Shown piece by piece: positions 1 through 64,000 of a DNA stretch of 64,000 bases. How positions within the stretch are numbered: position 1 is the first letter of the stretch; each line of letters starts with the position of its first letter. The notes beneath the pieces are model-generated. The model was given only the letters and a program-made list of their open reading frames with translations. It made no database searches and was not told the DNA's origin. The DNA comes from Microtetraspora sp. NBRC 13810 (GTDB taxonomy: Bacteria; Actinomycetota; Actinomycetes; Streptosporangiales; Streptosporangiaceae): NCBI RefSeq assembly GCF_030268685.1, contig NZ_BSRQ01000006.1, positions 186,001-250,000 of the forward strand. Reading direction: 5' to 3'. The translations under genes and the position numbers were made by a program.

Positions 1-243
1 TTCCGCGCGGTCACCGCGATGACGCCCATCCAGTTCCAGAAGCGCATCCGCCTCCAGGAGGCGCGCCTGCTGCTCATGAGCGGGTCGAAGGACGTGGCCG
101 CCGCCGGGTTCGCGGTCGGCTACGACAGCGCGTCGCAGTTCAGCCGCGAGTACCGCCGCCGGTTCGGCGTCCCGCCCGGCCAGGACGCCGCGCGGCTCCG
201 CCTGCACGCCGGAGCCCCCGGCCGCACCACGCACCCGCTCTGA
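1..243 (+). CDS. AraC-family transcriptional regulator, C-terminal end (5' truncated by window)
   Basis: The frame is open from base 1 and stops at 243, giving 80 residues of the C-terminal DNA-binding domain. Visible are the second AraC helix-turn-helix and its signature: the [15 protein letters not shown] helix, then [28 protein letters not shown], which matches the family pattern A..vGY.s.sqFsReFkr.FG.sP. The sensory N-terminal domain lies outside the window, so ligand and targets cannot be told. The ATG at 19 is internal to the domain and is not a start. Confidence 0.9.
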
Positions 244-272
244 CACCGGGACACGGCCCACCCTCCCGGCCC

Positions 273-947
273 TCACTCCTGCGGGCGGTACGCCTCCACG
301 AGTAACGCCTCCGCGTCGTCGAAGTAGCCGGCGAGCTGCCGCTCCGCCTTGTCCAGCTCGCCCGCGGCCATCAGCGTGAGCAGTTCCCTGTTCCTGGTCA
401 CGAACGGCTCGTGGAACGAGCGCGGGTTGCGCATCACGTGGAAGACGAGACGCAGCTCCGCCAGGAGCTGCCGCATCATGTCGTCGAGCCGCTTGCTGCC
501 GTTGAGCGCGGCGAGCGCCTGGTGGAACCGGATGTTCGCGGTGCCGACCTCGCGCCACCGGCCCTCCCGCGCGGCCAGCTCGCCGTCCTCCACCGCCTCC
601 CGCATGGCCCCGAGCGCCTCGGGGCGGGCATGCCGTACGGCGGAGCCCTCGATCACCCTGCGCACCCGGTAGAGGTCGCCCACGTCCTCCACCGACAGCA
701 TGCGGACGAAGACGCCGCGGTTGAGCCGGTGGGTGAGCAGCCGTTCGTGGGACAGCAGCCGGAACGCCTCGCGCAGCGTGTTCCGCGAGACGCCGAGGGC
801 CGTCCCGATCGACTCCTCGGACAGGCGTTGCCCGGGGGCGAAGAACCCTTCCGCGATGCGCTCGCGCAGGATGTCGGCGACCCGCTCGGCGGTGCTGCTG
901 CGGCCGAGACGGTCACGTTCACGTTCGAGATCCGCGACGTCGTCCAT
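273..947 (-). CDS. GntR-family (FCD/FadR subfamily) transcriptional regulator
   Basis: This 224-residue protein has an N-terminal GntR winged helix (residues about 15-80, with ERVADILRERIAEGFFAPGQRLSEESIGTALGVSRNTLREAFRLL split over its helices) and a C-terminal all-helical FCD ligand-binding domain (about 90-215). The open frame extends to 1091, but the ATG at 947 is preferred because the domain begins right after it and the longer form would run into the divergent transporter. It faces the MHS transporter gene across 88 bp, so it probably controls uptake of that transporter's organic-acid substrate and its own synthesis. The FCD effector is usually a carboxylate; the actual ligand is not visible. 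Confidence 0.9.
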   Translation of the reverse strand: MDDVADLERERDRLGRSSTAERVADILRERIAEGFFAPGQRLSEESIGTALGVSRNTLREAFRLLSHERLLTHRLNRGVFVRMLSVEDVGDLYRVRRVIEGSAVRHARPEALGAMREAVEDGELAAREGRWREVGTANIRFHQALAALNGSKRLDDMMRQLLAELRLVFHVMRNPRSFHEPFVTRNRELLTLMAAGELDKAERQLAGYFDDAEALLVEAYRPQE

Positions 948-1035
948 ACGAGAATCAAACCATCCCACAAAGCACTTGTGGAATTGTTGAACGATCCTTA
1001 TGTTGAAGGAAATCCCCCCTTCGGCAGGAGCGAAC
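948..1035. promoter_or_regulatory. Divergent promoter region of gntR and the MHS transporter
   Basis: These 88 bp are AT-richer than their surroundings and contain TTGTGGAATTGTTGAAC around 977-992, with repeated TTGT/TTGAA half-sites of the kind bound by FCD regulators. The transporter's ribosome binding site (GGCAGGAG) ends a few bases before the ATG at 1036. No perfect palindrome was found, so the operator assignment is inference. Confidence 0.4.
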
Positions 1036-2361
1036 ATGGCAGGCTCCGAGCGCCAGGCACGGCGGGTGATCACCGCCAGCCTCATCGGCACGTCCCTCGA
1101 GTGGTATGACTTCTTCCTCTACGGCACCGCCGCGACCCTCGTCTTCGGCAAGCTGTTCTTCCCCACCTTCGAACCGCTGACCGCGACCTTCCTCTCCTTC
1201 ACCACCTACGCGGTCGGGTTCGTCGCCCGGCCGGTGGGCGGCATCGTCTTCGGCCACTTCGGCGACCGCGTCGGCCGGAAGAACATCCTGGTCATCACGT
1301 TGCTGATCATGGGCGTCTCGACGTTCCTGATCGGCCTGCTGCCCGGCTACGCCACCCTCGGCATCGCCGCGCCGCTGCTGCTGGTCATACTCCGCTTCCT
1401 GCAGGGCCTCGGCCTCGGCGGCGAGTGGGGCGGCGCCGTCCTGATGTCCATCGAGCACGGCGACCCGGCGAAACGCGGCCTGAACGCGAGCTGGCCGCAG
1501 GTCGGGGTGCCCGCGGGCAACCTCCTCGCCGCCGCGATGCTCGGTGTGATGTCCGTCACGCTCTCGGACGACGCGTTCCTGTCGTGGGGCTGGCGGGTGC
1601 CGTTCCTGCTGTCCGGCGTGCTGGTCGTGGTCGGGCTGTGGATCCGGCTGCGCATCGCCGAGTCGCCGCTCTTCGTCGAGGTCGAGCAGTCCAGCAAGAA
1701 GGCCAAGATGCCGGTGCTCGACGTCATCCGGTCGCACCCGCGCGCCCTGCTGTCCGCGATCGCCTCGCGGATCGGCGTGGACGTCGCGTTCTACATCTTC
1801 GCCCTCTACATCGTGCAGTACGTCTCGGGCACCCTCGGCCTGGACCGCACCGTCGGCCTCAACGCCGTGCTCATCGGCTCCGCGTGCCAGCTCGTGCTGA
1901 TCCCGGTGTTCGGCGCGCTGTCCGACCGGTACGGCAGGCGGCCGATCTACCTGGCCGGGGCGGTGTCCGCGGGCGTCTGGGTCTTCGTCTTCTTCCCGCT
2001 GATCGACACCGGCTCCACGCTCCTGATCACGCTCGCCGCCGTCGTCGCCCTGCTCACCCACGCGCTGATGTACGGCCCGCAGGCGGCGTTCATCGCCGAG
2101 CTCTTCAGCACCAGGCTGCGCTACAGCGGGGCCTCGATGGGCTACCAGATCGCCGGCGTGCTCGGCGGCGCGCTCGCCCCCATCATCGCCGTCGCCCTGC
2201 TGGAGGCCACCGGCTCCACGACGTCGATCTCGCTGTACGTGCTGGGCTGCCTCGCGCTCACCGTGGTCGGCCTGGCCATCGCCCCGGAGACCCGCGACCT
2301 CGACCTCTCCACCGGCGAGAAGCCCGCCGCCGGCGCGGCCGTGAACCAGACCGCGAGCTGA
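1036..2361 (+). CDS. Metabolite:H+ symporter (MHS family, MFS superfamily)
   Basis: This 441-residue, 12-helix inner-membrane transporter carries the MHS hallmark SLIGTSLEWYDFFLYG near its N-terminus (about residues 12-27), followed by the MFS loop signature GHFGDRVGRK between helices 2 and 3 and its repeat ALSDRYGRRP in the second half. The family (ProP, ShiA, KgtP, citrate carriers) imports organic acids or betaines with protons. The ATG at 1036 follows GGCAGGAG; an in-frame ATG at 1000 is less likely. Its divergent GntR/FCD partner suggests a carboxylate substrate, but this cannot be fixed from sequence. Confidence 0.9.
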   Translation: MAGSERQARRVITASLIGTSLEWYDFFLYGTAATLVFGKLFFPTFEPLTATFLSFTTYAVGFVARPVGGIVFGHFGDRVGRKNILVITLLIMGVSTFLIGLLPGYATLGIAAPLLLVILRFLQGLGLGGEWGGAVLMSIEHGDPAKRGLNASWPQVGVPAGNLLAAAMLGVMSVTLSDDAFLSWGWRVPFLLSGVLVVVGLWIRLRIAESPLFVEVEQSSKKAKMPVLDVIRSHPRALLSAIASRIGVDVAFYIFALYIVQYVSGTLGLDRTVGLNAVLIGSACQLVLIPVFGALSDRYGRRPIYLAGAVSAGVWVFVFFPLIDTGSTLLITLAAVVALLTHALMYGPQAAFIAELFSTRLRYSGASMGYQIAGVLGGALAPIIAVALLEATGSTTSISLYVLGCLALTVVGLAIAPETRDLDLSTGEKPAAGAAVNQTAS

Positions 2362-2394
2362 CCGGCCCCGCCACGACCTCCGGGAAGGGCACGG

Positions 2395-2431
2395 GTCCCG
2401 CGCGGCCACGCGGAACCCGCCCGCGCGGGAC
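2395..2431. terminator. Hairpin between convergent MHS transporter and HAD genes
   Basis: Perfect 11-bp arms GTCCCGCGCGG / CCGCGCGGGAC enclose a 15-nt loop. It lies between two convergent genes and could end transcription from either side. There is no T-tract, as is common in actinobacteria. Confidence 0.5.
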
Positions 2432-2481
2432 ATGCCGCACCCGCGCGGGCCCGCCCGTCCCCGGACTCCGGGGAGAACCGG

Positions 2482-3144
2482 TCAGCCGCCCGCGGCCAGG
2501 GCCCGCAGGGCGGGGAGCAGGTCGGCGAGCCCGTCGATGACGAGGTCTGCCTCGGCGGCCTGCGGGCGCTCGGCGTGCAGGTAGCCCCACGGGCCACGGC
2601 GGAGCAACGCCGTCCGCATGCCGGCGCGGCCGGCGGGCAGCACGTCGTTGTCGAGCCGGTCACCCACGTAGAGGATCTCGGCGGGCTCCCGCCCGGCCAC
2701 CGCGGCGACCTTGGCGAAGAAGGCCGGCTCCGGCTTCTCCACCTCCCACTCGGCCGAGGTGTGGATCGCGTCCACCGGCAGCGCCATCGCCTTGAGCGCG
2801 CCCGCGGCCTGCGGCGGCTGGTTGCCCGCCACGATGAGCTGGTATCCCGCCTCGCGCAGGGCGGCCAGCGAGTCCCGGACGTCGGGGTAGAGGTCGTCGG
2901 CGTCGAAGTTCTCCCGCAGGCCGCTCGGCTCGTCGTTCCGCCACGCCTCGAACTCCGCCTCCAGGTCGAAGTCCGGGCGGACCAGGCGCAGCGCGTGGCC
3001 GTGCGGCCGGTCCAGGGCCGCCATGGCGCCGATCAGCCCGAGCATGGTGCCCCTCGGCACGCCGAGCCGATCGGCCCACCGGGACCAGATCCTGGTCTCG
3101 TCTATCAGCGTCTCGCCCACGTCGAACACCAGCGCCTTGATCAC
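2482..3144 (-). CDS. HAD-superfamily hydrolase
   Basis: This 220-residue protein begins MIKALVFDVGETLIDE, which is HAD motif I (DxGxT; in this clade the second Asp is Gly, as in haloacid dehalogenase-type enzymes). A helical cap follows (about 20-95). Then come motif II (LIVAGN), motif III with a Lys (EVEKPEPAFF) and motif IV (ILYVGDRLDNDVLPAGRAGM). All catalytic positions look intact, so a soluble phosphatase or dehalogenase is expected. The substrate is unknown. It lies 74 bp downstream of hrpA on the same strand and may be co-transcribed with it. Confidence 0.88.
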   Translation of the reverse strand: MIKALVFDVGETLIDETRIWSRWADRLGVPRGTMLGLIGAMAALDRPHGHALRLVRPDFDLEAEFEAWRNDEPSGLRENFDADDLYPDVRDSLAALREAGYQLIVAGNQPPQAAGALKAMALPVDAIHTSAEWEVEKPEPAFFAKVAAVAGREPAEILYVGDRLDNDVLPAGRAGMRTALLRRGPWGYLHAERPQAAEADLVIDGLADLLPALRALAAGG

Positions 3145-3218
3145 AGAACCTCCCGAGGTCGAGCCCGCACCGGGACCACCCTATGATCGGCCCCTCCGCA
3201 CCGGGAAACCGCGCCCGC

Positions 3219-6200
3219 TCAGCCGAGCTTCTCGATCGCCCGGCGGATGCGCTTGTCGGAGACGGGATAGGGCGTGCCGAGGGTCTGCGCGAAGTAGCTG
3301 ACCCTGAGCTCCTCCAGCATCCAGCGGATCTCGGTGACGTCGTCGTCGGCCCGCCTGGCCGGGGGGAGCCGGTCGAGCAGCTCGTGGTACTCGTCCTCGG
3401 TCCGGTGGAACTCGAGCATCCGGTCCTCGTCCCGGTAGGGGTCCTCGGGCAGCTTGGCCAGGCGGCGCTCGGCGGCCCGCAGGTACCGGGAGAGGTCGGG
3501 GAGGCGGCGCAGCCCGGTGCCGGTGACGAACCCGGGGTAGACGAGCCTGCCCACCTGGTCCCGGACATCCTCGACCGCGGGGCCCGGCCGCATCTCGGCC
3601 AGGGTGGCGCCGATGCCGTGCCAGACGGTCAGGATGCCCTCGACCCGGGTGACCACGTCCAGCGTGGTGTCGAAGAGCTCCGCGCGCACGTGGTCCTGGA
3701 TCCGCCGGAAACCCTCCTCGTCCCAGGCGGGGCCGCCGGCGTCGGCGATCAGCTTGTCGGCCGCGCACGCGATGCAGTCGTCGAACAGCGCGCTCGCGCC
3801 CTGGTGCGGGCTGCGGCTGAGCGCCAGCTTCGCCTGGTTGCCGAGCTTGCCCAGCACCCACTTGGCCGGCGACGGGCTGCCCAGCAGCGCGAGCCTGCGG
3901 GTGCCCGCCCACATGGCCCTGCGCTGCTCCGACTCCGTCTCGTACATCCGCACGGCCACGCTGTCGCCCTCGTCGGCGAGCGCGGGATACGCCTTCATCC
4001 TGCGCTGCTCGAACGTCCTGGGCAGTGTGCCCACCTCCCAGCCGCGCAGCCCGGTGCGCTCCAGGCCGCCGCCGGCCTTCGCCAGGGTGGCCCGCAGCCG
4101 GGGCGCCAGCCGCCGTTTCAGCTCGGCGAGATCCTCACCCTCGGCCAGCGTCTTCTTGCCCTCCACCACCCGGAAGGTGATCCGCAGATGCTCGGGCACC
4201 AGGCCGGGCTGCCAGTCGTCGCGCCCCGGCCGGGTGCCGGTGAGTTCGAGCAGCTCCCGCTCCAGCGCCTCGAACAGCGGCTCGCGGCGCGGCTGCACCC
4301 GCTCCAGCACCCGCCGGGCGTAGTCGGGGGCGGGCACGAAGTTACGGCGCAGGTTCTTCGGCAGCGACCGGATCAGCGCGGTGACCAGCTCCTGCCGCAG
4401 GCCGGGGATCTGCCACTCGAAGCCGTCCTCGGAGACCTGGTTGAGCAGCGAGATCGGGATGTGCACGGTGACGCCGTCGGCGTCGGTACCCGGCTCGAAC
4501 TGGTAGGTCAGCGGGAAGCGCAGCCCGCCCTGCCGCCAGCTGTCGGGGTAGTCGCTCTCGCTGATCTCCCCCACGTGCTCGCTGATCAGCATCGACTTCT
4601 CGAAGTTGAGCAGGTCGGGCTGGGTCAGCCTGGCCTTCTTCCACCAGGCGTCGAAATGCCGGCCGGACACCACCTCCTCGTCCACGCGCCGGTCGTAGAA
4701 GTCGAAGAGGGTCTCGTCGTCCACCAGGATGTCGCGGCGTCGGGCCCGCTCCTCCAGCTCCCCGACCTCGTCGATCAGCTTGCGGTTCTCCCGGTAGAAG
4801 GCGTGGTGGGTGTCCCAGTCGCCCTCCACCAGGGCGTGCCGGATGAACAGCTCGCGGCTGAGCTCGGGGTCGATCCGGCCGTAGTTGACCTTGCGCTGCA
4901 CCACGATCGGCACGCCGTACAGGGTGACCTTCTCGTAGGCCACCACGGCGCCCTGCGACTTCTCCCAGTGCGGCTCGGAGTAGGTGCGCTTGACCAGGTG
5001 CTGGGCGAGCGGCTCGATCCACTCCGGCTCGATCTTGGCGTTGACCCTGGCCCACAGCCTGGACGTCTCCACGAGTTCGGCGGACATCACCCACTGCGGC
5101 TGCTTCCTGGCCAGCGCCGAACCCGGGAAGATCGCGAAGTGCGCGTTGCGCGCGCCGATGTACTCCTGCAAAGGCCGCCGCTGGCCGTCCTGCGGGCCCT
5201 TCCTGTCCACCACGTCCTTGACGCCGATCTGGGACAGCAGGCCGCACAGCAGCGACACGTGCACCTTCTGCGGGTCGGCGGGGACGCTGTTGAGCGTGAC
5301 GCCGAGCGACTTGGACATCTGCCGCAGCTGTCCGTAGACGTCCTGCCACTCGCGGACCCGCAGGTAGTTGAGGAAGTCGGTACGGCACAGCCGGCGGAAC
5401 TGGCTGGAGGACAGCTCGCGCTGCTGCTCCTGGAGGTGGTTCCACAGGTTGAGATAGGTGACGAAGTCGGATTCCTTGTCCGCGAAGCGCCGGTGCTTCT
5501 CGTCCGCGGCCTGCTGCTTGTCGGCCGGGCGCTCGCGCGGGTCCTGGATGGACAGCGCCGCGGCGATCACCATGACCTCGCGCACGCAGCCGTTCCTGTC
5601 GGCCTCCAGCACCATGCGGGCCAGCCGCGGGTCCACCGGCAGCGTGGCCAGCTTGCGACCCAACGGGGTGAGCTTCCGCTCGGCGTCGAACGCGCCGAGC
5701 TCCTGCAGCAGGTTGACGCCGTCCTTGACCTGCCGCTGGTCCGGCGGCTCGACGAAGGGGAAGGCGGAGATGTCGCCGAGGCCGATCGAGGTCATCTGCA
5801 GGATGACCGAGGCGAGGTTGGTGCGCAGGATCTCCGGGTCGGTGAACTCCGGCCTGCCGAGGAAGTCCTCCTCGGAGTAGAGGCGGATGCAGATGCCGTC
5901 GGAGACTCGGCCGCACCGGCCCTTGCGCTGGTTGGCGGACGCCTGGGAGATCGCCTCGATGGGCAGCCGCTGCACCTTGGTCCGGTGGCTGTAGCGGGAG
6001 ACGCGGGCGAACCCGGGGTCCACGACGTACTTGATGCCGGGCACCGTGAGCGAGGTCTCCGCGACGTTCGTGGAGAGCACGACGCGCCGGCCGGAGTGCC
6101 GCTGGAAGACCCTGTGCTGCTCGGCGGCGGACAGCCGGGCGTAGAGCGGGAGGATCTCGGTGCCGCGCAGCTGCCGCTTGGTCAGCGCGTCGGCGGTGTC

Positions 6201-7103
6201 GCGGATCTCCCGCTCGCCGCTGAGGAAGACCAGGATGTCCCCGGGACCTTCGGCGCACAGCTCGTCGATCGCGTCGGAGATCGCCTGGATCTGGTCCTCC
6301 TGCTCCTCCTCGATCGGCCGGTAACGCACCTCGACCGGGTAGGTCCGGCCGGACACCTCGATGATCGGCGCGTCGCCGAAGTGCCGGGAGAACCGCTCGG
6401 GGTCGATGGTCGCGGAGGTGATGACCACCTTGAGGTCCGGCCGTCTGGGCAGTAACTGTTTCAGGTAGCCGAGGATGAAGTCGATGTTGAGGCTGCGCTC
6501 GTGCGCCTCGTCGATGATCAGCGTGTCGTACTGGTCGAGCATCCGGTCCTGTTGCAGCTCGGCCAGCAGGATGCCGTCCGTCATGACCTTGACCAGGGTG
6601 GTGTCGCTCACGTGGTCGGTGAAGCGCACCTTGTAGCCGACGGCGTGGCCGACCTCGGTGCCGAGCTCCTCGGCCACCCGCTCGGCCACCGTGCGGGCGG
6701 CGATGCGGCGCGGCTGGGTGTGCCCGATCAGGCCCTTGACGCCCCGGCCCAGCTCCAGGCAGATCTTGGGCAGCTGGGTGGTCTTGCCCGAGCCGGTCTC
6801 CCCCGCGACGATCACCACCTGGTGGTCGCGGATCGCGGCCATGATGTCGTCCTTGCGCCGGCTGACCGGCAGCGCCTCGGGGTAGCTGACCCGCGGCACG
6901 GCGGAGCGGCGGGCCTCGACCCGCCGCTCCGCCGCCTCGGTGTCGGCCGCGATCTCCGCGGCGATCTTCTGCTGCGCGGCACGGCTGCGCACCTTGCGCG
7001 CCCCTTCGAGGCGGCGGCGCAGCCGCCGCTGGTCGCGCAGGGTGAGCTCGGACAGGCGTGCTCGCAGGTCATCGAGCGGAGAGTTCAACGGAGACGTTCC
7101 CAT
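3219..7103 (-). CDS. hrpA: ATP-dependent RNA helicase, HrpA type (DEAH box, DUF3418)
   Basis: This 1294-residue protein matches the length of bacterial HrpA. It has an N-terminal basic segment and a DEAH helicase core with Walker A GETGSGKTTQLPK, motif Ia TQPRRIAAR, the box DEAH in IIDEAHERSL, SAT in VITSATID, and motif VI QRKGRCGRV. An HA2 and OB region follow, then the long C-terminal DUF3418 region typical of HrpA. The open frame extends to a TTG at 7157, but the ATG at 7103 opens the conserved sequence. HrpA acts on RNA and has been linked to mRNA processing and stalled-ribosome rescue in E. coli. It is a chromosomal housekeeping gene. Confidence 0.95.
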   Translation of the reverse strand: MGTSPLNSPLDDLRARLSELTLRDQRRLRRRLEGARKVRSRAAQQKIAAEIAADTEAAERRVEARRSAVPRVSYPEALPVSRRKDDIMAAIRDHQVVIVAGETGSGKTTQLPKICLELGRGVKGLIGHTQPRRIAARTVAERVAEELGTEVGHAVGYKVRFTDHVSDTTLVKVMTDGILLAELQQDRMLDQYDTLIIDEAHERSLNIDFILGYLKQLLPRRPDLKVVITSATIDPERFSRHFGDAPIIEVSGRTYPVEVRYRPIEEEQEDQIQAISDAIDELCAEGPGDILVFLSGEREIRDTADALTKRQLRGTEILPLYARLSAAEQHRVFQRHSGRRVVLSTNVAETSLTVPGIKYVVDPGFARVSRYSHRTKVQRLPIEAISQASANQRKGRCGRVSDGICIRLYSEEDFLGRPEFTDPEILRTNLASVILQMTSIGLGDISAFPFVEPPDQRQVKDGVNLLQELGAFDAERKLTPLGRKLATLPVDPRLARMVLEADRNGCVREVMVIAAALSIQDPRERPADKQQAADEKHRRFADKESDFVTYLNLWNHLQEQQRELSSSQFRRLCRTDFLNYLRVREWQDVYGQLRQMSKSLGVTLNSVPADPQKVHVSLLCGLLSQIGVKDVVDRKGPQDGQRRPLQEYIGARNAHFAIFPGSALARKQPQWVMSAELVETSRLWARVNAKIEPEWIEPLAQHLVKRTYSEPHWEKSQGAVVAYEKVTLYGVPIVVQRKVNYGRIDPELSRELFIRHALVEGDWDTHHAFYRENRKLIDEVGELEERARRRDILVDDETLFDFYDRRVDEEVVSGRHFDAWWKKARLTQPDLLNFEKSMLISEHVGEISESDYPDSWRQGGLRFPLTYQFEPGTDADGVTVHIPISLLNQVSEDGFEWQIPGLRQELVTALIRSLPKNLRRNFVPAPDYARRVLERVQPRREPLFEALERELLELTGTRPGRDDWQPGLVPEHLRITFRVVEGKKTLAEGEDLAELKRRLAPRLRATLAKAGGGLERTGLRGWEVGTLPRTFEQRRMKAYPALADEGDSVAVRMYETESEQRRAMWAGTRRLALLGSPSPAKWVLGKLGNQAKLALSRSPHQGASALFDDCIACAADKLIADAGGPAWDEEGFRRIQDHVRAELFDTTLDVVTRVEGILTVWHGIGATLAEMRPGPAVEDVRDQVGRLVYPGFVTGTGLRRLPDLSRYLRAAERRLAKLPEDPYRDEDRMLEFHRTEDEYHELLDRLPPARRADDDVTEIRWMLEELRVSYFAQTLGTPYPVSDKRIRRAIEKLG

Positions 7104-7208
7104 GGTCGCTTTCTGGCCGCCGCACGACACGCGACCGCCCTCCGCAAGGATAGGCAAGCCGCCGGGGGTCTTCGCCAGCCAATATCCGCCGCGCCGCGCC
7201 GCGCCGGG

Positions 7209-8060
7209 TCAGCCGCCGAGCTGTCCCAGGTAGAACGGGGTCCCCTGGTCGTCCAGGCACCGGGCCTCGATCCCGTACGGCCGGCCCTGCGGGTCGGTGC
7301 CGGTGCCGCCGAGTTCCCTGACCCTGGCGACCGCGGCCCCGATGTCGGCCACCGAGTACATGGGCACGGCCACCGACCGCTCCCTGCCGCCCCACAGCCC
7401 GGTCATCGGCCGCACCTCCGCGCCGCCCGTCCGCACCGCCCAGCCGTCAGGCACGCTTCCCGGGACGAACTCCCAGCCGAGCACCGCCCCGTAGAACTCC
7501 CTGGCCTCGGCGGCGTCCACCAGGTCGATGGTGAGGTAGCACACCTCCCCCGGTCGCGGCTCCGCCGCCGCGCGCGCCTCCGCCGCGGGCTCGTACACCG
7601 CGAACGGCAGCCCCTGCCGGTCCTCGCACCGCACGGCCAGCCCGTACGGCTCGCGCGCCGGCTCCCCGGCCCGGCCGCCCGCGCGGCGGACCCGCTCGGC
7701 CGCCCGCGTCACGTCGTCCACGACGTAGCCGAGGAAGAGCCCTCGGTGCTCCTCGCCGCCCCGGATGGCGAGCCCGGGGGTCACCTCCTCGATCCGCAGG
7801 TCCTGGCCGTCCGGCGCGTACCGCCAGCCGAGGACCTCCCGGTAGAAGGCCGCGGCGCGGTCCGCGTCCGGGACCCACAGCGACGCGAAGCCGATGTCGC
7901 CCTGCCTGAGCCGGGTGGCGGTGGTCATGTTCTCACTCCTCCAGTCGCGGGTGGGGTCGAGCACGGCGCGTTCCAGCCGCTCGCGCAGCCGCGCCGCGAA
8001 CCCCGGGTCGGGTTCGACCGGGACGACGTCCTCGCGGAGGGCCTCGAAGGGGTCACGCAT
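7209..8060 (-). CDS. Tandem VOC (glyoxalase/dioxygenase-like) domain protein coupled to an ECF sigma factor
   Basis: In this 283-residue protein, residues 1-45 are a charged helical segment (DPGFAARLRERLERAV) like those found in small proteins encoded after ECF sigma genes. Two VOC domains follow (about 52-160 and 172-280), each with the DIGFASLWVPDADRAAAFYREVLGW type of betaalphabeta-beta-beta start. Metal ligands are not evident, so it may bind a ligand rather than catalyse. Its ATG overlaps the last 8 bp of the sigma gene and is preceded by AGGAGGACCCCG, which implies translational coupling. Both domains also resemble antibiotic-binding VOC proteins; the substrate is unknown. Confidence 0.82.
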   Translation of the reverse strand: MRDPFEALREDVVPVEPDPGFAARLRERLERAVLDPTRDWRSENMTTATRLRQGDIGFASLWVPDADRAAAFYREVLGWRYAPDGQDLRIEEVTPGLAIRGGEEHRGLFLGYVVDDVTRAAERVRRAGGRAGEPAREPYGLAVRCEDRQGLPFAVYEPAAEARAAAEPRPGEVCYLTIDLVDAAEAREFYGAVLGWEFVPGSVPDGWAVRTGGAEVRPMTGLWGGRERSVAVPMYSVADIGAAVARVRELGGTGTDPQGRPYGIEARCLDDQGTPFYLGQLGG

Positions 8061-8586
8061 CGGGGTCCTCCTTCCTCTCGTCGTAGGCCGAGCGGAACGA
8101 CCTGCGGGCGCGGACCAGCAGGGCCTCCGTGGCGTGCACGGTCCTGCCGAGGCATTCGGCGATCTCCGGCACGGGCAGCCCGTCGAGGTAGCGCAGGGTC
8201 AGGACCGCCTGGTGGTGCGGGCCGAGTGCGGCGAGCACCTCGCGGGCGAGCAGCGCGTCGAGCCGCTCGTCCCAGGGGTCCTCGAAGCCGTCGTGCCACG
8301 AGCTCCCGACGAGCCGCAACCCGCGCTCCTCTCGCTCGGCCCGCCGCCAGTGGTCCACCAGCTTGTTCCTCGCCACGCCGACCAGCCACGCCACGGTGAG
8401 CCGGGGCGGCGGCGCGCGCCGGACCGCCTCGACGGCGGCCAGGAAGGTCTCCGCCGTGAGGTCCTCGGCCAGCGCGCGCCGCCGGCAGCGTGCGAGCAGG
8501 TAACCGTAGACCTGGGGCAGCGCCTCCTCGTAGAGGTCGAGCAGCGCGTGCCCGGGGTCCGGTTCCACGCCCACGGGTCGTTCCAC
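8053..8586 (-). CDS. ECF-family RNA polymerase sigma factor
   Basis: This 177-residue protein has region sigma-2 (LYEEALPQVYGYLLARCRRRALAEDLTAETFLAAVEAV, about 12-50) and sigma-4 (ALGPHHQAVLTLRYLDGLPVPEIAECLGRTVHATEALLVRARRSF, about 120-165), joined by a short linker as in ECF factors. The frame is open to 8826 but that extension is not sigma-like. The GTG at 8586 is chosen because GGAGGGG lies just before it, though the spacing is short; the GTG at 8574 is an alternative. It is translationally coupled to the VOC protein, and no classical zinc anti-sigma gene is seen. The pair resembles an ECF group regulated by a fused or adjacent ligand-binding domain. Confidence 0.85.
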   Translation of the reverse strand: MERPVGVEPDPGHALLDLYEEALPQVYGYLLARCRRRALAEDLTAETFLAAVEAVRRAPPPRLTVAWLVGVARNKLVDHWRRAEREERGLRLVGSSWHDGFEDPWDERLDALLAREVLAALGPHHQAVLTLRYLDGLPVPEIAECLGRTVHATEALLVRARRSFRSAYDERKEDPDA

Positions 8587-8645
8587 ACCCCTCCATCGCC
8601 CGGGAGGCCCCTTCTCCGACGGGTCCGCGCGAAAATTCTCCCGGA

Positions 8646-8820
8646 TCACCCGGCGCGGCCGGCCGCGCCCGCCAGGACGCGGTAGATCACCGCGAAGTCC
8701 TCGCGCTCGAAGCCCCTGACCGGCGCCCCACCACGTCGGCGTCCCGCGCGGCCTGCCGGGGCGTGTCCGCCACGCGCAGCCCGGCCTTCTCCTCGGCGAG
8801 CGTCCGCCCACTGTGAGATC
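8646..8820 (-). pseudogene. Remnant of a 6PGDH-like NAD(P)-dependent oxidoreductase
   Basis: Two short stretches in different reverse frames look like the two ends of a 3-hydroxyisobutyrate-dehydrogenase-type enzyme. First comes AEEKAGLRVADTPRQAARDADVV (8735-8805 region; broken here for length: AEEKAGLRVAD then TPRQAARDADVV), as at the end of the Rossmann nucleotide-binding half. Immediately after a frame change comes FEREDFAVIYRVLAG, as at the extreme C-terminus. About 200 intervening residues are missing. This is best read as an internal deletion plus frameshift. Assignment rests on motif resemblance only. Confidence 0.35.
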
Positions 8821-8980
8821 GGACACTGTCCGTGAGGAATATGGCCGGGGCGCGCCGGTTCACACCCGGGCAACCGGCCCCGGCCCGGTCACCGCCCTCC
8901 CGCCGGCCGCAGAAGCCCCATGAGCCACATCCACCCCGAACACCGGCGAAAGCCCGCATAACGGACGAAGTAGAATCGAC

Positions 8981-9006
8981 AGTTGGTTGTAGTCGTACAA
9001 CTAATT
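8981..9006. promoter_or_regulatory. Candidate MarR operator upstream of the exporter
   Basis: The imperfect palindrome has arms AGTTGGTTGTA and TACAACTAATT around GTCG. Nine of 11 positions pair, with a perfect TTGTA/TACAA core. It ends 13 bp before the exporter ATG at 9020, where a bound repressor would block transcription or translation. The MarR gene at the end of the same operon is the obvious ligand-responsive partner. Confidence 0.6.
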
Positions 9007-9019
9007 GACGGGAGCACCC

Positions 9020-10459
9020 ATGAACGAGCTCAGCCGCGGCCGGCGTCTGCTCGTCCTCGCGATCTGCTGCATGAGCCTGTTCATCGTGGGTCTCGACAAC
9101 ACGATCGTCAACGTCGCGCTGCCGACCCTCGCCCGGGACCTGAACGCGCCGCTGTCCGGCCTGCAGTGGACCATCGACGCCTACACGCTGGTGCTGGCCG
9201 CCCTGCTGATGCTGGCCGGCTCGACCGGGGACAGGATCGGCCGGCGGCGCACCTTCCAGACCGGGCTCGTGGTGTTCTCCCTCGGCTCACTGCTGTGCAG
9301 CATGGCCCCCAGCCTCGGCTGGCTGGTGGTGTTCCGGATGATCCAGGCCGTCGGCGGCTCGATGCTCAACCCGGTGGCCATGTCGATCATCACGAACACG
9401 TTCACCGCGCCCAAGGAGCGGGCCAGGGCGATCGGGGTCTGGGGGGCGGTCGCCGGGCTCAGCATGGCGGCGGGGCCGCTGATCGGCGGGCTCCTGGTGG
9501 AACCGGTGGGCTGGCGGTCGATCTTCTGGATCAACGTGCCGATCGGGATCGCGGCGATCGTGCTCACCGCGCTGTTCGTGCCCGAGTCCAAGGCCGCCCG
9601 GCCGCGCCGGATCGACCCGGTCGGGCAACTGCTCATCGCGCTGCTGCTGGGCACCGTGACGTTCGGCATCATCGAGGGCCCGAACGCGGGATGGGCCTCG
9701 CCGCCGATCCTGGGCTGCTTCGCCGCCGCCGTCGCCGTGCTGGCCGCCCTGCTCTACTACGAGCCACGCCGCGAGGAACCGCTGATCGACCTGCGCTTCT
9801 TCCGCAGCGCGCCGTTCACCGGCGCCGCCGTGATCGCGATCAGCGCCTTCGCCGCGACCGGCGGGTTCCTCTTCCTCAACACGCTCTACCTGCAGAACGA
9901 GCGCGGCCTCACGCCGCTGGCCGCCGGGCTGTGCACGCTGCCGACCGCGCTGACGTCGCTGGTGGTCTCGCCGCTGTCCGGCCGGCTCGTCGCGGCGCGC
10001 GGCCCGCGGCCCTCGCTGGTGGTCGCCGGGGTGGCCTTCACCGTGGCGGGCGTGCTCCTCACGCTGGTGACGCGGCAGACCCCGCTGACCGGGCTCCTCG
10101 CGATCTACGCCGTCTTCGGGATCGGCCTCGGCGCGGTGAACGCGCCGATCACCAACACCGCCGTGTCCGGCATGCCGCGCGCGCAGGCGGGCGTCGCCGC
10201 CGCGATCGCCTCCACCAGCCGTCAGACCGGCCAGGCCCTCGGCGTGGCGATCTCCGGCTCGGTGGTGGCCTCCGGCCTGGCCGGCGGGCTGGGCGCCGGC
10301 TTCATGCAGGCCGGGCATGCGGGGTGGCGGGTCATCGCGGGGTACGGTCTCATTGTGCTGATCGTCGGCCTGGCCACCACCGGCCGATGGGCCCGCCGTA
10401 CGGCCGACCGGGTCACGGCGGGCTTCGCCCCCGAGGAGGCGAAGGCGGGAGTGAGATGA
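9020..10459 (+). CDS. Multidrug exporter, MFS DHA2 (EmrB/QacA) family
   Basis: This 479-residue protein has 14 predicted membrane helices. Motifs are FIVGLDNTIVNVALPTLARDL in helix 1 (the DHA2 motif LDxTIVNVALP), the loop motif GSTGDRIGRRRTF, and the exporter motif C region GLSMAAGPLIGGLL in helix 5. The family expels lipophilic drugs or natural products in exchange for protons. The start is the ATG at 9020, after GGGAGCACCC; an in-frame TTG at 9005 falls inside the operator. It overlaps the MarR gene by ATGA, so drug efflux and its repressor are made together. Confidence 0.92.
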   Translation: MNELSRGRRLLVLAICCMSLFIVGLDNTIVNVALPTLARDLNAPLSGLQWTIDAYTLVLAALLMLAGSTGDRIGRRRTFQTGLVVFSLGSLLCSMAPSLGWLVVFRMIQAVGGSMLNPVAMSIITNTFTAPKERARAIGVWGAVAGLSMAAGPLIGGLLVEPVGWRSIFWINVPIGIAAIVLTALFVPESKAARPRRIDPVGQLLIALLLGTVTFGIIEGPNAGWASPPILGCFAAAVAVLAALLYYEPRREEPLIDLRFFRSAPFTGAAVIAISAFAATGGFLFLNTLYLQNERGLTPLAAGLCTLPTALTSLVVSPLSGRLVAARGPRPSLVVAGVAFTVAGVLLTLVTRQTPLTGLLAIYAVFGIGLGAVNAPITNTAVSGMPRAQAGVAAAIASTSRQTGQALGVAISGSVVASGLAGGLGAGFMQAGHAGWRVIAGYGLIVLIVGLATTGRWARRTADRVTAGFAPEEAKAGVR

Positions 10460-10905
10460 GAACCGAGCCGACCGTGGCGACGAGCCCCGAGGAGACCGCG
10501 GGCAGGGTGTGGCGCGGGCTGCGCGCCCTGGTGCTGGAACGGCACGAGCGCCGCAAGGAGGTCTGCGACGCGCTCGGCATGAGCTTCATCCGGGTGAAGG
10601 CGCTGCGCAGGCTGGCGGCGGGGCCCCGGACGATGCGCGACCTGGCCGCCGACCTGATCATCGACGCGCCCTACACCACCGTGGTCGTGGACGACCTGGA
10701 ACGGCGGGGCCTGGTGGCACGGGAGGTGCACCCGGCCGACCGCCGTTCCAAGATCGTCAAGGTGACGCCGGAGGGCGAGCGGGCCGCCCGGCGGGCCGAC
10801 GAGATCCTCAGCGTGCCACCGCCGGTGATCCTCGCCCTGCCCGCCGGAGACCTCGCCGCCCTCGACCGGATCGTCACCGGCCTGCTCGGTACGGAAGGCC
10901 CCTGA
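10456..10905 (+). CDS. MarR-family transcriptional regulator
   Basis: This 149-residue winged-helix protein has a recognition helix region in TMRDLAADLIIDAPYTTVVVDDLERRGLV and a beta wing REVHPADRRSKIVKVTPEG, the classical MarR D.R...v.LT.+G signature. Its ATG overlaps the exporter stop (ATGA at 10456-10459). It is therefore expected to repress the exporter operon through the palindrome at 8981-9006 and to release it on binding a substrate drug. The autoregulatory link is inferred from arrangement. Confidence 0.9.
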   Translation: MRTEPTVATSPEETAGRVWRGLRALVLERHERRKEVCDALGMSFIRVKALRRLAAGPRTMRDLAADLIIDAPYTTVVVDDLERRGLVAREVHPADRRSKIVKVTPEGERAARRADEILSVPPPVILALPAGDLAALDRIVTGLLGTEGP

Positions 10906-10921
10906 GCACCCGCGCCGAGCA

Positions 10922-10937
10922 GGGGGCTGCGGCCCCC
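10922..10937. terminator. Bidirectional hairpin between marR and dctA
   Basis: GGGGGC / GCCCCC arms with a TGCG loop lie in the 36 bp that separate two convergent genes. It is short but very GC-rich and well placed to end both transcripts. Confidence 0.5.
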
Positions 10938-10941
10938 GGCC

Positions 10942-12321
10942 TCAGGCCTTGGCCATCTCCTCCGCCGGGCTGTCCTTCGCGGGCGGCCCGCTCTGGCCGT
11001 GTTCGTCCACCAGCGTGGCCTCGTCGAACGGGATCCGCCCGGCCAGGACCTCGCCGGCGCGCTCGGCGTCGAACTCCTTCGTCCAGGTGCCGATGAGCAC
11101 CGTGGCCACGGCGTTGCCCGCGAAGTTGGTGAGCGCACGGGCCTCGGACATGAAGCGGTCGATGCCGACGATGAGGCCGACGCCGTCCACCAGTTCCGGC
11201 CGGTGCGACTGGAGGCCGCCGGCGAGGGTGGCGAGACCGGCGCCGGTGACCCCGGCGGCGCCCTTCGAGGCGATGATCATGAACACCAGCAGCGAGACCT
11301 GCTCACCGAGCGACAGCGGCTCGCCGGTGGCGGTGGCGACGAAGAGCGTGGCCATCGTCAGGTAGATCGCGGTGCCGTCCAGGTTGAAGGAGTAGCCGGT
11401 CGGGACCGTGATGCCGACCACCGGGCGGCTCACCCCGAGGTGCTCCATCTTCGCGATCAGCCTGGGCAGCGCCGACTCCGAGGAGGAGGTGGACAGGATC
11501 AGCAGGAACTCCCTGCCCAGATAGCGCAGCAGGGCGAACAGGCTGATCCTGGCCACCGACCAGAGCAGCGGCCCGAGGATCAGGAAGACGAACACCAGGC
11601 AGGTGGCGTAGAAGCCCACCATGAGCACGCCGAGGCTGATCAGCGCGCCCACGCCGGTGGCGCCCACCACGGCGGCCATCGCGCCGAACGCGCCCACCGG
11701 AGCCGCCCACATGATCATGGACAGGATGCGGAAGACGAGGCGCTGGATGTGCCCGATGCCGGCCAGGATCGGCGCGCCCTTGTCGCCCATGGCCTGCAGG
11801 GCGAAGCCCGCGAGCAGGGCGACCAGCAGGGTCTCCAGCACCTGCCCTTCGGTGAAGGCGGAGACCAGCGTGGTCGGGATGATGCCGAGGAGGAACGTGA
11901 CGGTGTCGCTCTCCCCGCCCTTGGCCGCCTGCTCCTCGGCCGCCTTGCGGAGCTCGTCGGTGAGCTGCAGCCCCTCCCCCGGGTGCAGCACGTTCCCGAC
12001 GACCAGCCCGATGGCGAGGGCTATGGTGGACATGAGCAGGAAGTATCCGATCGCCAGACCCCCCACCTTGCCCACCTTCGCCGCCTGGGCGACCGAGCCG
12101 ATGCCCAGGACGATGGTGCAGAAGATGATCGGGCTGATCATCATCTTGATGAGGTTGACGAAGGCGTCGCCGAGCGGCTTGAGGGCGACGCCGAGGTCCG
12201 GGGCGAGCAGGCCCACCGTGATTCCGGCCAGCACCGCGACGATGACCGCAAGGTACAGGTAGTGCGTCCTGTCCCTGCGCCGGGGCTGTTCGGGTGTGGA
12301 CGTGGGTGTGGGTGTCGTCAC
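10942..12321 (-). CDS. dctA: C4-dicarboxylate:cation symporter (DctA/GltP family, DAACS)
   Basis: This 459-residue membrane protein has the DAACS signatures: PLGDAFVNLIKMMISPIIFCTIVLGI near the N-terminus, the serine-rich re-entrant loop STSSSESALPRLI, and the substrate and sodium motif GYSFNLDGTAIYL in helix 7 followed by GAAGVTGAGLATLA. It imports succinate, fumarate, malate or aspartate with protons or sodium. The start is a GTG after AGGGGAGTCGA. It is divergent from a CitA/CitB-like sensor and regulator pair, which in many actinobacteria and bacilli controls dctA in response to external dicarboxylate. Confidence 0.93.
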   Translation of the reverse strand: MTTPTPTSTPEQPRRRDRTHYLYLAVIVAVLAGITVGLLAPDLGVALKPLGDAFVNLIKMMISPIIFCTIVLGIGSVAQAAKVGKVGGLAIGYFLLMSTIALAIGLVVGNVLHPGEGLQLTDELRKAAEEQAAKGGESDTVTFLLGIIPTTLVSAFTEGQVLETLLVALLAGFALQAMGDKGAPILAGIGHIQRLVFRILSMIMWAAPVGAFGAMAAVVGATGVGALISLGVLMVGFYATCLVFVFLILGPLLWSVARISLFALLRYLGREFLLILSTSSSESALPRLIAKMEHLGVSRPVVGITVPTGYSFNLDGTAIYLTMATLFVATATGEPLSLGEQVSLLVFMIIASKGAAGVTGAGLATLAGGLQSHRPELVDGVGLIVGIDRFMSEARALTNFAGNAVATVLIGTWTKEFDAERAGEVLAGRIPFDEATLVDEHGQSGPPAKDSPAEEMAKA

Positions 12322-12441
12322 TCGACTCCCCTGTTCTGGTCAAGAAGAAAGTTCAGTCGAGTGACTATGCGCCGCCAGTGTGGGCCAGGTCACCATTGCG
12401 TACATTTCGTTCATCGCAAAAATGTCAGTGGGAGAAGTGAG
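12322..12441. promoter_or_regulatory. Divergent promoter region of dctA and the two-component system
   Basis: 120 bp separate dctA from the histidine kinase gene. The interval includes AT-rich stretches (GAAGAAAGTTCAGT at about 12343-12356 and ATTTCGTTCATCGCAAAAATG at about 12403-12423). The kinase ribosome binding site is GGGAGAAGTGAG just before 12442. No perfect inverted repeat was found for the CitB-type regulator. Confidence 0.4.
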
Positions 12442-14262
12442 ATGGCGAGGACATTCCGGCTCAGCGGCTGGAGCCTGGCACGGCAGATGCTGGCGCTGCA
12501 GATCGTCGTCGTCGGGGTCACCGTGGCCGGCAGCTCCTTCTTCACCCTCCTGCACACCCGCGACCTGCTCACCGAGGAGGCGTCGCGGGTGGCGATGGGC
12601 GTGGCGATCAGCGTGGCCGACTCCCCCTCGGTGCTCACCGCGCTCGCCACGCCCGACCCGACGAAGACGCTGCAGCCGTACGCCGAGCGCATCCGCCGGC
12701 AGGCCGGCGTCGACTTCGTCACCATCATGAGCCCGCGGGGCCGCAGGTACACCCACCCCAACCCGGCCGAGATCGGCAAGCCCTTCCTCGGCAACACCGC
12801 GCCGGCCCTGGCGGGGCACACCTTCACCGAGACCTACTCGGGCACCCTCGGCCTGTCCGTCCGCGCCGTCACCCCGGTCCTCGCCCCGGACGGGGGCGTG
12901 CGCGGCCTGGTGAGCGCCGGGATCACCGTGGACACGATCAGCGCACGGCTGCGCGCGCAGCTCGGCATGGCGGCGGTGGCCGCGCTGATCGGCCTGGCCG
13001 TGGGCGGCGCCGGGGCGGTACTCGTCGGCACCCGGCTGCGCCGCCAGACGCACGGGCTGGCCGCCGCCGAACTCGGCCGGATCTACGAGCACCACGACGC
13101 GATCCTGCACGCCGTGCGCGAGGGACTGCTGCTCATCGACGCCGAGCGCCGGCTCACGCTGTGCAACGACGGCGCGCGGGACCTGCTCGGCCTGCCGCCG
13201 GACGCCGAGGGCAGGCACGTCGCCGGCCTGCCGCTGCCGCGCTCCCTCACCGACCTGCTCACGGCGGGCGAGGACCGCACGGACGAGATCCATCTCACCC
13301 AGGAACGGGTGCTGGTGGTGAACATGGCCGTGGTGCGTTCCGGCGCCCGCCGGCTGGGCTTCGTGGTGACGCTGCGCGATCACACCGAGCTCCAGGCGCT
13401 CAGCGGCCAGCTCGACGCCGTACGCGGCTTCGCCGAGTCCCTCCGTTCCGCCGCGCACGAGTCCGCCAACCGGCTGCACACCGTCGTCACCCTGGTCGAG
13501 CTGGGCCGTACCGAGCAGGCCGTGGCCTTCGCCACCTCCGAGCTGCACGCCGCCCAGCAGCTCACCGACCGGGTCGTCGGCGCGGTCCGCGAACCCGTCC
13601 TCGCCGCCCTGCTGCTCGGCAAGACGGCCGAGGCCAGCGAACGCGGCGTGGAGCTGTCCATCACGCCGGACAGCGAGCTGGACGACATCGGCCTGGACCA
13701 GCGCGACCTGGTCACCGTCGTCGGCAACCTGATCGACAACGCCATCGACGCCGCCGTGGGCGCGGGACCGCCCGCCCGGGTCCGCGTCCATCTGCGCGGC
13801 GGCGGGCAGCCCGCCGGGCCGCGTCCCGCAGGCGGCGACGGCGTGCCCGGCGAGATCCTGAGCGGCGACGGCGTGAGCGGCGAGATCCTGATCAGGGTCG
13901 AGGACAGCGGCCCCGGCCTCGGCGAGCAGGCCGCCAAGGACGCCTTCCGCCGCGGGTGGACCACCAAGGGCGACGGCCGCGGCCTCGGCCTTGCCATGGT
14001 CGGCCAGACCGTCCGCCGCCTCGGCGGCACCATCGAGGTCGGCACCACCGCCCCCGTCGGTGACCCGGATCGTCCGGGCGCGGGTGCGCCGGGTGGGGAG
14101 GGCGCCGGGCGCGGCGCGGTGTTCACCGTACGGCTGCCGCTGCCCCGCGCCACGGCGCGGCCCGCCGCCCAGCCGGCCGCCGGACAGGGCGCCGGACAGG
14201 GCGCCGGGCAGGACGACGGGCGGGTCAGCGGGCAGGGGGCCGGGGGGAGGGCGGTCACATGA
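12442..14262 (+). CDS. Sensor histidine kinase, CitA/DcuS family
   Basis: This 606-residue protein has an N-terminal helix (about 10-32), an extracytoplasmic PAS/Cache-like sensor (about 33-165, with VDFVTIMSPRGRRYTHPNP), a second helix (about 172-195), a cytoplasmic PAS (about 205-315, AILHAVREGLLLID), a SPOB-type dimerisation helix with the phospho-His in RSAAHESANRLHTVVTL, and an HATPase domain with N box NLIDNAIDAA and G boxes DSGPGLGEQ and GRGLGLAMV. The ATP domain is interrupted by Gly/Ala/Pro-rich inserts (about 455-480), and the tail has GAGQGAGQ repeats. It probably senses C4-dicarboxylate or citrate. It overlaps the response regulator by ATGA. Confidence 0.92.
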   Translation: MARTFRLSGWSLARQMLALQIVVVGVTVAGSSFFTLLHTRDLLTEEASRVAMGVAISVADSPSVLTALATPDPTKTLQPYAERIRRQAGVDFVTIMSPRGRRYTHPNPAEIGKPFLGNTAPALAGHTFTETYSGTLGLSVRAVTPVLAPDGGVRGLVSAGITVDTISARLRAQLGMAAVAALIGLAVGGAGAVLVGTRLRRQTHGLAAAELGRIYEHHDAILHAVREGLLLIDAERRLTLCNDGARDLLGLPPDAEGRHVAGLPLPRSLTDLLTAGEDRTDEIHLTQERVLVVNMAVVRSGARRLGFVVTLRDHTELQALSGQLDAVRGFAESLRSAAHESANRLHTVVTLVELGRTEQAVAFATSELHAAQQLTDRVVGAVREPVLAALLLGKTAEASERGVELSITPDSELDDIGLDQRDLVTVVGNLIDNAIDAAVGAGPPARVRVHLRGGGQPAGPRPAGGDGVPGEILSGDGVSGEILIRVEDSGPGLGEQAAKDAFRRGWTTKGDGRGLGLAMVGQTVRRLGGTIEVGTTAPVGDPDRPGAGAPGGEGAGRGAVFTVRLPLPRATARPAAQPAAGQGAGQGAGQDDGRVSGQGAGGRAVT

Positions 14263-14960
14263 TCTCGGTACTGATCGTCGAGGACGAGGAGATCACCGCC
14301 GAGGGGAACCGGCTCTTCGTGGAACGGGTGCCCGGGTTCCGGGTCGTCGGCGTGACCCGTTCCGGCGGGGAGGCGCTGCGCGTCCTCCGCAAGCAGCCCG
14401 CCGACCTGGTGCTGCTCGACTTCTACCTGCCCGACATGCACGGGCTCGACGTGTGCCGGGCGATGCGCGCGGCCGGGGTGCTCAGCGACGTCATCGCGGT
14501 CACCTCGGCCAGGGACCTGTCGGTGGTGCGCTCGGCGGTCTCCGTGGGGGTCGTGCAGTACCTGCTCAAGCCCTTCACCTTCGCCGCGCTGCAGGAGAAG
14601 CTGCGCCTCTACGCGAGCTTCCGCTCCTCGGTGGACGGCGCGGGCGAGGTCAGCGGCCAGGGCGAGGTGGACCGGGCGCTCGCCCTGCTCCGCGACACCG
14701 CCAAGTCGCCGCTGCCCAAGGGGATGACGCAGGCCACGATGGAGGCGGTGGTCAGGGAGCTGCGCGGGTCGCCCGAGGGTATGCCCGCGCAGGCGGTCGG
14801 CTCGGCCATCGGCGTGTCCAGGGTGACCGCGCGGCGCTACCTGGAGCACCTCGTCGAGACCGGCACCGCCGCCCGGGTCCCGCAGTACGGCGGCGTGGGC
14901 CGCCCGGAACTGCTCTACCGCCTCGCCTCCGCCACCCCGGACCACGGCCTCCCCGACTGA
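14259..14960 (+). CDS. Response regulator, CitB/DcuR family
   Basis: This 233-residue protein has a receiver domain (1-120) with the acidic pair VEDEE, the phospho-acceptor Asp in LVLLDFYLPDMHG, the Thr/Ser switch in AVTSARD and the Lys in YLLKPF. A C-terminal winged helix follows (about 155-225), with AQAVGSAIGVSRVTARRYLEHLVETG as the recognition region. That is the layout of CitB/DcuR/MalR regulators. It is translationally coupled to the kinase, and its likely target is the divergent dctA. The end of the gene forms the first unit of a 43-bp tandem repeat. Confidence 0.93.
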   Translation: MISVLIVEDEEITAEGNRLFVERVPGFRVVGVTRSGGEALRVLRKQPADLVLLDFYLPDMHGLDVCRAMRAAGVLSDVIAVTSARDLSVVRSAVSVGVVQYLLKPFTFAALQEKLRLYASFRSSVDGAGEVSGQGEVDRALALLRDTAKSPLPKGMTQATMEAVVRELRGSPEGMPAQAVGSAIGVSRVTARRYLEHLVETGTAARVPQYGGVGRPELLYRLASATPDHGLPD

Positions 14961-15085
14961 CCGTCGCGCAACCGCCACCCCGGACCACGGCCTGCCCGCG
15001 CGACCACCGCGCAACCGGTACTCAGGACCACGCCCTCCCCGAGTGACCACCGCGCAACCGGCGCCCCCGGCGACGACCTCCCCGG
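14931..15085. repeat. 43-bp imperfect tandem repeat (about 3.6 units)
   Basis: Units begin at 14931, 14974, 15017 and 15060. Each has the core GGACCACG..CTCCCC..GACC and ends with GCGCAACC. The first unit encodes the last residues of the response regulator. The others lie in the intergenic space, and the fourth is cut short at the poly-G before 15098. It looks like slippage or unequal-crossover expansion of a gene end. Confidence 0.75.
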
Positions 15086-15097
15086 GGGGGCCGCCGC

Positions 15098-15331
15098 TCA
15101 GCCGCGCAGGCGGCGCCGGATCTCCCTGATGACCTCGAAGGTCACCTCCACCGGGATGCCCAGCATCTTGAGCACGGCGTTCTTGATCAGGCGTTCCAGC
15201 TCCAGCTCGTCCCGGCGGCGAAGGGCGTGCGCGAGCTCGCGCCGGTAGTCGGCGTCCTCCCGGGATCGCTGCTCCACCGCCCGGATGATCTCGTCGCTGG
15301 TCAACACGTGCTGGGTCCACCCTGTGCGCAT
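15098..15331 (-). CDS. Small charged hypothetical protein
   Basis: This 77-residue protein, MRTGWTQHVL..., is almost entirely helical and strongly charged, with RRELAHALRRRDELELERLIKNAVLKML in the middle and an Arg-rich end. No signal peptide or membrane segment is present. The ATG at 15331 lies 108 bp from the divergent SARP-type regulator. I do not recognise the family; it resembles small actinobacterial proteins of unknown function with a coiled-coil character. Codon pattern supports coding, but the evidence is modest. Confidence 0.55.
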   Translation of the reverse strand: MRTGWTQHVLTSDEIIRAVEQRSREDADYRRELAHALRRRDELELERLIKNAVLKMLGIPVEVTFEVIREIRRRLRG

Positions 15332-15342
15332 CGGTCACCGAT

Positions 15343-15357
15343 TGGAACCAAGTTCCA
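15343..15357. promoter_or_regulatory. Perfect short palindrome between the small protein and the SARP-type regulator
   Basis: TGGAAC-CAA-GTTCCA has 6-bp arms and a 3-bp spacer. It sits only 12 bp upstream of the small protein's start codon and about 80 bp upstream of the large regulator's. It could be an operator for either gene. The binding protein is unknown. Confidence 0.4.
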
Positions 15358-15439
15358 CTTCGCGCCCTAATGTGGAGGGATATCCTTGCAATGACCTTGC
15401 GGGGGCCAGGGTTTCGACAGGTCAGACCATTCGAGCTGC

Positions 15440-18400
15440 ATGGCGGTGCACGTGGCTGATTTCGAGATCCGAGTGCTCGGCGGAGTCGACATCGTGGTGG
15501 ACGGCGAGGCGCAACGGCTTCCTCCCCAGGAGGCGAGGGTCCTGGCCATCCTGATCGCCTCCGGCAGGCATCCGGTGCGCAGGGAGACGCTGCTCGGCTG
15601 GGTGCTCGACGACGCCAGGGGGGACAGCGACCGCCTGTCGCCGGTCATCTCCCGATTACGCAAGAAACTCGGCCAGGCCGGGCTGGCGCTCAGCTCCGCC
15701 AAGGAGTCCGGGGAGTATCTGCTGCGCGACATCACCTCGGGTGAGCCGCCGGAGCAGGTGGACGCCTACCGGTTCGAGGCGCGGGTCCGCGAGGGCAGGG
15801 AGGCGGTCGCGGCGGGGGTGTACTGCCGCGCGCTGGAGTGCTTCCGGCTGGCCGCGGCCGACTGGCGCGGGACGCCCTTCGCCTCGGCGGGCAGGCCGCT
15901 CGCCCTGCCGTGGGTCTGCGACAGGTACGCCGAGCAGTTGCAGCGGCAGCGCGCCGAGTTGGTGCGCGGGGCCGCGCAGATCGCGTTGCGCTCCGGCGAC
16001 TACGAGGCGGCCGGTTTCCTGGACGCCGGGCCGGTCGGCGACGACCAGGACCCCGGCGACGCCCTGTGGCTCATGCGCTTCCTGACGACCCTGCGGGACG
16101 AGGGGCCCGTCGCCGCGGAGGCCGCCATCGCCTGGCGCCGCGAGCGGACCGGCTACGACGACCTGGTCAAGCGGGCCGACGACCTGCTGATCCTGCACGA
16201 CCACCACTTCGACGTGCACCATCCGCTGAGCCCGGCGCCGGGCCGTCCCCCCGCGGGCAGCCCCGCCACGACGATCGGCCGCCGCGGCGAGATCACCGCG
16301 ATCGGCGGGCTGCTGGACCGGGTGGCGGGCGGCGCGCCCGCGGCGCTGGCGCTCACCGGCGTGGCCGGCGTCGGCAAGACCCGGCTGGTCGGCGAGATCT
16401 CCCGGATGGCCGCGGACCGGCGGCTGAGCACGGCGGTCGTCACCTGCCGGCCGGTCGGCGACCTGCAGCCGTGGCGGGTGCTGGCCGGGACGCTGTGGGC
16501 GCACGCGCGCCGCGACGTCGCGGGCGGGCCCAGCCCGCTCAGCCACGCCGAGGAGCGCACGCTGGTCGACTTCGTCTCCGCCGCCGACGACGGGTCGCTG
16601 GCCAGGCCCGGTCGCGAGCGCGACCCCCGGCAGCTCGGCTCGCTGTTCCGCGCGCTGCTGAGCCAGGCCGCCAGGGGCGGCGGGCTCGTCGTCGTGATCG
16701 ACGACGCCCACCTGCTCAGCCCGGTCGCCCTGGACCTGCTGCGCAGGGTCCGCGCCGACCTGGCGGGCGTCCCGCTCGGCTTCGTCCTCGCCGGGCGGCC
16801 GGAGATGGAGTCCGCCACCGGCCTGGGCAGGGAGGGCGCCGCGCCGCTCGCGCTCAGCCCGCTGGACGAGGACGAGGTCGGCCAGTGGCTGCGCGCGGTG
16901 TGGCAGCGCGACCCGACGTTGGAGGAGCTGGCCGAGATCTACCGTGACTCCGGCGGGATGCCGCTGGCGCTGTGCGAGGTGGCCGAGTCGGACGGCTCGC
17001 TCGCCGTGCTGCCGGGGCCCTCGACGGAGGCGGGCGCGGGCGGGCCGCTGGAGTGGCTGGCCGCCGCCGCGATCACCTGCGTGGGCCAGGAGATCGACAC
17101 CGCGCTGGTGGCCCGGGTGCTCGGCCTGGACGAGGCCGAGGCCGACGCCATGGAGGTCGCCGCGGTGGCCTCGCGGGCGGTCGAGCTGCGCGACGGGGTG
17201 CGGTTCCGGCACGACGCGTGGCGGGAGAAGGTGCTCGCCGACCTGGCCCGGCAGCCGGCGCTGTCCCGACGGCTGCACCGGGGGGCGTTCGAGTTGCTGG
17301 AGGAGCAGGCGCACGCGGCCGACTGGGTCGATCCGGCGCTGCCGGTGCGGGTCGCCAGGCACGCGCGCGCCGCGGGCGCGGAGGTCCCGCAGGAGCGCGC
17401 CGCCAGGGCGTGCCTGGAGGCGGCCCGCGCCGAGCAGCGCGGCTTCGGGCCCGCGGCCGCCGCCGCCTGGGCGGAGGAGGGCCTGCGGCTGCGCTCGGAC
17501 CCGGCGACCCGGGTCGGCCTGCTGATCACCCTCGGCGACGCCACCAACGACGCCGGCGACATGAACGCGGCCGGCCGGCACTACCTCAGCGCCTACGAGG
17601 CCGCCGGCGAGCTGCCGCGGTTCCGCGCCGCCGCGGCGATCCAGCTCGCCCGCCGCTGGTCCGACCCCGGCCAGGTGGACCGCCAGCTCGCGCACGTGCT
17701 CAGGACCAGCATCGAAGGGCTGGCCGGCGACGACGGCGACCAGGCCGCGGCCCTGCGCCTCCAGCTCAGCGCCCATCTGGCGCAGAAGGCCACCATGTCG
17801 GTCAGCAGGGACACCGTGCCACCCGGCGACGACCGCGGCTCCGGCGCCGACCTGGCCCGCCGTACGCTGGCGGAGCTGACCTCGGCCTTCGCGCCCTCGG
17901 TGCGGTGCGAGGTGCTCAACCACTGCCGGTGGGCGCTGTACGACGACGCCCCGCCGCACGAGCTGCTGGTGATCTCCGAGCGGCTGCACGACGACGCCAT
18001 CCGCGCCGGGTCGGCCTACTTCCGCAGCGAGTCGCTGGTCGCGCTGGCCATCGACCAGTTGCGGGTGGGCCGGGTGAACACCGCGGTGGCCACGATCGAG
18101 AAGCACCGGGGGCACATCGCCCAGCATCCCCGCCCGCTGGGCCTGTGGCTGCAGACCACCCTGGACTCGCTGCTCGATCTGTGGCTCGGCAGGTTCGCCG
18201 CCGCGGAGCAGCGGATCCTGGGCGAGGCGCTGCCGGTGGTGGAGAAGCTGGAGGCCGACCTGGCGGTGCCGTCGGACACCCTGCGGCAGACCTGGATGGG
18301 CCAGTTCTACTGGCTGCGGCGCGAGCAGGGGCGGTTGGAGGAGCTGTTCGACACCGGGGTGTCCGACCTGGTGGAACGGCACGCCTTCTTCCCGGTCTGG

Positions 18401-18955
18401 CGGGCCGCGCTGGTGCTCGCCTGCTGCGAGACCGGGCGGACGGACGAGGCGGTGGACCGGCTCACCGCGCTGGTGGCCGACACCGACGACCTGGCCGCCC
18501 TGCCGCCCTACGGCTGGACCACGGCGACCGTGGCGGTGCTCGCGGAGTCCTGCGCCCTGCTGGTGCGCGCCGGGGTCACCGGGGCCGGCCTGGCCGCGAC
18601 GACCGCGCGGCTGCGCGAGCTGCTCGCCCCGCACGAGGACGGCATCGTCATGGCCGGCTGGCCGACCGTCCTGGTGGGGCCGGGGGCCAGGGCGGGCGGG
18701 CTGCTGGCGCTGGCCGCGGGGGAACCCGAGGAGGCGTCGCGGCTGTTCGGCAGGGCGATCCGGATCGCCGGCGCGGCTCCGGCCCAACTCGCCCGCCTCC
18801 GCGTCGACCAGGCCATGGCGTTACGCGCCCGCGGCGCGGACGGCGACCTCGTGGAGGCCGCCGGCCTGCTCCGCAGGGCGCAGGCCAGCGCCGAGGAGCT
18901 CGGCATGGCCCGGCTGGCCCAGCAGGCCAGGACCCTTCTCACCCACGACCGCTGA
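15440..18955 (+). CDS. SARP-type regulator with AAA ATPase and TPR domains (AfsR-like)
   Basis: In this 1171-residue protein, residues 1-95 form an OmpR-like winged helix (FEIRVLGGVDIVVDG, then ISRLRKKLG). Residues 100-250 form the bacterial transcriptional activation domain (VDAYRFEARVREGREAV). A linker leads to an AAA/STAND ATPase (about 275-520) with Walker A LTGVAGVGKTRLVGEI and Walker B LVVVIDDAHLL. The remainder is TPR-like helical repeat. The layout matches large SARP activators such as AfsR that switch on secondary metabolism, but no biosynthetic cluster is adjacent here. The ATG at 15440 has only a weak ribosome binding site. Confidence 0.9.
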   Translation: MAVHVADFEIRVLGGVDIVVDGEAQRLPPQEARVLAILIASGRHPVRRETLLGWVLDDARGDSDRLSPVISRLRKKLGQAGLALSSAKESGEYLLRDITSGEPPEQVDAYRFEARVREGREAVAAGVYCRALECFRLAAADWRGTPFASAGRPLALPWVCDRYAEQLQRQRAELVRGAAQIALRSGDYEAAGFLDAGPVGDDQDPGDALWLMRFLTTLRDEGPVAAEAAIAWRRERTGYDDLVKRADDLLILHDHHFDVHHPLSPAPGRPPAGSPATTIGRRGEITAIGGLLDRVAGGAPAALALTGVAGVGKTRLVGEISRMAADRRLSTAVVTCRPVGDLQPWRVLAGTLWAHARRDVAGGPSPLSHAEERTLVDFVSAADDGSLARPGRERDPRQLGSLFRALLSQAARGGGLVVVIDDAHLLSPVALDLLRRVRADLAGVPLGFVLAGRPEMESATGLGREGAAPLALSPLDEDEVGQWLRAVWQRDPTLEELAEIYRDSGGMPLALCEVAESDGSLAVLPGPSTEAGAGGPLEWLAAAAITCVGQEIDTALVARVLGLDEAEADAMEVAAVASRAVELRDGVRFRHDAWREKVLADLARQPALSRRLHRGAFELLEEQAHAADWVDPALPVRVARHARAAGAEVPQERAARACLEAARAEQRGFGPAAAAAWAEEGLRLRSDPATRVGLLITLGDATNDAGDMNAAGRHYLSAYEAAGELPRFRAAAAIQLARRWSDPGQVDRQLAHVLRTSIEGLAGDDGDQAAALRLQLSAHLAQKATMSVSRDTVPPGDDRGSGADLARRTLAELTSAFAPSVRCEVLNHCRWALYDDAPPHELLVISERLHDDAIRAGSAYFRSESLVALAIDQLRVGRVNTAVATIEKHRGHIAQHPRPLGLWLQTTLDSLLDLWLGRFAAAEQRILGEALPVVEKLEADLAVPSDTLRQTWMGQFYWLRREQGRLEELFDTGVSDLVERHAFFPVWRAALVLACCETGRTDEAVDRLTALVADTDDLAALPPYGWTTATVAVLAESCALLVRAGVTGAGLAATTARLRELLAPHEDGIVMAGWPTVLVGPGARAGGLLALAAGEPEEASRLFGRAIRIAGAAPAQLARLRVDQAMALRARGADGDLVEAAGLLRRAQASAEELGMARLAQQARTLLTHDR

Positions 18956-18979
18956 CCGCGGCGGGAAGGGTGGAACCCC

Positions 18980-19010
18980 GCCGCCACCCTCCTTCGCGGA
19001 AGGTGGCGGC
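18980..19010 (+). terminator. Hairpin after the SARP-type regulator
   Basis: Arms GCCGCCACC / GGTGGCGGC are perfect, with further pairing (CTTC/GAAG) around a GCG tip. It starts 25 bp after the stop codon at 18955 in a convergent intergenic region. Confidence 0.6.
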
Positions 19011-19030
19011 AGGGGCGTGGGACCCCGCAG

Positions 19031-19057
19031 GCCCGTACGGGAAGAGGACGTACGGGC
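19031..19057 (-). terminator. Hairpin after the GH13 gene
   Basis: Perfect 8-bp arms GCCCGTAC / GTACGGGC enclose 11 nt. It ends 9 bp from the GH13 stop codon on the reverse strand and is the second hairpin in the convergent interval. Confidence 0.5.
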
Positions 19058-19065
19058 AGCGGGGG

Positions 19066-20622
19066 TCAGCGGAGCCAGACCGCCGTGTCGGAAGGCAGGG
19101 TGCCGTCCTCGGCGAGCGGGTTGCTGGCGAGGAGGACCGACTCGTGCGGCGGCAGCCGTACCGGGTCGGCGCCGAGGTTGACGACGCAGATCAGGCCGGA
19201 CTCGCGGGTGAAGGCGAGCACGTCCTGGCCGAGCTCCAGCCAGGTGAGGTCGCCGTCGCCGAGCAGTTCGGCACGGAGGCGCAGGGCGTCGCGGTAGAGG
19301 GTGAGCATGGAGGCCGGGTCGCCGTCCTGCGCCTGCGCGGTCAGCCCCGCCCAGCGGGCCGGCTGGGGCAGCCACGGGGTGCCGGTGCTGTAGCCGTACG
19401 GCGGCTCGTCGCCGGACCAGGGCAGCGGCACGCGGCAGCCGTCCCGGCCCGGGTCGGTGTGGCCCGACCGGGTCCAGATCGGGTCCTGGCGCAGCTCGTC
19501 GGGCAGGTCCTCGACCTCGTCCAGGCCGAGTTCCTCGCCCTGGTAGACGTAGAGGCTGCCGGGCAGCGCGGCCGCGAGCAGCGCGGCGGCGCGGGCCCGG
19601 CGCACGCCGAGCGCGTGGTCGGACGGCATGCCGAACTTGCGGTCGCCGTGGTCGAAGGACGTGTCCGGCCTGCCGTACCTGGTGACCGGGCGGGTCACGT
19701 CGTGGTTGGACAGGACCCAGGTGGGCGGCGCGCCCACCGGGGCGTGGGTGAGCATGGTGTCCTCGATGACCTTGCGCAGCGCCACCGGCTCCCACGGGCA
19801 GCCGAGGAAGGCGAAGTTGAACGCCGTGTGCATCTCGTCGGGACGCATGTACCGGGCGAGGCGCTCCTGGTCGGGCAGCCACACCTCGCCGATCAGGATG
19901 CGCTCGCCGTACTCGTCGGCCACCTGCCGCCAGGCCCGGTAGACGTCGTGCACGCCGTCGCGGTCGGTGTAGGGGTCCAGGCCGTCGGGCTCCGCGTCCG
20001 GGTCCTTGATCAGCAGGGCGGCGGAGTCGATCCGGATGCCGTCCACCCCCCGGTCGAACCAGAACCGCAGCACGTCGTGGAACTCCTCGACGACCTCGGG
20101 ATTGTTCCAGTTGAAGTCGGGCTGCTCGGGGGCGAAGAGGTGCAGGTACCACTCACCGTCGGGCACCTGGGTCCAGGCCGGTCCGCCGAAGATCGACTGC
20201 CAGTCGTTCGGCGGCCCGTCCCCGTCGCCGGGGCGGAACCAGAAGCGCCCGCGCTCCGGCGAGCCGGGGCCGGCGGCCAGCGCCTGCCTGAACCACTCCT
20301 GCTGGTCCGACCCGTGGTTGGGGACGACGTCGATGATGATGCGGATGTTCGCGTCGTGCGCCTCCGCGATGAACTTCTCCGCCTCCGCCAGCGTGCCGAA
20401 GACCGGCTCGATGTCGCGGTAGTCGGCCACGTCGTAGCCGCCGTCGGCCATCGGCGAGGGATACCAGGGGTTGAGCCAGATCGCGTTGATCCCGAGCTCC
20501 GCGAGGTACGGCAGGCGTGCGCGCAGCCCGGCGAGATCGCCGATCCCGTCTCCGTTGCCGTCGGCGAAGCTCCGCAGGTACACCTGGTAGATCGCGGCTC
20601 CCCGCCACCACGTCTCGGGCAT
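19066..20622 (-). CDS. GH13 alpha-glucosidase (oligo-1,6- or alpha-1,4-glucosidase type)
   Basis: This 518-residue enzyme has the four GH13 regions: I (IIIDVVPNH), II with the catalytic nucleophile Asp (GVDGIRIDSAALL), III with the acid/base Glu (ILIGEVWLPD) and IV (WVLSNHDVTR). The start MPETWWRGAAIYQVYLRSFADGNGDGIGDL is typical of cytoplasmic oligosaccharide glucosidases, and there is no signal peptide. It is the last gene of the sugar ABC operon (47 bp after the second permease, with AAGGAGAG before the ATG). It therefore probably hydrolyses the imported alpha-glucoside, maltose/trehalose or isomalto-type, to glucose. Confidence 0.94.
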   Translation of the reverse strand: MPETWWRGAAIYQVYLRSFADGNGDGIGDLAGLRARLPYLAELGINAIWLNPWYPSPMADGGYDVADYRDIEPVFGTLAEAEKFIAEAHDANIRIIIDVVPNHGSDQQEWFRQALAAGPGSPERGRFWFRPGDGDGPPNDWQSIFGGPAWTQVPDGEWYLHLFAPEQPDFNWNNPEVVEEFHDVLRFWFDRGVDGIRIDSAALLIKDPDAEPDGLDPYTDRDGVHDVYRAWRQVADEYGERILIGEVWLPDQERLARYMRPDEMHTAFNFAFLGCPWEPVALRKVIEDTMLTHAPVGAPPTWVLSNHDVTRPVTRYGRPDTSFDHGDRKFGMPSDHALGVRRARAAALLAAALPGSLYVYQGEELGLDEVEDLPDELRQDPIWTRSGHTDPGRDGCRVPLPWSGDEPPYGYSTGTPWLPQPARWAGLTAQAQDGDPASMLTLYRDALRLRAELLGDGDLTWLELGQDVLAFTRESGLICVVNLGADPVRLPPHESVLLASNPLAEDGTLPSDTAVWLR

Positions 20623-20669
20623 GCTGAACTCTCTCCTTCACTAGGACTGTGGTCGGCTGGCCGGCGGGA

Positions 20670-21653
20670 TCAGCCTTTGAGGCTGCCCGCCGTCAGACCG
20701 GCCATGATGCTGCGCTGGAAGATGAAGAACACGATGATCGCCGGCAGGCTGGCGATCACCAGGGCGGCGATGAGGACGTTCTGCGGCATCTGCGCGGACA
20801 GCGAGGCGATGCCCACGCTGATCGACATCTTGTCGCTGTCCGGCAGCACGAGCAGCGGCCAGACGAAGTCCTTCCACACGGTCACCACCGAGAGGATGGA
20901 GACCACGCCGATGATCGGCCGGGAGACCGGCAGCACGATCGACCACAGGATCCGCAACGGGGAGGCGCCGTCGATCTGGGCGGCCTCCAGCAGCTCGCGC
21001 GGGATGGAGTCGAAAAACCGCTTGAGCAGGAAGATGAAGAACCCGTTGGCCGCCGCGGGCAGCCAGATCGCCCACGGCGTGTTCAGCAGGTCCCAGCCGA
21101 AGATCGGCACGTCCTTGACGGTGAGGTAGGCGGGCAACAGGATGACCATCGGCGGGATCATCAGGGTGGACAGCATCCCGGCCAGGACGAGCTTGCCGAG
21201 CACCGGGCGCAGCTTGGACAGCGCGTAGGCGGCGGACACGTCGATGACCAGGGTGATCAGCCATGCGCCGCCCGCGTAGATGAGCGTGTTGTAGAGGAAC
21301 GTCCCCAGGTCGAGCTGGTCCCAAGCCTCCGCGTACACGCCGAAGTCGATCGAGGTGGGGAAGAAGCTGGGCGGGATCTGGGCCAGCTCCTCCGGCGTCT
21401 TGAGCGCGCCGGTCACCATCCAGTAGAGCGGGAAGACGAAGACGGCGGTGAAGCTCACCACCACGCCGATCAGGACGATCCAGTAGATCACCCGGCCGCG
21501 CGGGGTGGCCAGCGTGTGCGGCGAGACCACGGTGCGCACGCCGCGTGACGCGTCCTGCTTCTTCGGCCGGCTCCTGCGCCCGGCCGGGCGCTTCGCGTCC
21601 GGGTCCGGCGGGACGGTGTCCTGACGGCTCGGCTCCACGATGATGTTCGACAT
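20670..21653 (-). CDS. Sugar ABC transporter permease, MalG type
   Basis: This 327-residue protein has a basic disordered N-terminus (about 1-45), six predicted membrane helices and the ABC permease EAA loop (ELLEAAQIDGASPLRILWSIVLPVSRP) near residues 215-240. That loop is where the ATPase docks. The ATG at 21653 is preferred over the in-frame GTG at 21659 because GGGAGGGG is spaced correctly only for the ATG. It lies 16 bp after the MalF-type permease. No ATPase gene is in the operon, so a shared MsiK-like ATPase encoded elsewhere is expected. Confidence 0.92.
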   Translation of the reverse strand: MSNIIVEPSRQDTVPPDPDAKRPAGRRSRPKKQDASRGVRTVVSPHTLATPRGRVIYWIVLIGVVVSFTAVFVFPLYWMVTGALKTPEELAQIPPSFFPTSIDFGVYAEAWDQLDLGTFLYNTLIYAGGAWLITLVIDVSAAYALSKLRPVLGKLVLAGMLSTLMIPPMVILLPAYLTVKDVPIFGWDLLNTPWAIWLPAAANGFFIFLLKRFFDSIPRELLEAAQIDGASPLRILWSIVLPVSRPIIGVVSILSVVTVWKDFVWPLLVLPDSDKMSISVGIASLSAQMPQNVLIAALVIASLPAIIVFFIFQRSIMAGLTAGSLKG

Positions 21654-21669
21654 CGACACCCCTCCCTGG

Positions 21670-22584
21670 CTAGTTGTCGGTGTCCCGCGACACGCGCAGG
21701 TAGACGGCGGAGAAGACCATCAGCACGATCATGAGCATCAGGCCGAGCGCGCCGCCGCCCCCGAAGTCGCCGAAGTTGAAGGCGTACTGGTACATCAGGT
21801 AGGCGACCGTGACGGTGGCGTTCTCCGGTCCGCCGCCGGTCAGCAGGTAGGGCTCGATGAACACCTGCATGGTGGCCACGATCTGCAGCAGCAGCATCAC
21901 CAGCAGGATCAGCCGGGTCTGCGGGATGGTGACGTGCCAGATGCGTTTGAACAGCCCGGCGCCGTCGAGCTCGGCCGCCTCGTAGAGCTCCCCGGGGATG
22001 CTCTGCAGCGCGGCCAGGTAGATCAGGGTGCCGGTGCCGAGGTTCATCCAGGTGGAGACGAGCACGAGGGAGAGCAGGGCGGTGCTGGTGGAGTCGAGCC
22101 AGGCCAGGGTGGGCAGGTGCACCGCGTCCAGCACCTGGTTGAACAGGCCCGCCCCCGGGTCGTAGAACCACTTGAACAGCAGCACGGCCACGGCCGGCGG
22201 GAGCATCACCGGCAGGTAGACCACGAAGCGCAGGTAGGCCCGCGCGTGCCGCAGCTCGTTGAGCACGATCGCGGCGAAGAACGGGATCACGTAGCCGACC
22301 AGCAGGGCCAGCCCGGTGAAGACCGCGGTGTTCACCCATGCCGTGACGAAGGTGGGGTCCGTGATCACGGTCCGGAAGTTGTCGAAGCCGACCCAGACGG
22401 GGGCGTCGACGAAGTTGTTCTGCTGGAACGACAGCAGAACCTCCCGGATCATGGGATACCAGGAGAAGAACGCGAAACAGATCAACGCCCCGCACAGGAA
22501 TCCGTAGGCAGTCAGATTCCGGCGCACGCCCCGCCGTACCGTTCCCGGCTTCCGCCGCGTCCCCCGCACGCTTATCGCGCTCAT
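21670..22584 (-). CDS. Sugar ABC transporter permease, MalF type
   Basis: This 304-residue protein starts with a basic cytoplasmic tail (GTRRKPGTVRRGVRRN), then has six membrane helices and the EAA loop (ELYEAAELDGAGLFKRIWHVTIPQTR) near residues 195-220. It pairs with the next permease to form the channel through which the binding protein delivers sugar. It lies 70 bp downstream of the binding-protein gene, in the order usual for actinobacterial CUT1 sugar importers. Confidence 0.92.
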   Translation of the reverse strand: MSAISVRGTRRKPGTVRRGVRRNLTAYGFLCGALICFAFFSWYPMIREVLLSFQQNNFVDAPVWVGFDNFRTVITDPTFVTAWVNTAVFTGLALLVGYVIPFFAAIVLNELRHARAYLRFVVYLPVMLPPAVAVLLFKWFYDPGAGLFNQVLDAVHLPTLAWLDSTSTALLSLVLVSTWMNLGTGTLIYLAALQSIPGELYEAAELDGAGLFKRIWHVTIPQTRLILLVMLLLQIVATMQVFIEPYLLTGGGPENATVTVAYLMYQYAFNFGDFGGGGALGLMLMIVLMVFSAVYLRVSRDTDN

Positions 22585-22654
22585 CGAACGTTTCCCTTCG
22601 GACAGGACCGGCCCGGGGCGGCGGCCGGTCGGCCGCGCGCCCCGGGCCCGTGGA

Positions 22655-24028
22655 TCACGGCCTCGCCAGCACCTGGTCGGCCTTGGTGGCCGCGTCGGCG
22701 AGGAGCTGGTCGATGTTCGCGTCCTGGCGGGTGAGGACGGCGGACATCGGGGTGTCCAGGATCGCGTAGAGCTCCTGCGCCTTCGGGGGCTCCAGCTTGT
22801 TGGTGGTCGACGGCAGGGCGTCGGTGTAGCCGGAGAAGTGCGTGAGCGGGACGCTGGACGACTCCGCGCGCAGCTTCAGGACCTCCTGGCCGGCCGGGGT
22901 GTCACCGTAGAGGTCGGGGAAGGGCAGCCCGACCGGACGGCCGCCGGCCTTGGCGCGGGCGTAGTTGAACTGGCCCTGGCCGGGAGTGAGGTTCTTGTAC
23001 TCCAGCCACAGCAGACCGGCCTTGATCTGCTCGGGGGTGGCCTTGGGGTTGAACATGTAGCCGTCGCCGCCGCTGAGCGACACGGAGCTCTCGGGCAGCG
23101 CGGTGACGCTGTAGTCCTCGAACTTGCCGCTGAAGTCGTTGTTGACCTGCTGGATGACGTCGGGGGCGCCGATCATCATGCCGAGCTTGCCGCCGCCCAT
23201 CATGCGCATCAGGTCTTCCCACTGGAGAAGCTGCTTGGTGCCCATGCTGTTGTCGGTCCAGCGCATGGTCTTCAGGTTCTCCAGGACCGCCTTGCCCTGC
23301 GGGCTGTTGAAGGCGGACTTCTTGCCGTCGGGCGTCACCATCTCGCCGCCGCGGCCGTAGAGGGAGGCGGCGAAGTGCCAGCCGCCGGTGTTGCCGGCGC
23401 TGTACTCGCCGAAGCCGACGTAACCCGCGCCCAGCCCGGCGATCTTCTTGGCGGCCTCGCGCACCTCGGCCCAGGTCTTGGGCGGCGCGTCCGGGTCGAG
23501 ACCGGCCTGGGTGAACAGCGCGCGGTTGTAGACCAGGCCCGTGGAGTAGTTGTTCCTGGGCAGGCCGTAGACCTTGTCCCCGCTCTTGAAGACGTTGATG
23601 ACGTCCGGGCGGATGTTCGCGTAGTTCTTGACGGTGCTCACGTAGGGCGTGATGTCAGCCGCCTGACCGGCGGCGATGATCTTCGCAGCGTCGGTGAAGT
23701 AGACGTAGTAGACGTCCTCCATCGTGCCGCCCGCCAGCTTCGCCTGGAAGGTGTCGGGGTTGATGCACGGGAAGGCGTCTTTGCTCTCGATCGTGATGTT
23801 CGGGTGCAGCTTCGTGAACGCCGCGACGTCCTCGTCCCACTCCTTGCGCTCGATCGGATTACTCTTGGGGGGCTGGCAGCCCACCGTGATCGTCACCTTC
23901 GCAGCCGCCTGCGAGCCCGACGGCGCCGCTTCGGGCGTCCCCTCGGAGTTCCCGCACGCTGCCGCCGACAACCCCATGCCGGTCACCAGGAGCAGGCCCA
24001 GGTTCCTGCGATAGAGCGATCTCCTCAT
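22655..24028 (-). CDS. Sugar-binding lipoprotein of an ABC importer (CUT1 family)
   Basis: This 457-residue protein has a lipoprotein signal peptide, MRRSLYRRNLGLLLVTGMG, then lipobox SAAAC-G with the acylated Cys near residue 25. A solute-binding protein type 1 fold follows (KVTITVGCQPPKSNPIERKEWDEDVAAFTKLHPNITIE...). The ATG at 24028 follows GAGGAAAGGG; the frame is open to 24073. It is the first gene of the importer operon. Two extra Cys (in the GCQPPKS and FPCIN contexts) may form a disulphide. The operon's GH13 enzyme points to an alpha-glucoside ligand. Confidence 0.93.
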   Translation of the reverse strand: MRRSLYRRNLGLLLVTGMGLSAAACGNSEGTPEAAPSGSQAAAKVTITVGCQPPKSNPIERKEWDEDVAAFTKLHPNITIESKDAFPCINPDTFQAKLAGGTMEDVYYVYFTDAAKIIAAGQAADITPYVSTVKNYANIRPDVINVFKSGDKVYGLPRNNYSTGLVYNRALFTQAGLDPDAPPKTWAEVREAAKKIAGLGAGYVGFGEYSAGNTGGWHFAASLYGRGGEMVTPDGKKSAFNSPQGKAVLENLKTMRWTDNSMGTKQLLQWEDLMRMMGGGKLGMMIGAPDVIQQVNNDFSGKFEDYSVTALPESSVSLSGGDGYMFNPKATPEQIKAGLLWLEYKNLTPGQGQFNYARAKAGGRPVGLPFPDLYGDTPAGQEVLKLRAESSSVPLTHFSGYTDALPSTTNKLEPPKAQELYAILDTPMSAVLTRQDANIDQLLADAATKADQVLARP

Positions 24029-24099
24029 CGATCCGACCCTTTCCTCTGCGGTACACCCCGTTCCTGTGGCCACACCCTAAGCATCCCGAACAAGTTTCT

Positions 24100-24124
24100 G
24101 CAATGTTTCGACAGATGATTGCAA
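24100..24124 (-). promoter_or_regulatory. Candidate LacI-type operator upstream of the sugar importer operon
   Basis: Read on the coding (minus) strand, this is TTGC, 8 bp, then GTCGAAACATTGC, so TTGC recurs at exactly 21 bp. The same layout with the same 13-mer occurs at 25423-25447 beyond the lacI gene. It lies about 70 bp before the binding-protein start, in the promoter interval. The adjacent LacI-type regulator is the natural candidate to bind it. Confidence 0.45.
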
Positions 24125-24171
24125 GATAACGACTCAGTCACGTCGATCACACAGGGTGAGGACCGGACCGC

Positions 24172-24208
24172 GAAGAAGGGGCGGGACCCCTGGTCCCGCC
24201 CCTTCTTC
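24172..24208 (-). terminator. Strong terminator of the lacI-type gene
   Basis: The arms GAAGAAGGGGCGGGACC and GGTCCCGCCCCTTCTTC are perfectly complementary over 17 bp with a CCT loop. The hairpin starts 20 bp after the lacI stop on the reverse strand. It separates the regulator transcript from the importer promoter. Confidence 0.85.
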
Positions 24209-24227
24209 CACGCCGTCCCGCCGGGTC

Positions 24228-25253
24228 TCAGCGCCCGACGGGCTGCCGCTCCCTGGCCGGCGCGGTGGACGCGCGCACCACCAGCTCGGGCTCGAAGAGC
24301 AGCTCGTCGCCCGGCACCACGGCCTTGTCGATCTGCGCGACCAGCAGGTCAACCGCCGCCCGGCCCATCGCGTCGATCGGCTGGCGCACGGTGGTCAGCG
24401 GCGGGTCGGTGCAGTTCATCAGCGCGGAGTCGTCGTAACCGATCACCGACACGTCCTCGGGCACGCTCAGGCCCGCCCGCCGCGCCGCCCGGATCGCGCC
24501 CAGCGCCAGCACGTCGCTCGCGCACACGATGCCGGTCACGCCGCGCCGGACCAGCCGGGCCGTCGCCGCGTGGCCGCCCTCGATGGAGAACATCGTCCGC
24601 TCGACGAACTCCGCCTCCACCCGCACGCCGTTGCTCGCCGCCCGCTGGCTGAACGCCTCCAGCTTGCGCGCCGAGGGCACGTGGTCCGGCGGGCCGAGCA
24701 CCATGGCGATCCGCTCGTGGCCGAGCGAGAGCAGGTGCCCCAGCGCCATCTCGGCGGCCACCACGTCGTCGCAGGAGACCTGCGGGAAGCGCAGGTGCTC
24801 GACCGCGGCGTTCACCAGCACGGTGGGCAGCCGCCGCTCCAGCAGCCGCTCGTAGTGGCCGTGCGAGGCGTCCGCCTGGGCGTAGAGACCGCCGGCGAAG
24901 ACCACCCCGGAGACCTGCTGCTGCAGGAGCAGGTCGACGTACTCGGCCTCGGAGACGCCGCCGACGGTGCGGGTGCACAGCACGGAGGTGAAACCCTGCT
25001 GGGCGAGGGCGCCGCCGACCACCTCCGCGAAGGCGGGGAAGATCGGGTTGGCGAGCTCGGGCAGCACCAGTCCCACCAGCCGGGCACGGTCGCCGCGCAA
25101 CTGTGTGGGCCGCTCGTAACCCAGCACGTCCAGCGCGGTCAGCACCGCCTCGCGGGTCGCCTCGGACACGCCCGGCTTGCCGTTCAACACCCGGCTCACC
25201 GTCGCCTCGCTGACCCCGACCTTCCTGGCCACCTCTGCAAGCCGTCGCGTCAT
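24228..25253 (-). CDS. LacI-family transcriptional regulator of the sugar importer
   Basis: This 341-residue protein has an N-terminal LacI helix-turn-helix (MTRRLAEVARKVGVSEATVSRVLNG, then KPGVSEATREAVL) and a periplasmic-binding-protein-like effector domain (about 62-335). ATG 25253 is chosen because the HTH starts there; the frame is open to 25295. No ribosome binding site precedes it, but a consensus -10 ends 7 nt upstream, so the mRNA is probably leaderless. It most likely represses the binding protein-permease-GH13 operon and is released by the imported sugar. Confidence 0.93.
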   Translation of the reverse strand: MTRRLAEVARKVGVSEATVSRVLNGKPGVSEATREAVLTALDVLGYERPTQLRGDRARLVGLVLPELANPIFPAFAEVVGGALAQQGFTSVLCTRTVGGVSEAEYVDLLLQQQVSGVVFAGGLYAQADASHGHYERLLERRLPTVLVNAAVEHLRFPQVSCDDVVAAEMALGHLLSLGHERIAMVLGPPDHVPSARKLEAFSQRAASNGVRVEAEFVERTMFSIEGGHAATARLVRRGVTGIVCASDVLALGAIRAARRAGLSVPEDVSVIGYDDSALMNCTDPPLTTVRQPIDAMGRAAVDLLVAQIDKAVVPGDELLFEPELVVRASTAPARERQPVGR

Positions 25254-25260
25254 GGCGCAA

Positions 25261-25266
25261 ATTATA
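25261..25266 (-). promoter_or_regulatory. Consensus -10 element giving a leaderless lacI transcript
   Basis: On the minus strand the hexamer is TATAAT, a perfect match to the sigma-70 consensus, followed by TTGCGCC and the ATG. Transcription would start at or within a base or two of the start codon. No good -35 match lies 17 bp upstream. Confidence 0.6.
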
Positions 25267-25619
25267 CGCAGCAGCCGTAAGTTGTTGCACCCCACTTGCG
25301 TCGCCGCCTACAGGCGCCTTTCGCTGATCCGGGGTCGCAGGGCCGCTCGGGACGGTTCTGTGGAACGTTCCGGGACCGATCTGAGCAGGATCGCGAGGAT
25401 TCCCCAATGGCGCTGCGCATATTTGCGCAACGCGGTCGAAACATTGCGGCTAACTCAACGTCATCTGCCTTGTGTCCGCCGTCCCACGGATCTGGTCCCG
25501 ACGGTCCTGACAGTCTTCCTCGCGAGCGGTGAATCCGCGCGTTTCGGCTCGCGGTCCGCCGCCGGACAGCACGACGCGCCCGGAGGGAGCTTCCTCCGGG
25601 CGCGCGTGACCATTCGTGA
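25267..25619. other. Non-coding interval between lacI and the S15 peptidase
   Basis: About 350 bp hold no convincing gene. They contain the second copy of the importer-type operator (25423-25447, forward orientation: TTGC, 8 bp, GTCGAAACATTGC). Its position, more than 150 bp from lacI and with no forward gene after it, leaves its role open. A GGAGGAAGCTCCCTCC-like hairpin near 25580-25598 (GAGGGAGCTTCCTC) may terminate the peptidase upstream region. Confidence 0.4.
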
Positions 25620-27542
25620 CTAGTACAGCCTGGACTGCGGAACCGGCAGGTCGACCTTCGCCGGGCCGCGCCAGCCGCCGCGCTTCTTCAGGTCGAACGG
25701 CAGGCCGGCGACCAGCGGCACGTCCACCTTGCTCCGGGCCAGGTCGACGGTGACCACGGCCCCGGTGGCGGGCTCGGCGCTCCGGCTGGAGTTCGTGCCG
25801 GCCAGCACCAGGCCGAGCCGGTGCCCCTTCTTGAAGGTGTAGTCCTGCGGCAGGGTCTGCCAGCGGACCTGGGCGAACTGCCCGGCGGGCAGCGGCTTGG
25901 ACTCGGTCAGCGAGTCGCGGTTCTGCACGTCGACGAAGCCGCGGGCGACGATCTCCAGCGGCCGTTCGGCCACCCGGGTCGCCGTCGTGCGGTAGCAGCC
26001 GTCGTCGGTGGCGACGGCGTCACCGTGGCAGCTCTCCTCGGTCAGCGTGGAGATGCCGCCGCCGACCCGCCAGTCCACCCGGGACGAGGTGCCGAAGTCC
26101 ACCAGCAGGGCGGTCAGGTTGGCGGTCGGCTTGTCCAGCGCCACCCGCAGGTCCACCGTCGGCGTCCCGGACAGCCGCAGGTCCAGGGGCAGCTCGCCGG
26201 TCACGTAGGCCAGCCGGCCCGGCTTGACCACGTCGGCGTCGGCGACCATCGCGTCCTCCGACTGCCGCACGTCGGTGAAGGTGGCGGTGGTGCCCCTCCG
26301 TTCCGGCAGCAGGCCGAGCGTGCCGTCCGAGTCCGGGCGGAACGGCACGGTGACCGCCTGCGGGGCCGGCCAGTCCCGCTGGGTGATCCAGGTGGTCGCG
26401 TCGATCTGCACGTCGGCCCGCGGCTCCTGCATGATGCCGTTCCGCACGCCGTACAGCCAGTAGTCGAACCAGCGGTGCAGCGTGTCCACCCACTCGTCCC
26501 TGCGGAAGTCGAACGGGTCCACGTGCTCGTACTGGCCGATCCACACCTTGCGCGGGACGTTGCGGTCGCCCAGCGCCTTCCACCAGGTGGAGAAGTGGTC
26601 CGGCTTGACGTTCATGTCGTTGACCGTGTGCACCGCGAAGACGCTGGCGCGCACCTTCGACGCCTGGGCGACGGTGCCGTGGATGTAGTCGCGCTCGGCC
26701 CAGAAGGCGTTGTAGTTGCCGGTGTCGTCGCCGTCCTCGGCGTCCATCCTGGCCCGTACGGCGGCGCACTTCTCCACCGGGTCGGTGTCCACGACGTTGG
26801 ACAGGTAGGAGGCGTAGTTGAAGTTGTAGACGACGCCGTTGCTGCGCTGGTAGCGGTACCACGTGCTGATCGCGGAGATCGGGACGATGGTCTCCAGGCC
26901 GCGCACGCCGGTGGCGGCGACGGCGTTGGCCAGCGTGCCGTCGTAGGACTTGCCGATCATGCCGGCCTTGCCGCTGCTCCAGGTCGCGGAGACCGGGGAG
27001 CCGTCGGGGCCGAAGGCGCGGGCCCGGCCGTTCAGCCAGTCGATGACGGCCTTGCCGCCGAGGACGTCGGCCGGTCCGCCGGTGTCGGGGCAGCCGTCCG
27101 ACTTGGTGGTGCCGATCATGTCCACGTTCAGGACGGCGTAGCCGCGCGGGACGAAGTAGTTGTCGTAGAACAGCGGGAACTTCACCGGGTTGCCCGCTTC
27201 GTCGTAGACCTTGCGCTCGGCCTCGTTGCCGCGTCCGGAGTTGTCGTAGTAGGGGCTCTCGTCGATGATCGCCGGCACCTTGAGCCCGGGGCCGGACTCC
27301 CTGGGCCGGATGACGTCCACCCTGACCCGGTCGTTCGCGCCGTCGCCGTCGCTGTCGACGCTCGACTCGACGTACACGTATTCCCTGATGGCGTCGGCAT
27401 AGGAGAACACCGGCTGGGTGCGTCCCTGCTCGATCCTGATGGCCGGTTCGGCCGTCGCCCGCGCCGGCTGGGTCACGGTCGCGACCAGGACCAGGGCGGC
27501 CGACAGGGTCCCTAAGACCCGTCGTCGTCGCGAATTGAGCAC
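25620..27542 (-). CDS. Secreted Xaa-Pro dipeptidyl-peptidase (S15 family)
   Basis: This 640-residue protein has an N-terminal signal peptide (MLNSRRRRVLGTLSAALVL..., cleavage after an Ala near residue 31). The alpha/beta-hydrolase domain carries the nucleophile Ser in GKSYDGTLANAVA, Asp in HTVNDMNVKPDHF and His in QYEHVDPF, followed by a C-terminal beta-sandwich (about 450-625) as in PepX_C enzymes. The start is a GTG after AGGAGGATTTGC. It should remove dipeptides with Pro in second position from extracellular peptides. It is a single-gene unit, and a related S15 acyl-ester hydrolase activity cannot be excluded. Confidence 0.9.
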   Translation of the reverse strand: MLNSRRRRVLGTLSAALVLVATVTQPARATAEPAIRIEQGRTQPVFSYADAIREYVYVESSVDSDGDGANDRVRVDVIRPRESGPGLKVPAIIDESPYYDNSGRGNEAERKVYDEAGNPVKFPLFYDNYFVPRGYAVLNVDMIGTTKSDGCPDTGGPADVLGGKAVIDWLNGRARAFGPDGSPVSATWSSGKAGMIGKSYDGTLANAVAATGVRGLETIVPISAISTWYRYQRSNGVVYNFNYASYLSNVVDTDPVEKCAAVRARMDAEDGDDTGNYNAFWAERDYIHGTVAQASKVRASVFAVHTVNDMNVKPDHFSTWWKALGDRNVPRKVWIGQYEHVDPFDFRRDEWVDTLHRWFDYWLYGVRNGIMQEPRADVQIDATTWITQRDWPAPQAVTVPFRPDSDGTLGLLPERRGTTATFTDVRQSEDAMVADADVVKPGRLAYVTGELPLDLRLSGTPTVDLRVALDKPTANLTALLVDFGTSSRVDWRVGGGISTLTEESCHGDAVATDDGCYRTTATRVAERPLEIVARGFVDVQNRDSLTESKPLPAGQFAQVRWQTLPQDYTFKKGHRLGLVLAGTNSSRSAEPATGAVVTVDLARSKVDVPLVAGLPFDLKKRGGWRGPAKVDLPVPQSRLY

Positions 27543-27881
27543 GCAAATCCTCCTGAACTGGCCATGAATGGGCGGTAGACGTGACAGATGAGGAAAAGCG
27601 TCCGCAATGTCTCATGTGAAGCGCCCTGGGGGGCAAGATCCTTTATGGCTTCTTCACCCGGTTGACGCTCCGGCGTGACGCGCCGGGCGCCACGGGACAG
27701 TGGCATAGGAGTCGCATAGGAGTCGCGGGAGAGTCGTCGGAGAACGGCGGGAAAGGATCGCGCATCGGTGAATTCACCGGCCGCCCGGACCGCCGCCGCG
27801 GGCGCGGGAGGGCACCGCCGCAGTCCACCCGCCGGTATATGGGCCTTCCGCGGGCGGACATGACGGCGTAACACTTGAAGC
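27543..27881. other. Promoter interval between the S15 peptidase and the LAL regulator
   Basis: About 340 bp without a gene separate two divergent genes. A tandem 11-bp repeat GCATAGGAGTC lies at 27703-27713 and 27714-27724, a spacing close to one helical turn and so a plausible activator site. The sequence just before GTG 27882 (GTAACACTTGAAGC) has a -10-like TAACAC ending 7 nt upstream and no ribosome binding site. Confidence 0.4.
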
Positions 27882-30650
27882 GTGTCGCCCCAGCCCGAAG
27901 GCTCCCGTGCCGCACCGGCGATGCCGCCGCGCGGGCGGGACGCCGAACGGGAGACCGTGCGCGAGATGATCGGCGGCGCGCGGGCGGGTCACGGCTCGGC
28001 GCTGCTGCTGACCGGGGCGACCGGCATGGGCAAGACCACGATGCTCGGCGTCGCCGCCGAGGACGCGACCGGCTGCACCGTGCTGCGCGCGGTGGGCGCG
28101 GAGGCGGAGACCGGCATCCCGTTCGCCGGGCTGCACGCGCTGCTCCGCCCGGTCGCGGGCCACCTCGGCGAACTGCCGCCCGCCCAGGCCGCCGCGCTCG
28201 GCGAGGTGCTGGACGCGGGCGGCGGACGCAACGGCCTGCCTCTGCGCGCCGCGGTGCTCGGCGTCCTCGCCGCCGCCGCCCGCCGCCGGCCGGTGCTCGC
28301 CTGCGTGGACGACGTCCACCTCTTCGACCGGGAGAGCCGCGAGGCCCTCTTCTTCGCCGCCAGGCGGCTCGGCGGCGACCGGGTCGCGCTCCTCTTCGCC
28401 GGGCGGGAAGGCGGCGGCCCGCGCCTCCCCCGCTCCGCCGGGCTGCCCGAACTGCCGCTCGGCGCCCTCGGCGACGACGCCTGCCACGCCCTCCTCCAGG
28501 ACGCCGCGCCCGGCGGCCTGCCCGCCGACGTGCGCGCCCCGCTGGTCCGGCTCGCCGCGGGCAACCCGCTGGCCCTGATCGAGCTCGCCGGGGCGCTCAC
28601 CCCCGAGCAGCGGTCCGGGGACGCGCCGCCGCCGGAGTCGCCGCCCCGGCACGGGCGGCTGTGGCGCGCCCACGCGCACACCCTCGCCCGGCTTCCCGGC
28701 CCCACCAGGCGGATCCTGCTGCTCGTCGCGGCCGACCCGGAACTGGAGACCGACACCCTCCTGCGCGCGGCCGACCCGCAGGACGCGCTGGCCGCCCTCG
28801 AACCGGCCGAGGCCGAGGGGATCACCGAGATCTCCGGACGGCGGATCGGCTTCCACGACGCGCTGATCCGCCCGGTGGTCTACCAGGAGGCGTCCCTCGC
28901 CCAGCGGCGCGCCGCCCACCGCGTGCTGGCCCGGGTCCTCGACCACGACCAGCACCGGCTGCGCAGGGCCTGGCACCGGGCCGCCGCGCTGGACGGGCCG
29001 CACGAGGAGCTGGCCGACGAGCTGGACGCCGCCGCGGCGCGGGCCCGCGACCACGGCGGCTACCTCGACTCCTCACGCGCCTTCGAACGCGCGGCCGAGC
29101 TCACCGCCGGGCACACGGCCAAGGCGTCCCGGCTGGCCGCCGCGGCGTACGACGCCTGGCTCGCCGGCCGGCCGCAGCGCACCAGGGTCCTCCTCGCCCG
29201 GCTGCACCCCTTCACCACCTCCGAGCCGCTGCGGGTGCGCGCCGAGCTCATCCACGGCAACCTGGAGCTGCGCGGCGGCGAGACCAGCCACGCCCGCGAC
29301 GAGCTGCTGAACGCCGCCGAGTGGCTGCTCGACCGGGACCGGGCGCTCGCCGTACGGGCGCTGCTGCGGGCCGGCGAGGCCAGCTACCTCGCCGGGGACC
29401 ACCAGCGCTACCTCGCCATCGCGCGGTACGCCGCCGCGCTCCGCCGCCCGGACGACCCGGCCGCCACCCAGCTCGTGTTCGAGCACCTGGACGGCCTCGC
29501 GGCGACCTTCCGCGGCGAGCACGACAAGGCGGCGGGGCCGCTGCGCCGGGTGCTGGAGCTGGCCGCCCGCGTGCGCCAGCCGGCCGAGCTGATGCGGGCC
29601 GGCATCGCGGCCCTGATGCTCGGCGAGGACGCCCAGGCGCTGGCGCTGTCCACCAGGGCGGTGGAGACGGCGCGGGCGCGCGGCGCGGCGGCGACGGTGC
29701 CGCACGCGCTGGAGTCCCTGATCAACGCCGAGCTGTGGATGGGCCGCTACGCCGCGGTCACCGCGCACGCGCTGGAGGGGTTCCGGCTGGCGAACGAGAC
29801 CGGCCAGCGCAACAGCGCCGCGCAGCATCTCGGCTGGCTCGCGCTGATGGCGGCGATCCAGGGCGAGGAGGAGGAGTGCCGGGTCCGCGCGGCGTCCGCG
29901 ATCGAGCTGGCCGGGGCGCACGGCCTGGGGATCGCCGGGGCGCTCGGCAACTGGGCGCTCGCCTGTCTGGAGCTCTCCCGGGGCAACACCGCGGACGCCG
30001 CCAACCGGCTGCGCAACGCGACCTGGTCCGCCTCCGGCAACGGCCACCTGGTGGTCCAGGTGATGGCGACCCCGCACTTCGTGGAGGCGGCCGTGCGCAC
30101 CGGCGACCGGGACCGGGCCGAGGCGGAGCTGCGGGTGCTCGACCGCTGGGTGAGCAGCACGCGCAGCCCGGACCGGCACGCCCTCGCGGCCCGCTGCCGG
30201 GCCCTGCTGGCCCCCGCCCGCGAGGCCGAGTCACACTTCAGGGACGCGATCGAGCTGCATCGCAAGGGGTCGTGCGAGTTCGAACTGGCCAGGACGCAAC
30301 TGCTCTTCGGCGGCGCCCTGCGCAGGAGCCGCCGTCCCGGCGCCGCCCGCGAGCACCTGCACGGCGCGCTGACCACCTTCGAGCGGCTCGACGCCCGGCT
30401 GTGGGCCGAGCAGGCGCGCGGCGAACTGCGCGCCTCCGGCGAGGCCGTACGGCCGCGCGCCCGGCGACCGGTCAGGGAGCTGACCGCCCAGCAGCTCCAG
30501 ATCGCCCGGATGGTCGCCGGCGGCGCCACCAACCGCGAGGTCGCCGCCCAGCTCTTCCTCAGCCCGCGCACCGTCGAGCACCACCTGCGCAACGTCTTCG
30601 CCCGGCTGGACATCCGCTCCCGGGTGGAACTAGCCCGCCTCTTCTCCTGA
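27882..30650 (+). CDS. LuxR-family regulator with AAA domain (LAL type)
   Basis: This 922-residue protein has an AAA/STAND ATPase at its N-terminus (Walker A LLTGATGMGKTTMLG near 45-60, Walker B PVLACVDDVHLF near 140-150), a long TPR-like helical centre, and a C-terminal LuxR helix-turn-helix (LTAQQLQIARMVAGG, then TNREVAAQLFLSPRTVEHHL). LAL proteins are large ATP-binding activators of catabolic or antibiotic genes. The start is GTG 27882, possibly leaderless; ATG 27921 is an alternative. It overlaps the convergent helicase gene by 21 bp. Confidence 0.9.
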   Translation: MSPQPEGSRAAPAMPPRGRDAERETVREMIGGARAGHGSALLLTGATGMGKTTMLGVAAEDATGCTVLRAVGAEAETGIPFAGLHALLRPVAGHLGELPPAQAAALGEVLDAGGGRNGLPLRAAVLGVLAAAARRRPVLACVDDVHLFDRESREALFFAARRLGGDRVALLFAGREGGGPRLPRSAGLPELPLGALGDDACHALLQDAAPGGLPADVRAPLVRLAAGNPLALIELAGALTPEQRSGDAPPPESPPRHGRLWRAHAHTLARLPGPTRRILLLVAADPELETDTLLRAADPQDALAALEPAEAEGITEISGRRIGFHDALIRPVVYQEASLAQRRAAHRVLARVLDHDQHRLRRAWHRAAALDGPHEELADELDAAAARARDHGGYLDSSRAFERAAELTAGHTAKASRLAAAAYDAWLAGRPQRTRVLLARLHPFTTSEPLRVRAELIHGNLELRGGETSHARDELLNAAEWLLDRDRALAVRALLRAGEASYLAGDHQRYLAIARYAAALRRPDDPAATQLVFEHLDGLAATFRGEHDKAAGPLRRVLELAARVRQPAELMRAGIAALMLGEDAQALALSTRAVETARARGAAATVPHALESLINAELWMGRYAAVTAHALEGFRLANETGQRNSAAQHLGWLALMAAIQGEEEECRVRAASAIELAGAHGLGIAGALGNWALACLELSRGNTADAANRLRNATWSASGNGHLVVQVMATPHFVEAAVRTGDRDRAEAELRVLDRWVSSTRSPDRHALAARCRALLAPAREAESHFRDAIELHRKGSCEFELARTQLLFGGALRRSRRPGAAREHLHGALTTFERLDARLWAEQARGELRASGEAVRPRARRPVRELTAQQLQIARMVAGGATNREVAAQLFLSPRTVEHHLRNVFARLDIRSRVELARLFS

Positions 30651-33170
30651 CCCGCCGCCCCCTCCCCCTCCCCGGACAGGAGAGCGGACACCGTCGTCCT
30701 CTCCTCCTCCCACGCCCCGGACGGGAGAGCGGAGACCGCCGCCCCCTCCCTCTCCCCGGACCGGGAGGGCGGAGAAGAAGGCCGGTGGGGAGCCGGGGTG
30801 GAGGATGCCGAGGCGGCGGGTCGGGCGGGTGAGGGCCACGTAGAGGTCGTTGAGGCCGCGGGGGGATCCGGCCACGATCCCGGCGGGGTCCACGACGATC
30901 ACCACGTCGAACTCCAGGCCCTTGGCACGGCGGACGTCGAGCACCACGACCGGGCGTTCCAGGTCGGCGTGGTCGCCGGCCGAGGCGTCCGGCAGCGTGG
31001 CGACGATCTCCGCCGCCAGCCCGGCCAGCCGTCCCGCGGGCACGATCACCGCCAGCCGACCCTCCCCGAGCCCGGCCGCCTCACAAGCGACCACCTCAGC
31101 CACCGAACCCGCCGAACCCTCCGAACCCGGGGCACCCTGCGCACCCGAAGCACCCGAAGCACCCGAAGCACCCGAAGCACCCGAAGCACCCGAAGCACCC
31201 GAAGCACCCGGATCATCCAGCGAACCCGGTGCCCCTGCTGACCACCCCGGTGAACCCGGGGAGACGCGGGTGCGCCAGGGGACGGTGCCGGTGGCGCGGA
31301 CCGGGCGGGGCGGGGTGAGGGCCGGGTCGAGGGCGGCGAGGACGCCGGCGGCGACGGCGGCGATCTCGGCCGGGACGCGGTAGTTGACGTTCAGCCGGGC
31401 GAGCCGCCACCGGTCGCCCAGGTGCGGGCCGAGGACCTCGTGCCAGGACGACGCGCCCGCCGGGTCGCCGGTCTGGGCCACGTCGCCGACCAGCGTCATC
31501 CACCGGCCGGGGCATCGCCGCATCAGCACCCGCCAGGCCATCGGGGACAGCTCCTGCGCCTCGTCCACGATCACGTGGCCGAAGCTCCAGGTGCGGTCGG
31601 CCGCCGCCCGTTCGGCCGCGGTCCTGGTGTCCGCCTCCTCGTGCCGCTCGGCCAGCCGCTCCGCGTCCACCAGGTCGGCGGCGGTGAGGACCTCGGCGGG
31701 CTGCCCGTCCTCCAGGTCGGTGGACCGGGAGCCGCGGGAGATGTCCAGCACCCCCCTGGCGTACGCGATCCGCCGCAGCCGCCGGAGCCGGTCCGTCTCC
31801 TCGGCGGCCGTGGTGTCCTCGCCGAGCAGTTCGGCGGCCTCGTCCAGCAGCGGCACGTCCGCGGGGCTCCACCCTCCGCCGGGCTCGCGGCGCAGCAGGC
31901 CGCGCTCGGCCGGGGTGAGGCCGGGCGCGGCCGAGGCGAGCCGCTCCGGCGCGGCGAAGAGGTCCCCGAGCAGCCGCTCCGGCGTGAGCACCGGCCACAG
32001 CTCCTCGAACGCCCGCCGCACCCCCGCGTCCGCGCGCAGGTCGTCACGGATGAGGTCGAGGTCTGCCTCGGTGAGCAGGCCGGCGCCGAGCCGGTCGGCG
32101 ACCTGGCGGGCGAGGACGGCCACGATCTCGCCGGCCGCGATCGGCGCGGCCTGGTTGTGGGTGCGGCCCTCGTCGCCGGGCAGCATGGACCGCCTGGCCG
32201 TATCCCTCGCCCGCAGGCAGTCGGCCCGGTCCAGCCGCAGGGTCATGTCGCCCGCGACCACCTCCAGCCCGTCGGCGGGCACGTGCTGCCGGTCCCGTAC
32301 GGCGGCGGCCAGCACCTCCGCCATGACCGCCCTGCCCTTGATCTCGACGACCTCGGGCGCCTCCTCGCGGCGGGCGGTGACACCGGGATACAGCTCGCCC
32401 ACGGTGGCGAGCAGCACGCCGGTCTCGCCCAGCGAGGGCAGCACCTGCCCGATGTAACGCAGGAAGGCGGCGTTCGGCCCGACGATCAGCACGCCGCGCC
32501 GGGCGAGGACGTCCCGGTACGTATAGAGCAGGAAGGCGGCCCGGTGCAGGGCCACGACGGTCTTGCCGGTGCCGGGACCGCCCTCCACCACGAGCACGCC
32601 GCGGTGCTCGCTGCGGATGATCCGGTCCTGTTCGGCCTGGATGGTCTCGACGATGTCCCCCATCCGCCCGGTACGGCCGGCGTCCAACGCGGCCAGCAGC
32701 GCGGCCTCCCCGCCGAGCCCCTCCCCCTGCCCGGCGGCCCCGTCGAGGATCTCGTCGCCGATCGCGACCACGGTCCTGTTCCGCGTCCTGATGTGCCTGC
32801 GCCGCCGCACGCCGTCCGGGGCGGCGGCGGTGGCCAGGTAGAAGGGACGGGCGGCGGGGGCCCGCCAGTCGACGAGCAGCGGCTCGTACTCCTCGTCGTG
32901 CAGGCCGACCCTGCCGATGTGCCGGTGTTCGCCGTCGCGCAGGTCGAGGCGGCCGAAGCAGAGCCCGTTCTCGGCGGCCCGCAGCGCGGCGAGCCGCCCG
33001 GTGTGACGGGCCGCGGCGGCCTCCCGCTCGGCCCGCGCCTGGTCCGTGCCCTCCGGGTCGGCGAGGACCGCGGCCAGCCGGCCCGCCACCTCCTCCGTCA
33101 GCTCGTCCAGCCTGGCGTACAGGGCGCTGACGTACTCGCGTTCCTCGGCGATCCCCTCGGGGTTTGACAC
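30630..33170 (-). CDS. helD: UvrD-like helicase of the HelD/HelR (RNA polymerase recycling) family
   Basis: This 846-residue protein has an N-terminal helical arm (REYVSALYARLDELTEEV), Walker A VVEGGPGTGKTVVALHRAAFLLY, Walker B VIVDEAQELSPMAWRVL, and later motifs LVGDVAQTGD and RAKGLEFDVVIVVDP. Actinobacterial HelD/HelR proteins pull stalled or rifampicin-bound RNA polymerase off DNA; the role is inferred from the family. Two low-complexity parts stand out: a (Gly-Ala-Ser)n stretch (about 664-690) from a 9-bp DNA repeat, and a Gly-rich tail with repeated RSPVRG. The start is GTG 33170 after GGGGGAA; a TTG at 33191 is possible. Confidence 0.88.
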   Translation of the reverse strand: MSNPEGIAEEREYVSALYARLDELTEEVAGRLAAVLADPEGTDQARAEREAAAARHTGRLAALRAAENGLCFGRLDLRDGEHRHIGRVGLHDEEYEPLLVDWRAPAARPFYLATAAAPDGVRRRRHIRTRNRTVVAIGDEILDGAAGQGEGLGGEAALLAALDAGRTGRMGDIVETIQAEQDRIIRSEHRGVLVVEGGPGTGKTVVALHRAAFLLYTYRDVLARRGVLIVGPNAAFLRYIGQVLPSLGETGVLLATVGELYPGVTARREEAPEVVEIKGRAVMAEVLAAAVRDRQHVPADGLEVVAGDMTLRLDRADCLRARDTARRSMLPGDEGRTHNQAAPIAAGEIVAVLARQVADRLGAGLLTEADLDLIRDDLRADAGVRRAFEELWPVLTPERLLGDLFAAPERLASAAPGLTPAERGLLRREPGGGWSPADVPLLDEAAELLGEDTTAAEETDRLRRLRRIAYARGVLDISRGSRSTDLEDGQPAEVLTAADLVDAERLAERHEEADTRTAAERAAADRTWSFGHVIVDEAQELSPMAWRVLMRRCPGRWMTLVGDVAQTGDPAGASSWHEVLGPHLGDRWRLARLNVNYRVPAEIAAVAAGVLAALDPALTPPRPVRATGTVPWRTRVSPGSPGWSAGAPGSLDDPGASGASGASGASGASGASGASGAQGAPGSEGSAGSVAEVVACEAAGLGEGRLAVIVPAGRLAGLAAEIVATLPDASAGDHADLERPVVVLDVRRAKGLEFDVVIVVDPAGIVAGSPRGLNDLYVALTRPTRRLGILHPGSPPAFFSALPVRGEGGGGGLRSPVRGVGGGEDDGVRSPVRGGGGGGGSGEEAG
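30651..30775. repeat. Imperfect 40-45 bp tandem repeat at the convergent gene ends
   Basis: Three units (about 30651-30688, 30689-30733, 30734-30773) share CCGYCG, a C/T-rich tract and CCCCGGACnGGAGAGCGGA. They start right after the LAL stop and encode the Gly-rich tail of the helicase, whose RSPVRG motif is repeated accordingly. The helicase thus seems to read through what looks like expanded intergenic sequence. Confidence 0.65.
31141..31212. repeat. 9-bp microsatellite inside helD
   Basis: GCACCCGAA is repeated seven times perfectly (31141-31203), followed by one variant (GCACCCGGA). On the minus strand it encodes Gly-Ala-Ser triplets. Because the unit is a multiple of three, copy-number changes keep the frame and only change the linker length. 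Confidence 0.9.
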
Positions 33171-33454
33171 TTGGGTTCCCCCATGAGACAATAGAGTTAG
33201 GAGAGGTCTTAGATGTTTTTGTGATAAGAAGGCATCCTAACGCCCTCCCTTCTCCGCTGCCAGTCCGCGGTGTCACCGCGTGAGGGCGATGCGCATCCGC
33301 CAGACCCGCCGTGGAAATCCCCTGCGCGCCGCGCCGCAGGTCGCCCGCTCCGGCCGCCCACTCGACGACGCTCCCGCCCGCCGGTCCCCCCGCCGCCACC
33401 CCAGACCGCGGCCGAAGCGGCGGTCAACCGCTCGGGCGACGGCCCGACGTACCG
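33171..33454. other. Upstream region of helD
   Basis: About 280 bp hold no gene. On the minus strand an AT-rich stretch (33205-33235) and a TATTGT hexamer at about 33188-33193 precede the helD start. I searched for the rifamycin-associated inverted repeat typical of helR promoters and did not find it; CAAG and CAAA repeat directly rather than invertedly. Confidence 0.4.
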
Positions 33455-33491
33455 GGAACGGGCCCCGCGGTGGTTCGGCGGGGCCCGTTCC
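33455..33491 (-). terminator. Strong terminator of the cellulase gene
   Basis: Perfect 14-bp arms GGAACGGGCCCCGC and GCGGGGCCCGTTCC enclose a 9-nt loop. It lies 34 bp after the cellulase stop codon. Confidence 0.8.
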
Positions 33492-33525
33492 GGGTCGGTG
33501 GATCAGGTTGAGGGGCGGTGGTGGA

Positions 33526-35868
33526 TCAGTCGAGGGGCGGGTAGGCGTTCTGCAGCAGCTCACGGAACTGCGCGGAGAACCACTGGCCGGAGATCGGGGC
33601 GTTCGGCAGCGCGCCGGAGGGGTTGTTGCCGTTGCGCTCGTTACCGGTGTAGGTCGGGTCGCACATCCGGTCGAAGCCCTTGCCCTCGTCGTTCTCGATG
33701 AACTGGCTGGAACCGTCGGACTCGCCCGGCGGCTTGACCCAGACGTAGGCGTCGATGCCGGTGGCCGGGTTGGCCCTGGGCCGCTCGCCGAGACCCGCGC
33801 CGCTCTGGTTGCACCAGTTGCCGGCGTGGATCCGGCGGTCGATCCTGGACTGGTTGACGAAGGTGTTCACGTCGGTCGAGGTGCTGGGACCGGACGGCCG
33901 CGCCGAGCCGCCCCACCCGTTGCGGGAGGTGTCGATCAGCATGCCGATGCTGTCGGGGAAGCCCGCCTGGATGAGCCGGGTGCGCATCGCCTGGGCGTAG
34001 CTCAGCTCGTCGACGTAGAAGTTCCAGTCGATCCAGCGCGCCTGGCGCACCGAGGTGCCGTTGACGTTGGTGTTGACGGTGAAGTGCGGCTCGGTGAGCG
34101 CCGAGTAGTTGGCCGTGTTCGTGATGAAGCCGTCCACGCTGGCCTTGCCCGCCGTGGTGCCGTCGGCCGTGCTGGCGAACAGGTTGGCCGCCGGGCCGAA
34201 GTTGGTGTCCCAGCCCAGCCAGCCGTGGTGCGCGGCGTCGACGTAGGTGTAGACGTTCGGGATCGCGTGCAGCTTGTTCAGCGCGTGCTGGACGCCCTGG
34301 ACGTAGGCGCCGGTCTGCTGCGCCTCCTGGCACTTCGGCACGTTGAGGTTGGTGACGAGGTTGGGCAGCGAGTCGATCTCGATGATGGTCACGATGCGCA
34401 GGTTCGCGTACTGCGGGTCGTCCAGGATCGCGGCGATCACGTCGACGTACTCGGTCTTGTAGCGGTTGAGACCGTTCTGCGCGATGAGCAGCTCGCCGTT
34501 GGAGGCCAGGGCCGAGCAGTCGCGGTTGGGCAGGTTGTAGATGACGACCTGGATGGTCAGCGGGGTGGCGCCGTTGGCCGCGTCCTGCTCGACCGCCTCG
34601 TCCAGGTGGTCGCGCAGGCCCATCGCCGAGCCGGGGCCCTCGATGGCGGCGATCCGGTCCATCCAGACGGCGGTGGACAGGTCCGCGACCGCGTCGCCGC
34701 CGGGCTCGGCGGCGGCCTTGGCCGACCAGTCCGGGTTCACGTAGCCCGCGGCCCCGGCGTAGGGGTTGTTCACGTGCCCGGAGCCGTTGCCGCCGTCGTC
34801 GTCGGCCTCGGTGGCGGCCACCGCGACCGAGGTCAGACCCGACGAGGACACGTTGATCGTCCGCGTCCCGTTCGCGCTGTCCGCGTCCTGCGCCGCCGAC
34901 ACCGTCACATTCTGCGCCGTGTTCCAGTTCGCCGAGGTGAACGTCAGACTCGCACCACCGGTCACCGTCAGATTCGCGTCACCACCACTCGCCGCGGCCG
35001 ACGACACCGTCACGTTCCCGGCCGGCTGGATGGCCAGCCGCACGCCGAAGGTGGCCGTCGAGCCCTCGGGCACGCTCAGGCTGGTCGGGGAGACGACGAG
35101 GGCCTGCGTGCCGGTCGAGCCGTCGTCGTCGGCCTCGGTGGCGGCCACCGCGACCGAGGTCAGACCCGACGAGGACACGTTGATCGTCCGCGTCCCGTTC
35201 GCGCTGTCCGCGTCCTGCGCCGCCGACACCGTCACATTCTGCGCCGTGTTCCAGTTCGCCGGCGTGAACGTCAGACTCGCACCACCGGTCACCGTCAGAT
35301 TCGCGTCACCACCACTCGCCGCGGCCGACGACACCGTCACGTTCCCGGCCGGCTGGGCGGCCAGCCGTACGGCGTAGGTGGCGGAGCCGCCCTCGGGGAC
35401 GCTGATCGAGGTGGGCGTGACGACCAGGGACTGCGTGGGGCCGGGGGGCTGCCCGGTGCAGGCGGTGCCGTTGATCGAGAAGCTGGTCGGGTTGGCGTTG
35501 GTGCCGGTGAAGGTGCCGTTGAAGCCGATGCTCCACTGGGCGCCGGTGGCCTGGGCGCCGTTCCACGGGAGGTTGGCCGCGGTGACGTTCGCGCCCGACT
35601 GGGACCACGTGGCGTTCCAGCCCTGGGAGACCTGCTGGCCGCCGGGGAAGGCGTAAGTGAGCGACCAGGTGGTGAGCGGGTCGCCGAGGTTGCGGATCGT
35701 GATGTTCCCGCCGAACCCGTTGCCGCCCTCCCACGCCTTGGCGTAGGTGACCTCGCAAGCGACAGCGGCGCTGGCCGGGGTCGGGCCGGCCACGAGGCCG
35801 ACCACGGCGAGCAGTGCGGCCACTGCTCCCGTCAGCCCCCTGCGCCAGAAGCTCTTGTGGGGTTTCAT
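33526..35868 (-). CDS. Secreted GH6 cellulase with CBM2 and two Calx-beta-like modules
   Basis: This 780-residue protein is built as follows: signal peptide (1-34, cleavage after PASA), CBM2 cellulose-binding module (about 36-137, bounded by Cys, with conserved Trp), two almost identical 109-residue-period modules (about 145-250 and 255-360; VTVSSAAASGGDANLTVTGGASL type, DD-rich ends like Calx-beta), and a GH6 catalytic domain (about 370-780). GH6 marks are IYNLPNRDCSA with its catalytic Asp, IIEIDSLPNLV, and WVKPPGESDG near the end. It is probably a cellobiohydrolase or endoglucanase acting on cellulose outside the cell. A CelR operator lies upstream. Confidence 0.94.
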   Translation of the reverse strand: MKPHKSFWRRGLTGAVAALLAVVGLVAGPTPASAAVACEVTYAKAWEGGNGFGGNITIRNLGDPLTTWSLTYAFPGGQQVSQGWNATWSQSGANVTAANLPWNGAQATGAQWSIGFNGTFTGTNANPTSFSINGTACTGQPPGPTQSLVVTPTSISVPEGGSATYAVRLAAQPAGNVTVSSAAASGGDANLTVTGGASLTFTPANWNTAQNVTVSAAQDADSANGTRTINVSSSGLTSVAVAATEADDDGSTGTQALVVSPTSLSVPEGSTATFGVRLAIQPAGNVTVSSAAASGGDANLTVTGGASLTFTSANWNTAQNVTVSAAQDADSANGTRTINVSSSGLTSVAVAATEADDDGGNGSGHVNNPYAGAAGYVNPDWSAKAAAEPGGDAVADLSTAVWMDRIAAIEGPGSAMGLRDHLDEAVEQDAANGATPLTIQVVIYNLPNRDCSALASNGELLIAQNGLNRYKTEYVDVIAAILDDPQYANLRIVTIIEIDSLPNLVTNLNVPKCQEAQQTGAYVQGVQHALNKLHAIPNVYTYVDAAHHGWLGWDTNFGPAANLFASTADGTTAGKASVDGFITNTANYSALTEPHFTVNTNVNGTSVRQARWIDWNFYVDELSYAQAMRTRLIQAGFPDSIGMLIDTSRNGWGGSARPSGPSTSTDVNTFVNQSRIDRRIHAGNWCNQSGAGLGERPRANPATGIDAYVWVKPPGESDGSSQFIENDEGKGFDRMCDPTYTGNERNGNNPSGALPNAPISGQWFSAQFRELLQNAYPPLD
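34792..35367. repeat. Near-perfect 249-bp direct repeat within the cellulase gene
   Basis: 34792-35040 and 35119-35367 match at about 245 of 249 positions by eye, offset 327 bp. They encode the two linker modules of the cellulase. The identity extends to synonymous positions, so the duplication is recent or kept uniform by gene conversion. Confidence 0.85.
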
Positions 35869-35987
35869 CCCTGTTCTTCTCCCTATAGAAACCGAGGGTT
35901 GTGCCGCCCTGTGCGGGAGGCGCGATCCGGGGTCGCGCCGCCCGTGGGGAGGGTGGCCTTGAAGCGCCCGCCCCGGCCCTCAGCCGG

Positions 35988-36001
35988 TGGGAGCGCTCCC
36001 A
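35988..36001. promoter_or_regulatory. CelR/CebR operator upstream of the cellulase
   Basis: The perfect palindrome TGGGAGCGCTCCCA is the established 14-bp binding site of CelR of Thermobifida fusca (CebR in Streptomyces), a LacI-family repressor released by cellobiose. It lies 120 bp upstream of the cellulase ATG (35868, minus strand). No CelR gene is in this window. Confidence 0.9.
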
Positions 36002-36123
36002 GAGTCGGTTTGTTTCAGGAGGATGTACAGCGTGTTGCCCGTCGCGGGCGGCCACGCCGTACCGGGATGTCGCCGGCACCTCGTGAAACGCCCGGACGGG
36101 AAGGGTGGACGGGCCTGAAAGTT

Positions 36124-37194
36124 TCAGCCGTCCGCTTCGTCGCGCGCCGCCGCGGAACGCCGATCCGCGCCGTTCCGGTCGGCGGACCACACCACGGCCG
36201 CGTGCGCGCGCTCCTCCGGGTGCCGGTGGGTGCGCACCAGGCTGGCGACCGTGGTCACGGTCAGCACGACCAGGATGACGCCCAGGGACAGCACGGTCGG
36301 CACGTGCGGGATCGCCGCCGAGACGTCCTCGTGCAGGAAGGTGAGGATGAGCTTGACCCCGATGAAGGCGAGGATCAGCGCCAGCCCGAGCGAGAGGTAG
36401 ACCAGCCTGAGCAGCAGGCCGTGGATGAGGAAGTAGAGCGCCCGCAGGCCGAGCAGCGCGAAGGCGTTGGCGGCGAACACGATGAACGGCTCCCGGGTGA
36501 TGCCGAACACCGCCGGGATCGAGTCCAGCGCGAAGAGCATGTCGGTGCTGCCGATGGCGACGAAGACGAAGGCCAGCGGCGTGACCACCCGCCTGCCCTC
36601 CTCCTTGGCCGTGAGCCGCCCGCCGTGGAAGTCGCCGGTCGCGGGCAGCACCCGGCGGGCCAGGTTGAGCAGGGCGTTGTCCTCGATGTCGGGGTCCTCG
36701 TCGCGGTGCCGTACGAGCTGGACGGCGGTGTAGATGAGCAGCAGGCCGAAGAGCAGGAAGGTCCAGGAGAAGGCGCTGACGGCCGCCGCGCCGAGCACGA
36801 TGAAGACGGTCCGCAGGCCGAGGGCGGCGACGATGCCGAAGAGCAGGATCTTCTGCTGGTACTCCGCGGGCACCGAGAACCGCGCCATGATGATGACGAA
36901 GACGAAGAGGTTGTCGACGGACAGGCTCTTCTCCACGACCCAGCCGGCGTAGTACTCCGTGCCGGCGGCCGGGCCGGCGATCCGCCACAGCGCCACGCCG
37001 AAGAGCAGCGCCACCGCGATGTAGAACACCGACCAGGCGGTGGCCTCCGGCATGCCCACGGCGTGCGGGCGCCGCGCCGCGACCAGGAAGTCCACGGTCA
37101 GCAGTACGGCGACCAGGCCGATGGTCGCGGGCCACGCCCAGCCGGGAAGATCGATCACGAACCGTCCCGTCTTCCGTTCCGTCCCCCTGGACAC
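36124..37194 (-). CDS. TerC-family integral membrane protein
   Basis: This 356-residue protein has about nine membrane helices and the TerC hallmarks WVVEKSLSVDNLFVFVIIMARF (about 88-110, acidic residues inside helices) and the second half-repeat FALDSIPAVFGITREPFIVFAANAFALLGLRALYF (about 225-260). The family is linked to metal (Mn or tellurite) homeostasis and to assisting secretion of metalloenzymes. The start GTG 37194 follows a weak site; GTG 37158 is an alternative. The C-terminal tail is charged and disordered. It stands alone in its transcription unit. Confidence 0.92.
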   Translation of the reverse strand: MSRGTERKTGRFVIDLPGWAWPATIGLVAVLLTVDFLVAARRPHAVGMPEATAWSVFYIAVALLFGVALWRIAGPAAGTEYYAGWVVEKSLSVDNLFVFVIIMARFSVPAEYQQKILLFGIVAALGLRTVFIVLGAAAVSAFSWTFLLFGLLLIYTAVQLVRHRDEDPDIEDNALLNLARRVLPATGDFHGGRLTAKEEGRRVVTPLAFVFVAIGSTDMLFALDSIPAVFGITREPFIVFAANAFALLGLRALYFLIHGLLLRLVYLSLGLALILAFIGVKLILTFLHEDVSAAIPHVPTVLSLGVILVVLTVTTVASLVRTHRHPEERAHAAVVWSADRNGADRRSAAARDEADG

Positions 37195-37251
37195 CCGCTG
37201 CCCCGCGGGGACCGCCCTTCACCTGCGGCGGAACGCACGGGCCGCAGGCAT

Positions 37252-37290
37252 GGACAGGACGCGGACAGGACGCGGACAGGACGCGGACAG
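37252..37290. repeat. 11-bp tandem repeat between terC and its upstream gene
   Basis: GGACAGGACGC is repeated at 37252, 37263 and 37274, with a partial fourth copy from 37285. It sits directly before a terminator hairpin and is non-coding. The 11-bp period places the copies on the same helix face. Confidence 0.8.
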
Positions 37291-37294
37291 GGGT

Positions 37295-37328
37295 GCGGGC
37301 CGCGCCCTCCCCTTGCGGCGCGGCCCGC
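37295..37328 (-). terminator. Terminator of the 95-residue membrane protein gene
   Basis: Perfect 12-bp arms GCGGGCCGCGCC / GGCGCGGCCCGC enclose a 10-nt loop. It starts 20 bp after the stop codon on the reverse strand. Confidence 0.75.
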
Positions 37329-37348
37329 GTGACCGGTCTCGGGCGGCG

Positions 37349-37636
37349 TCAGACCCCCGCCCTCGACGGCATCCGCTGTGCTCCCTGATCGGCGTACATG
37401 TCGGGCTCCTGCTCTGCTTCCCGGTGGGTCTCCTCCATGCGCAACGCCACCCCCATGGCGAAGAACGTCGGCGCCCATTCGCCGATGAAGATCCCCCACC
37501 GGTCGGCCCTGTCGACCCCGGCGTTCTCCGCCTTGGCCGACATCAGCCAGGACGCGACCGACAGGCCGATGGAGGCGATCCCGGCGGTGTACATGACTCC
37601 GGAGCGTACGCCCATCTTGTGGAGCATTCGGATCAT
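37349..37636 (-). CDS. Small membrane-associated hypothetical protein
   Basis: This 95-residue protein, MIRMLHKMGVRSGVMYT..., has a hydrophobic helix at about 15-32 and a second hydrophobic region at about 45-66 (WGIFIGEWAPTFFAMGVAL), then an acidic and polar tail. An AGGGGGATGAA site lies before ATG 37636, which supports expression. It resembles short actinobacterial two-helix proteins of unknown function (FIGEWAP...MG pattern). The flanking genes (Clp_N protein upstream, TerC downstream) do not fix a role. Confidence 0.7.
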   Translation of the reverse strand: MIRMLHKMGVRSGVMYTAGIASIGLSVASWLMSAKAENAGVDRADRWGIFIGEWAPTFFAMGVALRMEETHREAEQEPDMYADQGAQRMPSRAGV

Positions 37637-37720
37637 TTCATCCCCCTGAGTGATTTATCCCTCTCAATACCCATTCACCCGAATTCGTAGCCGGGAACAC
37701 TCGGAACACTGTGAGATACG

Positions 37721-38422
37721 TCACTCGGCGGCCAGCCACGCCACGACCCGCTCCCTGGTGACGCCCAGCCCGGCGAGGATCCGGGCGCCCGTCCCCTCCT
37801 CCTCGCCGAGGACGCCCAGCAGGATGTGCTCGGTCCCGATGTGCTCGTCGCCCATCCGCAGCGACTCCCGGATGGTGAGCTCCAGCACCTTCCGGGCGCC
37901 GGAGGTGAAGGCGATGTGGTCGCCGACCTCCTCGGCGGGCGGGCCGAGGACGGCGGCGACCGCGCCGCGCAGCATGTCGGGGGTGACGCCCAGCGCCCGG
38001 ATCGCCCTGACCGCCGGCGCGTCCGGCTCGCACAGCAGCCCGAGCAGCACGTGCTCGGTGCCGATGTGGTCGTGCCGGGCTCCGCGCGCCTCGCCCTGGG
38101 CCTGCACCACCACGTGCCGGGCCTGGTCGGTGAAACGGGCCCACACGCCGCCGTGGAAGAGCTCCCGCTCGTCCGGCCGGTTGGTCACGAACCGCTTCTG
38201 GGCCGCCTGCTTGCTCACCCCCATGCTCTGGCCGATCTCGGTCCACGAGGCGCCCGCCCTGCGCGCCTGGTCCACGAAGTGGCCGATGAGATGGTCGGCC
38301 AGCTCGCCGAGCTGCTCGCCGGCGAGGACGGCGTCCGACAGGTGCTCCAGCGCGCCGCCGCCGGGATGCCGGGTCTTGACGTAGTCGATCAGGTCGTCGA
38401 GCCGTGCGGGAAGGATGTCCAT
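37721..38422 (-). CDS. Clp_N-domain protein with helix-turn-helix, probably autoregulatory
   Basis: In this 233-residue protein, residues 1-75 form a helical domain with a helix-turn-helix, ASWTEIGQSMGVSKQAAQKRF. Residues 85-230 contain two Clp_N repeats (HIGTEHVLLGLL and HIGTEHILLGVL motifs), the substrate-adaptor fold of ClpA/ClpC, but no ATPase. Such proteins occur widely in actinobacteria and may act as a stress-linked regulator or Clp adaptor. Its promoter carries two copies of a palindrome, and the mRNA appears leaderless. Autoregulation through the HTH is inference. Confidence 0.85.
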   Translation of the reverse strand: MDILPARLDDLIDYVKTRHPGGGALEHLSDAVLAGEQLGELADHLIGHFVDQARRAGASWTEIGQSMGVSKQAAQKRFVTNRPDERELFHGGVWARFTDQARHVVVQAQGEARGARHDHIGTEHVLLGLLCEPDAPAVRAIRALGVTPDMLRGAVAAVLGPPAEEVGDHIAFTSGARKVLELTIRESLRMGDEHIGTEHILLGVLGEEEGTGARILAGLGVTRERVVAWLAAE

Positions 38423-38423
38423 G

Positions 38424-38471
38424 CGTCAACCATAGGTTGACGATAGGACCTGCGTCAACTCACGGTTGACG
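38424..38471 (-). promoter_or_regulatory. Two operators overlapping a leaderless promoter of the Clp_N gene
   Basis: Site 1 (38424-38442) is CGTCAACC-ATA-GGTTGACG, perfect. Site 2 (38453-38471) is CGTCAAC-TCACG-GTTGACG. Their centres are 29 bp apart. On the minus strand site 2 supplies a -35 (TTGACG) and site 1 a -10 (TATGGT) 18 bp downstream, only 6 nt before ATG 38422. Repressor binding would cover the whole promoter. Confidence 0.7.
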
Positions 38472-38700
38472 ATGCTCCCCGGGTCGCCACACCGCAGGAA
38501 GGGGCAGTCCCGGCCGTCTCCGACAAGCCGGGATACAGTGGACCCGGCACCGGCCGCAGCCGGTGACCTGCGGCGCGAGGCCCCTACGGCCCGCGTGCCG
38601 GGGTGGGGGTCCGCGCGTGCGGGGGTGCCCGACCGGGGGACACGGCCACGGTGGCCGTCGTCGGCAAACGACCTCTCGTTCATGCGGGGCTGCAGTGATC

Positions 38701-39594
38701 ATGGCGGTGGCTCTGGCGTTGCTCGCGGCAACCTCCAACGCCGGCGCGTCGGTGCTCCAGCGGCACGCCGCGCGCGCGGTGCCCGACGAGCTGGAGTTCC
38801 ACCTCTCCCTGGTCTGGGCCCTGATCAGGAACCCCGTCTGGCTCTACGGCATCGGGGCGCTGATCCTCGGCTTCGTCTTCCAGGCGGGCGCGCTCGGCGT
38901 CGGCGGCCTCGCCCTGGTCCAGCCGATCATGACGGTCGAGCTGCCCATCACGATGGTCCTGCTGTCCTGGGCGTTCGGCATCGTCCTGGACAGACGGTCC
39001 TGGCTGGCGGTCGGCGCGCTGACCGTCGGCCTGGCGATGTTCCTCGTCGCCGCCTCTCCGCAGGCGGGACACCGGCTGCCCGGCGCCGGATCGTGGCTGC
39101 TCGCGCTCACCGTCACCTCCGGGACCATCCTCGCCCTGGAGGTGGTGGCCCGGCTGTTCGTCGGCCCGGGCCCGGCCCGCGCCGCCATCCTCGGGACGGC
39201 GGGCGGGCTCGGATTCGCCTTCACCGCCACGCTGATCAAGGAGACCGTGGGCATCCTGCGCGGCGATCCCGGCATGCTCCCCTTCTCCTGGCAGCCCTAC
39301 GCGATGGTGGCCGCCGGGCTGTACAGCGTCTTCCTGCTGCAGAACGCGCTGCACAGCGGCACCCTGGTGGCCGCGCAGCCCGCGCTGACGATCAGCGACC
39401 CGGTGGCCGGGATCCTGTACGGGACTCTGATGTTCGGCGAACCCGTGCGCAGCGGGCCGTGGATCGTGATGGAGGTGGCCGGGGCCGCGATCGTCGGCTG
39501 GGGCATCATCGTGCTCGCCCAGTCGCCGCCGATTCGGGCTCAGGAGGCCGCGGCGGCGCGGAAACGAGACCTGCCTGGGCCGGCGACCCGGTGA
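38701..39594 (+). CDS. DMT-superfamily multi-helix membrane transporter
   Basis: This 297-residue protein has 9-10 predicted helices. Two EamA-like halves are seen: residues 1-130 with LQRHAAR and FQAGALGVGGLALVQPIMTVELPITMVLL, and residues 150-280 with LQNALHSGTLVAAQPALTISDPVAGILYGTLMFGE. The latter is the typical DMT end (drug/metabolite or NIPA-like Mg transporters). The start ATG 38701 is taken because helix 1 begins there; upstream in-frame sequence is Arg-rich and unlikely. Substrate unknown. Its 3' end overlaps the convergent glycosyltransferase gene by 89 bp. Confidence 0.8.
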   Translation: MAVALALLAATSNAGASVLQRHAARAVPDELEFHLSLVWALIRNPVWLYGIGALILGFVFQAGALGVGGLALVQPIMTVELPITMVLLSWAFGIVLDRRSWLAVGALTVGLAMFLVAASPQAGHRLPGAGSWLLALTVTSGTILALEVVARLFVGPGPARAAILGTAGGLGFAFTATLIKETVGILRGDPGMLPFSWQPYAMVAAGLYSVFLLQNALHSGTLVAAQPALTISDPVAGILYGTLMFGEPVRSGPWIVMEVAGAAIVGWGIIVLAQSPPIRAQEAAAARKRDLPGPATR

Positions 39595-40657
39595 ACAGCG
39601 CCGCCGCCACGGCCGCCGTGCCGTCCCGCCGCCCGTCCGCGCCCCCCGATCCGAGCGTGTCGAGCACCCGGAGCAGCGCGGCGTCGTCGCGGGTGTGCGC
39701 GGCCACGCCGAGCCGGGCCATCGCCCCGGCGCCGTCGCGGCCGTGCCCGGCGATCGGCCGGTGCACGACGACCGGCAGCCCCGCGGCGAACGCCTCCTCG
39801 CAGGCCAGCCCGGCCCCGTTGTCCACCAGCGCGTACGCCGCCGCCATCAGCTCGGGCACGTCGTCCCGCCAGCCGAGCGCGATCCCGTACCCGGCCCCGC
39901 GCAGCCGGCGGCGCAGGCGCTCGTTGCCCCCGCACAGCACGACCGGCGTGTAGCGACCCGACCGCGCCAGCGCGCGCGCCGTCCCCACCACCCGCCCGAC
40001 GCCCCACGCCCCGCCCGTCACCAGCACCAGCCGCTCCCCGCCCGCCGCCCCGATCCGGCGCCGGACCTCGGCGGCGTCGGCGTCGGCCGCCCGCCGCGCG
40101 AACTCCGGGCGGACCACCGGGGCGCAGTGGAGGGCGGGACGGCCGGTCGCCGCGGCGATGTCGCCGATGACGGCCGGGTTCGGGCACAGGTAGCGGTCGT
40201 TGCCCGGGTGCAGCCACAGCCGGTGCACGGCGAAGTCGGTCACCAGCACCGTGCTGGGACACGGCAGCCCGCCGCGCGCCCGCAGTTCACCGGCGACCTG
40301 CGCGGCCACGTGGAAGGTCGAGACCACCTCGTCCGGCGGGCGGGAGGCGGCCAGTTCGCGCAGCCCGGCCATGGCCAGGGCGGTGAACGGCGACGTGCCG
40401 GGCGCCCGTTTGGCGATGAAGAATACCTGGTAGATGAGCTCGTAGAGCCAGGGGGCGCACCGGATCATCCCGTGGTACCCGCTGCGCAGCACCGATCCGA
40501 GCCGCAGCGGGAACAACCGGAGGACATCGATGATCTCGACGTCGGCCCCCTCCGCGGCCAGCCGCCGCGCCAGCTCCGCGGCCACCCCGTCGTGCCCGGC
40601 CCCCATGGCCGCGCTGATCACCAGCACGCGCCGCCGGCCGCTCTCCCCCGCCGTCAC
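39506..40657 (-). CDS. Glycosyltransferase of the MGDG synthase/GT28-like type
   Basis: This 383-residue protein has an N-terminal MGDG_synth domain (VLVISAAMGAGHDGVAAELARRLAAEGADVEIIDVLRL, then YELIYQVFF) and a C-terminal GT28-like half with the nucleotide-sugar site (VLVTGGAWGVGRVVG, CGGNERLRRRL, and ALVDNGAGLACEEAFAAGLPVVVHRP). The family moves a sugar from UDP- or other nucleotide donors to a lipid acceptor at the membrane surface. GTG 40657 is preferred; the open frame reaches 40777. Only 26 bp separate it from the divergent deacetylase. The acceptor could be diacylglycerol or another lipid, including a hopanoid. Confidence 0.85.
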   Translation of the reverse strand: MTAGESGRRRVLVISAAMGAGHDGVAAELARRLAAEGADVEIIDVLRLFPLRLGSVLRSGYHGMIRCAPWLYELIYQVFFIAKRAPGTSPFTALAMAGLRELAASRPPDEVVSTFHVAAQVAGELRARGGLPCPSTVLVTDFAVHRLWLHPGNDRYLCPNPAVIGDIAAATGRPALHCAPVVRPEFARRAADADAAEVRRRIGAAGGERLVLVTGGAWGVGRVVGTARALARSGRYTPVVLCGGNERLRRRLRGAGYGIALGWRDDVPELMAAAYALVDNGAGLACEEAFAAGLPVVVHRPIAGHGRDGAGAMARLGVAAHTRDDAALLRVLDTLGSGGADGRRDGTAAVAAALFTGSPAQAGLVSAPPRPPEPESAATGRAR

Positions 40658-40683
40658 GGCCGTGCCGTCCGGGCGGTGACGGG

Positions 40684-41460
40684 ATGAGGCGCCTCGCACT
40701 CCCGCTCGGCCTGGCCCTCGGGTACGCGGGCCCGGCGGCGACCTGGCTGCCTTCGGTACGCCGGTGGCTGCCCGCACTGGCCGGGACCGGGCGGCCGGGC
40801 CACGTGGCGATCACCTTCGACGACGGCCCCGACCCGGCGTCCACGCCGCGCTTCCTCGACGAGCTGGACCGGCTCGGCTGCCGGGCCACCTTCTTCGTCC
40901 TCGGCGAGATGCTGGACCGCCACCGGGCGCTCGGCGCGCGCATCGTCGCCGAGGGGCACGAGATGGCGGTGCACGGCTGGGGGCACGGCAACGCCCTGCT
41001 GGCCCGCCCCGGGCAGGTGGCGGGCGAGGTCCGCCGGGCGGCCCGCCTGGTCACCGAGGTCACCGGCGTGCGCCCGCGGTGGTACCGGCCGCCCTACGGC
41101 GTGCTGAGCTGGGAGGCGCTGCTCGCCGCCCGCGCGCACCGGCTGCGGCCGGTGCTGTGGACGGTGTGGGGCCGGGACTGGGCGGCCACGGCGACCCCGG
41201 GCTCCGTGCTGGCCGCCGTGACGCCCGGTCTGCGCGGCGGCGCGACCATCCTGCTCCATGACTCCGACCACACCTCCGCTCCGGGTTCCTGGCGCTCGGC
41301 GCTCGGCGCGTTGCCCGTCCTGGTGGACCGCTGCCGGCGGGCCGGTCTGGACGTGGGACCGCTGCGCGAGCACGACGTGGCACGGGCGGCCCGCGGGACC
41401 GGCCGGAAAGACGCCCCGCAAGCGCCACACCTCCGGCGTTTCCGCCCGCCCCGCGTTTGA
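40684..41460 (+). CDS. NodB-type polysaccharide deacetylase (CE4)
   Basis: This 258-residue protein has an N-terminal hydrophobic segment that could be a signal anchor (MRRLALPLGLALGYAGPAATW). The CE4 domain has motif 1 TFDDGPD with catalytic and metal Asp, motif 2 HGWGHGN (H-x3-H metal pair), motif 3 RPPYG and motif 5 LLHDSD. It removes acetyl groups from N-acetylated sugars, probably outside or at the membrane. ATG 40684 lies 26 bp from the divergent glycosyltransferase and its stop lies 168 bp before hpnC. The substrate is uncertain: cell wall, exopolysaccharide or a glycolipid. Confidence 0.9.
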   Translation: MRRLALPLGLALGYAGPAATWLPSVRRWLPALAGTGRPGHVAITFDDGPDPASTPRFLDELDRLGCRATFFVLGEMLDRHRALGARIVAEGHEMAVHGWGHGNALLARPGQVAGEVRRAARLVTEVTGVRPRWYRPPYGVLSWEALLAARAHRLRPVLWTVWGRDWAATATPGSVLAAVTPGLRGGATILLHDSDHTSAPGSWRSALGALPVLVDRCRRAGLDVGPLREHDVARAARGTGRKDAPQAPHLRRFRPPRV

Positions 41461-41628
41461 AACGGCGATTTGTTTTTACCCACCCCACAAGGGCGTTCCA
41501 GTGAAAGGTTAAACCCGGCGCCAACAAGGTGGAAATGGAGACCAAGAAAAGCAACGTCCCTGTTTACGGGCGTACCCAGCGGAAATTCACCAGCCGTGTC
41601 GTCGCAGCAGGACTGCCTGCGGAATACA
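41461..41628. promoter_or_regulatory. Promoter region of the hopanoid operon
   Basis: 168 bp of relatively AT-rich DNA (e.g. GAAACGGCGATTTGTTTTTACCC at 41459-41481 and AAAGGTTAAACC at 41503-41514) separate the deacetylase from hpnC. The only plausible ribosome binding site for hpnC is GCGGAATACA before ATG 41629. No clear palindromic operator was seen. Confidence 0.4.
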
Positions 41629-42438
41629 ATGTCGAAGGCCGGCCGGGAGAATTTCCCGGTCGCCTCGCGGCTGCTGCCACGGCGTTATCGCAGAGACCTT
41701 CTCGCCATCTACGGTTTCGCGCGCTCGGTTGACGACATAGGCGACGACACCCCGCCGCGCGAGCGCCTGGCGCTGCTGGAGGCGGTCGACACCGACCTGG
41801 TCCGCCTGTACGCCGGGCGCAGTCCCCGCTCGTGGGCGGTCGAGGGGCTGACCCGCACCATCCGGGAGCACGCGATCCCGGCCGAGCCCTTCCATCTCCT
41901 CGTCGAGGCCAACCGGCGCGACCAGACGGTGACGCGTTACGAGACGTTCGACGACCTGCTCGGCTACTGCGCGCTGTCGGCGAACCCGGTGGGCCGTCTT
42001 GTGCTGCACGTGTTCGGCGCGGTCACCGAGTCCCGGCTCGCGTCGTCGGACCGGGTGTGCTCCGCGTTGCAGATCATCGAGCACTGCCAGGACGTCGGCG
42101 AGGACCTCGGGCGCGGCCGGATCTACCTGCCCGGCGAGGATCTGCGGCGGTTCGGCTGCCCGGAGGACCACCTCGCGGCCCCCGTGACGTCGCCGCAACT
42201 GCGCGACGTGCTGGCGTTCCAGGTCTCGCGGGCCGAGCGGATGCTCGCCGAGGGGTCCGGGCTGATCGCTTCACTGGCCGGTTTCGCCCGTCTCGCGGTG
42301 GCCGGTTACGTCGCCGGCGGGCACGCCACCGTGACCGCGCTGAAGCACGCGCGGCACGACGTCCTGGGCCAGGCGGTGCGACCGCGCCGCGCCAGGCTGC
42401 TCACCGCCTGGGCGCGCATTCTCATGACGAAGGAGTGA
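41629..42438 (+). CDS. hpnC: Squalene synthase subunit HpnC (hydroxysqualene synthase)
   Basis: This 269-residue trans-isoprenyl diphosphate synthase-like protein starts ENFPVASRLLPRRYRRDLLAIYGFARSVDDIGDD, with the first Asp-rich motif DDIGD. The second is HCQDVGEDLGRGRIYLPGEDL. In the three-enzyme HpnCDE route, HpnD joins two farnesyl diphosphates to presqualene diphosphate, HpnC converts this to hydroxysqualene and HpnE reduces that to squalene. It is the first gene of the operon. ATG 41629 is chosen; a GTG at 41596 is possible. Confidence 0.95.
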   Translation: MSKAGRENFPVASRLLPRRYRRDLLAIYGFARSVDDIGDDTPPRERLALLEAVDTDLVRLYAGRSPRSWAVEGLTRTIREHAIPAEPFHLLVEANRRDQTVTRYETFDDLLGYCALSANPVGRLVLHVFGAVTESRLASSDRVCSALQIIEHCQDVGEDLGRGRIYLPGEDLRRFGCPEDHLAAPVTSPQLRDVLAFQVSRAERMLAEGSGLIASLAGFARLAVAGYVAGGHATVTALKHARHDVLGQAVRPRRARLLTAWARILMTKE

Positions 42439-42442
42439 CCAG

Positions 42443-43300
42443 GTGACGGTGTCCGACGCGTACCGGGTGTGCGAGCGGGTCGTCCGCTCCCGCGCGCGGA
42501 ACTTCTCCTACGGCATCCGGCTCCTGCCACCGCCCAAACGCCGTGCCCTCAGCGCCGTCTACGCCTTCGCCCGCCGGGTCGACGACATCGGCGACGGCCA
42601 CGGACCGGCCGCCGAGCGGCTGATCGACCTGGGCAGGATGCGCGCCGCGTTGCAGGCGCCGCACGAGGAGCCCGGCGACCCCGTCCTGATCGCGCTGGCG
42701 GACGCGGCCGGCCGTTACCCGATCCCGCTGGCCGCCTTCAACGAGCTGATCGAGGGCTGCACGGCGGACGTTCGCGGCGCCGACTACGAACGCTACGACC
42801 AGTTGCTGACCTACTGCCGCTGTGTCGCCGGGTCCATCGGCCGGCTGTCCCTCGGCGTCTTCGGCAGCGAGGATCCCAAGACGGCCGAACCGCTGGCCGA
42901 CTCCCTCGGCGTGGCCCTGCAACTGACGAACATCCTGCGTGACGTGCGGGAGGACCGCACGTCCGGGCGGGTCTACCTGCCGGCCGAGGACCTGGACAGG
43001 TTCGGCTGCACGCTGCGGATCGACGGCGACGGCAGGTTCACCGACCCGCCGGACCGGCTCGGCCGCCTCATCCGCTTCCAGGCCGAACGCGCCGACGCCT
43101 GGTACGCCGACGGCATCCGGCTGCTGCCGCACCTCGACCGGCGCAGCGCCGCCTGCACCGCGGCCATGGCCGGCATCTACCGGCGCCTGCTGCACCGCAT
43201 CGCCGCCAGGCCCGCCGAGGCCCTGGCCGCCCGGTCGTCGCTGCCGGGCTGGGAGAAGGCGCTGGTGGCCGCCGGCGCGCTCGCCGGGGTGAGCCGGTGA
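42443..43300 (+). CDS. hpnD: Presqualene diphosphate synthase HpnD
   Basis: This 285-residue protein has RVVRSRARNFSYGIRLLPPPKRRALSAVYAFARRVDDIGDG with the DDIGD motif, Tyr/Arg-rich substrate-binding segments, and the second Asp motif LTNILRDVREDRTSGRVYLPAEDL. It condenses two farnesyl diphosphates head to head to presqualene diphosphate. It starts at GTG 42443, 4 bp after hpnC with AGGAGTGACCAG before it, and overlaps hpnE by GTGA. Confidence 0.96.
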   Translation: MTVSDAYRVCERVVRSRARNFSYGIRLLPPPKRRALSAVYAFARRVDDIGDGHGPAAERLIDLGRMRAALQAPHEEPGDPVLIALADAAGRYPIPLAAFNELIEGCTADVRGADYERYDQLLTYCRCVAGSIGRLSLGVFGSEDPKTAEPLADSLGVALQLTNILRDVREDRTSGRVYLPAEDLDRFGCTLRIDGDGRFTDPPDRLGRLIRFQAERADAWYADGIRLLPHLDRRSAACTAAMAGIYRRLLHRIAARPAEALAARSSLPGWEKALVAAGALAGVSR

Positions 43301-44628
43301 CCGGCGGGCCGGTCGCCGTCGTGGGCGGCGGGCTGGCCGGGATCGCCGCCGCGCTCGCCCTGGCCGAGGCCGGCTGCCGGGTCACGCTGTACGAGGCCCG
43401 CCCCCGGCTCGGCGGGGCGGCGTGCTCCTACCGGCGCAACGGGATGACGGTGGACAACGGGCAGCACGTGTTCCTCCGCTGCTGCACCGCCTACCAGGGA
43501 CTGCTGGCGCGGATCGGCGGCACCGGGCTGGTGGACCTGCAACGCCGGTTCGACGTGCGGGTGCTCACCGCGGTGGGCCGGTCGGGACGGCTGCGCCGTA
43601 CCACGCTGCCCGGTCCGCTGCACCTGCTGCCGGCGCTGGCCGGCTACTCCCTGCTGCGGCCGGCCGAACGGGTGCGGGCGGTGCACGGCTCGATCGCGCT
43701 GAGCCTGCTCGACCCGGCCGATCCGGTGCTGGACACGGTGACCTTCGGCAGCTGGCTGGCCGACCACGGGCAGCGCGGGCCCGCGCGGCACGCCCTGTGG
43801 GAGCTGTTCGCGATGGCGGCGCTGAACACCGGGATCGAGGATGCGGCTCTCGGCCTCGCGGTGAAGGTGTTCAAGACCGCCCTGCTCGGCCGAGCCGACG
43901 CCGCGGACATCGGCGTCCCGGCGGTGCCGCTGGGCGAGCTGCACCACGCCGCCGCGCAGGCCGCGATCACCCGGGCCGGTGGGACCGTGCGCCTGTCGGC
44001 CAAGGTCTCGGCGATCGAGGCGGGGCCCACGCTGATCGTGGACGGCGCCCGGGTGGAGGCGTCCGCGGTCGTGGTGGCGACCCGGCACGAGCAGGCCGCC
44101 AGGCTGGTCCCCGAGGAGGCGGCGCCGGGCCGGGACCGGTGGGCCGCCCTGGACGCGAGCCCGATCGTCAACGTGCACGCGATCTACGACCGGCCGGTCA
44201 CCGGGCTGCCGTTCGCCGCCGTGGTCGGCTCGCCGGTGCAGTGGATCTTCGACAAGACGCGGGTCGCCGGGCTGTCCAGGGGGCAGTACCTGGCGGTGTC
44301 GGTGTCCGGCGCGGACACCTGGATCGACCTGCCGACCACGGACATCCGCGCCACGTTCGTGCCCGCGCTCCAGGCGGTGTTCCCCGCCGCGCGCCAGGCC
44401 AGGCTGACCGACTTCTTCGTCACCAGGGAACGGCGTGCCACGTTCCGGCAGGGGCCGGGCAGCGGCGTGCTGCGTCCCCGCCCCGCCACCCGGTGGCCGG
44501 GCCTGTATCTCGCCGGCGCGTGGACCGACACGGGCTGGCCCGACACCATGGAGGGCGCGGTGCGCAGCGGACTTCACGCGGCCCGGCTGGTCAGGCAGTA
44601 CATGCGACGCCAGGAGGCCGGACTATGA
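43297..44628 (+). CDS. hpnE: Hydroxysqualene dehydroxylase HpnE (FAD amine-oxidase type)
   Basis: This 443-residue flavoprotein has the Rossmann FAD motif VAVVGGGLAGIAAALALAEAG, then VTLYEARPRLGGAACSY, and the C-terminal FAD segment GLYLAGAWTDTGWPDTMEGAVRSG. It reduces hydroxysqualene to squalene, the last step of the HpnCDE route. Its GTG start overlaps hpnD (GTGA) and its stop overlaps shc (ATGA), so the steps are translationally linked. Confidence 0.96.
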   Translation: MTGGPVAVVGGGLAGIAAALALAEAGCRVTLYEARPRLGGAACSYRRNGMTVDNGQHVFLRCCTAYQGLLARIGGTGLVDLQRRFDVRVLTAVGRSGRLRRTTLPGPLHLLPALAGYSLLRPAERVRAVHGSIALSLLDPADPVLDTVTFGSWLADHGQRGPARHALWELFAMAALNTGIEDAALGLAVKVFKTALLGRADAADIGVPAVPLGELHHAAAQAAITRAGGTVRLSAKVSAIEAGPTLIVDGARVEASAVVVATRHEQAARLVPEEAAPGRDRWAALDASPIVNVHAIYDRPVTGLPFAAVVGSPVQWIFDKTRVAGLSRGQYLAVSVSGADTWIDLPTTDIRATFVPALQAVFPAARQARLTDFFVTRERRATFRQGPGSGVLRPRPATRWPGLYLAGAWTDTGWPDTMEGAVRSGLHAARLVRQYMRRQEAGL

Positions 44629-46523
44629 CGTCGGACGCCCTGGCCGACCGTGCGACGGACGCCGCGCCCGCGTCCGATGAGCGTTCCCGCGCGGCGGAGG
44701 CGCTGCGCGCGGCCTGCGACCACCTGATCGGCCTGCGTTCGCCGCAGGGCTGGTGGAAGGGCGAGTTGCAGACCAACGTGACGATGGACGCCGAGGACCT
44801 GCTGCTGCGGCACTTCCTCGGCATCCTGACCGAGCGGGACGCGGCGGACGCCGCCCGGTGGATCCGGTCCGAGCAGCGCCATGACGGGACGTGGGCCAAC
44901 TTCCACGGCGGTCCCGCCGACCTGTCCACCACCGTGGAGGCGTACACGGCGCTGCGGCTCGCCGGCGACCCGGCGGACGCGCCGCACATGCTGGCCGCGG
45001 CGCGGTTCGTCCGCGAGTCCGGCGGCATCGAGGCGACCCGGGTGTTCACCCGGATCTGGCTGGCGCTGTTCGGCCAGTGGCCGTGGGAGGACCTGCCGGT
45101 GCTGCCGCCGGAGATGGTGTTCCTGCCGTCGTGGTTCCCGTTCAACCTGTACGACTGGGCGTGCTGGGCCAGGCAGACGATCGCGCCGCTGACCATCGTC
45201 ACCGCGTACCGGCCGGTCCGCCCGCTGCCCTTCGACCTGCCCGAGCTGCGCACCGGCCGCCCGCCGCGGCCCGGCCCGCGCGGCGGCTGGGACGGCGTGT
45301 TCCAGGCGCTGGACCGGGTGCTGCACCGCTACGAGCGGCGCCCGGTGCAGGCGCTGCGGCGGTCGGCGGTGCGGCGGGTCGCCGACTGGATCGTCGCCCG
45401 GCAGGAGGCCGACGGGTCGTGGGGCGGCATCCAGCCGCCGTGGGTGTACTCCGTGATCGCGCTGCACCTGTCCGGCTACCACCTCGGCCATCCCGTGATG
45501 CGCAAGGCGATCGACGGGCTCGACCGGTTCACCATCCGCGACGGCAGGGGGCGCCGGCTGGAGGCGTGCCAGTCGCCGGTGTGGGACACCGCGCTGGCGA
45601 TGAACGCCCTCCTCGACGCGGGCCTGCCCGCCGGCGACCCGGTGCTCGCCGAGGCGGCCGGCTGGCTCCTCGCCGAGGAGGTCAGGGGTCCCGGCGACTG
45701 GGCGGTGCGCCGTCCGGGGCTGCCGCCGGGCGGGTGGGCGTTCGAGTTCGACAACGACGTCTATCCGGACGTCGACGACACCGCCGAGGTGATCCTCGCC
45801 CTGCGCCGGGTGCGCCATCCGGACGCCCGCCCGGCGATCGACCGGGGGCTGCGCTGGATGTCCGGCATGGCGTCCCGCGACGGCGGGTTCGCCGCGTTCG
45901 ACGCCGACAACACCAGGACGCTGTGCACGAAGCTGCCCTTCTGCGACTTCGGCGCGGTGATCGACCCGCCGTCCGCCGACGTCACCGCGCACGTCGTGGA
46001 GGCGCTGGCCGCGGAGGTGCCGGACTCGGCGGTCCTGCGGCGGGCCGTCGTCTGGCTGCTGCGCGCGCAGGAGGCGGACGGCTCGTGGTTCGGCCGCTGG
46101 GGCGCCAACCACGTCTACGGCACCGGCGCCGTGGTGCCCGCCCTCGTCGCCGCCGGAGTCCGCACCGGCCACTCCTCCGTACGGCGGGCCGTGGCCTGGC
46201 TGGAACGGCACCAGAACGACGACGGCGGCTGGGGCGAGGACCTGCGCTCCTACCGGGACCCGGCGTGGATCGGCCGCGGCGCGTCCACCGCCTCGCAGAC
46301 CGCCTGGGCGCTGCTGGCCCTGCTCGCCGCAGGCGAGGACTCCCCTGCGGTGACGGACGGCGTGCGCTGGCTGGTCGAGCGGCAGCGGCCCGACGGCACC
46401 TGGGACGAGCCGCAGTTCACCGGGACCGGCTTCCCCGGCGACTTCTACATCAACTACCACCTCTACCGGCTGGTCTTCCCGATCAGCGCCCTGGGACGCT
46501 ACCTGGACGGGGACTCCCCGTGA
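44625..46523 (+). CDS. shc: Squalene-hopene cyclase
   Basis: This 632-residue protein folds into two alpha-alpha barrels with QW repeats (for example [55 protein letters not shown]). The catalytic acid motif DxDD is present as PDVDDTAEV near residue 380. It protonates and cyclises squalene to hopene or hopanol at the membrane. The length agrees with bacterial cyclases. ATG 44625 overlaps the hpnE stop and follows CAGGAGGCCGGACT. Confidence 0.97.
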
Positions 46524-48010
46524 CCGGCCTGCTGATCTGCGCCGCGCTCGGCGTCGAGGCCCGCGCCGTGCGCCGCGGGCTGCCGCCGGCCGGCGGCGCC
46601 AAGGTGGTCTCGACCGGGATCGGCCCCCGGCGCGCGGGCCGGGCCGCGGGCCTGCTCGGCGGGCGCGGGGCGGTGGCCGTGGTCGGCTTCGGCGGCGCCG
46701 CCGACCGGAGCCTGCTGCCCGGGGACGTGTTCGTGGCCAGCGAGGTCAGGTTCGGCGGCCGGGTCTACCCGTGCCCGTCGGCGCCGCTGCTGGCCGGGGA
46801 GCTGGCCAGGGCCGGGCTGCCGGTGCGGGTGGGACCGCTGGCCACCTGCGGCCACCTGGTCACCGGGGCCGAACGCCGGCGGCTGGCGGCCGAGGGCGTG
46901 CTCGCCGTCGACATGGAGACCGGGCCGCTGGCCCGCGCCGCCGGGGGACGGCCGCTCGCCGCCGTGCGGGTCATCGTCGACACGCCCCGCAGCCCGCTGC
47001 TCAGCGCGTCGACCGTGGTCAACGGGCACGCGGCCCGCCGTACGCTCGGCCGGCTCGGGCCGGTGCTGGCGCGGTGGGCGCGGGCCTGCGGACCGCGCAC
47101 GGTCCTGCTCGCCGCGCCGCGGTCGTTCTGCGCCGGGGTGGAGCGCGCCATCGAGATCGTCGAGCTGGCGCTGGACCGGTACGGGCCGCCCGTCTACGTG
47201 CGCAAGCAGATCGTGCACAACCGGCACGTGGTGGAGGACCTGCGGCGGCGGGGCGCGGTGTTCGTCGACGAGCTGTCCGAGGTGCCCACCGGAGCCATGG
47301 TGATCTTCTCCGCGCACGGGGTGTCGCCGGAGGTGCGCGCTGAGGCCGCCGGGCGCGGTCTCAACGTGATCGACGCGACCTGCCCGCTGGTCGCCAAGGT
47401 GCACGCGGAGGCGCGCAGGTTCGCCGCCGCCGGGCGCATGATCGCCCTCATCGGGCACGCCGGCCACGAGGAGGTGGACGGCACGCTCGGCGAGGTCCCC
47501 GGATCGGCGGTGCTCGTGCAGAGCGTGCGCGACGTGGCCACGCTGCCCGCCGGCCGCCCGGTGTCCTACCTGATGCAGACGACGCTCGCGCAGGACGAGG
47601 CACGGGAGATCGCCGCCGCCATCCGGCGCCGCTTCCCCGACGCGACCGGCCCGCGACAGGACGACATCTGCTACGCCACCACCAACCGCCAGGTGGCCGT
47701 GCGGGCGATCGCCGAAGAGGCCGACGTGGTCATCGTCTTCGGCTCCGCCAACTCCTCCAACTCCCAGCGGCTGATGGAGGTCGCCGCCCGCGATGCCCGG
47801 GCCCACCTGGTGGACGAGCCCGGCGACATCGCGCTCGACTGGCTGGCCGGCGCCCGCACGATCGGGTTGAGCGCCGGCGCCTCGGCCCCGCCCGCCCTCG
47901 TCGGCGACGTCGTCACGGCCCTGCGCGGCCTCGGCGAGGTGCGCGTCGAGGAGCGGCGGGTCGCCGAGGAGACCGTGCGGTTCTCGCTTCCGAAGGAGCT
48001 CCCTTCATGA
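46520..48010 (+). CDS. Fusion of HpnG-like nucleoside phosphorylase and IspH (HMBPP reductase)
   Basis: In this 496-residue protein, residues 1-193 are a PNP/UDP phosphorylase-like domain ([35 protein letters not shown], and [12 protein letters not shown] in place of the usual VDMES) as in HpnG, which removes adenine from adenosylhopane. Residues 194-496 are a complete IspH with all three cluster cysteines ([33 protein letters not shown]), His/Glu in HNRHVV and [13 protein letters not shown], and SANSSNS. IspH makes IPP and DMAPP from HMBPP. The frame runs without a stop between the domains. It starts at GTG 46520 overlapping shc (GTGA) and ends ATGA with hpnH. Confidence 0.93.
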
Positions 48011-49011
48011 CGATTCCGATCCGGCAGAGCATGCGCATCGGCGCATACATCCTCGGCCAGAAACTGCGCGGGCGCGCCAAGTTCCCGCTCCTCGTGGAGC
48101 TGGAGCCGCTGTTCGCGTGCAACCTCGCCTGCGCGGGATGCGGCAAGATCCAGCACCCGGCCGACGTGCTGCGCCGGCGGATGCCGGTGGAGCAGGCGGT
48201 GGCCGCCATCGAGGAGTGCGGCGCCCCCATGGTGTCCATCGCCGGCGGCGAGCCGCTGATGCACCCGCAGATCGGCGAACTGGTCCGCAGACTCGTCGAG
48301 ATGCGCAAGTACGTGTTCCTGTGCACGAACGCGCTGCTCATCCCGAAGAAGATCGACCAGTTCGAGCCCTCCCGGTACTTCGCCTGGACGGTGCACATCG
48401 ACGGCCTGCGGGAGCGTCACGACGCCTCGGTGTGCAAGGAGGGCGTCTTCGACGAGGCGGTCGCCGCGGTCCGCGAGTGCCGCCGGCGCGGCTTCCGGGT
48501 CACCACGAACACGACGTTCTTCTCCGACGACAGCCCGCGTACCGTGGTCGAGGTGCTCGACTACCTCAACGACGAGCTGGCCGTGGACCAGATGATGATC
48601 TCCCCCGGTTACGCCTACGACAAGGCGCCGGACCAGGACAACTTCCTCGGCGTGCGGGAGACCCGCGCGCTGTTCAGGGAGGCGTTCGCCGGGGGGAACC
48701 GGCGCCGGTGGCGGTTCAACCACTCGCCGCTCTTCCTGGACTTCCTGGAGGGGAGGGTCGAGCTGCCGTGCACCGCCTGGGCCATCCCGTCGTACTCGCT
48801 GCACGGCTGGCAGCGGCCCTGCTACCTGATGTCGGACGGGTACGTGCAGACCTACCGGGAGCTGGTCGAGGACACCGACTGGTCCGCCTACGGCCGTGGC
48901 CGCGACCCGCGCTGCGCCAACTGCATGGCCCACTGTGGCTACGAGCCGACGGCGGTGCTGGCCACGATGGGCTCCCTCAAGGAGTCCATCCGCGCCCTGC
49001 GCAGCGCCTGA
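48007..49011 (+). CDS. hpnH: Adenosyl-hopene transferase HpnH (radical SAM)
   Basis: This 334-residue protein has the radical SAM cluster motif CxxxCxxC in [20 protein letters not shown] (about residues 38-45), the SAM-binding glycine patch [13 protein letters not shown], and a C-terminal Cys cluster ([12 protein letters not shown]). It adds a 5'-deoxyadenosyl group to the hopene side chain, giving adenosylhopane, the first extended (C35) hopanoid. It overlaps the upstream fusion gene by ATGA and ends the operon. Confidence 0.96.
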
Positions 49012-49055
49012 CCCGACCCCGCCCGCCGCCGCACCACGGGCCCCACGCCCCGGGC

Positions 49056-49105
49056 GCCGTGCCCCGGGCGCCGTGCCTCACATGCCGTGCCTCACATGCC
49101 GTGCC

Positions 49106-49111
<6 letters not shown>
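49056..49111. repeat. 14-bp tandem repeat at the convergent end of the hopanoid operon
   Basis: GCCGTGCCTCACAT occurs at 49070, 49084 and 49098, preceded by degenerate copies (GCCGTGCCCCGGGC at 49056). The last copy contains the stop codon of the SDR gene on the reverse strand. Confidence 0.8.
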
Positions 49112-49849
<738 letters not shown>

Positions 49850-49973
49850 GAGCCGCCCACCGGCCGCGGCCCGCGGCGGAGCCTCCTGCGTCGCACACTC
49901 AGGTGCTATCCAGCCGTGTCCCAACCCAACCCTGCGCCCGGGCCAAGTCCGCCCACCGGTCATGGGCCGGGGG

Positions 49974-50510
49974 TCACCGCCGGATGAAGCCCGGCGGGAC
50001 GTGGCCGGTCAGCCACACGCCGTTGGCGCTGACGTGGAACTCGTGCCCGGCCGCGTGCATGCCGGCCGCGTCCACCACGAGGACCACCGCTCTGCCCCGG
50101 CGCGCCCCGACCCTGGTGGCGGTCTCCCGGTCCGGTGACAGGTGCACGTGGTGGCGGTTCATCGGCCGCAGCCCTTCGGCCAGGATCGCGGCCACCGATC
50201 CACCGGCGGTGCCGTGGTAGAGGATCGGCGGCGGCGTCACCGCCGGCAGGCCGAGGTCCACCGGCACCGAGTGTCCCTGGCTGGCCCGGATCCGCCCGCC
50301 GTCGAGCGCGAACCGCTGCTTGTCGTTGCCCGCCACGACGAGCTCCAGTTCCTCCCGGGTGATCGGGAAGCGGTTCGCGGCCAGGGCGGCGAGCAGCGTG
50401 TCCACGTCCACCCAGCCGTGCGCGTCCAGCTCGATCCCGATCCGCTCCGGCTGGTGCCGCAGGTGCTTGGCCAGGTACTTGGAGACCTTCACCATCCGCC
50501 GCTCGTCCAT
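49974..50510 (-). CDS. kptA: RNA 2'-phosphotransferase (Tpt1/KptA)
   Basis: This 178-residue protein has the full Tpt1/KptA signature: VSKYLAKHLRHQP with the first Arg/His pair, KQRFAL, IRASQGHS, ILYHGT, NRHHVHLS and HEFHVSANGVWLT. It removes a 2'-phosphate from RNA with NAD, yielding ADP-ribose-1'',2''-cyclic phosphate. Bacterial roles are unclear since they lack the eukaryotic tRNA splicing that makes the substrate. ATG 50510 lies 7 bp after the histidine phosphatase stop, so the two are probably co-transcribed. Confidence 0.95.
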   Translation of the reverse strand: MDERRMVKVSKYLAKHLRHQPERIGIELDAHGWVDVDTLLAALAANRFPITREELELVVAGNDKQRFALDGGRIRASQGHSVPVDLGLPAVTPPPILYHGTAGGSVAAILAEGLRPMNRHHVHLSPDRETATRVGARRGRAVVLVVDAAGMHAAGHEFHVSANGVWLTGHVPPGFIRR

Positions 50511-50517
50511 CCCCCGG

Positions 50518-51069
50518 TCACCCGCCCCAGCCCGCGGGCAGCTCGAAGGTCCACCCTTCCCGCCAGGCGAACGGCGCGTCCACGAGGTCCTCCAGCGCCC
50601 GTCCTTCCAGGAGGTGCTGCAACGCCCACCGGTTGGCCGAGTGTGAGATCACCAGCACCCGCGCGCCGGGCATCGCGGCCGCGAGATGGGCGAGGAAGTC
50701 CCGGGTCTGCTCGACGACCTGCGTGTAGCTCTGCCCGCGGGGCCACGGCTCGTGGATGTGCCGCGATCGGCCGGCCGCCACGCGTGCCACGGGGGCGCCG
50801 TTCAGGTCCCCGTAGTCGCACTCGCGCAGCCGTACGTCCCGGCGGATCGGCATGCCGGTGCCGGCGAAGGCGATCTCCGCCGTCTGCACGGCCCGGCGCA
50901 GGTCGGAGGTGTAGACGGCGGCCAGGCCGTCGTCCCTGCGGCGCTCGCCCAGCTCGGCGGCGAGCTCCCGGCCGCGTGGCGACAGCTCGCCGGGGAGGTG
51001 GCCGGTGGCGACGCCGTTCTCGTTGTCGGTGCTGAGCGAGTGCGTCTCGTAGACGATCGTCGTGGTCAC
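50518..51069 (-). CDS. Histidine phosphatase superfamily protein with variant active-site motif
   Basis: This 183-residue protein has the phosphoglycerate-mutase fold: TTTIVYETHSLSTDNENGVATG at the N-terminus, TSDLRRAVQTAEIAF, LRECDYGDLNG and the second His in VLVISHSANRWALQHLL. The usual RHG of the first motif is THS here. I recall a conserved actinobacterial subgroup with YETHS...DNE in this position, so it is probably not decay. GTG 51069 follows GAGGGAGCGGACC. Substrate unknown. Confidence 0.85.
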   Translation of the reverse strand: MTTTIVYETHSLSTDNENGVATGHLPGELSPRGRELAAELGERRRDDGLAAVYTSDLRRAVQTAEIAFAGTGMPIRRDVRLRECDYGDLNGAPVARVAAGRSRHIHEPWPRGQSYTQVVEQTRDFLAHLAAAMPGARVLVISHSANRWALQHLLEGRALEDLVDAPFAWREGWTFELPAGWGG

Positions 51070-51157
51070 GGTCCGCTCCCTCGGGTCACACGGGGAACCT
51101 AACCGCGAGGGTGGCCGCACGCCAGCGGTTATCGCCCTGAGCGGACCCGGACGGCGA

Positions 51158-51192
51158 AGAGCGCCCGTGCCCCCCGGGGAGACGGGCGCTCT
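51158..51192 (-). terminator. Terminator of the small secreted peptide gene
   Basis: Perfect 11-bp arms AGAGCGCCCGT / ACGGGCGCTCT enclose a 13-nt loop, starting 14 bp after the stop codon on the reverse strand. It separates this gene from the phosphatase-kptA unit. Confidence 0.75.
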
Positions 51193-51205
51193 CGGAGCCT
51201 CCGGC

Positions 51206-51397
51206 TCAGAAACCCCGCTGCTGCTGCTGCAAGGCGTTGTGCCAGATGGCGTAGAAGACGCCCTCGGGAAGCATGCCCTCGCCCTCGAGCACGTTGGGAG
51301 GGGGGTCCTGCGGCGCCGCGACGGCGGGGGCGGTGGCGGCGAACAGGCCGGCGCCGGTCAGCGCGGCCATGGTGAAGATGCGGGCACGGTTGGTCAT
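51206..51397 (-). CDS. Small secreted peptide of unknown function
   Basis: This 63-residue protein has a signal peptide MTNRARIFTMAALTGAGLF... cleaved after AVAA (near residue 28). The mature part is about 35 residues, rich in Pro at its start and ending HNALQQQQRGF. An excellent ribosome binding site (AGAAGGAGACCAGTC) precedes the ATG, and a terminator follows, so it is expressed as its own unit. No Cys for disulphides and no precursor-type peptide modification signature is visible. Family unknown. Confidence 0.75.
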   Translation of the reverse strand: MTNRARIFTMAALTGAGLFAATAPAVAAPQDPPPNVLEGEGMLPEGVFYAIWHNALQQQQRGF

Positions 51398-51756
51398 GAC
51401 TGGTCTCCTTCTGTCCTCTACCCATGGCTTTATGCGCACAGGTGATAACAAACGGTAGTCACGACCACTCATCCGGGCGGGGTACGCCGCGCCGACACGA
51501 AGCCGCGCCGACCGACGTTGACCAGCCCACGGGTGTTCCCAGACCCGTCCACGGCCTGGCCACTCCGCCACCCCGCCCGCCGCGCCGCCCCGCAACCTTC
51601 GCCACCCATAAAAAGGGATAAGACAGCCTATTTCTGTGCGGCTTTCCGCCACGGCTCGGCCATGAATGCGTCCAGACGCCCGCCGCGCCGATTCGCCCCC
51701 GCGACCGGGGGCACCCCAGCCCTCGACCGGGGAACCCAACGGCGGAGGACATCGGG
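51398..51756. other. Divergent promoter interval
   Basis: About 360 bp between the secreted peptide gene and the DUF4142 gene hold no convincing reading frame. An AT-rich stretch (51427-51460, GCTTTATGCGCACAGGTGATAACAAACGG in part) is a likely promoter for the peptide gene. AAAAAGGGATAAGACAGCC at about 51611-51629 is another candidate promoter segment. Confidence 0.35.
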
Positions 51757-52275
51757 ATGACCAAGAGGATCGTCATTATGCTCGCCGTCGCCCTCGCGGC
51801 GATGTGCCCCGCGGTCGCCGGCGCGGCCGCCCCACCCGGCCTCAACGAGCAGGATCGGACCTTCCTGGCCCAGGCGCACCAGGCCAACCTCGCCGAGATC
51901 GAGGCGGGGCGGTCCGCGGAGAGCAGGGGTGCCACAGCGCGGGTCCGCGAACTCGGCTCGACACTCGTCCGGGACCACACCAAGCTGGACGGCGACGTCA
52001 GGCGGAGCGCGGACAAGGCCGGCGTGCAGCTGCCCGGCTCCCCCGACACCCGGCAGCGCGAGCAGCTCGCCCAGGTCGACGCCAAGAGCGGCAAGGAGTA
52101 CGACAGGGCGTGGGTGGCCATGGAGATCGCCGGCCACCGCCAGACCCTCAGCGCCATCGCCGAGGAGGAGAAGAACGGCTCCTCGGCAGAGGTGAAGGAC
52201 CTCGCCGCCGCGGCCAAGCCGGTCGTGCAGAAGCACCTGGACCTGCTCCAGGCCGCCCAGAAGAACGGCGACTGA
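51757..52275 (+). CDS. Secreted DUF4142-family protein
   Basis: This 172-residue protein has a signal peptide (MTKRIVIMLAVALAAMCPAVAGAAA). The mature part is four-helical with the DUF4142 pattern LNEQDRTFLAQAHQANLAEIEAGRSA, LVRDHTKLDGDVR and a final KPVVQKHLDLLQAAQ. The fold resembles ferritin-like bundles and the family is secreted or periplasmic, of unknown function. ATG 51757 has no strong ribosome binding site nearby, but AACGGCGGAGGACATCGGG lies just upstream with GGAGGA at a usable distance. Confidence 0.88.
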   Translation: MTKRIVIMLAVALAAMCPAVAGAAAPPGLNEQDRTFLAQAHQANLAEIEAGRSAESRGATARVRELGSTLVRDHTKLDGDVRRSADKAGVQLPGSPDTRQREQLAQVDAKSGKEYDRAWVAMEIAGHRQTLSAIAEEEKNGSSAEVKDLAAAAKPVVQKHLDLLQAAQKNGD

Positions 52276-52337
52276 GAACACTCCTTGTCTCGCCACGGCT
52301 CGTCCTTGTTTCGCCACGGCTGCGGCCACACCGGCCC

Positions 52338-52362
52338 GTCACCCACCGAGGAGTGACCGCGA
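52338..52362. repeat. 25-bp direct repeat, copy 1
   Basis: GTCACCCACCGAGGAG followed by TGACCGCGA is identical to 52965-52989. The similarity extends weakly upstream (CCAC...CCGGC). Both copies read ...SPTEE-stop in one forward frame. The copies flank the small membrane protein gene. Confidence 0.7.
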
Positions 52363-52447
52363 ACCGCACGCGCGCGACGCTACGGTGGAGGCGATCATCC
52401 GATGCCCGATGATCTCCCGCGAAGCGGACGCACCCCTCGGAGAGCTG

Positions 52448-52789
52448 ATGGCCACGGATCCCGGACGTTCGGCGCGCACCGGCCGCCGGGACCCGTGGCG
52501 GGTGTGCGCCGCGATCGGGACCGGCGCGCTGCTCCCCACCACCGCGCTGGCCTGGCTCCTCGTGCTGGGTTCGCCCGAGTTCACCAGGTGTCTCACCTAC
52601 GGCGAGGAATGCGATCCGAACGCGCGGGTGCTGGGCGAGGTCGCCTGGTGGGCCTTCTGGGGAAGCCTCGGCTCCGGCGTGCTCGCCCTGGCGCTCCCAA
52701 CAAGATGGCAGCGGCTGCGACCGGCGCCCGCGCTCATCCAACTCGCCCTACAGGCCGTCGTCTTCACCGCCGTACTCGGCCACGCATGA
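52448..52789 (+). CDS. Hypothetical membrane protein
   Basis: This 113-residue protein has a basic N-terminus (MATDPGRSARTGRRDPW) followed by two or three hydrophobic helices (about 22-42, 62-82, 92-111). Two Cys (RCLTYGEECD) in the first extracytoplasmic loop could pair. ATG 52448 follows GGAGAGCTG. A terminator hairpin lies after the gene. I do not recognise the family. Confidence 0.65.
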   Translation: MATDPGRSARTGRRDPWRVCAAIGTGALLPTTALAWLLVLGSPEFTRCLTYGEECDPNARVLGEVAWWAFWGSLGSGVLALALPTRWQRLRPAPALIQLALQAVVFTAVLGHA

Positions 52790-52827
52790 CGCCCCGGAAC
52801 CGACACCGCCCGCCACCATACGCAAGC

Positions 52828-52859
52828 GAGCCCCGTCTCCCTCGCGGAACACGGGGCTC
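52828..52859 (+). terminator. Terminator after the small membrane protein gene
   Basis: Perfect 9-bp arms GAGCCCCGT / ACGGGGCTC enclose a 14-nt loop, 38 bp after the stop codon. Confidence 0.65.
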
Positions 52860-52907
52860 TCGTCGAGGGGATCGCCCCTCACACGTCAGTCAGGTCCGGT
52901 GCCGTCT

Positions 52908-52925
52908 TCGAATCCCCCGTCTCGA
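52908..52925. repeat. tRNA-3'-end-like sequence, possible att site (left)
   Basis: TCGAATCCCCCGTCTCGA resembles the T-loop and 3' strand of a tRNA but lacks the rest. A near copy, TCGAATCCCCCCGTCCCGA, occurs in the same orientation at 58516-58534 (one inserted C, one T to C). The pair brackets the 53-58 kb module. Att function is only a suggestion. Confidence 0.3.
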
Positions 52926-52964
52926 CGCCATAGCCCCGGCTACCGGCGACCACTACGCCGGCAT

Positions 52965-52989
52965 GTCACCCACCGAGGAGTGACCGCGA
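52965..52989. repeat. 25-bp direct repeat, copy 2
   Basis: This is identical to 52338-52362 (see there). It lies between the left tRNA-like sequence and the hairpin at 53008. Confidence 0.7.
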
Positions 52990-53007
52990 GCGGTACGTGA
53001 CCACTGG

Positions 53008-53034
53008 CCCCGTTTCCTTCTATCGGAAACGGGG
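53008..53034. terminator. Hairpin upstream of the crp-like gene
   Basis: Perfect 10-bp arms CCCCGTTTCC / GGAAACGGGG enclose a 7-nt loop, followed by TCATTTGGTTGT. It insulates the crp-like promoter from upstream transcription. Confidence 0.65.
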
Positions 53035-53074
53035 TCATTTGGTTGTCCTCAAATTCCGAGACAACGGGTTCCCA

Positions 53075-53103
53075 TTGATTACGTTTCTCATGGATGGCAT
53101 ATT
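53075..53103 (+). promoter_or_regulatory. Sigma-70-type promoter of the crp-like gene
   Basis: TTGATT, a 17-bp spacer, and CATATT lie 30 bp before ATG 53134; GAAAGGAAC serves as ribosome binding site. The surrounding 53040-53130 is AT-rich compared with the chromosome around it. Confidence 0.55.
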
Positions 53104-53133
53104 CCCATCAAGGCTCTACTGAAAGGAACATGC

Positions 53134-53850
53134 ATGACGAGAGACGCAGTGTCGATTTCATTCGCATTTGGCACATTTCTCCAAACCTTGACGGAACCAA
53201 GCCGAGGCAGATTACTGGCCCTCGGCTCAATCGCCCGGTTCCAGTCAGGCCATGCCCTGATTCGCCAAGGAGACACTGACGACCTGGTCTTCGTCCTTCT
53301 TAAATCGGTGGCGAAAGTTACGGCTCGCGCGGAAAATGGCGCCGAGGCGCTGCTGGCCGTACGCGTCAGCGGCGACATCGTCGGTGACATGGCACCTCTG
53401 ACCGGAGTGCCGCGATCAACCAGCGTCACCACGTGCAGCGAATCGGTCGTCTGCGTCATCAAAGGCCCGGTTTTCGTCGACTTCATGAACCAGCACGCGG
53501 CCGTCGGCGTGGCATTGAGCCGGCTGATAGGCGAACGGCTCCGCTGGGCCAACGAGAGACGGCTGGATTTCGCGGGCTACGACGCGGACATCTGCCTTGC
53601 CAGGCTGCTCTTGGCATTCGCCGAACGGCATGGCAGACAAACGGATGCCGGTACGGATATCGGGGTTCCCCTCACCCAAGCGGAACTGGGCGGTCTTATC
53701 GGCGCCAAGGAAGGAACGATCCAGAAGGCCATGCGGGGCCTACGTAACCGCGGCCTCGTCCGTAACAGCCAGCGGCGGATCACCATCACCGATCCACGAG
53801 GGCTCGCTGCGTACGCCGATCTGGCGCCGACCGTCCTGCACCCGGATTAA
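53134..53850 (+). CDS. Crp/Fnr-family regulator with cyclic-nucleotide-binding domain
   Basis: This 238-residue protein has a cNMP-binding beta roll (about 10-130: FQSGHALIRQGDTDDLVFVLLKSVAKV, and the phosphate-binding region GDIVGDMAPLTGVPRSTSV, with Asp where classical cAMP receptors have Glu but Arg-Ser kept). A dimer helix and a C-terminal winged helix follow (LTQAELGGLIGAKEGTIQKAMRGLRNRGLV, about 178-207). It probably binds a cyclic nucleotide and controls the genes that follow. It is first in the module, 63 bp before the cyclase-like gene, with lower-GC codon use than the neighbouring housekeeping genes. Confidence 0.9.
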   Translation: MTRDAVSISFAFGTFLQTLTEPSRGRLLALGSIARFQSGHALIRQGDTDDLVFVLLKSVAKVTARAENGAEALLAVRVSGDIVGDMAPLTGVPRSTSVTTCSESVVCVIKGPVFVDFMNQHAAVGVALSRLIGERLRWANERRLDFAGYDADICLARLLLAFAERHGRQTDAGTDIGVPLTQAELGGLIGAKEGTIQKAMRGLRNRGLVRNSQRRITITDPRGLAAYADLAPTVLHPD

Positions 53851-53913
53851 TCCGGGTGCGGGCACCACAGGCCGCACCAAAGTGGAATCCCGCCGACGTG
53901 AGAAGGAGGCCAC

Positions 53914-54633
53914 ATGGAACAGCACAGGACGATACTCGTCGCGGACGTCGAGAAGTACAGCCGCAGGAACGGCGACGATCAGGCGAAGCTCCAGTCCGCC
54001 CTGGTCGAATCACTGGACCAAGGCGCCGAAGCCGCAAAGCTCGCAACCTTCGAGTGGGACCGGCAGAAGCAGGGCGACGGCCAGTTCGTGGTTCTTCCCG
54101 CGCGAACCGACCCCATGACCGTACTGGGTCCCTTCGTGACGGCCCTTTCGAAGTCTCTGCTCGTCAGGCAAACGGCGACGTTCCGCATCCGTGTGAGGCT
54201 GTCCATCCACGAAGGGCCGATCCGGCTCGACGGCGTCAACGGATTTCCCGGCGATCACGCGGTCGAGCCCGCTCGGCTCGTCGGCGCTCAGCCTTTGAGA
54301 AGGGCGCTGGCCGCCCGCCCCGAGGCATGCCTGGGAGTGATCATCTCCGAGCGATTCTTCAAGGACTACGTGGGGCAGAGACCGGGCGGCCCTCCACGCG
54401 ATCAGTTCCGGCGCGTCGACCTGGTGGAGAAGGACAAGCCGTACGTCGCCTATATCCACCTTCCCGGCCACAACGTGCACGCGCTGGACCTATCCCCCAC
54501 TTCTCCCGCCGCCCCGACCTCACCAGACAGGTCGGATGGCGATCGCGACGGCCCTGTCTACTACGTCAGTGGCGCGGGCTCCAACGTGGCTACGTACGGC
54601 GCCCAGACCAACCACCAGAACTTCGGCCGATGA
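53914..54633 (+). CDS. Class III nucleotidyl-cyclase-like protein with C-terminal assembly motif
   Basis: In this 239-residue protein, residues 4-185 resemble a class III cyclase homology domain: LVADVEKYSRR (D11, first metal Asp), RQKQGDGQFVVLP (D55, second metal Asp in the GDG turn), RVRLSIHEGPI and HAVEPARLVGAQPLRRAL. The transition-state Arg (R121) is kept, but the usual Asn of the VNxAAR motif is Glu. Residues 195-214 are a Pro/Ser/Asp linker. Residues 217-238 form the motif VSGxGSNxATYG, QxNxQxF shared with the next protein. It is coupled to that gene by ATGA. It is either an atypical cyclase (Pycsar-like) or a nucleotide sensor. Confidence 0.75.
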   Translation: MEQHRTILVADVEKYSRRNGDDQAKLQSALVESLDQGAEAAKLATFEWDRQKQGDGQFVVLPARTDPMTVLGPFVTALSKSLLVRQTATFRIRVRLSIHEGPIRLDGVNGFPGDHAVEPARLVGAQPLRRALAARPEACLGVIISERFFKDYVGQRPGGPPRDQFRRVDLVEKDKPYVAYIHLPGHNVHALDLSPTSPAAPTSPDRSDGDRDGPVYYVSGAGSNVATYGAQTNHQNFGR

Positions 54634-56690
54634 GCGACGAGGACCTTCCCGAGCACCGGGGATCACCGCCACAGGAACCTTTCGAGGACACCGCCGCTCC
54701 GGACAGGCTCGCCGCCGAGGATTTCGAAGAGCACACGCCCGCCGAGATCGAACGCCAAAGCCTCTTCCGGCTGGAGGGACTGGCCTCGCTGGAGACGTCC
54801 TATGACGTGTCAGGTCAAGGCTCCAATATCGCCACATATGGCAATCAGTACAACGTCCAGCAGTTCAGCATCACCGGCAGGACAGCCCGGCTCGTCACCA
54901 CACTGCCCCCGGAGCAGGTGCGCGACATCGCTGCGCGGACCGTGCCGACCCAGTCGCAGCGGCGGCTCGCCGAGCGCCTGCACGACACCTCCGTAGTTCT
55001 GCTACGGGGACGTCCCGAGTCGGGATGGAGAACGACGGCCTACGCCGCGCTCCTCGAGCGAATCGGAAAATGTACCGGCACGCCGCTGGCGATACTCCAC
55101 ACCGACACGAACCCGGCCGAGTTGAGGGCCCAGGATCTAGACCGGGCCGACGGCTTCCTTCTCGACGCGCGTAACGCCCCATGGCTCGCCGAACCGGACG
55201 AGGCGATCACACAGCTGCGGATGGCCGCCCACGCCGCCGGCCGCCTGATCGTTGTGCTGGTCACCGAGGTAGGCGCCGGTTGCGAACATTCGGTCGTCCA
55301 TGTCCCTCCCGCACCGATGGACGTGTTCCAGAACTGGCTTGACCATTGGCTGCACACAACAGAAGCGTGGAAGGAGCACGGTCTCGACGAATACGAAGCC
55401 CAGTTGATGGAGATCCTGGACAGGTGCTCCCCCGGCCGGGCCAGAGAACTTGCCCTCGATCTCGCCACCGGCATCCAGGCGGGCAAGTCCGTGGGCCAGA
55501 TGCTGGAGACCCAGCGACAGCCTCTGCGCGAAAAACTGCAGCACGCACTCGGCGACACCGCTTCACCGTTCAGCCGATGTTTCCTGGTCAGCAGCGGCGT
55601 TCTCCATCGTCTCCGCGAGTCGACCGTCTCCGGAGCCGCCCTCCAACTCGAAGCGCTCGTCCGCGAAAAGGAGAACGAGCGGAACAGACCTGGACCTCCC
55701 GTCTGGGAATCCCTGCGGGAGTTGCTCGTCTACAACGGGTTACAGACCGAACCGCCCTCTGCCGCGGGAGACGGGCACAGCGTCTGGCTACGGCCGGAGG
55801 CCCGTGCGCAGGTGCTACACGTCGTTTGGGAAGAGGTACCCGCTCTTCGGAGCATCCTGATCGACTGGCTACGCGAACTCACCGGTCGCAAAGAGTGGGA
55901 GGTGGCCATCCGCGCCGCCCAGGCGGTGGGGCAGTTGGCCGCCTGCGATTTCAATGCCATCCGGCGAGAGTTTCTGGAGCCATGGTCAGAAAGCGGTTAC
56001 AGCGGCAACAGGCTCGTGATGGCCGCGTTGGAAGCCGCGTCACTCGACGCCGACCTCCGCCGTCGGGTTCATCATCTGCTGGAAGTCTGGTCGAACGGGA
56101 ACTACAAGCGCCGGACGACAGCGGCGATGACCTACGGTTCCCAGATCGGCGTGCGGGCCATCGACAAGGCGTTGCCCGCCTTCAACCGGGTGGTTGCGCA
56201 CTCCCGAAGCAAGCACCTGCACGCTCTCGTCGCGAGGGCCGTGACCGAGACGCACGTGGCCACGACCGCGGATCGGATCACACGAGAGCTCCGGCGGTGG
56301 GCCACGTCCGACTCCTACGGGCTGCGACGTACGGCAGCCGTCGCCTTCACCTCGCTGGCTCATCTACCGAACGGGTTTCCAGGGCGCCCGGCGCTGGTCG
56401 AAAGTACCTTGCACAGCGAAATGGCGGCTCTCTGGTGCCATGCGCTCGACTGGTCGAAGCCCGCCCTTCCGGACCCGGAGGGCCGACTTCCCACGCCTCC
56501 CGTCTTGCCTCTTCTCGCAGGCTGGGCCGGAAGGACTTCATGCCAGCCGGTCGTGGAGGAGATCTTCCGGGCTGTCGGCACCCGCCATCGTCAGCTTCGG
56601 CTGCCGTTCCACGTCCATCTGCGTGCCTGGCAGGCGCGCGGGATCATCACGACCGCGCAGCGAGCGGTCCTCGGCGATCTACTGAAGTGA
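54630..56690 (+). CDS. Large protein with shared N-terminal motif, degenerate P-loop and helical-repeat C-terminus
   Basis: In this 686-residue protein, residues 1-57 are acidic and disordered. Residues 59-79 carry the motif VSGxGSNxATYG, QxNxQxF also found at the C-terminus of the cyclase-like protein. Residues 100-260 look like a P-loop NTPase with degenerate Walker A (G127 RPES G132 W133 R134 TT, no Lys) and a Walker-B-like FLLDA near 176-180. Residues about 430-686 are HEAT/ARM-like helices. There is no signal peptide or membrane helix. It may be a STAND-like scaffold that has lost ATP hydrolysis. Family not recognised by name. Confidence 0.7.
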   Translation: MSDEDLPEHRGSPPQEPFEDTAAPDRLAAEDFEEHTPAEIERQSLFRLEGLASLETSYDVSGQGSNIATYGNQYNVQQFSITGRTARLVTTLPPEQVRDIAARTVPTQSQRRLAERLHDTSVVLLRGRPESGWRTTAYAALLERIGKCTGTPLAILHTDTNPAELRAQDLDRADGFLLDARNAPWLAEPDEAITQLRMAAHAAGRLIVVLVTEVGAGCEHSVVHVPPAPMDVFQNWLDHWLHTTEAWKEHGLDEYEAQLMEILDRCSPGRARELALDLATGIQAGKSVGQMLETQRQPLREKLQHALGDTASPFSRCFLVSSGVLHRLRESTVSGAALQLEALVREKENERNRPGPPVWESLRELLVYNGLQTEPPSAAGDGHSVWLRPEARAQVLHVVWEEVPALRSILIDWLRELTGRKEWEVAIRAAQAVGQLAACDFNAIRREFLEPWSESGYSGNRLVMAALEAASLDADLRRRVHHLLEVWSNGNYKRRTTAAMTYGSQIGVRAIDKALPAFNRVVAHSRSKHLHALVARAVTETHVATTADRITRELRRWATSDSYGLRRTAAVAFTSLAHLPNGFPGRPALVESTLHSEMAALWCHALDWSKPALPDPEGRLPTPPVLPLLAGWAGRTSCQPVVEEIFRAVGTRHRQLRLPFHVHLRAWQARGIITTAQRAVLGDLLK

Positions 56691-56700
56691 GGTGGTTCAT

Positions 56701-57468
56701 ATGACATGGCTGATCAGGCGGGTGTATGGCGACGATTGGGCGGAGGAGAAGGACACGAGCGTCCTCGACTTCGAGACCCCCGCGTTGGGTGACGGATTCG
56801 CATTTCACATCGTGGTCAGGTGCGTTCACGAGGCGGGCAGCAGAAGGCAGGGGCGAGGCATCCGGGAAGCGGTCGAGGAGGAGCGAGCCAAGGCACACGA
56901 CGTAGCGCGAAAGGTCGTCCGCCAAGTATGCCGCTGTCACTCGCCGTTCGAGCCTGGCCCGGCGGAGATGGAACTCAATGAGCGCATTGATGCCGCCTTC
57001 GCGGAGCATTCGACGCTTCGGGGCCGATGGACCGTTCACGCCGAGGTCGGGCTGACCGACGCCGTGCGTCAGCACCAGCGTGAGACCCTGCTCGAACAGC
57101 AGAAGTTGGCTTCGCACGGGGAGACGGTCAAACTCCGGCTCAAAGAAATGCAAGCGCTCACCGCGGCCGGCGAACAGTTCCTCTCTTCCGCGGGAGAGCA
57201 GTGGATCACTCGCTACGCGGTACGACTCGCACAACAGCCCGAGGCCGCCGCCGACATCGTGGTCCAGATGCTCGACGAGCGGCACAAGCTCGCCGAACAA
57301 TTCGTCAAGCTCGTCAACGACGTGTCCGCCGCGCACAAGCAGGCCGACCTCTACGACCTTGCGATCGCCAGCGAAGGGGCACTCCGCCATGCGCTGAAAC
57401 AGCTCGGCGTGGACGTGCCCCCACTGGAATCCGATTCCCTGTTCCCACCCCGCGAACTGCGGTTCTGA
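56701..57468 (+). CDS. Hypothetical protein, SPFH/band-7-like with long helices
   Basis: In this 255-residue protein, the N-terminal part (about 15-110) alternates beta strands (LDFETPALGDGFAFHIVVRCV) with helices. It ends in GRWTVHAEVGLTDAVRQHQRETL, which recalls the end of an SPFH domain. The rest (about 115-235) is long, charged helix (KLRLKEMQALTAAGEQFL, ERHKLAEQFVKLVND). SPFH proteins oligomerise at membranes, but the resemblance is weak. ATG 56701 follows GAGGTGG. It starts 10 bp after the large protein, so it belongs to the same operon. Confidence 0.55.
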   Translation: MTWLIRRVYGDDWAEEKDTSVLDFETPALGDGFAFHIVVRCVHEAGSRRQGRGIREAVEEERAKAHDVARKVVRQVCRCHSPFEPGPAEMELNERIDAAFAEHSTLRGRWTVHAEVGLTDAVRQHQRETLLEQQKLASHGETVKLRLKEMQALTAAGEQFLSSAGEQWITRYAVRLAQQPEAAADIVVQMLDERHKLAEQFVKLVNDVSAAHKQADLYDLAIASEGALRHALKQLGVDVPPLESDSLFPPRELRF

Positions 57469-57981
57469 TCACCGAGCCACGGCGTTCAGAACCGTCCACA
57501 GAATGACGGAGGCAAACGTCAGCGCCATCCATGGAAGGGCGCTCCGAACACGTCTGTGCTTGCGGAGCGCCACCTCCGCGAGGACCTCGACCAGCAGTCG
57601 GATCTCCTCCATCTGCGTCTTCACGCGTGAGGGCGACGGGGCGGCGTTCTCGGCTGTGCGCACCAGCCCGAAACGGTTGGCCCCGAGGGGGGCGCGCAGG
57701 TCCGGGCGGAGCGCGATCGCCAGGTGATAACCGGCGGACAGGAATCCCAGCGCGAAGGTGAGCAGGAGAACGACGGCCGCCGCGGCAGTCGGTAGCCCGG
57801 CGGCCCAAAGCGGCGCCAGCCCTCCAGACTGCGTTGCGGCAAGCGCCGCCGCGCCCAGGTGAACGGTCACGACCGCGGTCACCTTTGTCTCGGCCTGCTG
57901 AACGTAGCCGTTGAAGGTGGCCAAGGCGGTGAGGGCGACGGTCAGAGACTCGGCGTGCGTCAGGCGTCCGGTCCTGGGCAT
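57469..57981 (-). CDS. Three-helix membrane protein resembling Pycsar TM effectors
   Basis: This 170-residue protein has a helical start with ETKVTAVVTVHLGAAALAAT (about 31-50; compare the DxKA...L start of PycTM proteins), membrane helices at about 33-51, 66-91 and 148-168, a cytoplasmic segment RPDLRAPLGANRFGLV, and a C-terminal helix pair QMEEIRLLVEVLAEVALRKHRRVRSALPW. In Pycsar systems such a protein damages the inner membrane when the cyclase's cyclic nucleotide is bound. It is convergent with the operon, stops abutting exactly, with GGAAAGGAGTCTC before its ATG. The family match is by eye. Confidence 0.65.
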   Translation of the reverse strand: MPRTGRLTHAESLTVALTALATFNGYVQQAETKVTAVVTVHLGAAALAATQSGGLAPLWAAGLPTAAAAVVLLLTFALGFLSAGYHLAIALRPDLRAPLGANRFGLVRTAENAAPSPSRVKTQMEEIRLLVEVLAEVALRKHRRVRSALPWMALTFASVILWTVLNAVAR

Positions 57982-58293
57982 GAGACTCCTTTCCGAGGTT
58001 CTCTGACAAGCAGACCTCGGCCCCGGCCAAGACGACCCGCATTTCTGCGGCTCTTGCGTAGTCGGGCAACTCCTCAGGTACCGCTACCGCCGCCCTCCCC
58101 TACTGTCTGTGGCACGTCGTTCGAAGACGCCAGCCGCATGGCACGGATCCATGTGCGCGGCATGGGCGGCCACGCCGGACCTCTCAGTGTGACCCCCTGA
58201 CACATGACCGCCCCTGGCCGGGCGCCCCGTCACATGCGCCGGTCCCCGGGGAACCTCGCCGCCGCCCGCATCACATGAACCGGCAAGACGAGA

Positions 58294-58327
58294 GGCCGCC
58301 CACCCCCCTTCCGGGGAGCGGGCGGCC
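58294..58327 (-). terminator. Hairpin in the right-hand intergenic region
   Basis: GGCCGCCC / GGGCGGCC arms enclose an 18-nt C-rich loop. It lies between the secreted protein gene and the PycTM-like gene's upstream region and could end stray transcription. Confidence 0.4.
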
Positions 58328-58515
58328 ATCGCCGCGACGCTCGGAGTCAGTGCGGACCTTGTCGCGCCCTGGCCACGACGCCATCCGGACAGACCGCCCA
58401 AGCCTGACGCCGAGGTAGAGGAAAGGCGGCGGTCATATCGCACCGCTGCGGCTACCTAGCCGCGGCACACAATGGCGTATGGCGAACGCCCTTCCCCTGG
58501 GCGGACCGGCCGCCC

Positions 58516-58534
58516 TCGAATCCCCCCGTCCCGA
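58516..58534. repeat. tRNA-3'-end-like sequence, possible att site (right)
   Basis: TCGAATCCCCCCGTCCCGA is the near copy of 52908-52925. It ends 2 bp before the stop codon of the secreted protein gene at 58536. See the left copy for the comparison. Confidence 0.3.
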
Positions 58535-58535
58535 A

Positions 58536-59003
58536 TCAGAACGAGTGGCGGTAGTAGGTGTTCCAGTCGAAGTCGCGGGTGGTTCCTTCGCCGATCCGCA
58601 CCCGGAAGCCGTCGAAACCGCCCTTACGGCTGTAGCTGAACTTCCACTCCTTGTGCCCCTGGGTGGAGAAGCGGTGACCCAGGTGCCAGCCGCGGTCGTC
58701 GTGGTACCAGAACTCGACGTAGGTGTTCTCCCGGTCCCGGTCGCGGTCCCAGGTGTTGAGGTCGAAGTGGTAGCGGCCGTCGGAGAAGTACCAGTAACCC
58801 TTGTAGTAGGAGCGCTCGTTGCGGTGCTCGCCACGGCCGAAGTTGGAGTACCCCTCGAACCAGTGCTTGGTGTACTGCGCCTGGGCGGCCGTGCTCGCAG
58901 TAGCGGCGGTGTTCGCGGTGGTGGTGGCCGCCTGAGCCGGGGCCGCGACGATTCCGGTCGCCAGTGCGCCGGCGAGGGCCGCACCGACAAGAAGCTTGCG
59001 CAT
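58536..59003 (-). CDS. Secreted hypothetical protein rich in aromatic residues
   Basis: This 155-residue protein has a signal peptide MRKLLVGAALAGALATGIVAAPAQA. The mature part is Trp/Tyr/Phe/His/Arg-rich with alternating strands (YYKGYWYFSDGRYHFDLNTWDRD, VEFWYHDDRGWHLGHRF), suggestive of a small extracellular beta-sheet protein. No Cys in the mature part. AGAAGGAAAAGCAAC before ATG 59003 is a plausible ribosome binding site. I do not recognise the family; similar aromatic-rich secreted proteins occur in actinomycetes. Confidence 0.8.
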   Translation of the reverse strand: MRKLLVGAALAGALATGIVAAPAQAATTTANTAATASTAAQAQYTKHWFEGYSNFGRGEHRNERSYYKGYWYFSDGRYHFDLNTWDRDRDRENTYVEFWYHDDRGWHLGHRFSTQGHKEWKFSYSRKGGFDGFRVRIGEGTTRDFDWNTYYRHSF

Positions 59004-59150
59004 GTTGCTTTTCCTTCTGCCTGAGAATGCTTTGTCCGTTCCGTCCGGAGGAGCTTTCTCGGTGCCGCCCGCTCCGGACGACGATCACATTAGGCAGGAG
59101 GAAAGTCCTGTTCTGCGTACAATCACACACTCAGTCCCGAATGTGGATTA

Positions 59151-59717
59151 CTACGCACACCCTGTCCCGGCCAGCGCCTCGACCGCCGCCTCCACGGGAG
59201 GCGCGCCCCGCCGGTTGTCGATCTCGACGTGCGGTACGACGGGTGGTTCGTCCACCCGGATCGCCCTGAGGTAGTCGTCGAACGCGGCGAGCTTGCCCGC
59301 GTCTCGCGGCAGCCCCCGCGCGGCCAGCCGTTCCCTGAGGGTGGCCGCGTCGGAGCGGACCCACACCAGGCGCACGGGCGGCCCGCCGAGCGCCTCGACC
59401 CATTCGGTCCACCGGGCCGCCGAGTGCACCTGCGACGTGAACGGCCCGTCGAGCATCACCGGGCAGCCGTGCGACCGGATCTCCCTGGCCAGCCTCGTCA
59501 TCCCCGCGTACTCATGGCGTTTGACGTGCTCGTCGTACCAGGGCCCTTCGCGCTCGCCGTGCGGCCTGCCGTACGCGCGCAGGATCTCGCCGGCGAAGCC
59601 GCCGTAGAGCGTGTCCTTGTCGAGCAGGGCGGGGACCGGGTCCAGCCGCCTGAGCAGCGCCGCGGCCACCGTGGACTTGCCCGCGCCGGGCGGCCCGCTG
59701 ATCACCCACAGCTCCAC
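59151..59717 (-). CDS. Small AAA/zeta-toxin-like P-loop kinase
   Basis: This 188-residue protein has Walker [18 protein letters not shown] (residues 6-18), an acceptor-type Asp motif [11 protein letters not shown], a lid region with [17 protein letters not shown], and Walker-B-like PVMLDGPF. This is the AAA_33 or gluconate/adenylate-kinase-like group; many phosphorylate small molecules, antibiotics or UDP-GlcNAc. No antitoxin gene is next to it, so a zeta toxin is unlikely. It stands as a single gene. Confidence 0.85.
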
Positions 59718-60001
59718 CGGCCCACCCTACCCGCGAGACGCGGCGGCCGAGGTAGATGATCGCGAGGCCACGGTGGACACGAGCGCCGCGATGACCTCGA
59801 CGCCCGCTTCCCCGGCCTGCTCGATCTCGCCATCCCGTAAGGACGCGAAGTGCTCGGCGGTTGGTGACCGTTCGCGAATTCAGCTGCACGTTCGATCACC
59901 CGGGGTCTCACCCGCCGCGGCACTATGTAGATCTACGCATTGATGCCGCATCAGGCGAAACTCCATATTTAGTGGGCTCAATCGCAGACAACGGAGATGA
60001 A

Positions 60002-60631
60002 ATGCGATTTCCCGCCCTTTATCGGAAGCTGCTCAGCGGCCTCGTCGTCCTGGTGACGGCGGTGGCCGGGCTGGGCCTGATCACGCCGGCCGCTCACGCG
60101 GCCACGCTCGTCGCCCAGAACAGCAAGCACTCCTGGCACGCCAAGAACCAGAACAAGACCATCGACGCCACGGTGCAGGTCTATGACGACGGCTCGGTCA
60201 AGGGTGTCTCGACCGTGACGTCGGGTGTGTGGCTCACCGGCGTCCGCCTGTGCGCCAAGGCCATCCTCATGGACAGCAACGGCGCCGCCCTCGCCACGGT
60301 CGGCGGCGACTGCTGGGGTGTCGACGGCAGCGCCTTCGGAGAGTCCAGCCGCACCGAGAACTGGAGCGGGACGGTGTCCGCGGATCTCGCGAAGCGCACC
60401 TACGCCGTGCAGATCGTGCACTGGAACAACGGCATCGACTGGCGCCAGGTCTTCCAGTTCGCCAAGGCCGTGTACGAGATCTACAAGGTCATCGCCGGCA
60501 CGAACGACGACGCCGCCGCCACCGACATCGTCATGCCCGACGGCAGGGTGATGCGGTACGACGACATCGTCAGGTCCACCCCGGGCGGCGGCGCCGGCTG
60601 CGGCGGCCGGGTCTGCATGGAACCGAAGTAA
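60002..60631 (+). CDS. Secreted hypothetical protein
   Basis: This 209-residue protein has a signal peptide MRFPALYRKLLSGLVVLVT... ending AHA-A near residue 35. The mature part has a beta-rich middle (KTIDATVQVYDDGSVKGVSTVTSGVWLTGVRLCAKAILMDS split over strands) and two Cys pairs (CAKA...CWG, GCGGRVCMEP) that suggest disulphides. GGAGATGAA before ATG 60002 supports this start rather than the open frame to 59861. A perfect terminator follows. Unknown family. Confidence 0.8.
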   Translation: MRFPALYRKLLSGLVVLVTAVAGLGLITPAAHAATLVAQNSKHSWHAKNQNKTIDATVQVYDDGSVKGVSTVTSGVWLTGVRLCAKAILMDSNGAALATVGGDCWGVDGSAFGESSRTENWSGTVSADLAKRTYAVQIVHWNNGIDWRQVFQFAKAVYEIYKVIAGTNDDAAATDIVMPDGRVMRYDDIVRSTPGGGAGCGGRVCMEPK

Positions 60632-60991
60632 CACCCCGCCGACCCAAGCGCAGGAAGCGGAACCCGGAGGGCCGGAACAGTGCGCACTGTTCCGGCCCTT
60701 TCGCATGCCGCCGCACCCGACGCCGAACATTCACCAAGGCGAAGCCGGCCAGCATCCCGTTCGACCCCTACGCCTGAGCCTTCTGATCGATGTCCGGCGG
60801 CCGTCCCACCCCCATCCCAGCAGGCCGGAGAAAAGCTCAGCTCATCCCGCCCGGGATCGTCCCACCGTCCCAACCCGGCCGTTTCCCTTGCCCAATCGGC
60901 CACGCCACTGCGAATGTCGATCCCGTACGGGGTTGAAACAAGGGGGAGTGGCGCGGCCGACGGGGGAAAACGCGTCCGCGCCCCTCCCCTT
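60632..60991. other. Non-coding interval
   Basis: About 360 bp hold the terminator at 60668-60699 and then GC-rich sequence without a convincing reading frame or obvious promoter element. The convergent gene ends at 60992. Confidence 0.45.
60668..60699 (+). terminator. Strong terminator of the secreted protein gene
   Basis: AGGGCCGGAACAGTGC and GCACTGTTCCGGCCCT are perfectly complementary over 16 bp with no extra loop bases, followed by TTTCG. It starts 37 bp after the stop codon. Confidence 0.85.
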
Positions 60992-61432
60992 CTAGTTCGC
61001 GTCGTCGCTTTCGTACTCGTCGCCTATCACCTGCACAGCCGGGTCCCCGAGCTTCACGCTCGAGTCCTCTTCGCTCAGCTCGTCCTTGAGGCGTTGTTCG
61101 TCGGTCTGCAGGGATTCCACCACCGTCTGCGGCGGCCTCACCAACTGCCCGGGGATCCCGAAAGCCGCCAAAGGCTCCTCGGCGCTGCGGATCGTGCGGA
61201 ACGTCCTGGCTATCGCGAGCCGCTCGTGGACGCGCACGACCTTCACCATCGTCTTCTCCAGGTCCACCGAGCCGAGAATCTCCCCGGTCTCCGGATCCCG
61301 GATGTCCGCCCCGTTGCGATTGAGAATGACGAAGCGCATTCCGACCTCGACGCCGTCGGCGGAGCCTTTGTTGAGCACGAGTTCGCGATCGGCCAGGATC
61401 TTCGCCACTTTGGCCTCAATTCGACCCGGCAT
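60992..61432 (-). CDS. Hypothetical protein with FlgT_C-like domain
   Basis: In this 146-residue protein, residues 5-75 read IEAKVAKILADRELVLNKGSADGVEVGMRFVI...DPETGEILGSVDLEKTMVKVVRVHERLAIAR. This resembles the small beta domain of FlgT C-terminal type (vlnkG...Gv..Gm.f.v). The rest is acidic (ELSEEDSSVKL, GDEYESDDAN). It overlaps the 3' end of the upstream membrane protein gene by 17 bp, so it is translationally coupled. Actinobacteria use the FlgT_C-like fold outside flagella; its role here is unknown. Confidence 0.7.
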   Translation of the reverse strand: MPGRIEAKVAKILADRELVLNKGSADGVEVGMRFVILNRNGADIRDPETGEILGSVDLEKTMVKVVRVHERLAIARTFRTIRSAEEPLAAFGIPGQLVRPPQTVVESLQTDEQRLKDELSEEDSSVKLGDPAVQVIGDEYESDDAN

Positions 61433-61886
61433 CTTCTCGGCCTCCTGTCAGCTTGCGCAGAGCGTCCTTGTGAAACTCGTTCCAATCGTCGACCGCTTCG
61501 GTCAATCCCTCTTCAACATAACTCAGTTCTACGCTCACCCTGCCCATGGCCTTACGTATTTCAGCGGCGTCGGAATTCTCGTAGGCGGCCTCGGCGATCA
61601 ACCGGGCCTCGTTGGCCCGCCTTATCATGCGGATGAGCCGTCTCACAGCGGCGCGAGCCAGGCCGGGATCCGCCTTGCCGATCTTGTTGAATTTCGCCGC
61701 TCCGGCAAATTGGAAGATGCCCGCCAAAACCACGAGGAGAGCGCTCGTGGCCTGTGAGGGCTGCTGATCGGCTCCACTGAGCACACCTAAATAAACTGTC
61801 ACCCCCAGACCCGCAAGCACTAATCCACCCGCCATGAGGTGTTCGCTCGTGATCCTCACAGAATCGCAGCGTAGTCTGTCGGGCAT
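61416..61886 (-). CDS. Hypothetical two-helix membrane protein
   Basis: In this 156-residue protein, two hydrophobic helices (about 18-36, LMAGGLVLAGLGVTVYLGVL, and 48-65, LLVVLAGIFQFAGAAKF) are followed by a long cytoplasmic helical domain (about 72-150, LIRMIRRANEARLIAEAAYENSDAAEIRK) with a coiled-coil character. It is first in a two-gene unit with the FlgT_C-like protein. It could anchor that partner at the membrane. No family recognised. Confidence 0.7.
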   Translation of the reverse strand: MPDRLRCDSVRITSEHLMAGGLVLAGLGVTVYLGVLSGADQQPSQATSALLVVLAGIFQFAGAAKFNKIGKADPGLARAAVRRLIRMIRRANEARLIAEAAYENSDAAEIRKAMGRVSVELSYVEEGLTEAVDDWNEFHKDALRKLTGGREDAGSN

Positions 61887-62284
61887 GGAGCGGCCATACC
61901 TGGGAAGCTTAAACTAACCGTCCACATATGCGCGCGGCATGCTGCGCAGCGGCAAAACGGGACGGGTTCCGGGCCGCACGCCCCAGGGACCGCGAGACGA
62001 CCCGCCGCACCGATTTCCATTAGGCCGACTTCGGTAAGCGCTCCGTAGTGGTGGCGCCGCCGAGTCCGCGGACGACGGCGCCCGGTCTCGCTCCCGCGCT
62101 TCGGGCAAGGCGACACCCCACGCCGTCCGGCGAACCCGAGCATAGAGGCATAAATCCCACTTTTTGGGGACAAACCAGATATTTCATAATAAATGAGCAA
62201 TCTACAGGACAAGCGGCTCAGCAGCTGCCAGCCGGTTTCGCATCTCGGACGTAGCCTCGTAAAACGTCTGGTAAGCCATTAACC
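61887..62284. other. Divergent promoter interval with an AT-rich core
   Basis: About 400 bp without a gene. From 62158 to 62205 the DNA is strikingly AT-rich for this genome (CCAGATATTTCATAATAAATGAG in part) and probably holds the promoter of the secreted propeller gene. A second AT-rich stretch near 61908-61930 faces the two-gene unit. Confidence 0.4.
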
Positions 62285-63196
62285 ATGAAATTTCGTACGG
62301 CTTTCGCGGTACTCCTCCTGACCCCCGTGGCACTGAGCGGGCAGCCTGCCGCGGCTGCCGCGTCGCCCACGATCGCGTACGCGCAGCACACAAAGGTCTG
62401 GGAGCTGGTGCTGACCAACGGAAACGTGGTGAAGGTGCCGGGGGCGCTCGCCGAGGCGCCCGATGATGTGGTCAACGCCGGTGCGCGGGCGCCGTTCCTG
62501 GTCAGCGGGGATGGGCGGCATTTCTTCTACTTCCGGAAATCTGATGGGTTGTTCGTCGAGCGGACTGTGCGCGGCAAGGAAAGGGTGGTGTCACGAAAGA
62601 TCACGACGGCCACGATCGACGAGGAGTGGCCGTGGGTGTCGAACGACGGCAGCTACGTGGTCACGACGACCTCGGCACCAGGGGTGGGAGTCTTCGCGGA
62701 CCTGCGGACCGGCAAGGTGCTGCCGCCTCCCGGCAGGACGGATGCCTGGAACTTCCTGGGATTCAGCCCGAACGGCAAGCGGCTGCTGCTGGCAGGGGAA
62801 AACCTGACGGTCTTCGATCGGGGCCTGCGTGCCCAGCTGCGGCCGAAGACACGGCTGTCGCCCATGGCGCTGGCGAATGACTACGTCACGGCGGCGGCGC
62901 CCGTCGGCACCTGGCGCAAATACCGGGGGCTACGCCTGCTCAACCTGCGTACCGGCCAGGCGGGCGCCGCGGTGACCGTGCAACTGCCCCGCGGCCAGTA
63001 CGTCGACGACCTCGACTTCGACCAGGCGGGACGCCTGATCGTCCGATCGAGGACCGGGAAGGGGGTCGCGATCTACCAGGTCTCGAAGACGACCGGCAAG
63101 ACGACGCTGCTACGGACGATCGCCAGGCCGGATGCGACGGCCTGGGTACTCCCTGGGGACAGCTCCTCCGAGGTCTGGACGGACAAGAAGAAGTAG
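62285..63196 (+). CDS. Secreted beta-propeller-like (TolB/WD40-type) protein
   Basis: This 303-residue protein has a signal peptide MKFRTAFAVLLLTPVALSGQPAAAA. The mature part has repeated four-strand blades with TolB/WD-like marks: PFLVSGDGRHFFYFR, PWVSNDGSYVVTTTS, LGFSPNGKRLLLAGE and LDFDQAGRLIVRS. The (S)pDG(r/k) turns recur about every 45-50 residues. It is probably an extracellular ligand- or protein-binding propeller. No catalytic motif or partner gene was recognised. Confidence 0.8.
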   Translation: MKFRTAFAVLLLTPVALSGQPAAAAASPTIAYAQHTKVWELVLTNGNVVKVPGALAEAPDDVVNAGARAPFLVSGDGRHFFYFRKSDGLFVERTVRGKERVVSRKITTATIDEEWPWVSNDGSYVVTTTSAPGVGVFADLRTGKVLPPPGRTDAWNFLGFSPNGKRLLLAGENLTVFDRGLRAQLRPKTRLSPMALANDYVTAAAPVGTWRKYRGLRLLNLRTGQAGAAVTVQLPRGQYVDDLDFDQAGRLIVRSRTGKGVAIYQVSKTTGKTTLLRTIARPDATAWVLPGDSSSEVWTDKKK

Positions 63197-63202
63197 GGCG
63201 CC

Positions 63203-63676
63203 TCACCTCCCGGCCACCATCGCCAGGAGCTTCGCGAAACGCCGTGGCGAGCGGGCCGCTTGCCACGGGACGCGCCGTAGGCCCGTGCTGTCACGCGTCC
63301 CGGCTCCGCCCCCGTGTCCGTGCTCCACTTGTACGAGGGTGTCCCGTCGTGTCAGCTCACCGGTCAGGAACTTCCCGCCCCCGGAGCTCCACGCGGCCCG
63401 CATGGTGCGCGCCCACCACAGGAGGAGGGCTGAGGCGACGCAGGCGGTGGTGAACCACTGCGGCGAGACCGCCGGGTTGCGCAGGAAGAAGTTCAGGCGG
63501 CCGGGTGACACGTTCGGCCAGCCTCCGGCGGCGCCCTCGTCGGCCTCGTAGAGCAGCGTCAGCTGCGGACGCGTCTGAGGTCGGGGACGTGCGGGATCTC
63601 GGCTGTCTAGCGTTGCTTGAGGCGGAGTGCTTCTTTGCGGGCCTCGGCCTGGATGGACCGCTCGCGCTCCAGCCAC
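63203..63676 (-). CDS. Doubtful reading frame, possibly a gene fragment
   Basis: In this 157-residue frame the middle (LTLLYEADEGAAGGWPNVSPGRLNFFLRNP, then a hydrophobic helix TACVASALLLWW) looks protein-like, but the flanks are Arg/Pro/Gly-rich and unstructured. It overlaps the start of the DUF5997 gene by 70 bp and lacks a good ribosome binding site. It may be the C-terminal remnant of a membrane-anchored protein. Kept at low confidence. Confidence 0.35.
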   Translation of the reverse strand: MAGARAVHPGRGPQRSTPPQATLDSRDPARPRPQTRPQLTLLYEADEGAAGGWPNVSPGRLNFFLRNPAVSPQWFTTACVASALLLWWARTMRAAWSSGGGKFLTGELTRRDTLVQVEHGHGGGAGTRDSTGLRRVPWQAARSPRRFAKLLAMVAGR

Positions 63677-63978
63677 TCCGGGTTCTCCGCTTTCAGCGCA
63701 TCGATCTCGGCGGTGGTGAGCGGTCCGGTGATCCCGCTCCTGATCAGGCCGGAGATGGAGACCCTGAGCTTCGCGGCGATGACCTGCTTGGGGTGCGGGC
63801 CGTTGCGGCGCAGGTCGGTGAGCCAGGCGGGTGGCGTCGACTGCAACTCGTTCAGCTCGTCCCTGGAGACAACACCCTCCTGGAACTCGGCGGGAGTGGC
63901 CGAGAGGAGGACACCCAGCTTCTTGGCCGCGGTCGCGGGCTTCATCGTCTGGGTGGTCTTCGGTTTGGGCGAGGTCAT
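63607..63978 (-). CDS. DUF5997-family protein
   Basis: This 123-residue protein matches the actinobacterial DUF5997 pattern: TQTMKPATAAKKLGVLLSATPAEFQEGVVSRDELNELQ, PPAWLTDLRRNGPHPKQVIAAKLRVSISGL and PLTTAEIDALKAENPEWLERER. It is a soluble, mostly helical conserved actinobacterial protein, often with HTH-like features, of unknown function. The start is ATG 63978. It is probably a single-gene unit read leftward. Confidence 0.88.
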   Translation of the reverse strand: MTSPKPKTTQTMKPATAAKKLGVLLSATPAEFQEGVVSRDELNELQSTPPAWLTDLRRNGPHPKQVIAAKLRVSISGLIRSGITGPLTTAEIDALKAENPEWLERERSIQAEARKEALRLKQR

Positions 63979-64000
63979 GGCGTCAAGAGTAGCCAGTCGG

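What the first reader, a model, noticed from the sequence alone, without database searches (positions are those of the whole stretch)
54562..54866. Shared 20-residue motif at the end of one protein and start of the next, amyloid-signalling style
Cyclase-like residues 218-237 and large-protein residues 60-79 agree at 14 of 20 positions (VSGxGSNxATYG then QxNxQxF), while codons differ, so selection acts on protein. The motif is Gly/Asn/Gln-rich with alternating hydrophobics, and sits at the C-terminus of the upstream protein and near the N-terminus of the downstream one behind disordered linkers. This is the layout of bacterial amyloid signalling sequences linking effectors to NLR-type scaffolds. 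I know of no named family with this exact sequence.
Basis: partly seen in the sequence, partly recalled or inferred. Interest (0 to 1): 0.88.

Follow-up and report, generated by a model that had tools for sequence, protein, structure and literature searches.

The report
Amyloid-type motif pairing cyclase and STAND
In filamentous soil bacteria, a predicted signalling-molecule-making enzyme and the immune-sensor-like protein encoded next to it carry the same short sticky tag, and the tag pair differs from locus to locus while staying matched, which suggests the sensor switches the enzyme on by tag-to-tag assembly as part of a likely self-destruct or anti-virus circuit.

Summary
The C-terminus of a class III cyclase (P0001, residues 218-237) and the N-terminus of the overlapping downstream gene (P0005, residues 60-79) are identical at 14 of 20 positions; nowhere else in the 9-Mb genome carries the motif. 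The pair is one instance of a widespread actinobacterial module: Crp regulator, cyclase, STAND-like NTPase with HEAT repeats, an unknown protein (X3), often with a PycTM-type membrane effector nearby. In 52 adjacent cyclase/STAND pairs the motif varies widely but stays matched within each pair: mean score 64.8 against 29.3 shuffled, maximum 38.6 in 20,000 permutations. In 431 of 435 swaps between related loci the true partner matches better. Controls (Crp, X3, PycTM, rest of the STAND protein, cyclases without a STAND neighbour) show no signal. The cyclase keeps its metal Asp residues in 52/52. Both motifs are predicted disordered and Gly/Asn-rich. Best reading: a BASS-type amyloid (or similar homotypic) link by which an oligomerising STAND sensor activates a cyclase, whose product acts on Crp and PycTM, i.e. 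an NLR-gated, Pycsar-like circuit. Amyloid formation, nucleotide product and defence role are inferred. The cyclase effector appears to be a new variant of a known kind.

The parts
53134..53850 (+). P0002, Crp/Fnr-family regulator (cNMP-binding domain + HTH)
   Evidence: Pfam cNMP_binding 3e-16, HTH_Crp_2 7.7e-14; its CNB also scores on the PADLOC PycTIR model, 2.2e-14; phosphate-binding Arg94 in 44/45 homologues next to a cyclase, Glu/Asp85 in 45/45
53914..54633 (+). P0001, class III nucleotide cyclase-like protein with disordered C-terminal tail and motif
   Evidence: AF2 pLDDT 86.3; VIA Z 16.0 to mycobacterial adenylyl cyclase Ma1120, Z 15.5 to CyaC; profile hit to Ma1120 E 4.7e-4; D11, D55, K173 in 52/52 and R121 in 51/52
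54565..54624 (+). effector-side motif VSGAGSNVATYGAQTNHQNF (P0001 residues 218-237)
   Evidence: pLDDT < 50
54630..56690 (+). P0005, STAND/AAA+-like NTPase with HEAT/ARM solenoid, N-terminal disordered region with motif
   Evidence: nSTAND3 0.085 and DNA_alkylation (HEAT-type) 0.0025, both below curated cut-offs; AF2 pLDDT 77.9; AAA+ Z about 10 for residues 87-298, HEAT Z about 11 for 298-686
54807..54866 (+). receptor-side motif VSGQGSNIATYGNQYNVQQF (P0005 residues 60-79)
   Evidence: pLDDT < 50 over 56-86
55008..55034 (+). degenerate Walker A GRPESGWRT (residues 127-135)
   Evidence: family has G...G[R/K]xT; the Lys position is R in 34/51, K in 12/51, W here
55524..56687 (+). HEAT/armadillo-like solenoid, candidate sensor domain (residues 299-686)
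56692..57468 (+). P0003 (X3), conserved third gene of unknown fold in the Streptosporangiaceae-type modules
   Evidence: homologues directly after the STAND gene in 28 fetched loci; no Pfam, NCBIfam or PADLOC hit
57469..57981 (-). P0004, PycTM-like membrane effector, convergent to the operon
   Evidence: PADLOC PycTM 8.2e-8; hydrophobic segments at residues 63 and 151; a cluster of ten such proteins including P0004 and a second PycTM cluster of thirteen sit at this convergent position, with Pfam PF18967 9.2e-18 in one of the latter

Best explanation
The two segments are a cognate pair of bacterial amyloid-signalling-type motifs. The STAND/HEAT protein P0005 is the receptor. On sensing its trigger through the HEAT solenoid it oligomerises, its clustered N-terminal motifs nucleate a beta-rich (probably cross-beta) assembly, and this templates the identical-type motif at the C-terminus of the cyclase P0001. 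Cyclase subunits are thereby concentrated. [quoted passage not shown] That product would act on the Crp regulator (amplifying transcription) and on the PycTM-type membrane protein (membrane damage, growth arrest or death). In short, a Pycsar-like output under NLR-like control through an amyloid-type link. SHOWN: the motif pair, its cognate-specific co-variation, the predicted cyclase fold and catalytic residues, the predicted STAND-like fold, and the conserved linkage to Crp and PycTM. INFERRED: direct homotypic contact (very likely), amyloid nature (likely), cyclase activation by clustering, nucleotide identity (unknown), defence or cell-death role.
For: Cognate matching: mean 64.8 vs 29.3 shuffled, maximum 38.6 in 20,000 permutations; cognate ranks first against all distant partners in 42/52; 431/435 within-clade swaps favour the true partner. 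Under independent drift after one ancestral duplication, cognate and non-cognate scores would be equal. Specificity controls: the tail does not match the STAND body, Crp, X3 or PycTM of its own locus; cyclase homologues without an adjacent STAND gene lack the motif. The window motif is unique to this pair in its genome. Composition Gly 20.4% vs 6.9%, Asn 6.5% vs 1.6%, Leu, Glu, Pro and Ala depleted; disordered in models. Catalytic D11 and D55 are 44 apart, the same spacing as EaPycC D102/D146 and AnPycC D62/D106 (PMC11224242), and invariant. Class III fold. PF18967 PycTM genes lie within 10 kb of these cyclases 21 times against 0.16 expected. Distribution in multicellular actinobacteria as for BASS (PMC7889193).
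Against: No experiment shows aggregation or interaction. The STAND Walker A is degenerate (Lys to Arg in most, Trp here), so an ATP-driven switch may be impaired or different. The Asn of the class III VNxxxR motif is Val in 40/52 and the purine-selecting Lys position is Gln in 41/52, so the nucleotide and even activity are uncertain. No hit to any PADLOC PycC model. Pooled motifs show a small excess of identical codons (342 vs 300 +/- 10.5), so sequence copying contributes in some loci. Nine of 52 pairs fall below the match threshold.
Confidence: 0.62

Rival explanations
1. Homotypic but non-amyloid link: the two disordered segments fold on each other into a small beta-structure (heterodimer or short oligomer), tethering the cyclase to the STAND protein without templated polymerisation.
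For: All the co-variation evidence fits any self-complementary motif; nothing tested here demonstrates polymerisation.
Against: Gly/Asn-rich composition, pseudo-repeats in related loci (e.g. GxDW-GG...AGRD in L084-L088) and the effector C-terminus / receptor N-terminus layout are those of published amyloid signalling motifs (PMC7889193, PMC9815663).
Confidence: 0.2
2. Both motifs bind a third partner (membrane, X3, or a phage-derived ligand) rather than each other, and match because they track the same partner.
For: X3 is a conserved third gene in many loci.
Against: X3 and PycTM contain nothing that tracks the motif. Several loci with strong cognate motifs have no detected X3 (e.g. L033, L046, L047, L103). 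Near-identity over about 25 residues is more than a shared short ligand motif would need.
Confidence: 0.07
3. The match is a by-product of sequence duplication or gene conversion between neighbouring genes, without function.
For: Pooled identical codons slightly exceed the codon-usage null (342 vs 300), strongest in a few loci (L031 14/16, L103 13/15).
Against: In the window pair the codons are no more alike than chance (7/15 vs 8.5). The match is largely confined to the motif while flanking linkers differ, recurs in many genera with different sequences, and is absent from cyclases lacking a STAND neighbour.
Confidence: 0.04
4. Signalling runs the other way, or the cyclase is a regulator rather than an effector: the STAND protein holds the cyclase inactive, or cyclase assembly triggers STAND effector action.
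For: The degenerate Walker A leaves the STAND protein's switch unproven.
Against: Linked Crp and PycTM genes give the cyclase product obvious targets; the HEAT solenoid has the usual sensor position.
Confidence: 0.07

Closest known systems
BASS (bacterial amyloid signalling sequences, families 1-10; Dyrka et al. 2020, reviewed in PMC7889193)
   Same: Short motif shared by the C-terminus of an effector and the N-terminus of the adjacent or overlapping NLR/STAND gene, with disordered linkers, in multicellular actinobacteria.
   Different: Effector is a class III nucleotide cyclase instead of BELL (or the less frequent CHAT or TIR). The STAND protein has no confident NB-ARC/NACHT match and carries HEAT repeats. 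Membership in BASS1-10 could not be tested (no profiles on hand). None of the motifs holds the PP core NxGxQxGxN or a RHIM core.
Pycsar (PycC cyclase + PycTM or PycTIR effector; PMC11224242)
   Same: Class III cyclase with the same metal-Asp spacing (44), linked to a PycTM-family membrane protein; a cNMP-binding domain protein in the same operon.
   Different: P0001 hits no PycC profile; base-selecting positions differ; an added STAND receptor with a matched motif; the CNB domain is on a Crp regulator rather than a TIR effector.
EAD/Death-like coupled conflict systems with cNMP cyclases and STAND NTPases (Kaur et al. 2020 PMC7159879; 2021 PMC8195603)
   Same: Cyclase effectors joined to STAND-type NTPases through matching homotypic adaptor domains in multicellular bacteria; Crp-like factors noted in some.
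   Different: There the adaptors are folded domains (EADs, bDLD). Here it is a 20-30-residue disordered, Gly/Asn-rich motif that differs from locus to locus.
HET-S/NWD2 and RHIM/PP fungal and animal amyloid signalosomes
   Same: Architecture and proposed templating logic.
   Different: No sequence relation detected; different effector enzyme.

Membership tests
BASS-type amyloid signalling pair | Similar short motif at effector C-terminus and at N-terminus of adjacent NLR/STAND protein | tested here: met
   43/52 pairs score at least 45; cognate-specific
BASS-type amyloid signalling pair | Receptor is a STAND/NLR NTPase with superstructure-forming repeats | tested here: inconclusive
   AAA+/STAND-like fold plus HEAT solenoid; nSTAND3 and NACHT only below cut-off; Walker A degenerate
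BASS-type amyloid signalling pair | Motif is disordered, Gly/Asn/Gln-rich, depleted in charged residues and Pro | tested here: met
   (Gly, Asn, Tyr and Ile enriched; Gln not, 3.5 vs 3.3%; Glu, Arg and Pro depleted)
BASS-type amyloid signalling pair | Motif forms amyloid / seeds the partner | not testable with these tools
   needs peptide aggregation or foci assays
BASS families 1-10 | Match to one of the ten published motif profiles | not testable with these tools
   profiles not on hand (Dyrka 2020 not held); no Pfam match in the motif regions
RHIM / PP (BASS3) motifs | NxGxQxGxN or [VI]Q[VILC]G core | tested here: not met
   no motif among 43 pairs contains either core
Class III nucleotide cyclase | Fold | tested here: met
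   VIA Z 16.0, 155 residues, rmsd 2.4 to 5d0h; Foldseek E 2.4e-8
Class III nucleotide cyclase | Two metal-binding Asp, transition-state Arg, phosphate Lys | tested here: met
   D11, D55, K173 52/52, R121 51/52; the accompanying Asn is mostly Val; functional assignment of R121/K173 is by motif position
Pycsar | Cyclase belongs to PycC | tested here: not met
   no PADLOC PycC hit for P0001 or for two other family cyclases; base-selecting positions differ from those in PMC11224242
Pycsar | PycTM/PycTIR effector next to cyclase | tested here: met
   P0004 PADLOC PycTM 8e-8; PF18967 colocalisation 21 vs 0.16 expected
Pycsar | Makes cCMP/cUMP and protects from phage | not testable with these tools
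   biochemistry and plaque assays needed

The most novel reading that the evidence does not exclude
An NLR-gated Pycsar-like immune circuit: a STAND/HEAT sensor activates a class III cyclase by amyloid-type templating through diversifying, pair-specific motifs. The cyclic nucleotide then opens a PycTM membrane effector and drives a Crp regulator. To my knowledge this would be the first case of amyloid signalling feeding a second-messenger cascade, with motif divergence insulating parallel circuits from one another.
Probability: 0.5. Interest if true: 0.9.

Novelty: new variant of a known kind. Interest (0 to 1): 0.82.

Why it matters
A review names the biological role of amyloid NLR signalling cascades as a blind spot (PMC7889193). 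Here the effector is an enzyme with an assayable product and conserved candidate targets, so 'does templated assembly switch on an enzyme, and what follows?' becomes directly testable. More than 40 naturally diverged, cognate motif pairs are a ready-made data set for learning what fixes amyloid templating specificity. It also joins two immune logics so far described apart: NLR-like amyloid signalosomes and Pycsar-type second messengers.

Tried and rejected
Chance similarity: rejected. Recent gene conversion in the window: no codon excess, though the pooled set has a small excess. Motif as part of a folded domain: rejected, pLDDT < 50 on both sides. RHIM/PP core: absent. Third components carrying the motif (Crp, X3, PycTM, other genes in the own genome): none. 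Crp operator: upstream palindromes were scanned but no shared site emerged, including CGTTTCCTTCTATCGGAAACG about 123 bases before the window's Crp gene. A first genome-contig scan with P0001 alone found nothing and alignment searches of genomes failed technically; an alignment scan then worked. P0003 and most clade-specific third and fourth genes gave no clear family; some variants carry PP2C, APH-like, OmpA or M48 domains. Full text of Dyrka 2020 was not available, so a cyclase listed in its supplements cannot be excluded; the word 'cyclase' is absent from the main texts of four open papers on amyloid signalling. Structural hits of P0005 to PP2A and importins reflect a generic HEAT solenoid; a weak Foldseek match to the AVAST5 filament (9nc9, E 1e-3) was not pursued.

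Full report
1. Observation. The window encodes a Crp/Fnr regulator (P0002, 53134-53850), a 239-aa protein (P0001, 53914-54633), an overlapping 686-aa protein (P0005, 54630-56690), P0003 (56692-57468), and a convergent gene P0004 (57469-57981, minus strand). P0001 residues 218-237 and P0005 residues 60-79 match at 14/20 exactly as reported. The DNA matches at 37/60, with half of the identical residues on different codons. The tail peptide has only one other match in the whole genome, its partner.

2. Related loci. P0005 relatives were found in 27 of 395 class genomes. P0001 relatives were found in 221 of 343 genomes of the same family, often several per genome, and in only 10 of 396 genomes across the phylum, counting the window's own. 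Named genomes include Nonomuraea, Planobispora, Streptosporangium, Acrocarpospora, Microbispora, Actinomadura, Nocardia and Kutzneria for the STAND-linked form; more distant cyclase relatives occur in Actinoplanes, Micromonospora and Streptomyces. The order Crp - cyclase - STAND/HEAT is conserved, usually with a short overlap between cyclase and STAND genes, and X3 follows in many.

3. Co-variation. Across 52 adjacent cyclase/STAND pairs, the cyclase C-tail and the STAND N-terminal region share a motif of about 26 residues at 55% identity in the 43 pairs scoring at least 45. The motif differs between loci (e.g. LTGKGANANVSGRDQTINQ with ISGKGGNANVSGGDQTINQ; VAYGGGDAIGGHKVGRDLN with LAYGGGDAIGGHQIGRDLN). 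The mean cognate score is 64.8 against 29.3 for shuffled pairings (maximum 38.6 of 20,000). In 431 of 435 exchanges between loci whose cyclases are 40-75% identical, the true partners match better. The same tail shows no cognate signal with the STAND body (26.4 vs 25.5), Crp (24.4 vs 24.2), X3 (23.0 vs 23.9) or PycTM (21.4 vs 22.1). Cyclase homologues not next to a STAND gene lack such a tail; their few best neighbour scores of 44-47 are mostly low-complexity linker matches. Independent drift of two ancestral copies cannot give this pattern, because it predicts equal cognate and non-cognate similarity. Either the two segments are selected to match each other or they are repeatedly copied. A codon test allows a minor role for copying (342 identical codons vs 300 +/- 10.5 expected over 581 identical residues) but not in the window pair (7/15 vs 8.5).

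4. The effector side. P0001 has no Pfam hit, but its AlphaFold model (pLDDT 86) is a class III nucleotide cyclase: Z 16.0 over 155 residues to Ma1120, Z 15.5 to CyaC. The two metal Asp residues (D11, D55) are invariant in 52/52 and 44 residues apart, as in EaPycC (102/146) and AnPycC (62/106) (PMC11224242). Arg121 (51/52) and Lys173 (52/52) sit where the class III transition-state Arg and phosphate Lys are expected (assignment by motif position, my knowledge). The usual Asn is mostly Val, and the purine-specifying Lys position is mostly Gln. The product is therefore likely a 3',5'-cNMP of unknown base.

5. The receptor side. P0005 has a disordered N-terminus, one helix (37-54), the motif (disordered), a P-loop AAA+/STAND-like domain (87-298, Z about 10) and a HEAT-type solenoid (298-686, Z about 11; generic). 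The Walker A is degenerate: Arg replaces Lys in 34/51, Trp in the window. Nucleotide-driven oligomerisation is thus plausible but unproven.

6. The output side. P0002 retains the cNMP-site residues (Arg94 in 44/45 homologues). P0004 scores as PycTM. A second PycTM-family cluster occupies the same convergent position in 13 fetched loci, some of them the same genome fetched twice, with PF18967 at 9.2e-18 in one of them. Family-wide, 21 PF18967 genes lie within 10 kb of a listed cyclase of this family against 0.16 expected at random. That estimate treats positions as uniform and contigs as whole and counts related genomes separately, so it is rough, but the excess is over a hundredfold.

7. Mechanism. 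Best supported: STAND oligomerisation on a trigger, motif templating, cyclase clustering and activation, cNMP to Crp and PycTM. Steps shown by sequence and model: motif pairing specificity, folds, catalytic residues, linkage. Steps inferred: contact, amyloid state, activation, product, outcome. A non-amyloid homotypic contact remains the main rival.

8. Known context. BASS motifs were defined on BELL/NLR pairs and occur less often with CHAT or TIR effectors (PMC7889193; PMC9815663). Cyclases coupled to STAND-type NTPases by folded adaptor domains were described by Kaur et al. (PMC7159879, PMC8195603). I found no report of a cyclase effector joined to a STAND protein by a short matched motif, nor of this Crp-cyclase-STAND-X3-PycTM module, in the held literature. 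Dyrka 2020 itself could not be read. I therefore file it as a new variant of a known kind.

Noticed in passing
window 56692-57468: P0003/X3 has no family hit. By eye its beta-rich N-terminal half followed by long helices recalls a Band-7/SPFH layout (Kaur et al. report cNMP cyclases coupled to Band-7 domains), but this was not tested.
   Followed up: no
L036, L042, L047 (genes after the STAND gene): In other clades the genes after the STAND gene are swapped for proteins with PP2C phosphatase, APH-like, OmpA or M48 peptidase domains, suggesting interchangeable output or sensor cassettes.
   Followed up: partly
L122, L123, L133: Loci with two cyclase homologues flanking one Crp gene (cyclase-Crp-cyclase), without a STAND gene or motif.
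   Followed up: no
genus g19 genomes (e.g. G615, G639): Up to 8-9 cyclase homologues of this family per genome (8 is about the number of candidates scored), the ones read here mostly without a STAND partner; their role is unknown.
   Followed up: partly
P0005 family, residue 133 (window 55026-55028): Walker A Lys replaced by Arg in two thirds of a STAND-like family, Trp in the window; possibly nucleotide binding without hydrolysis.
   Followed up: partly
G585:C2:17454-18717: Three tandem PycTM-family (PF18967) matches about 500 bases apart.
   Followed up: no
window 49974-50510 (-): A protein resembling KptA/Tpt1 RNA 2'-phosphotransferase (recognised by eye), beside a histidine-phosphatase-like gene.
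   Followed up: no
window about 53011-53031: Perfect 7-bp inverted repeat CGTTTCCTTCTATCGGAAACG upstream of the Crp gene, possible operator; not shared by the relatives scanned.
   Followed up: partly
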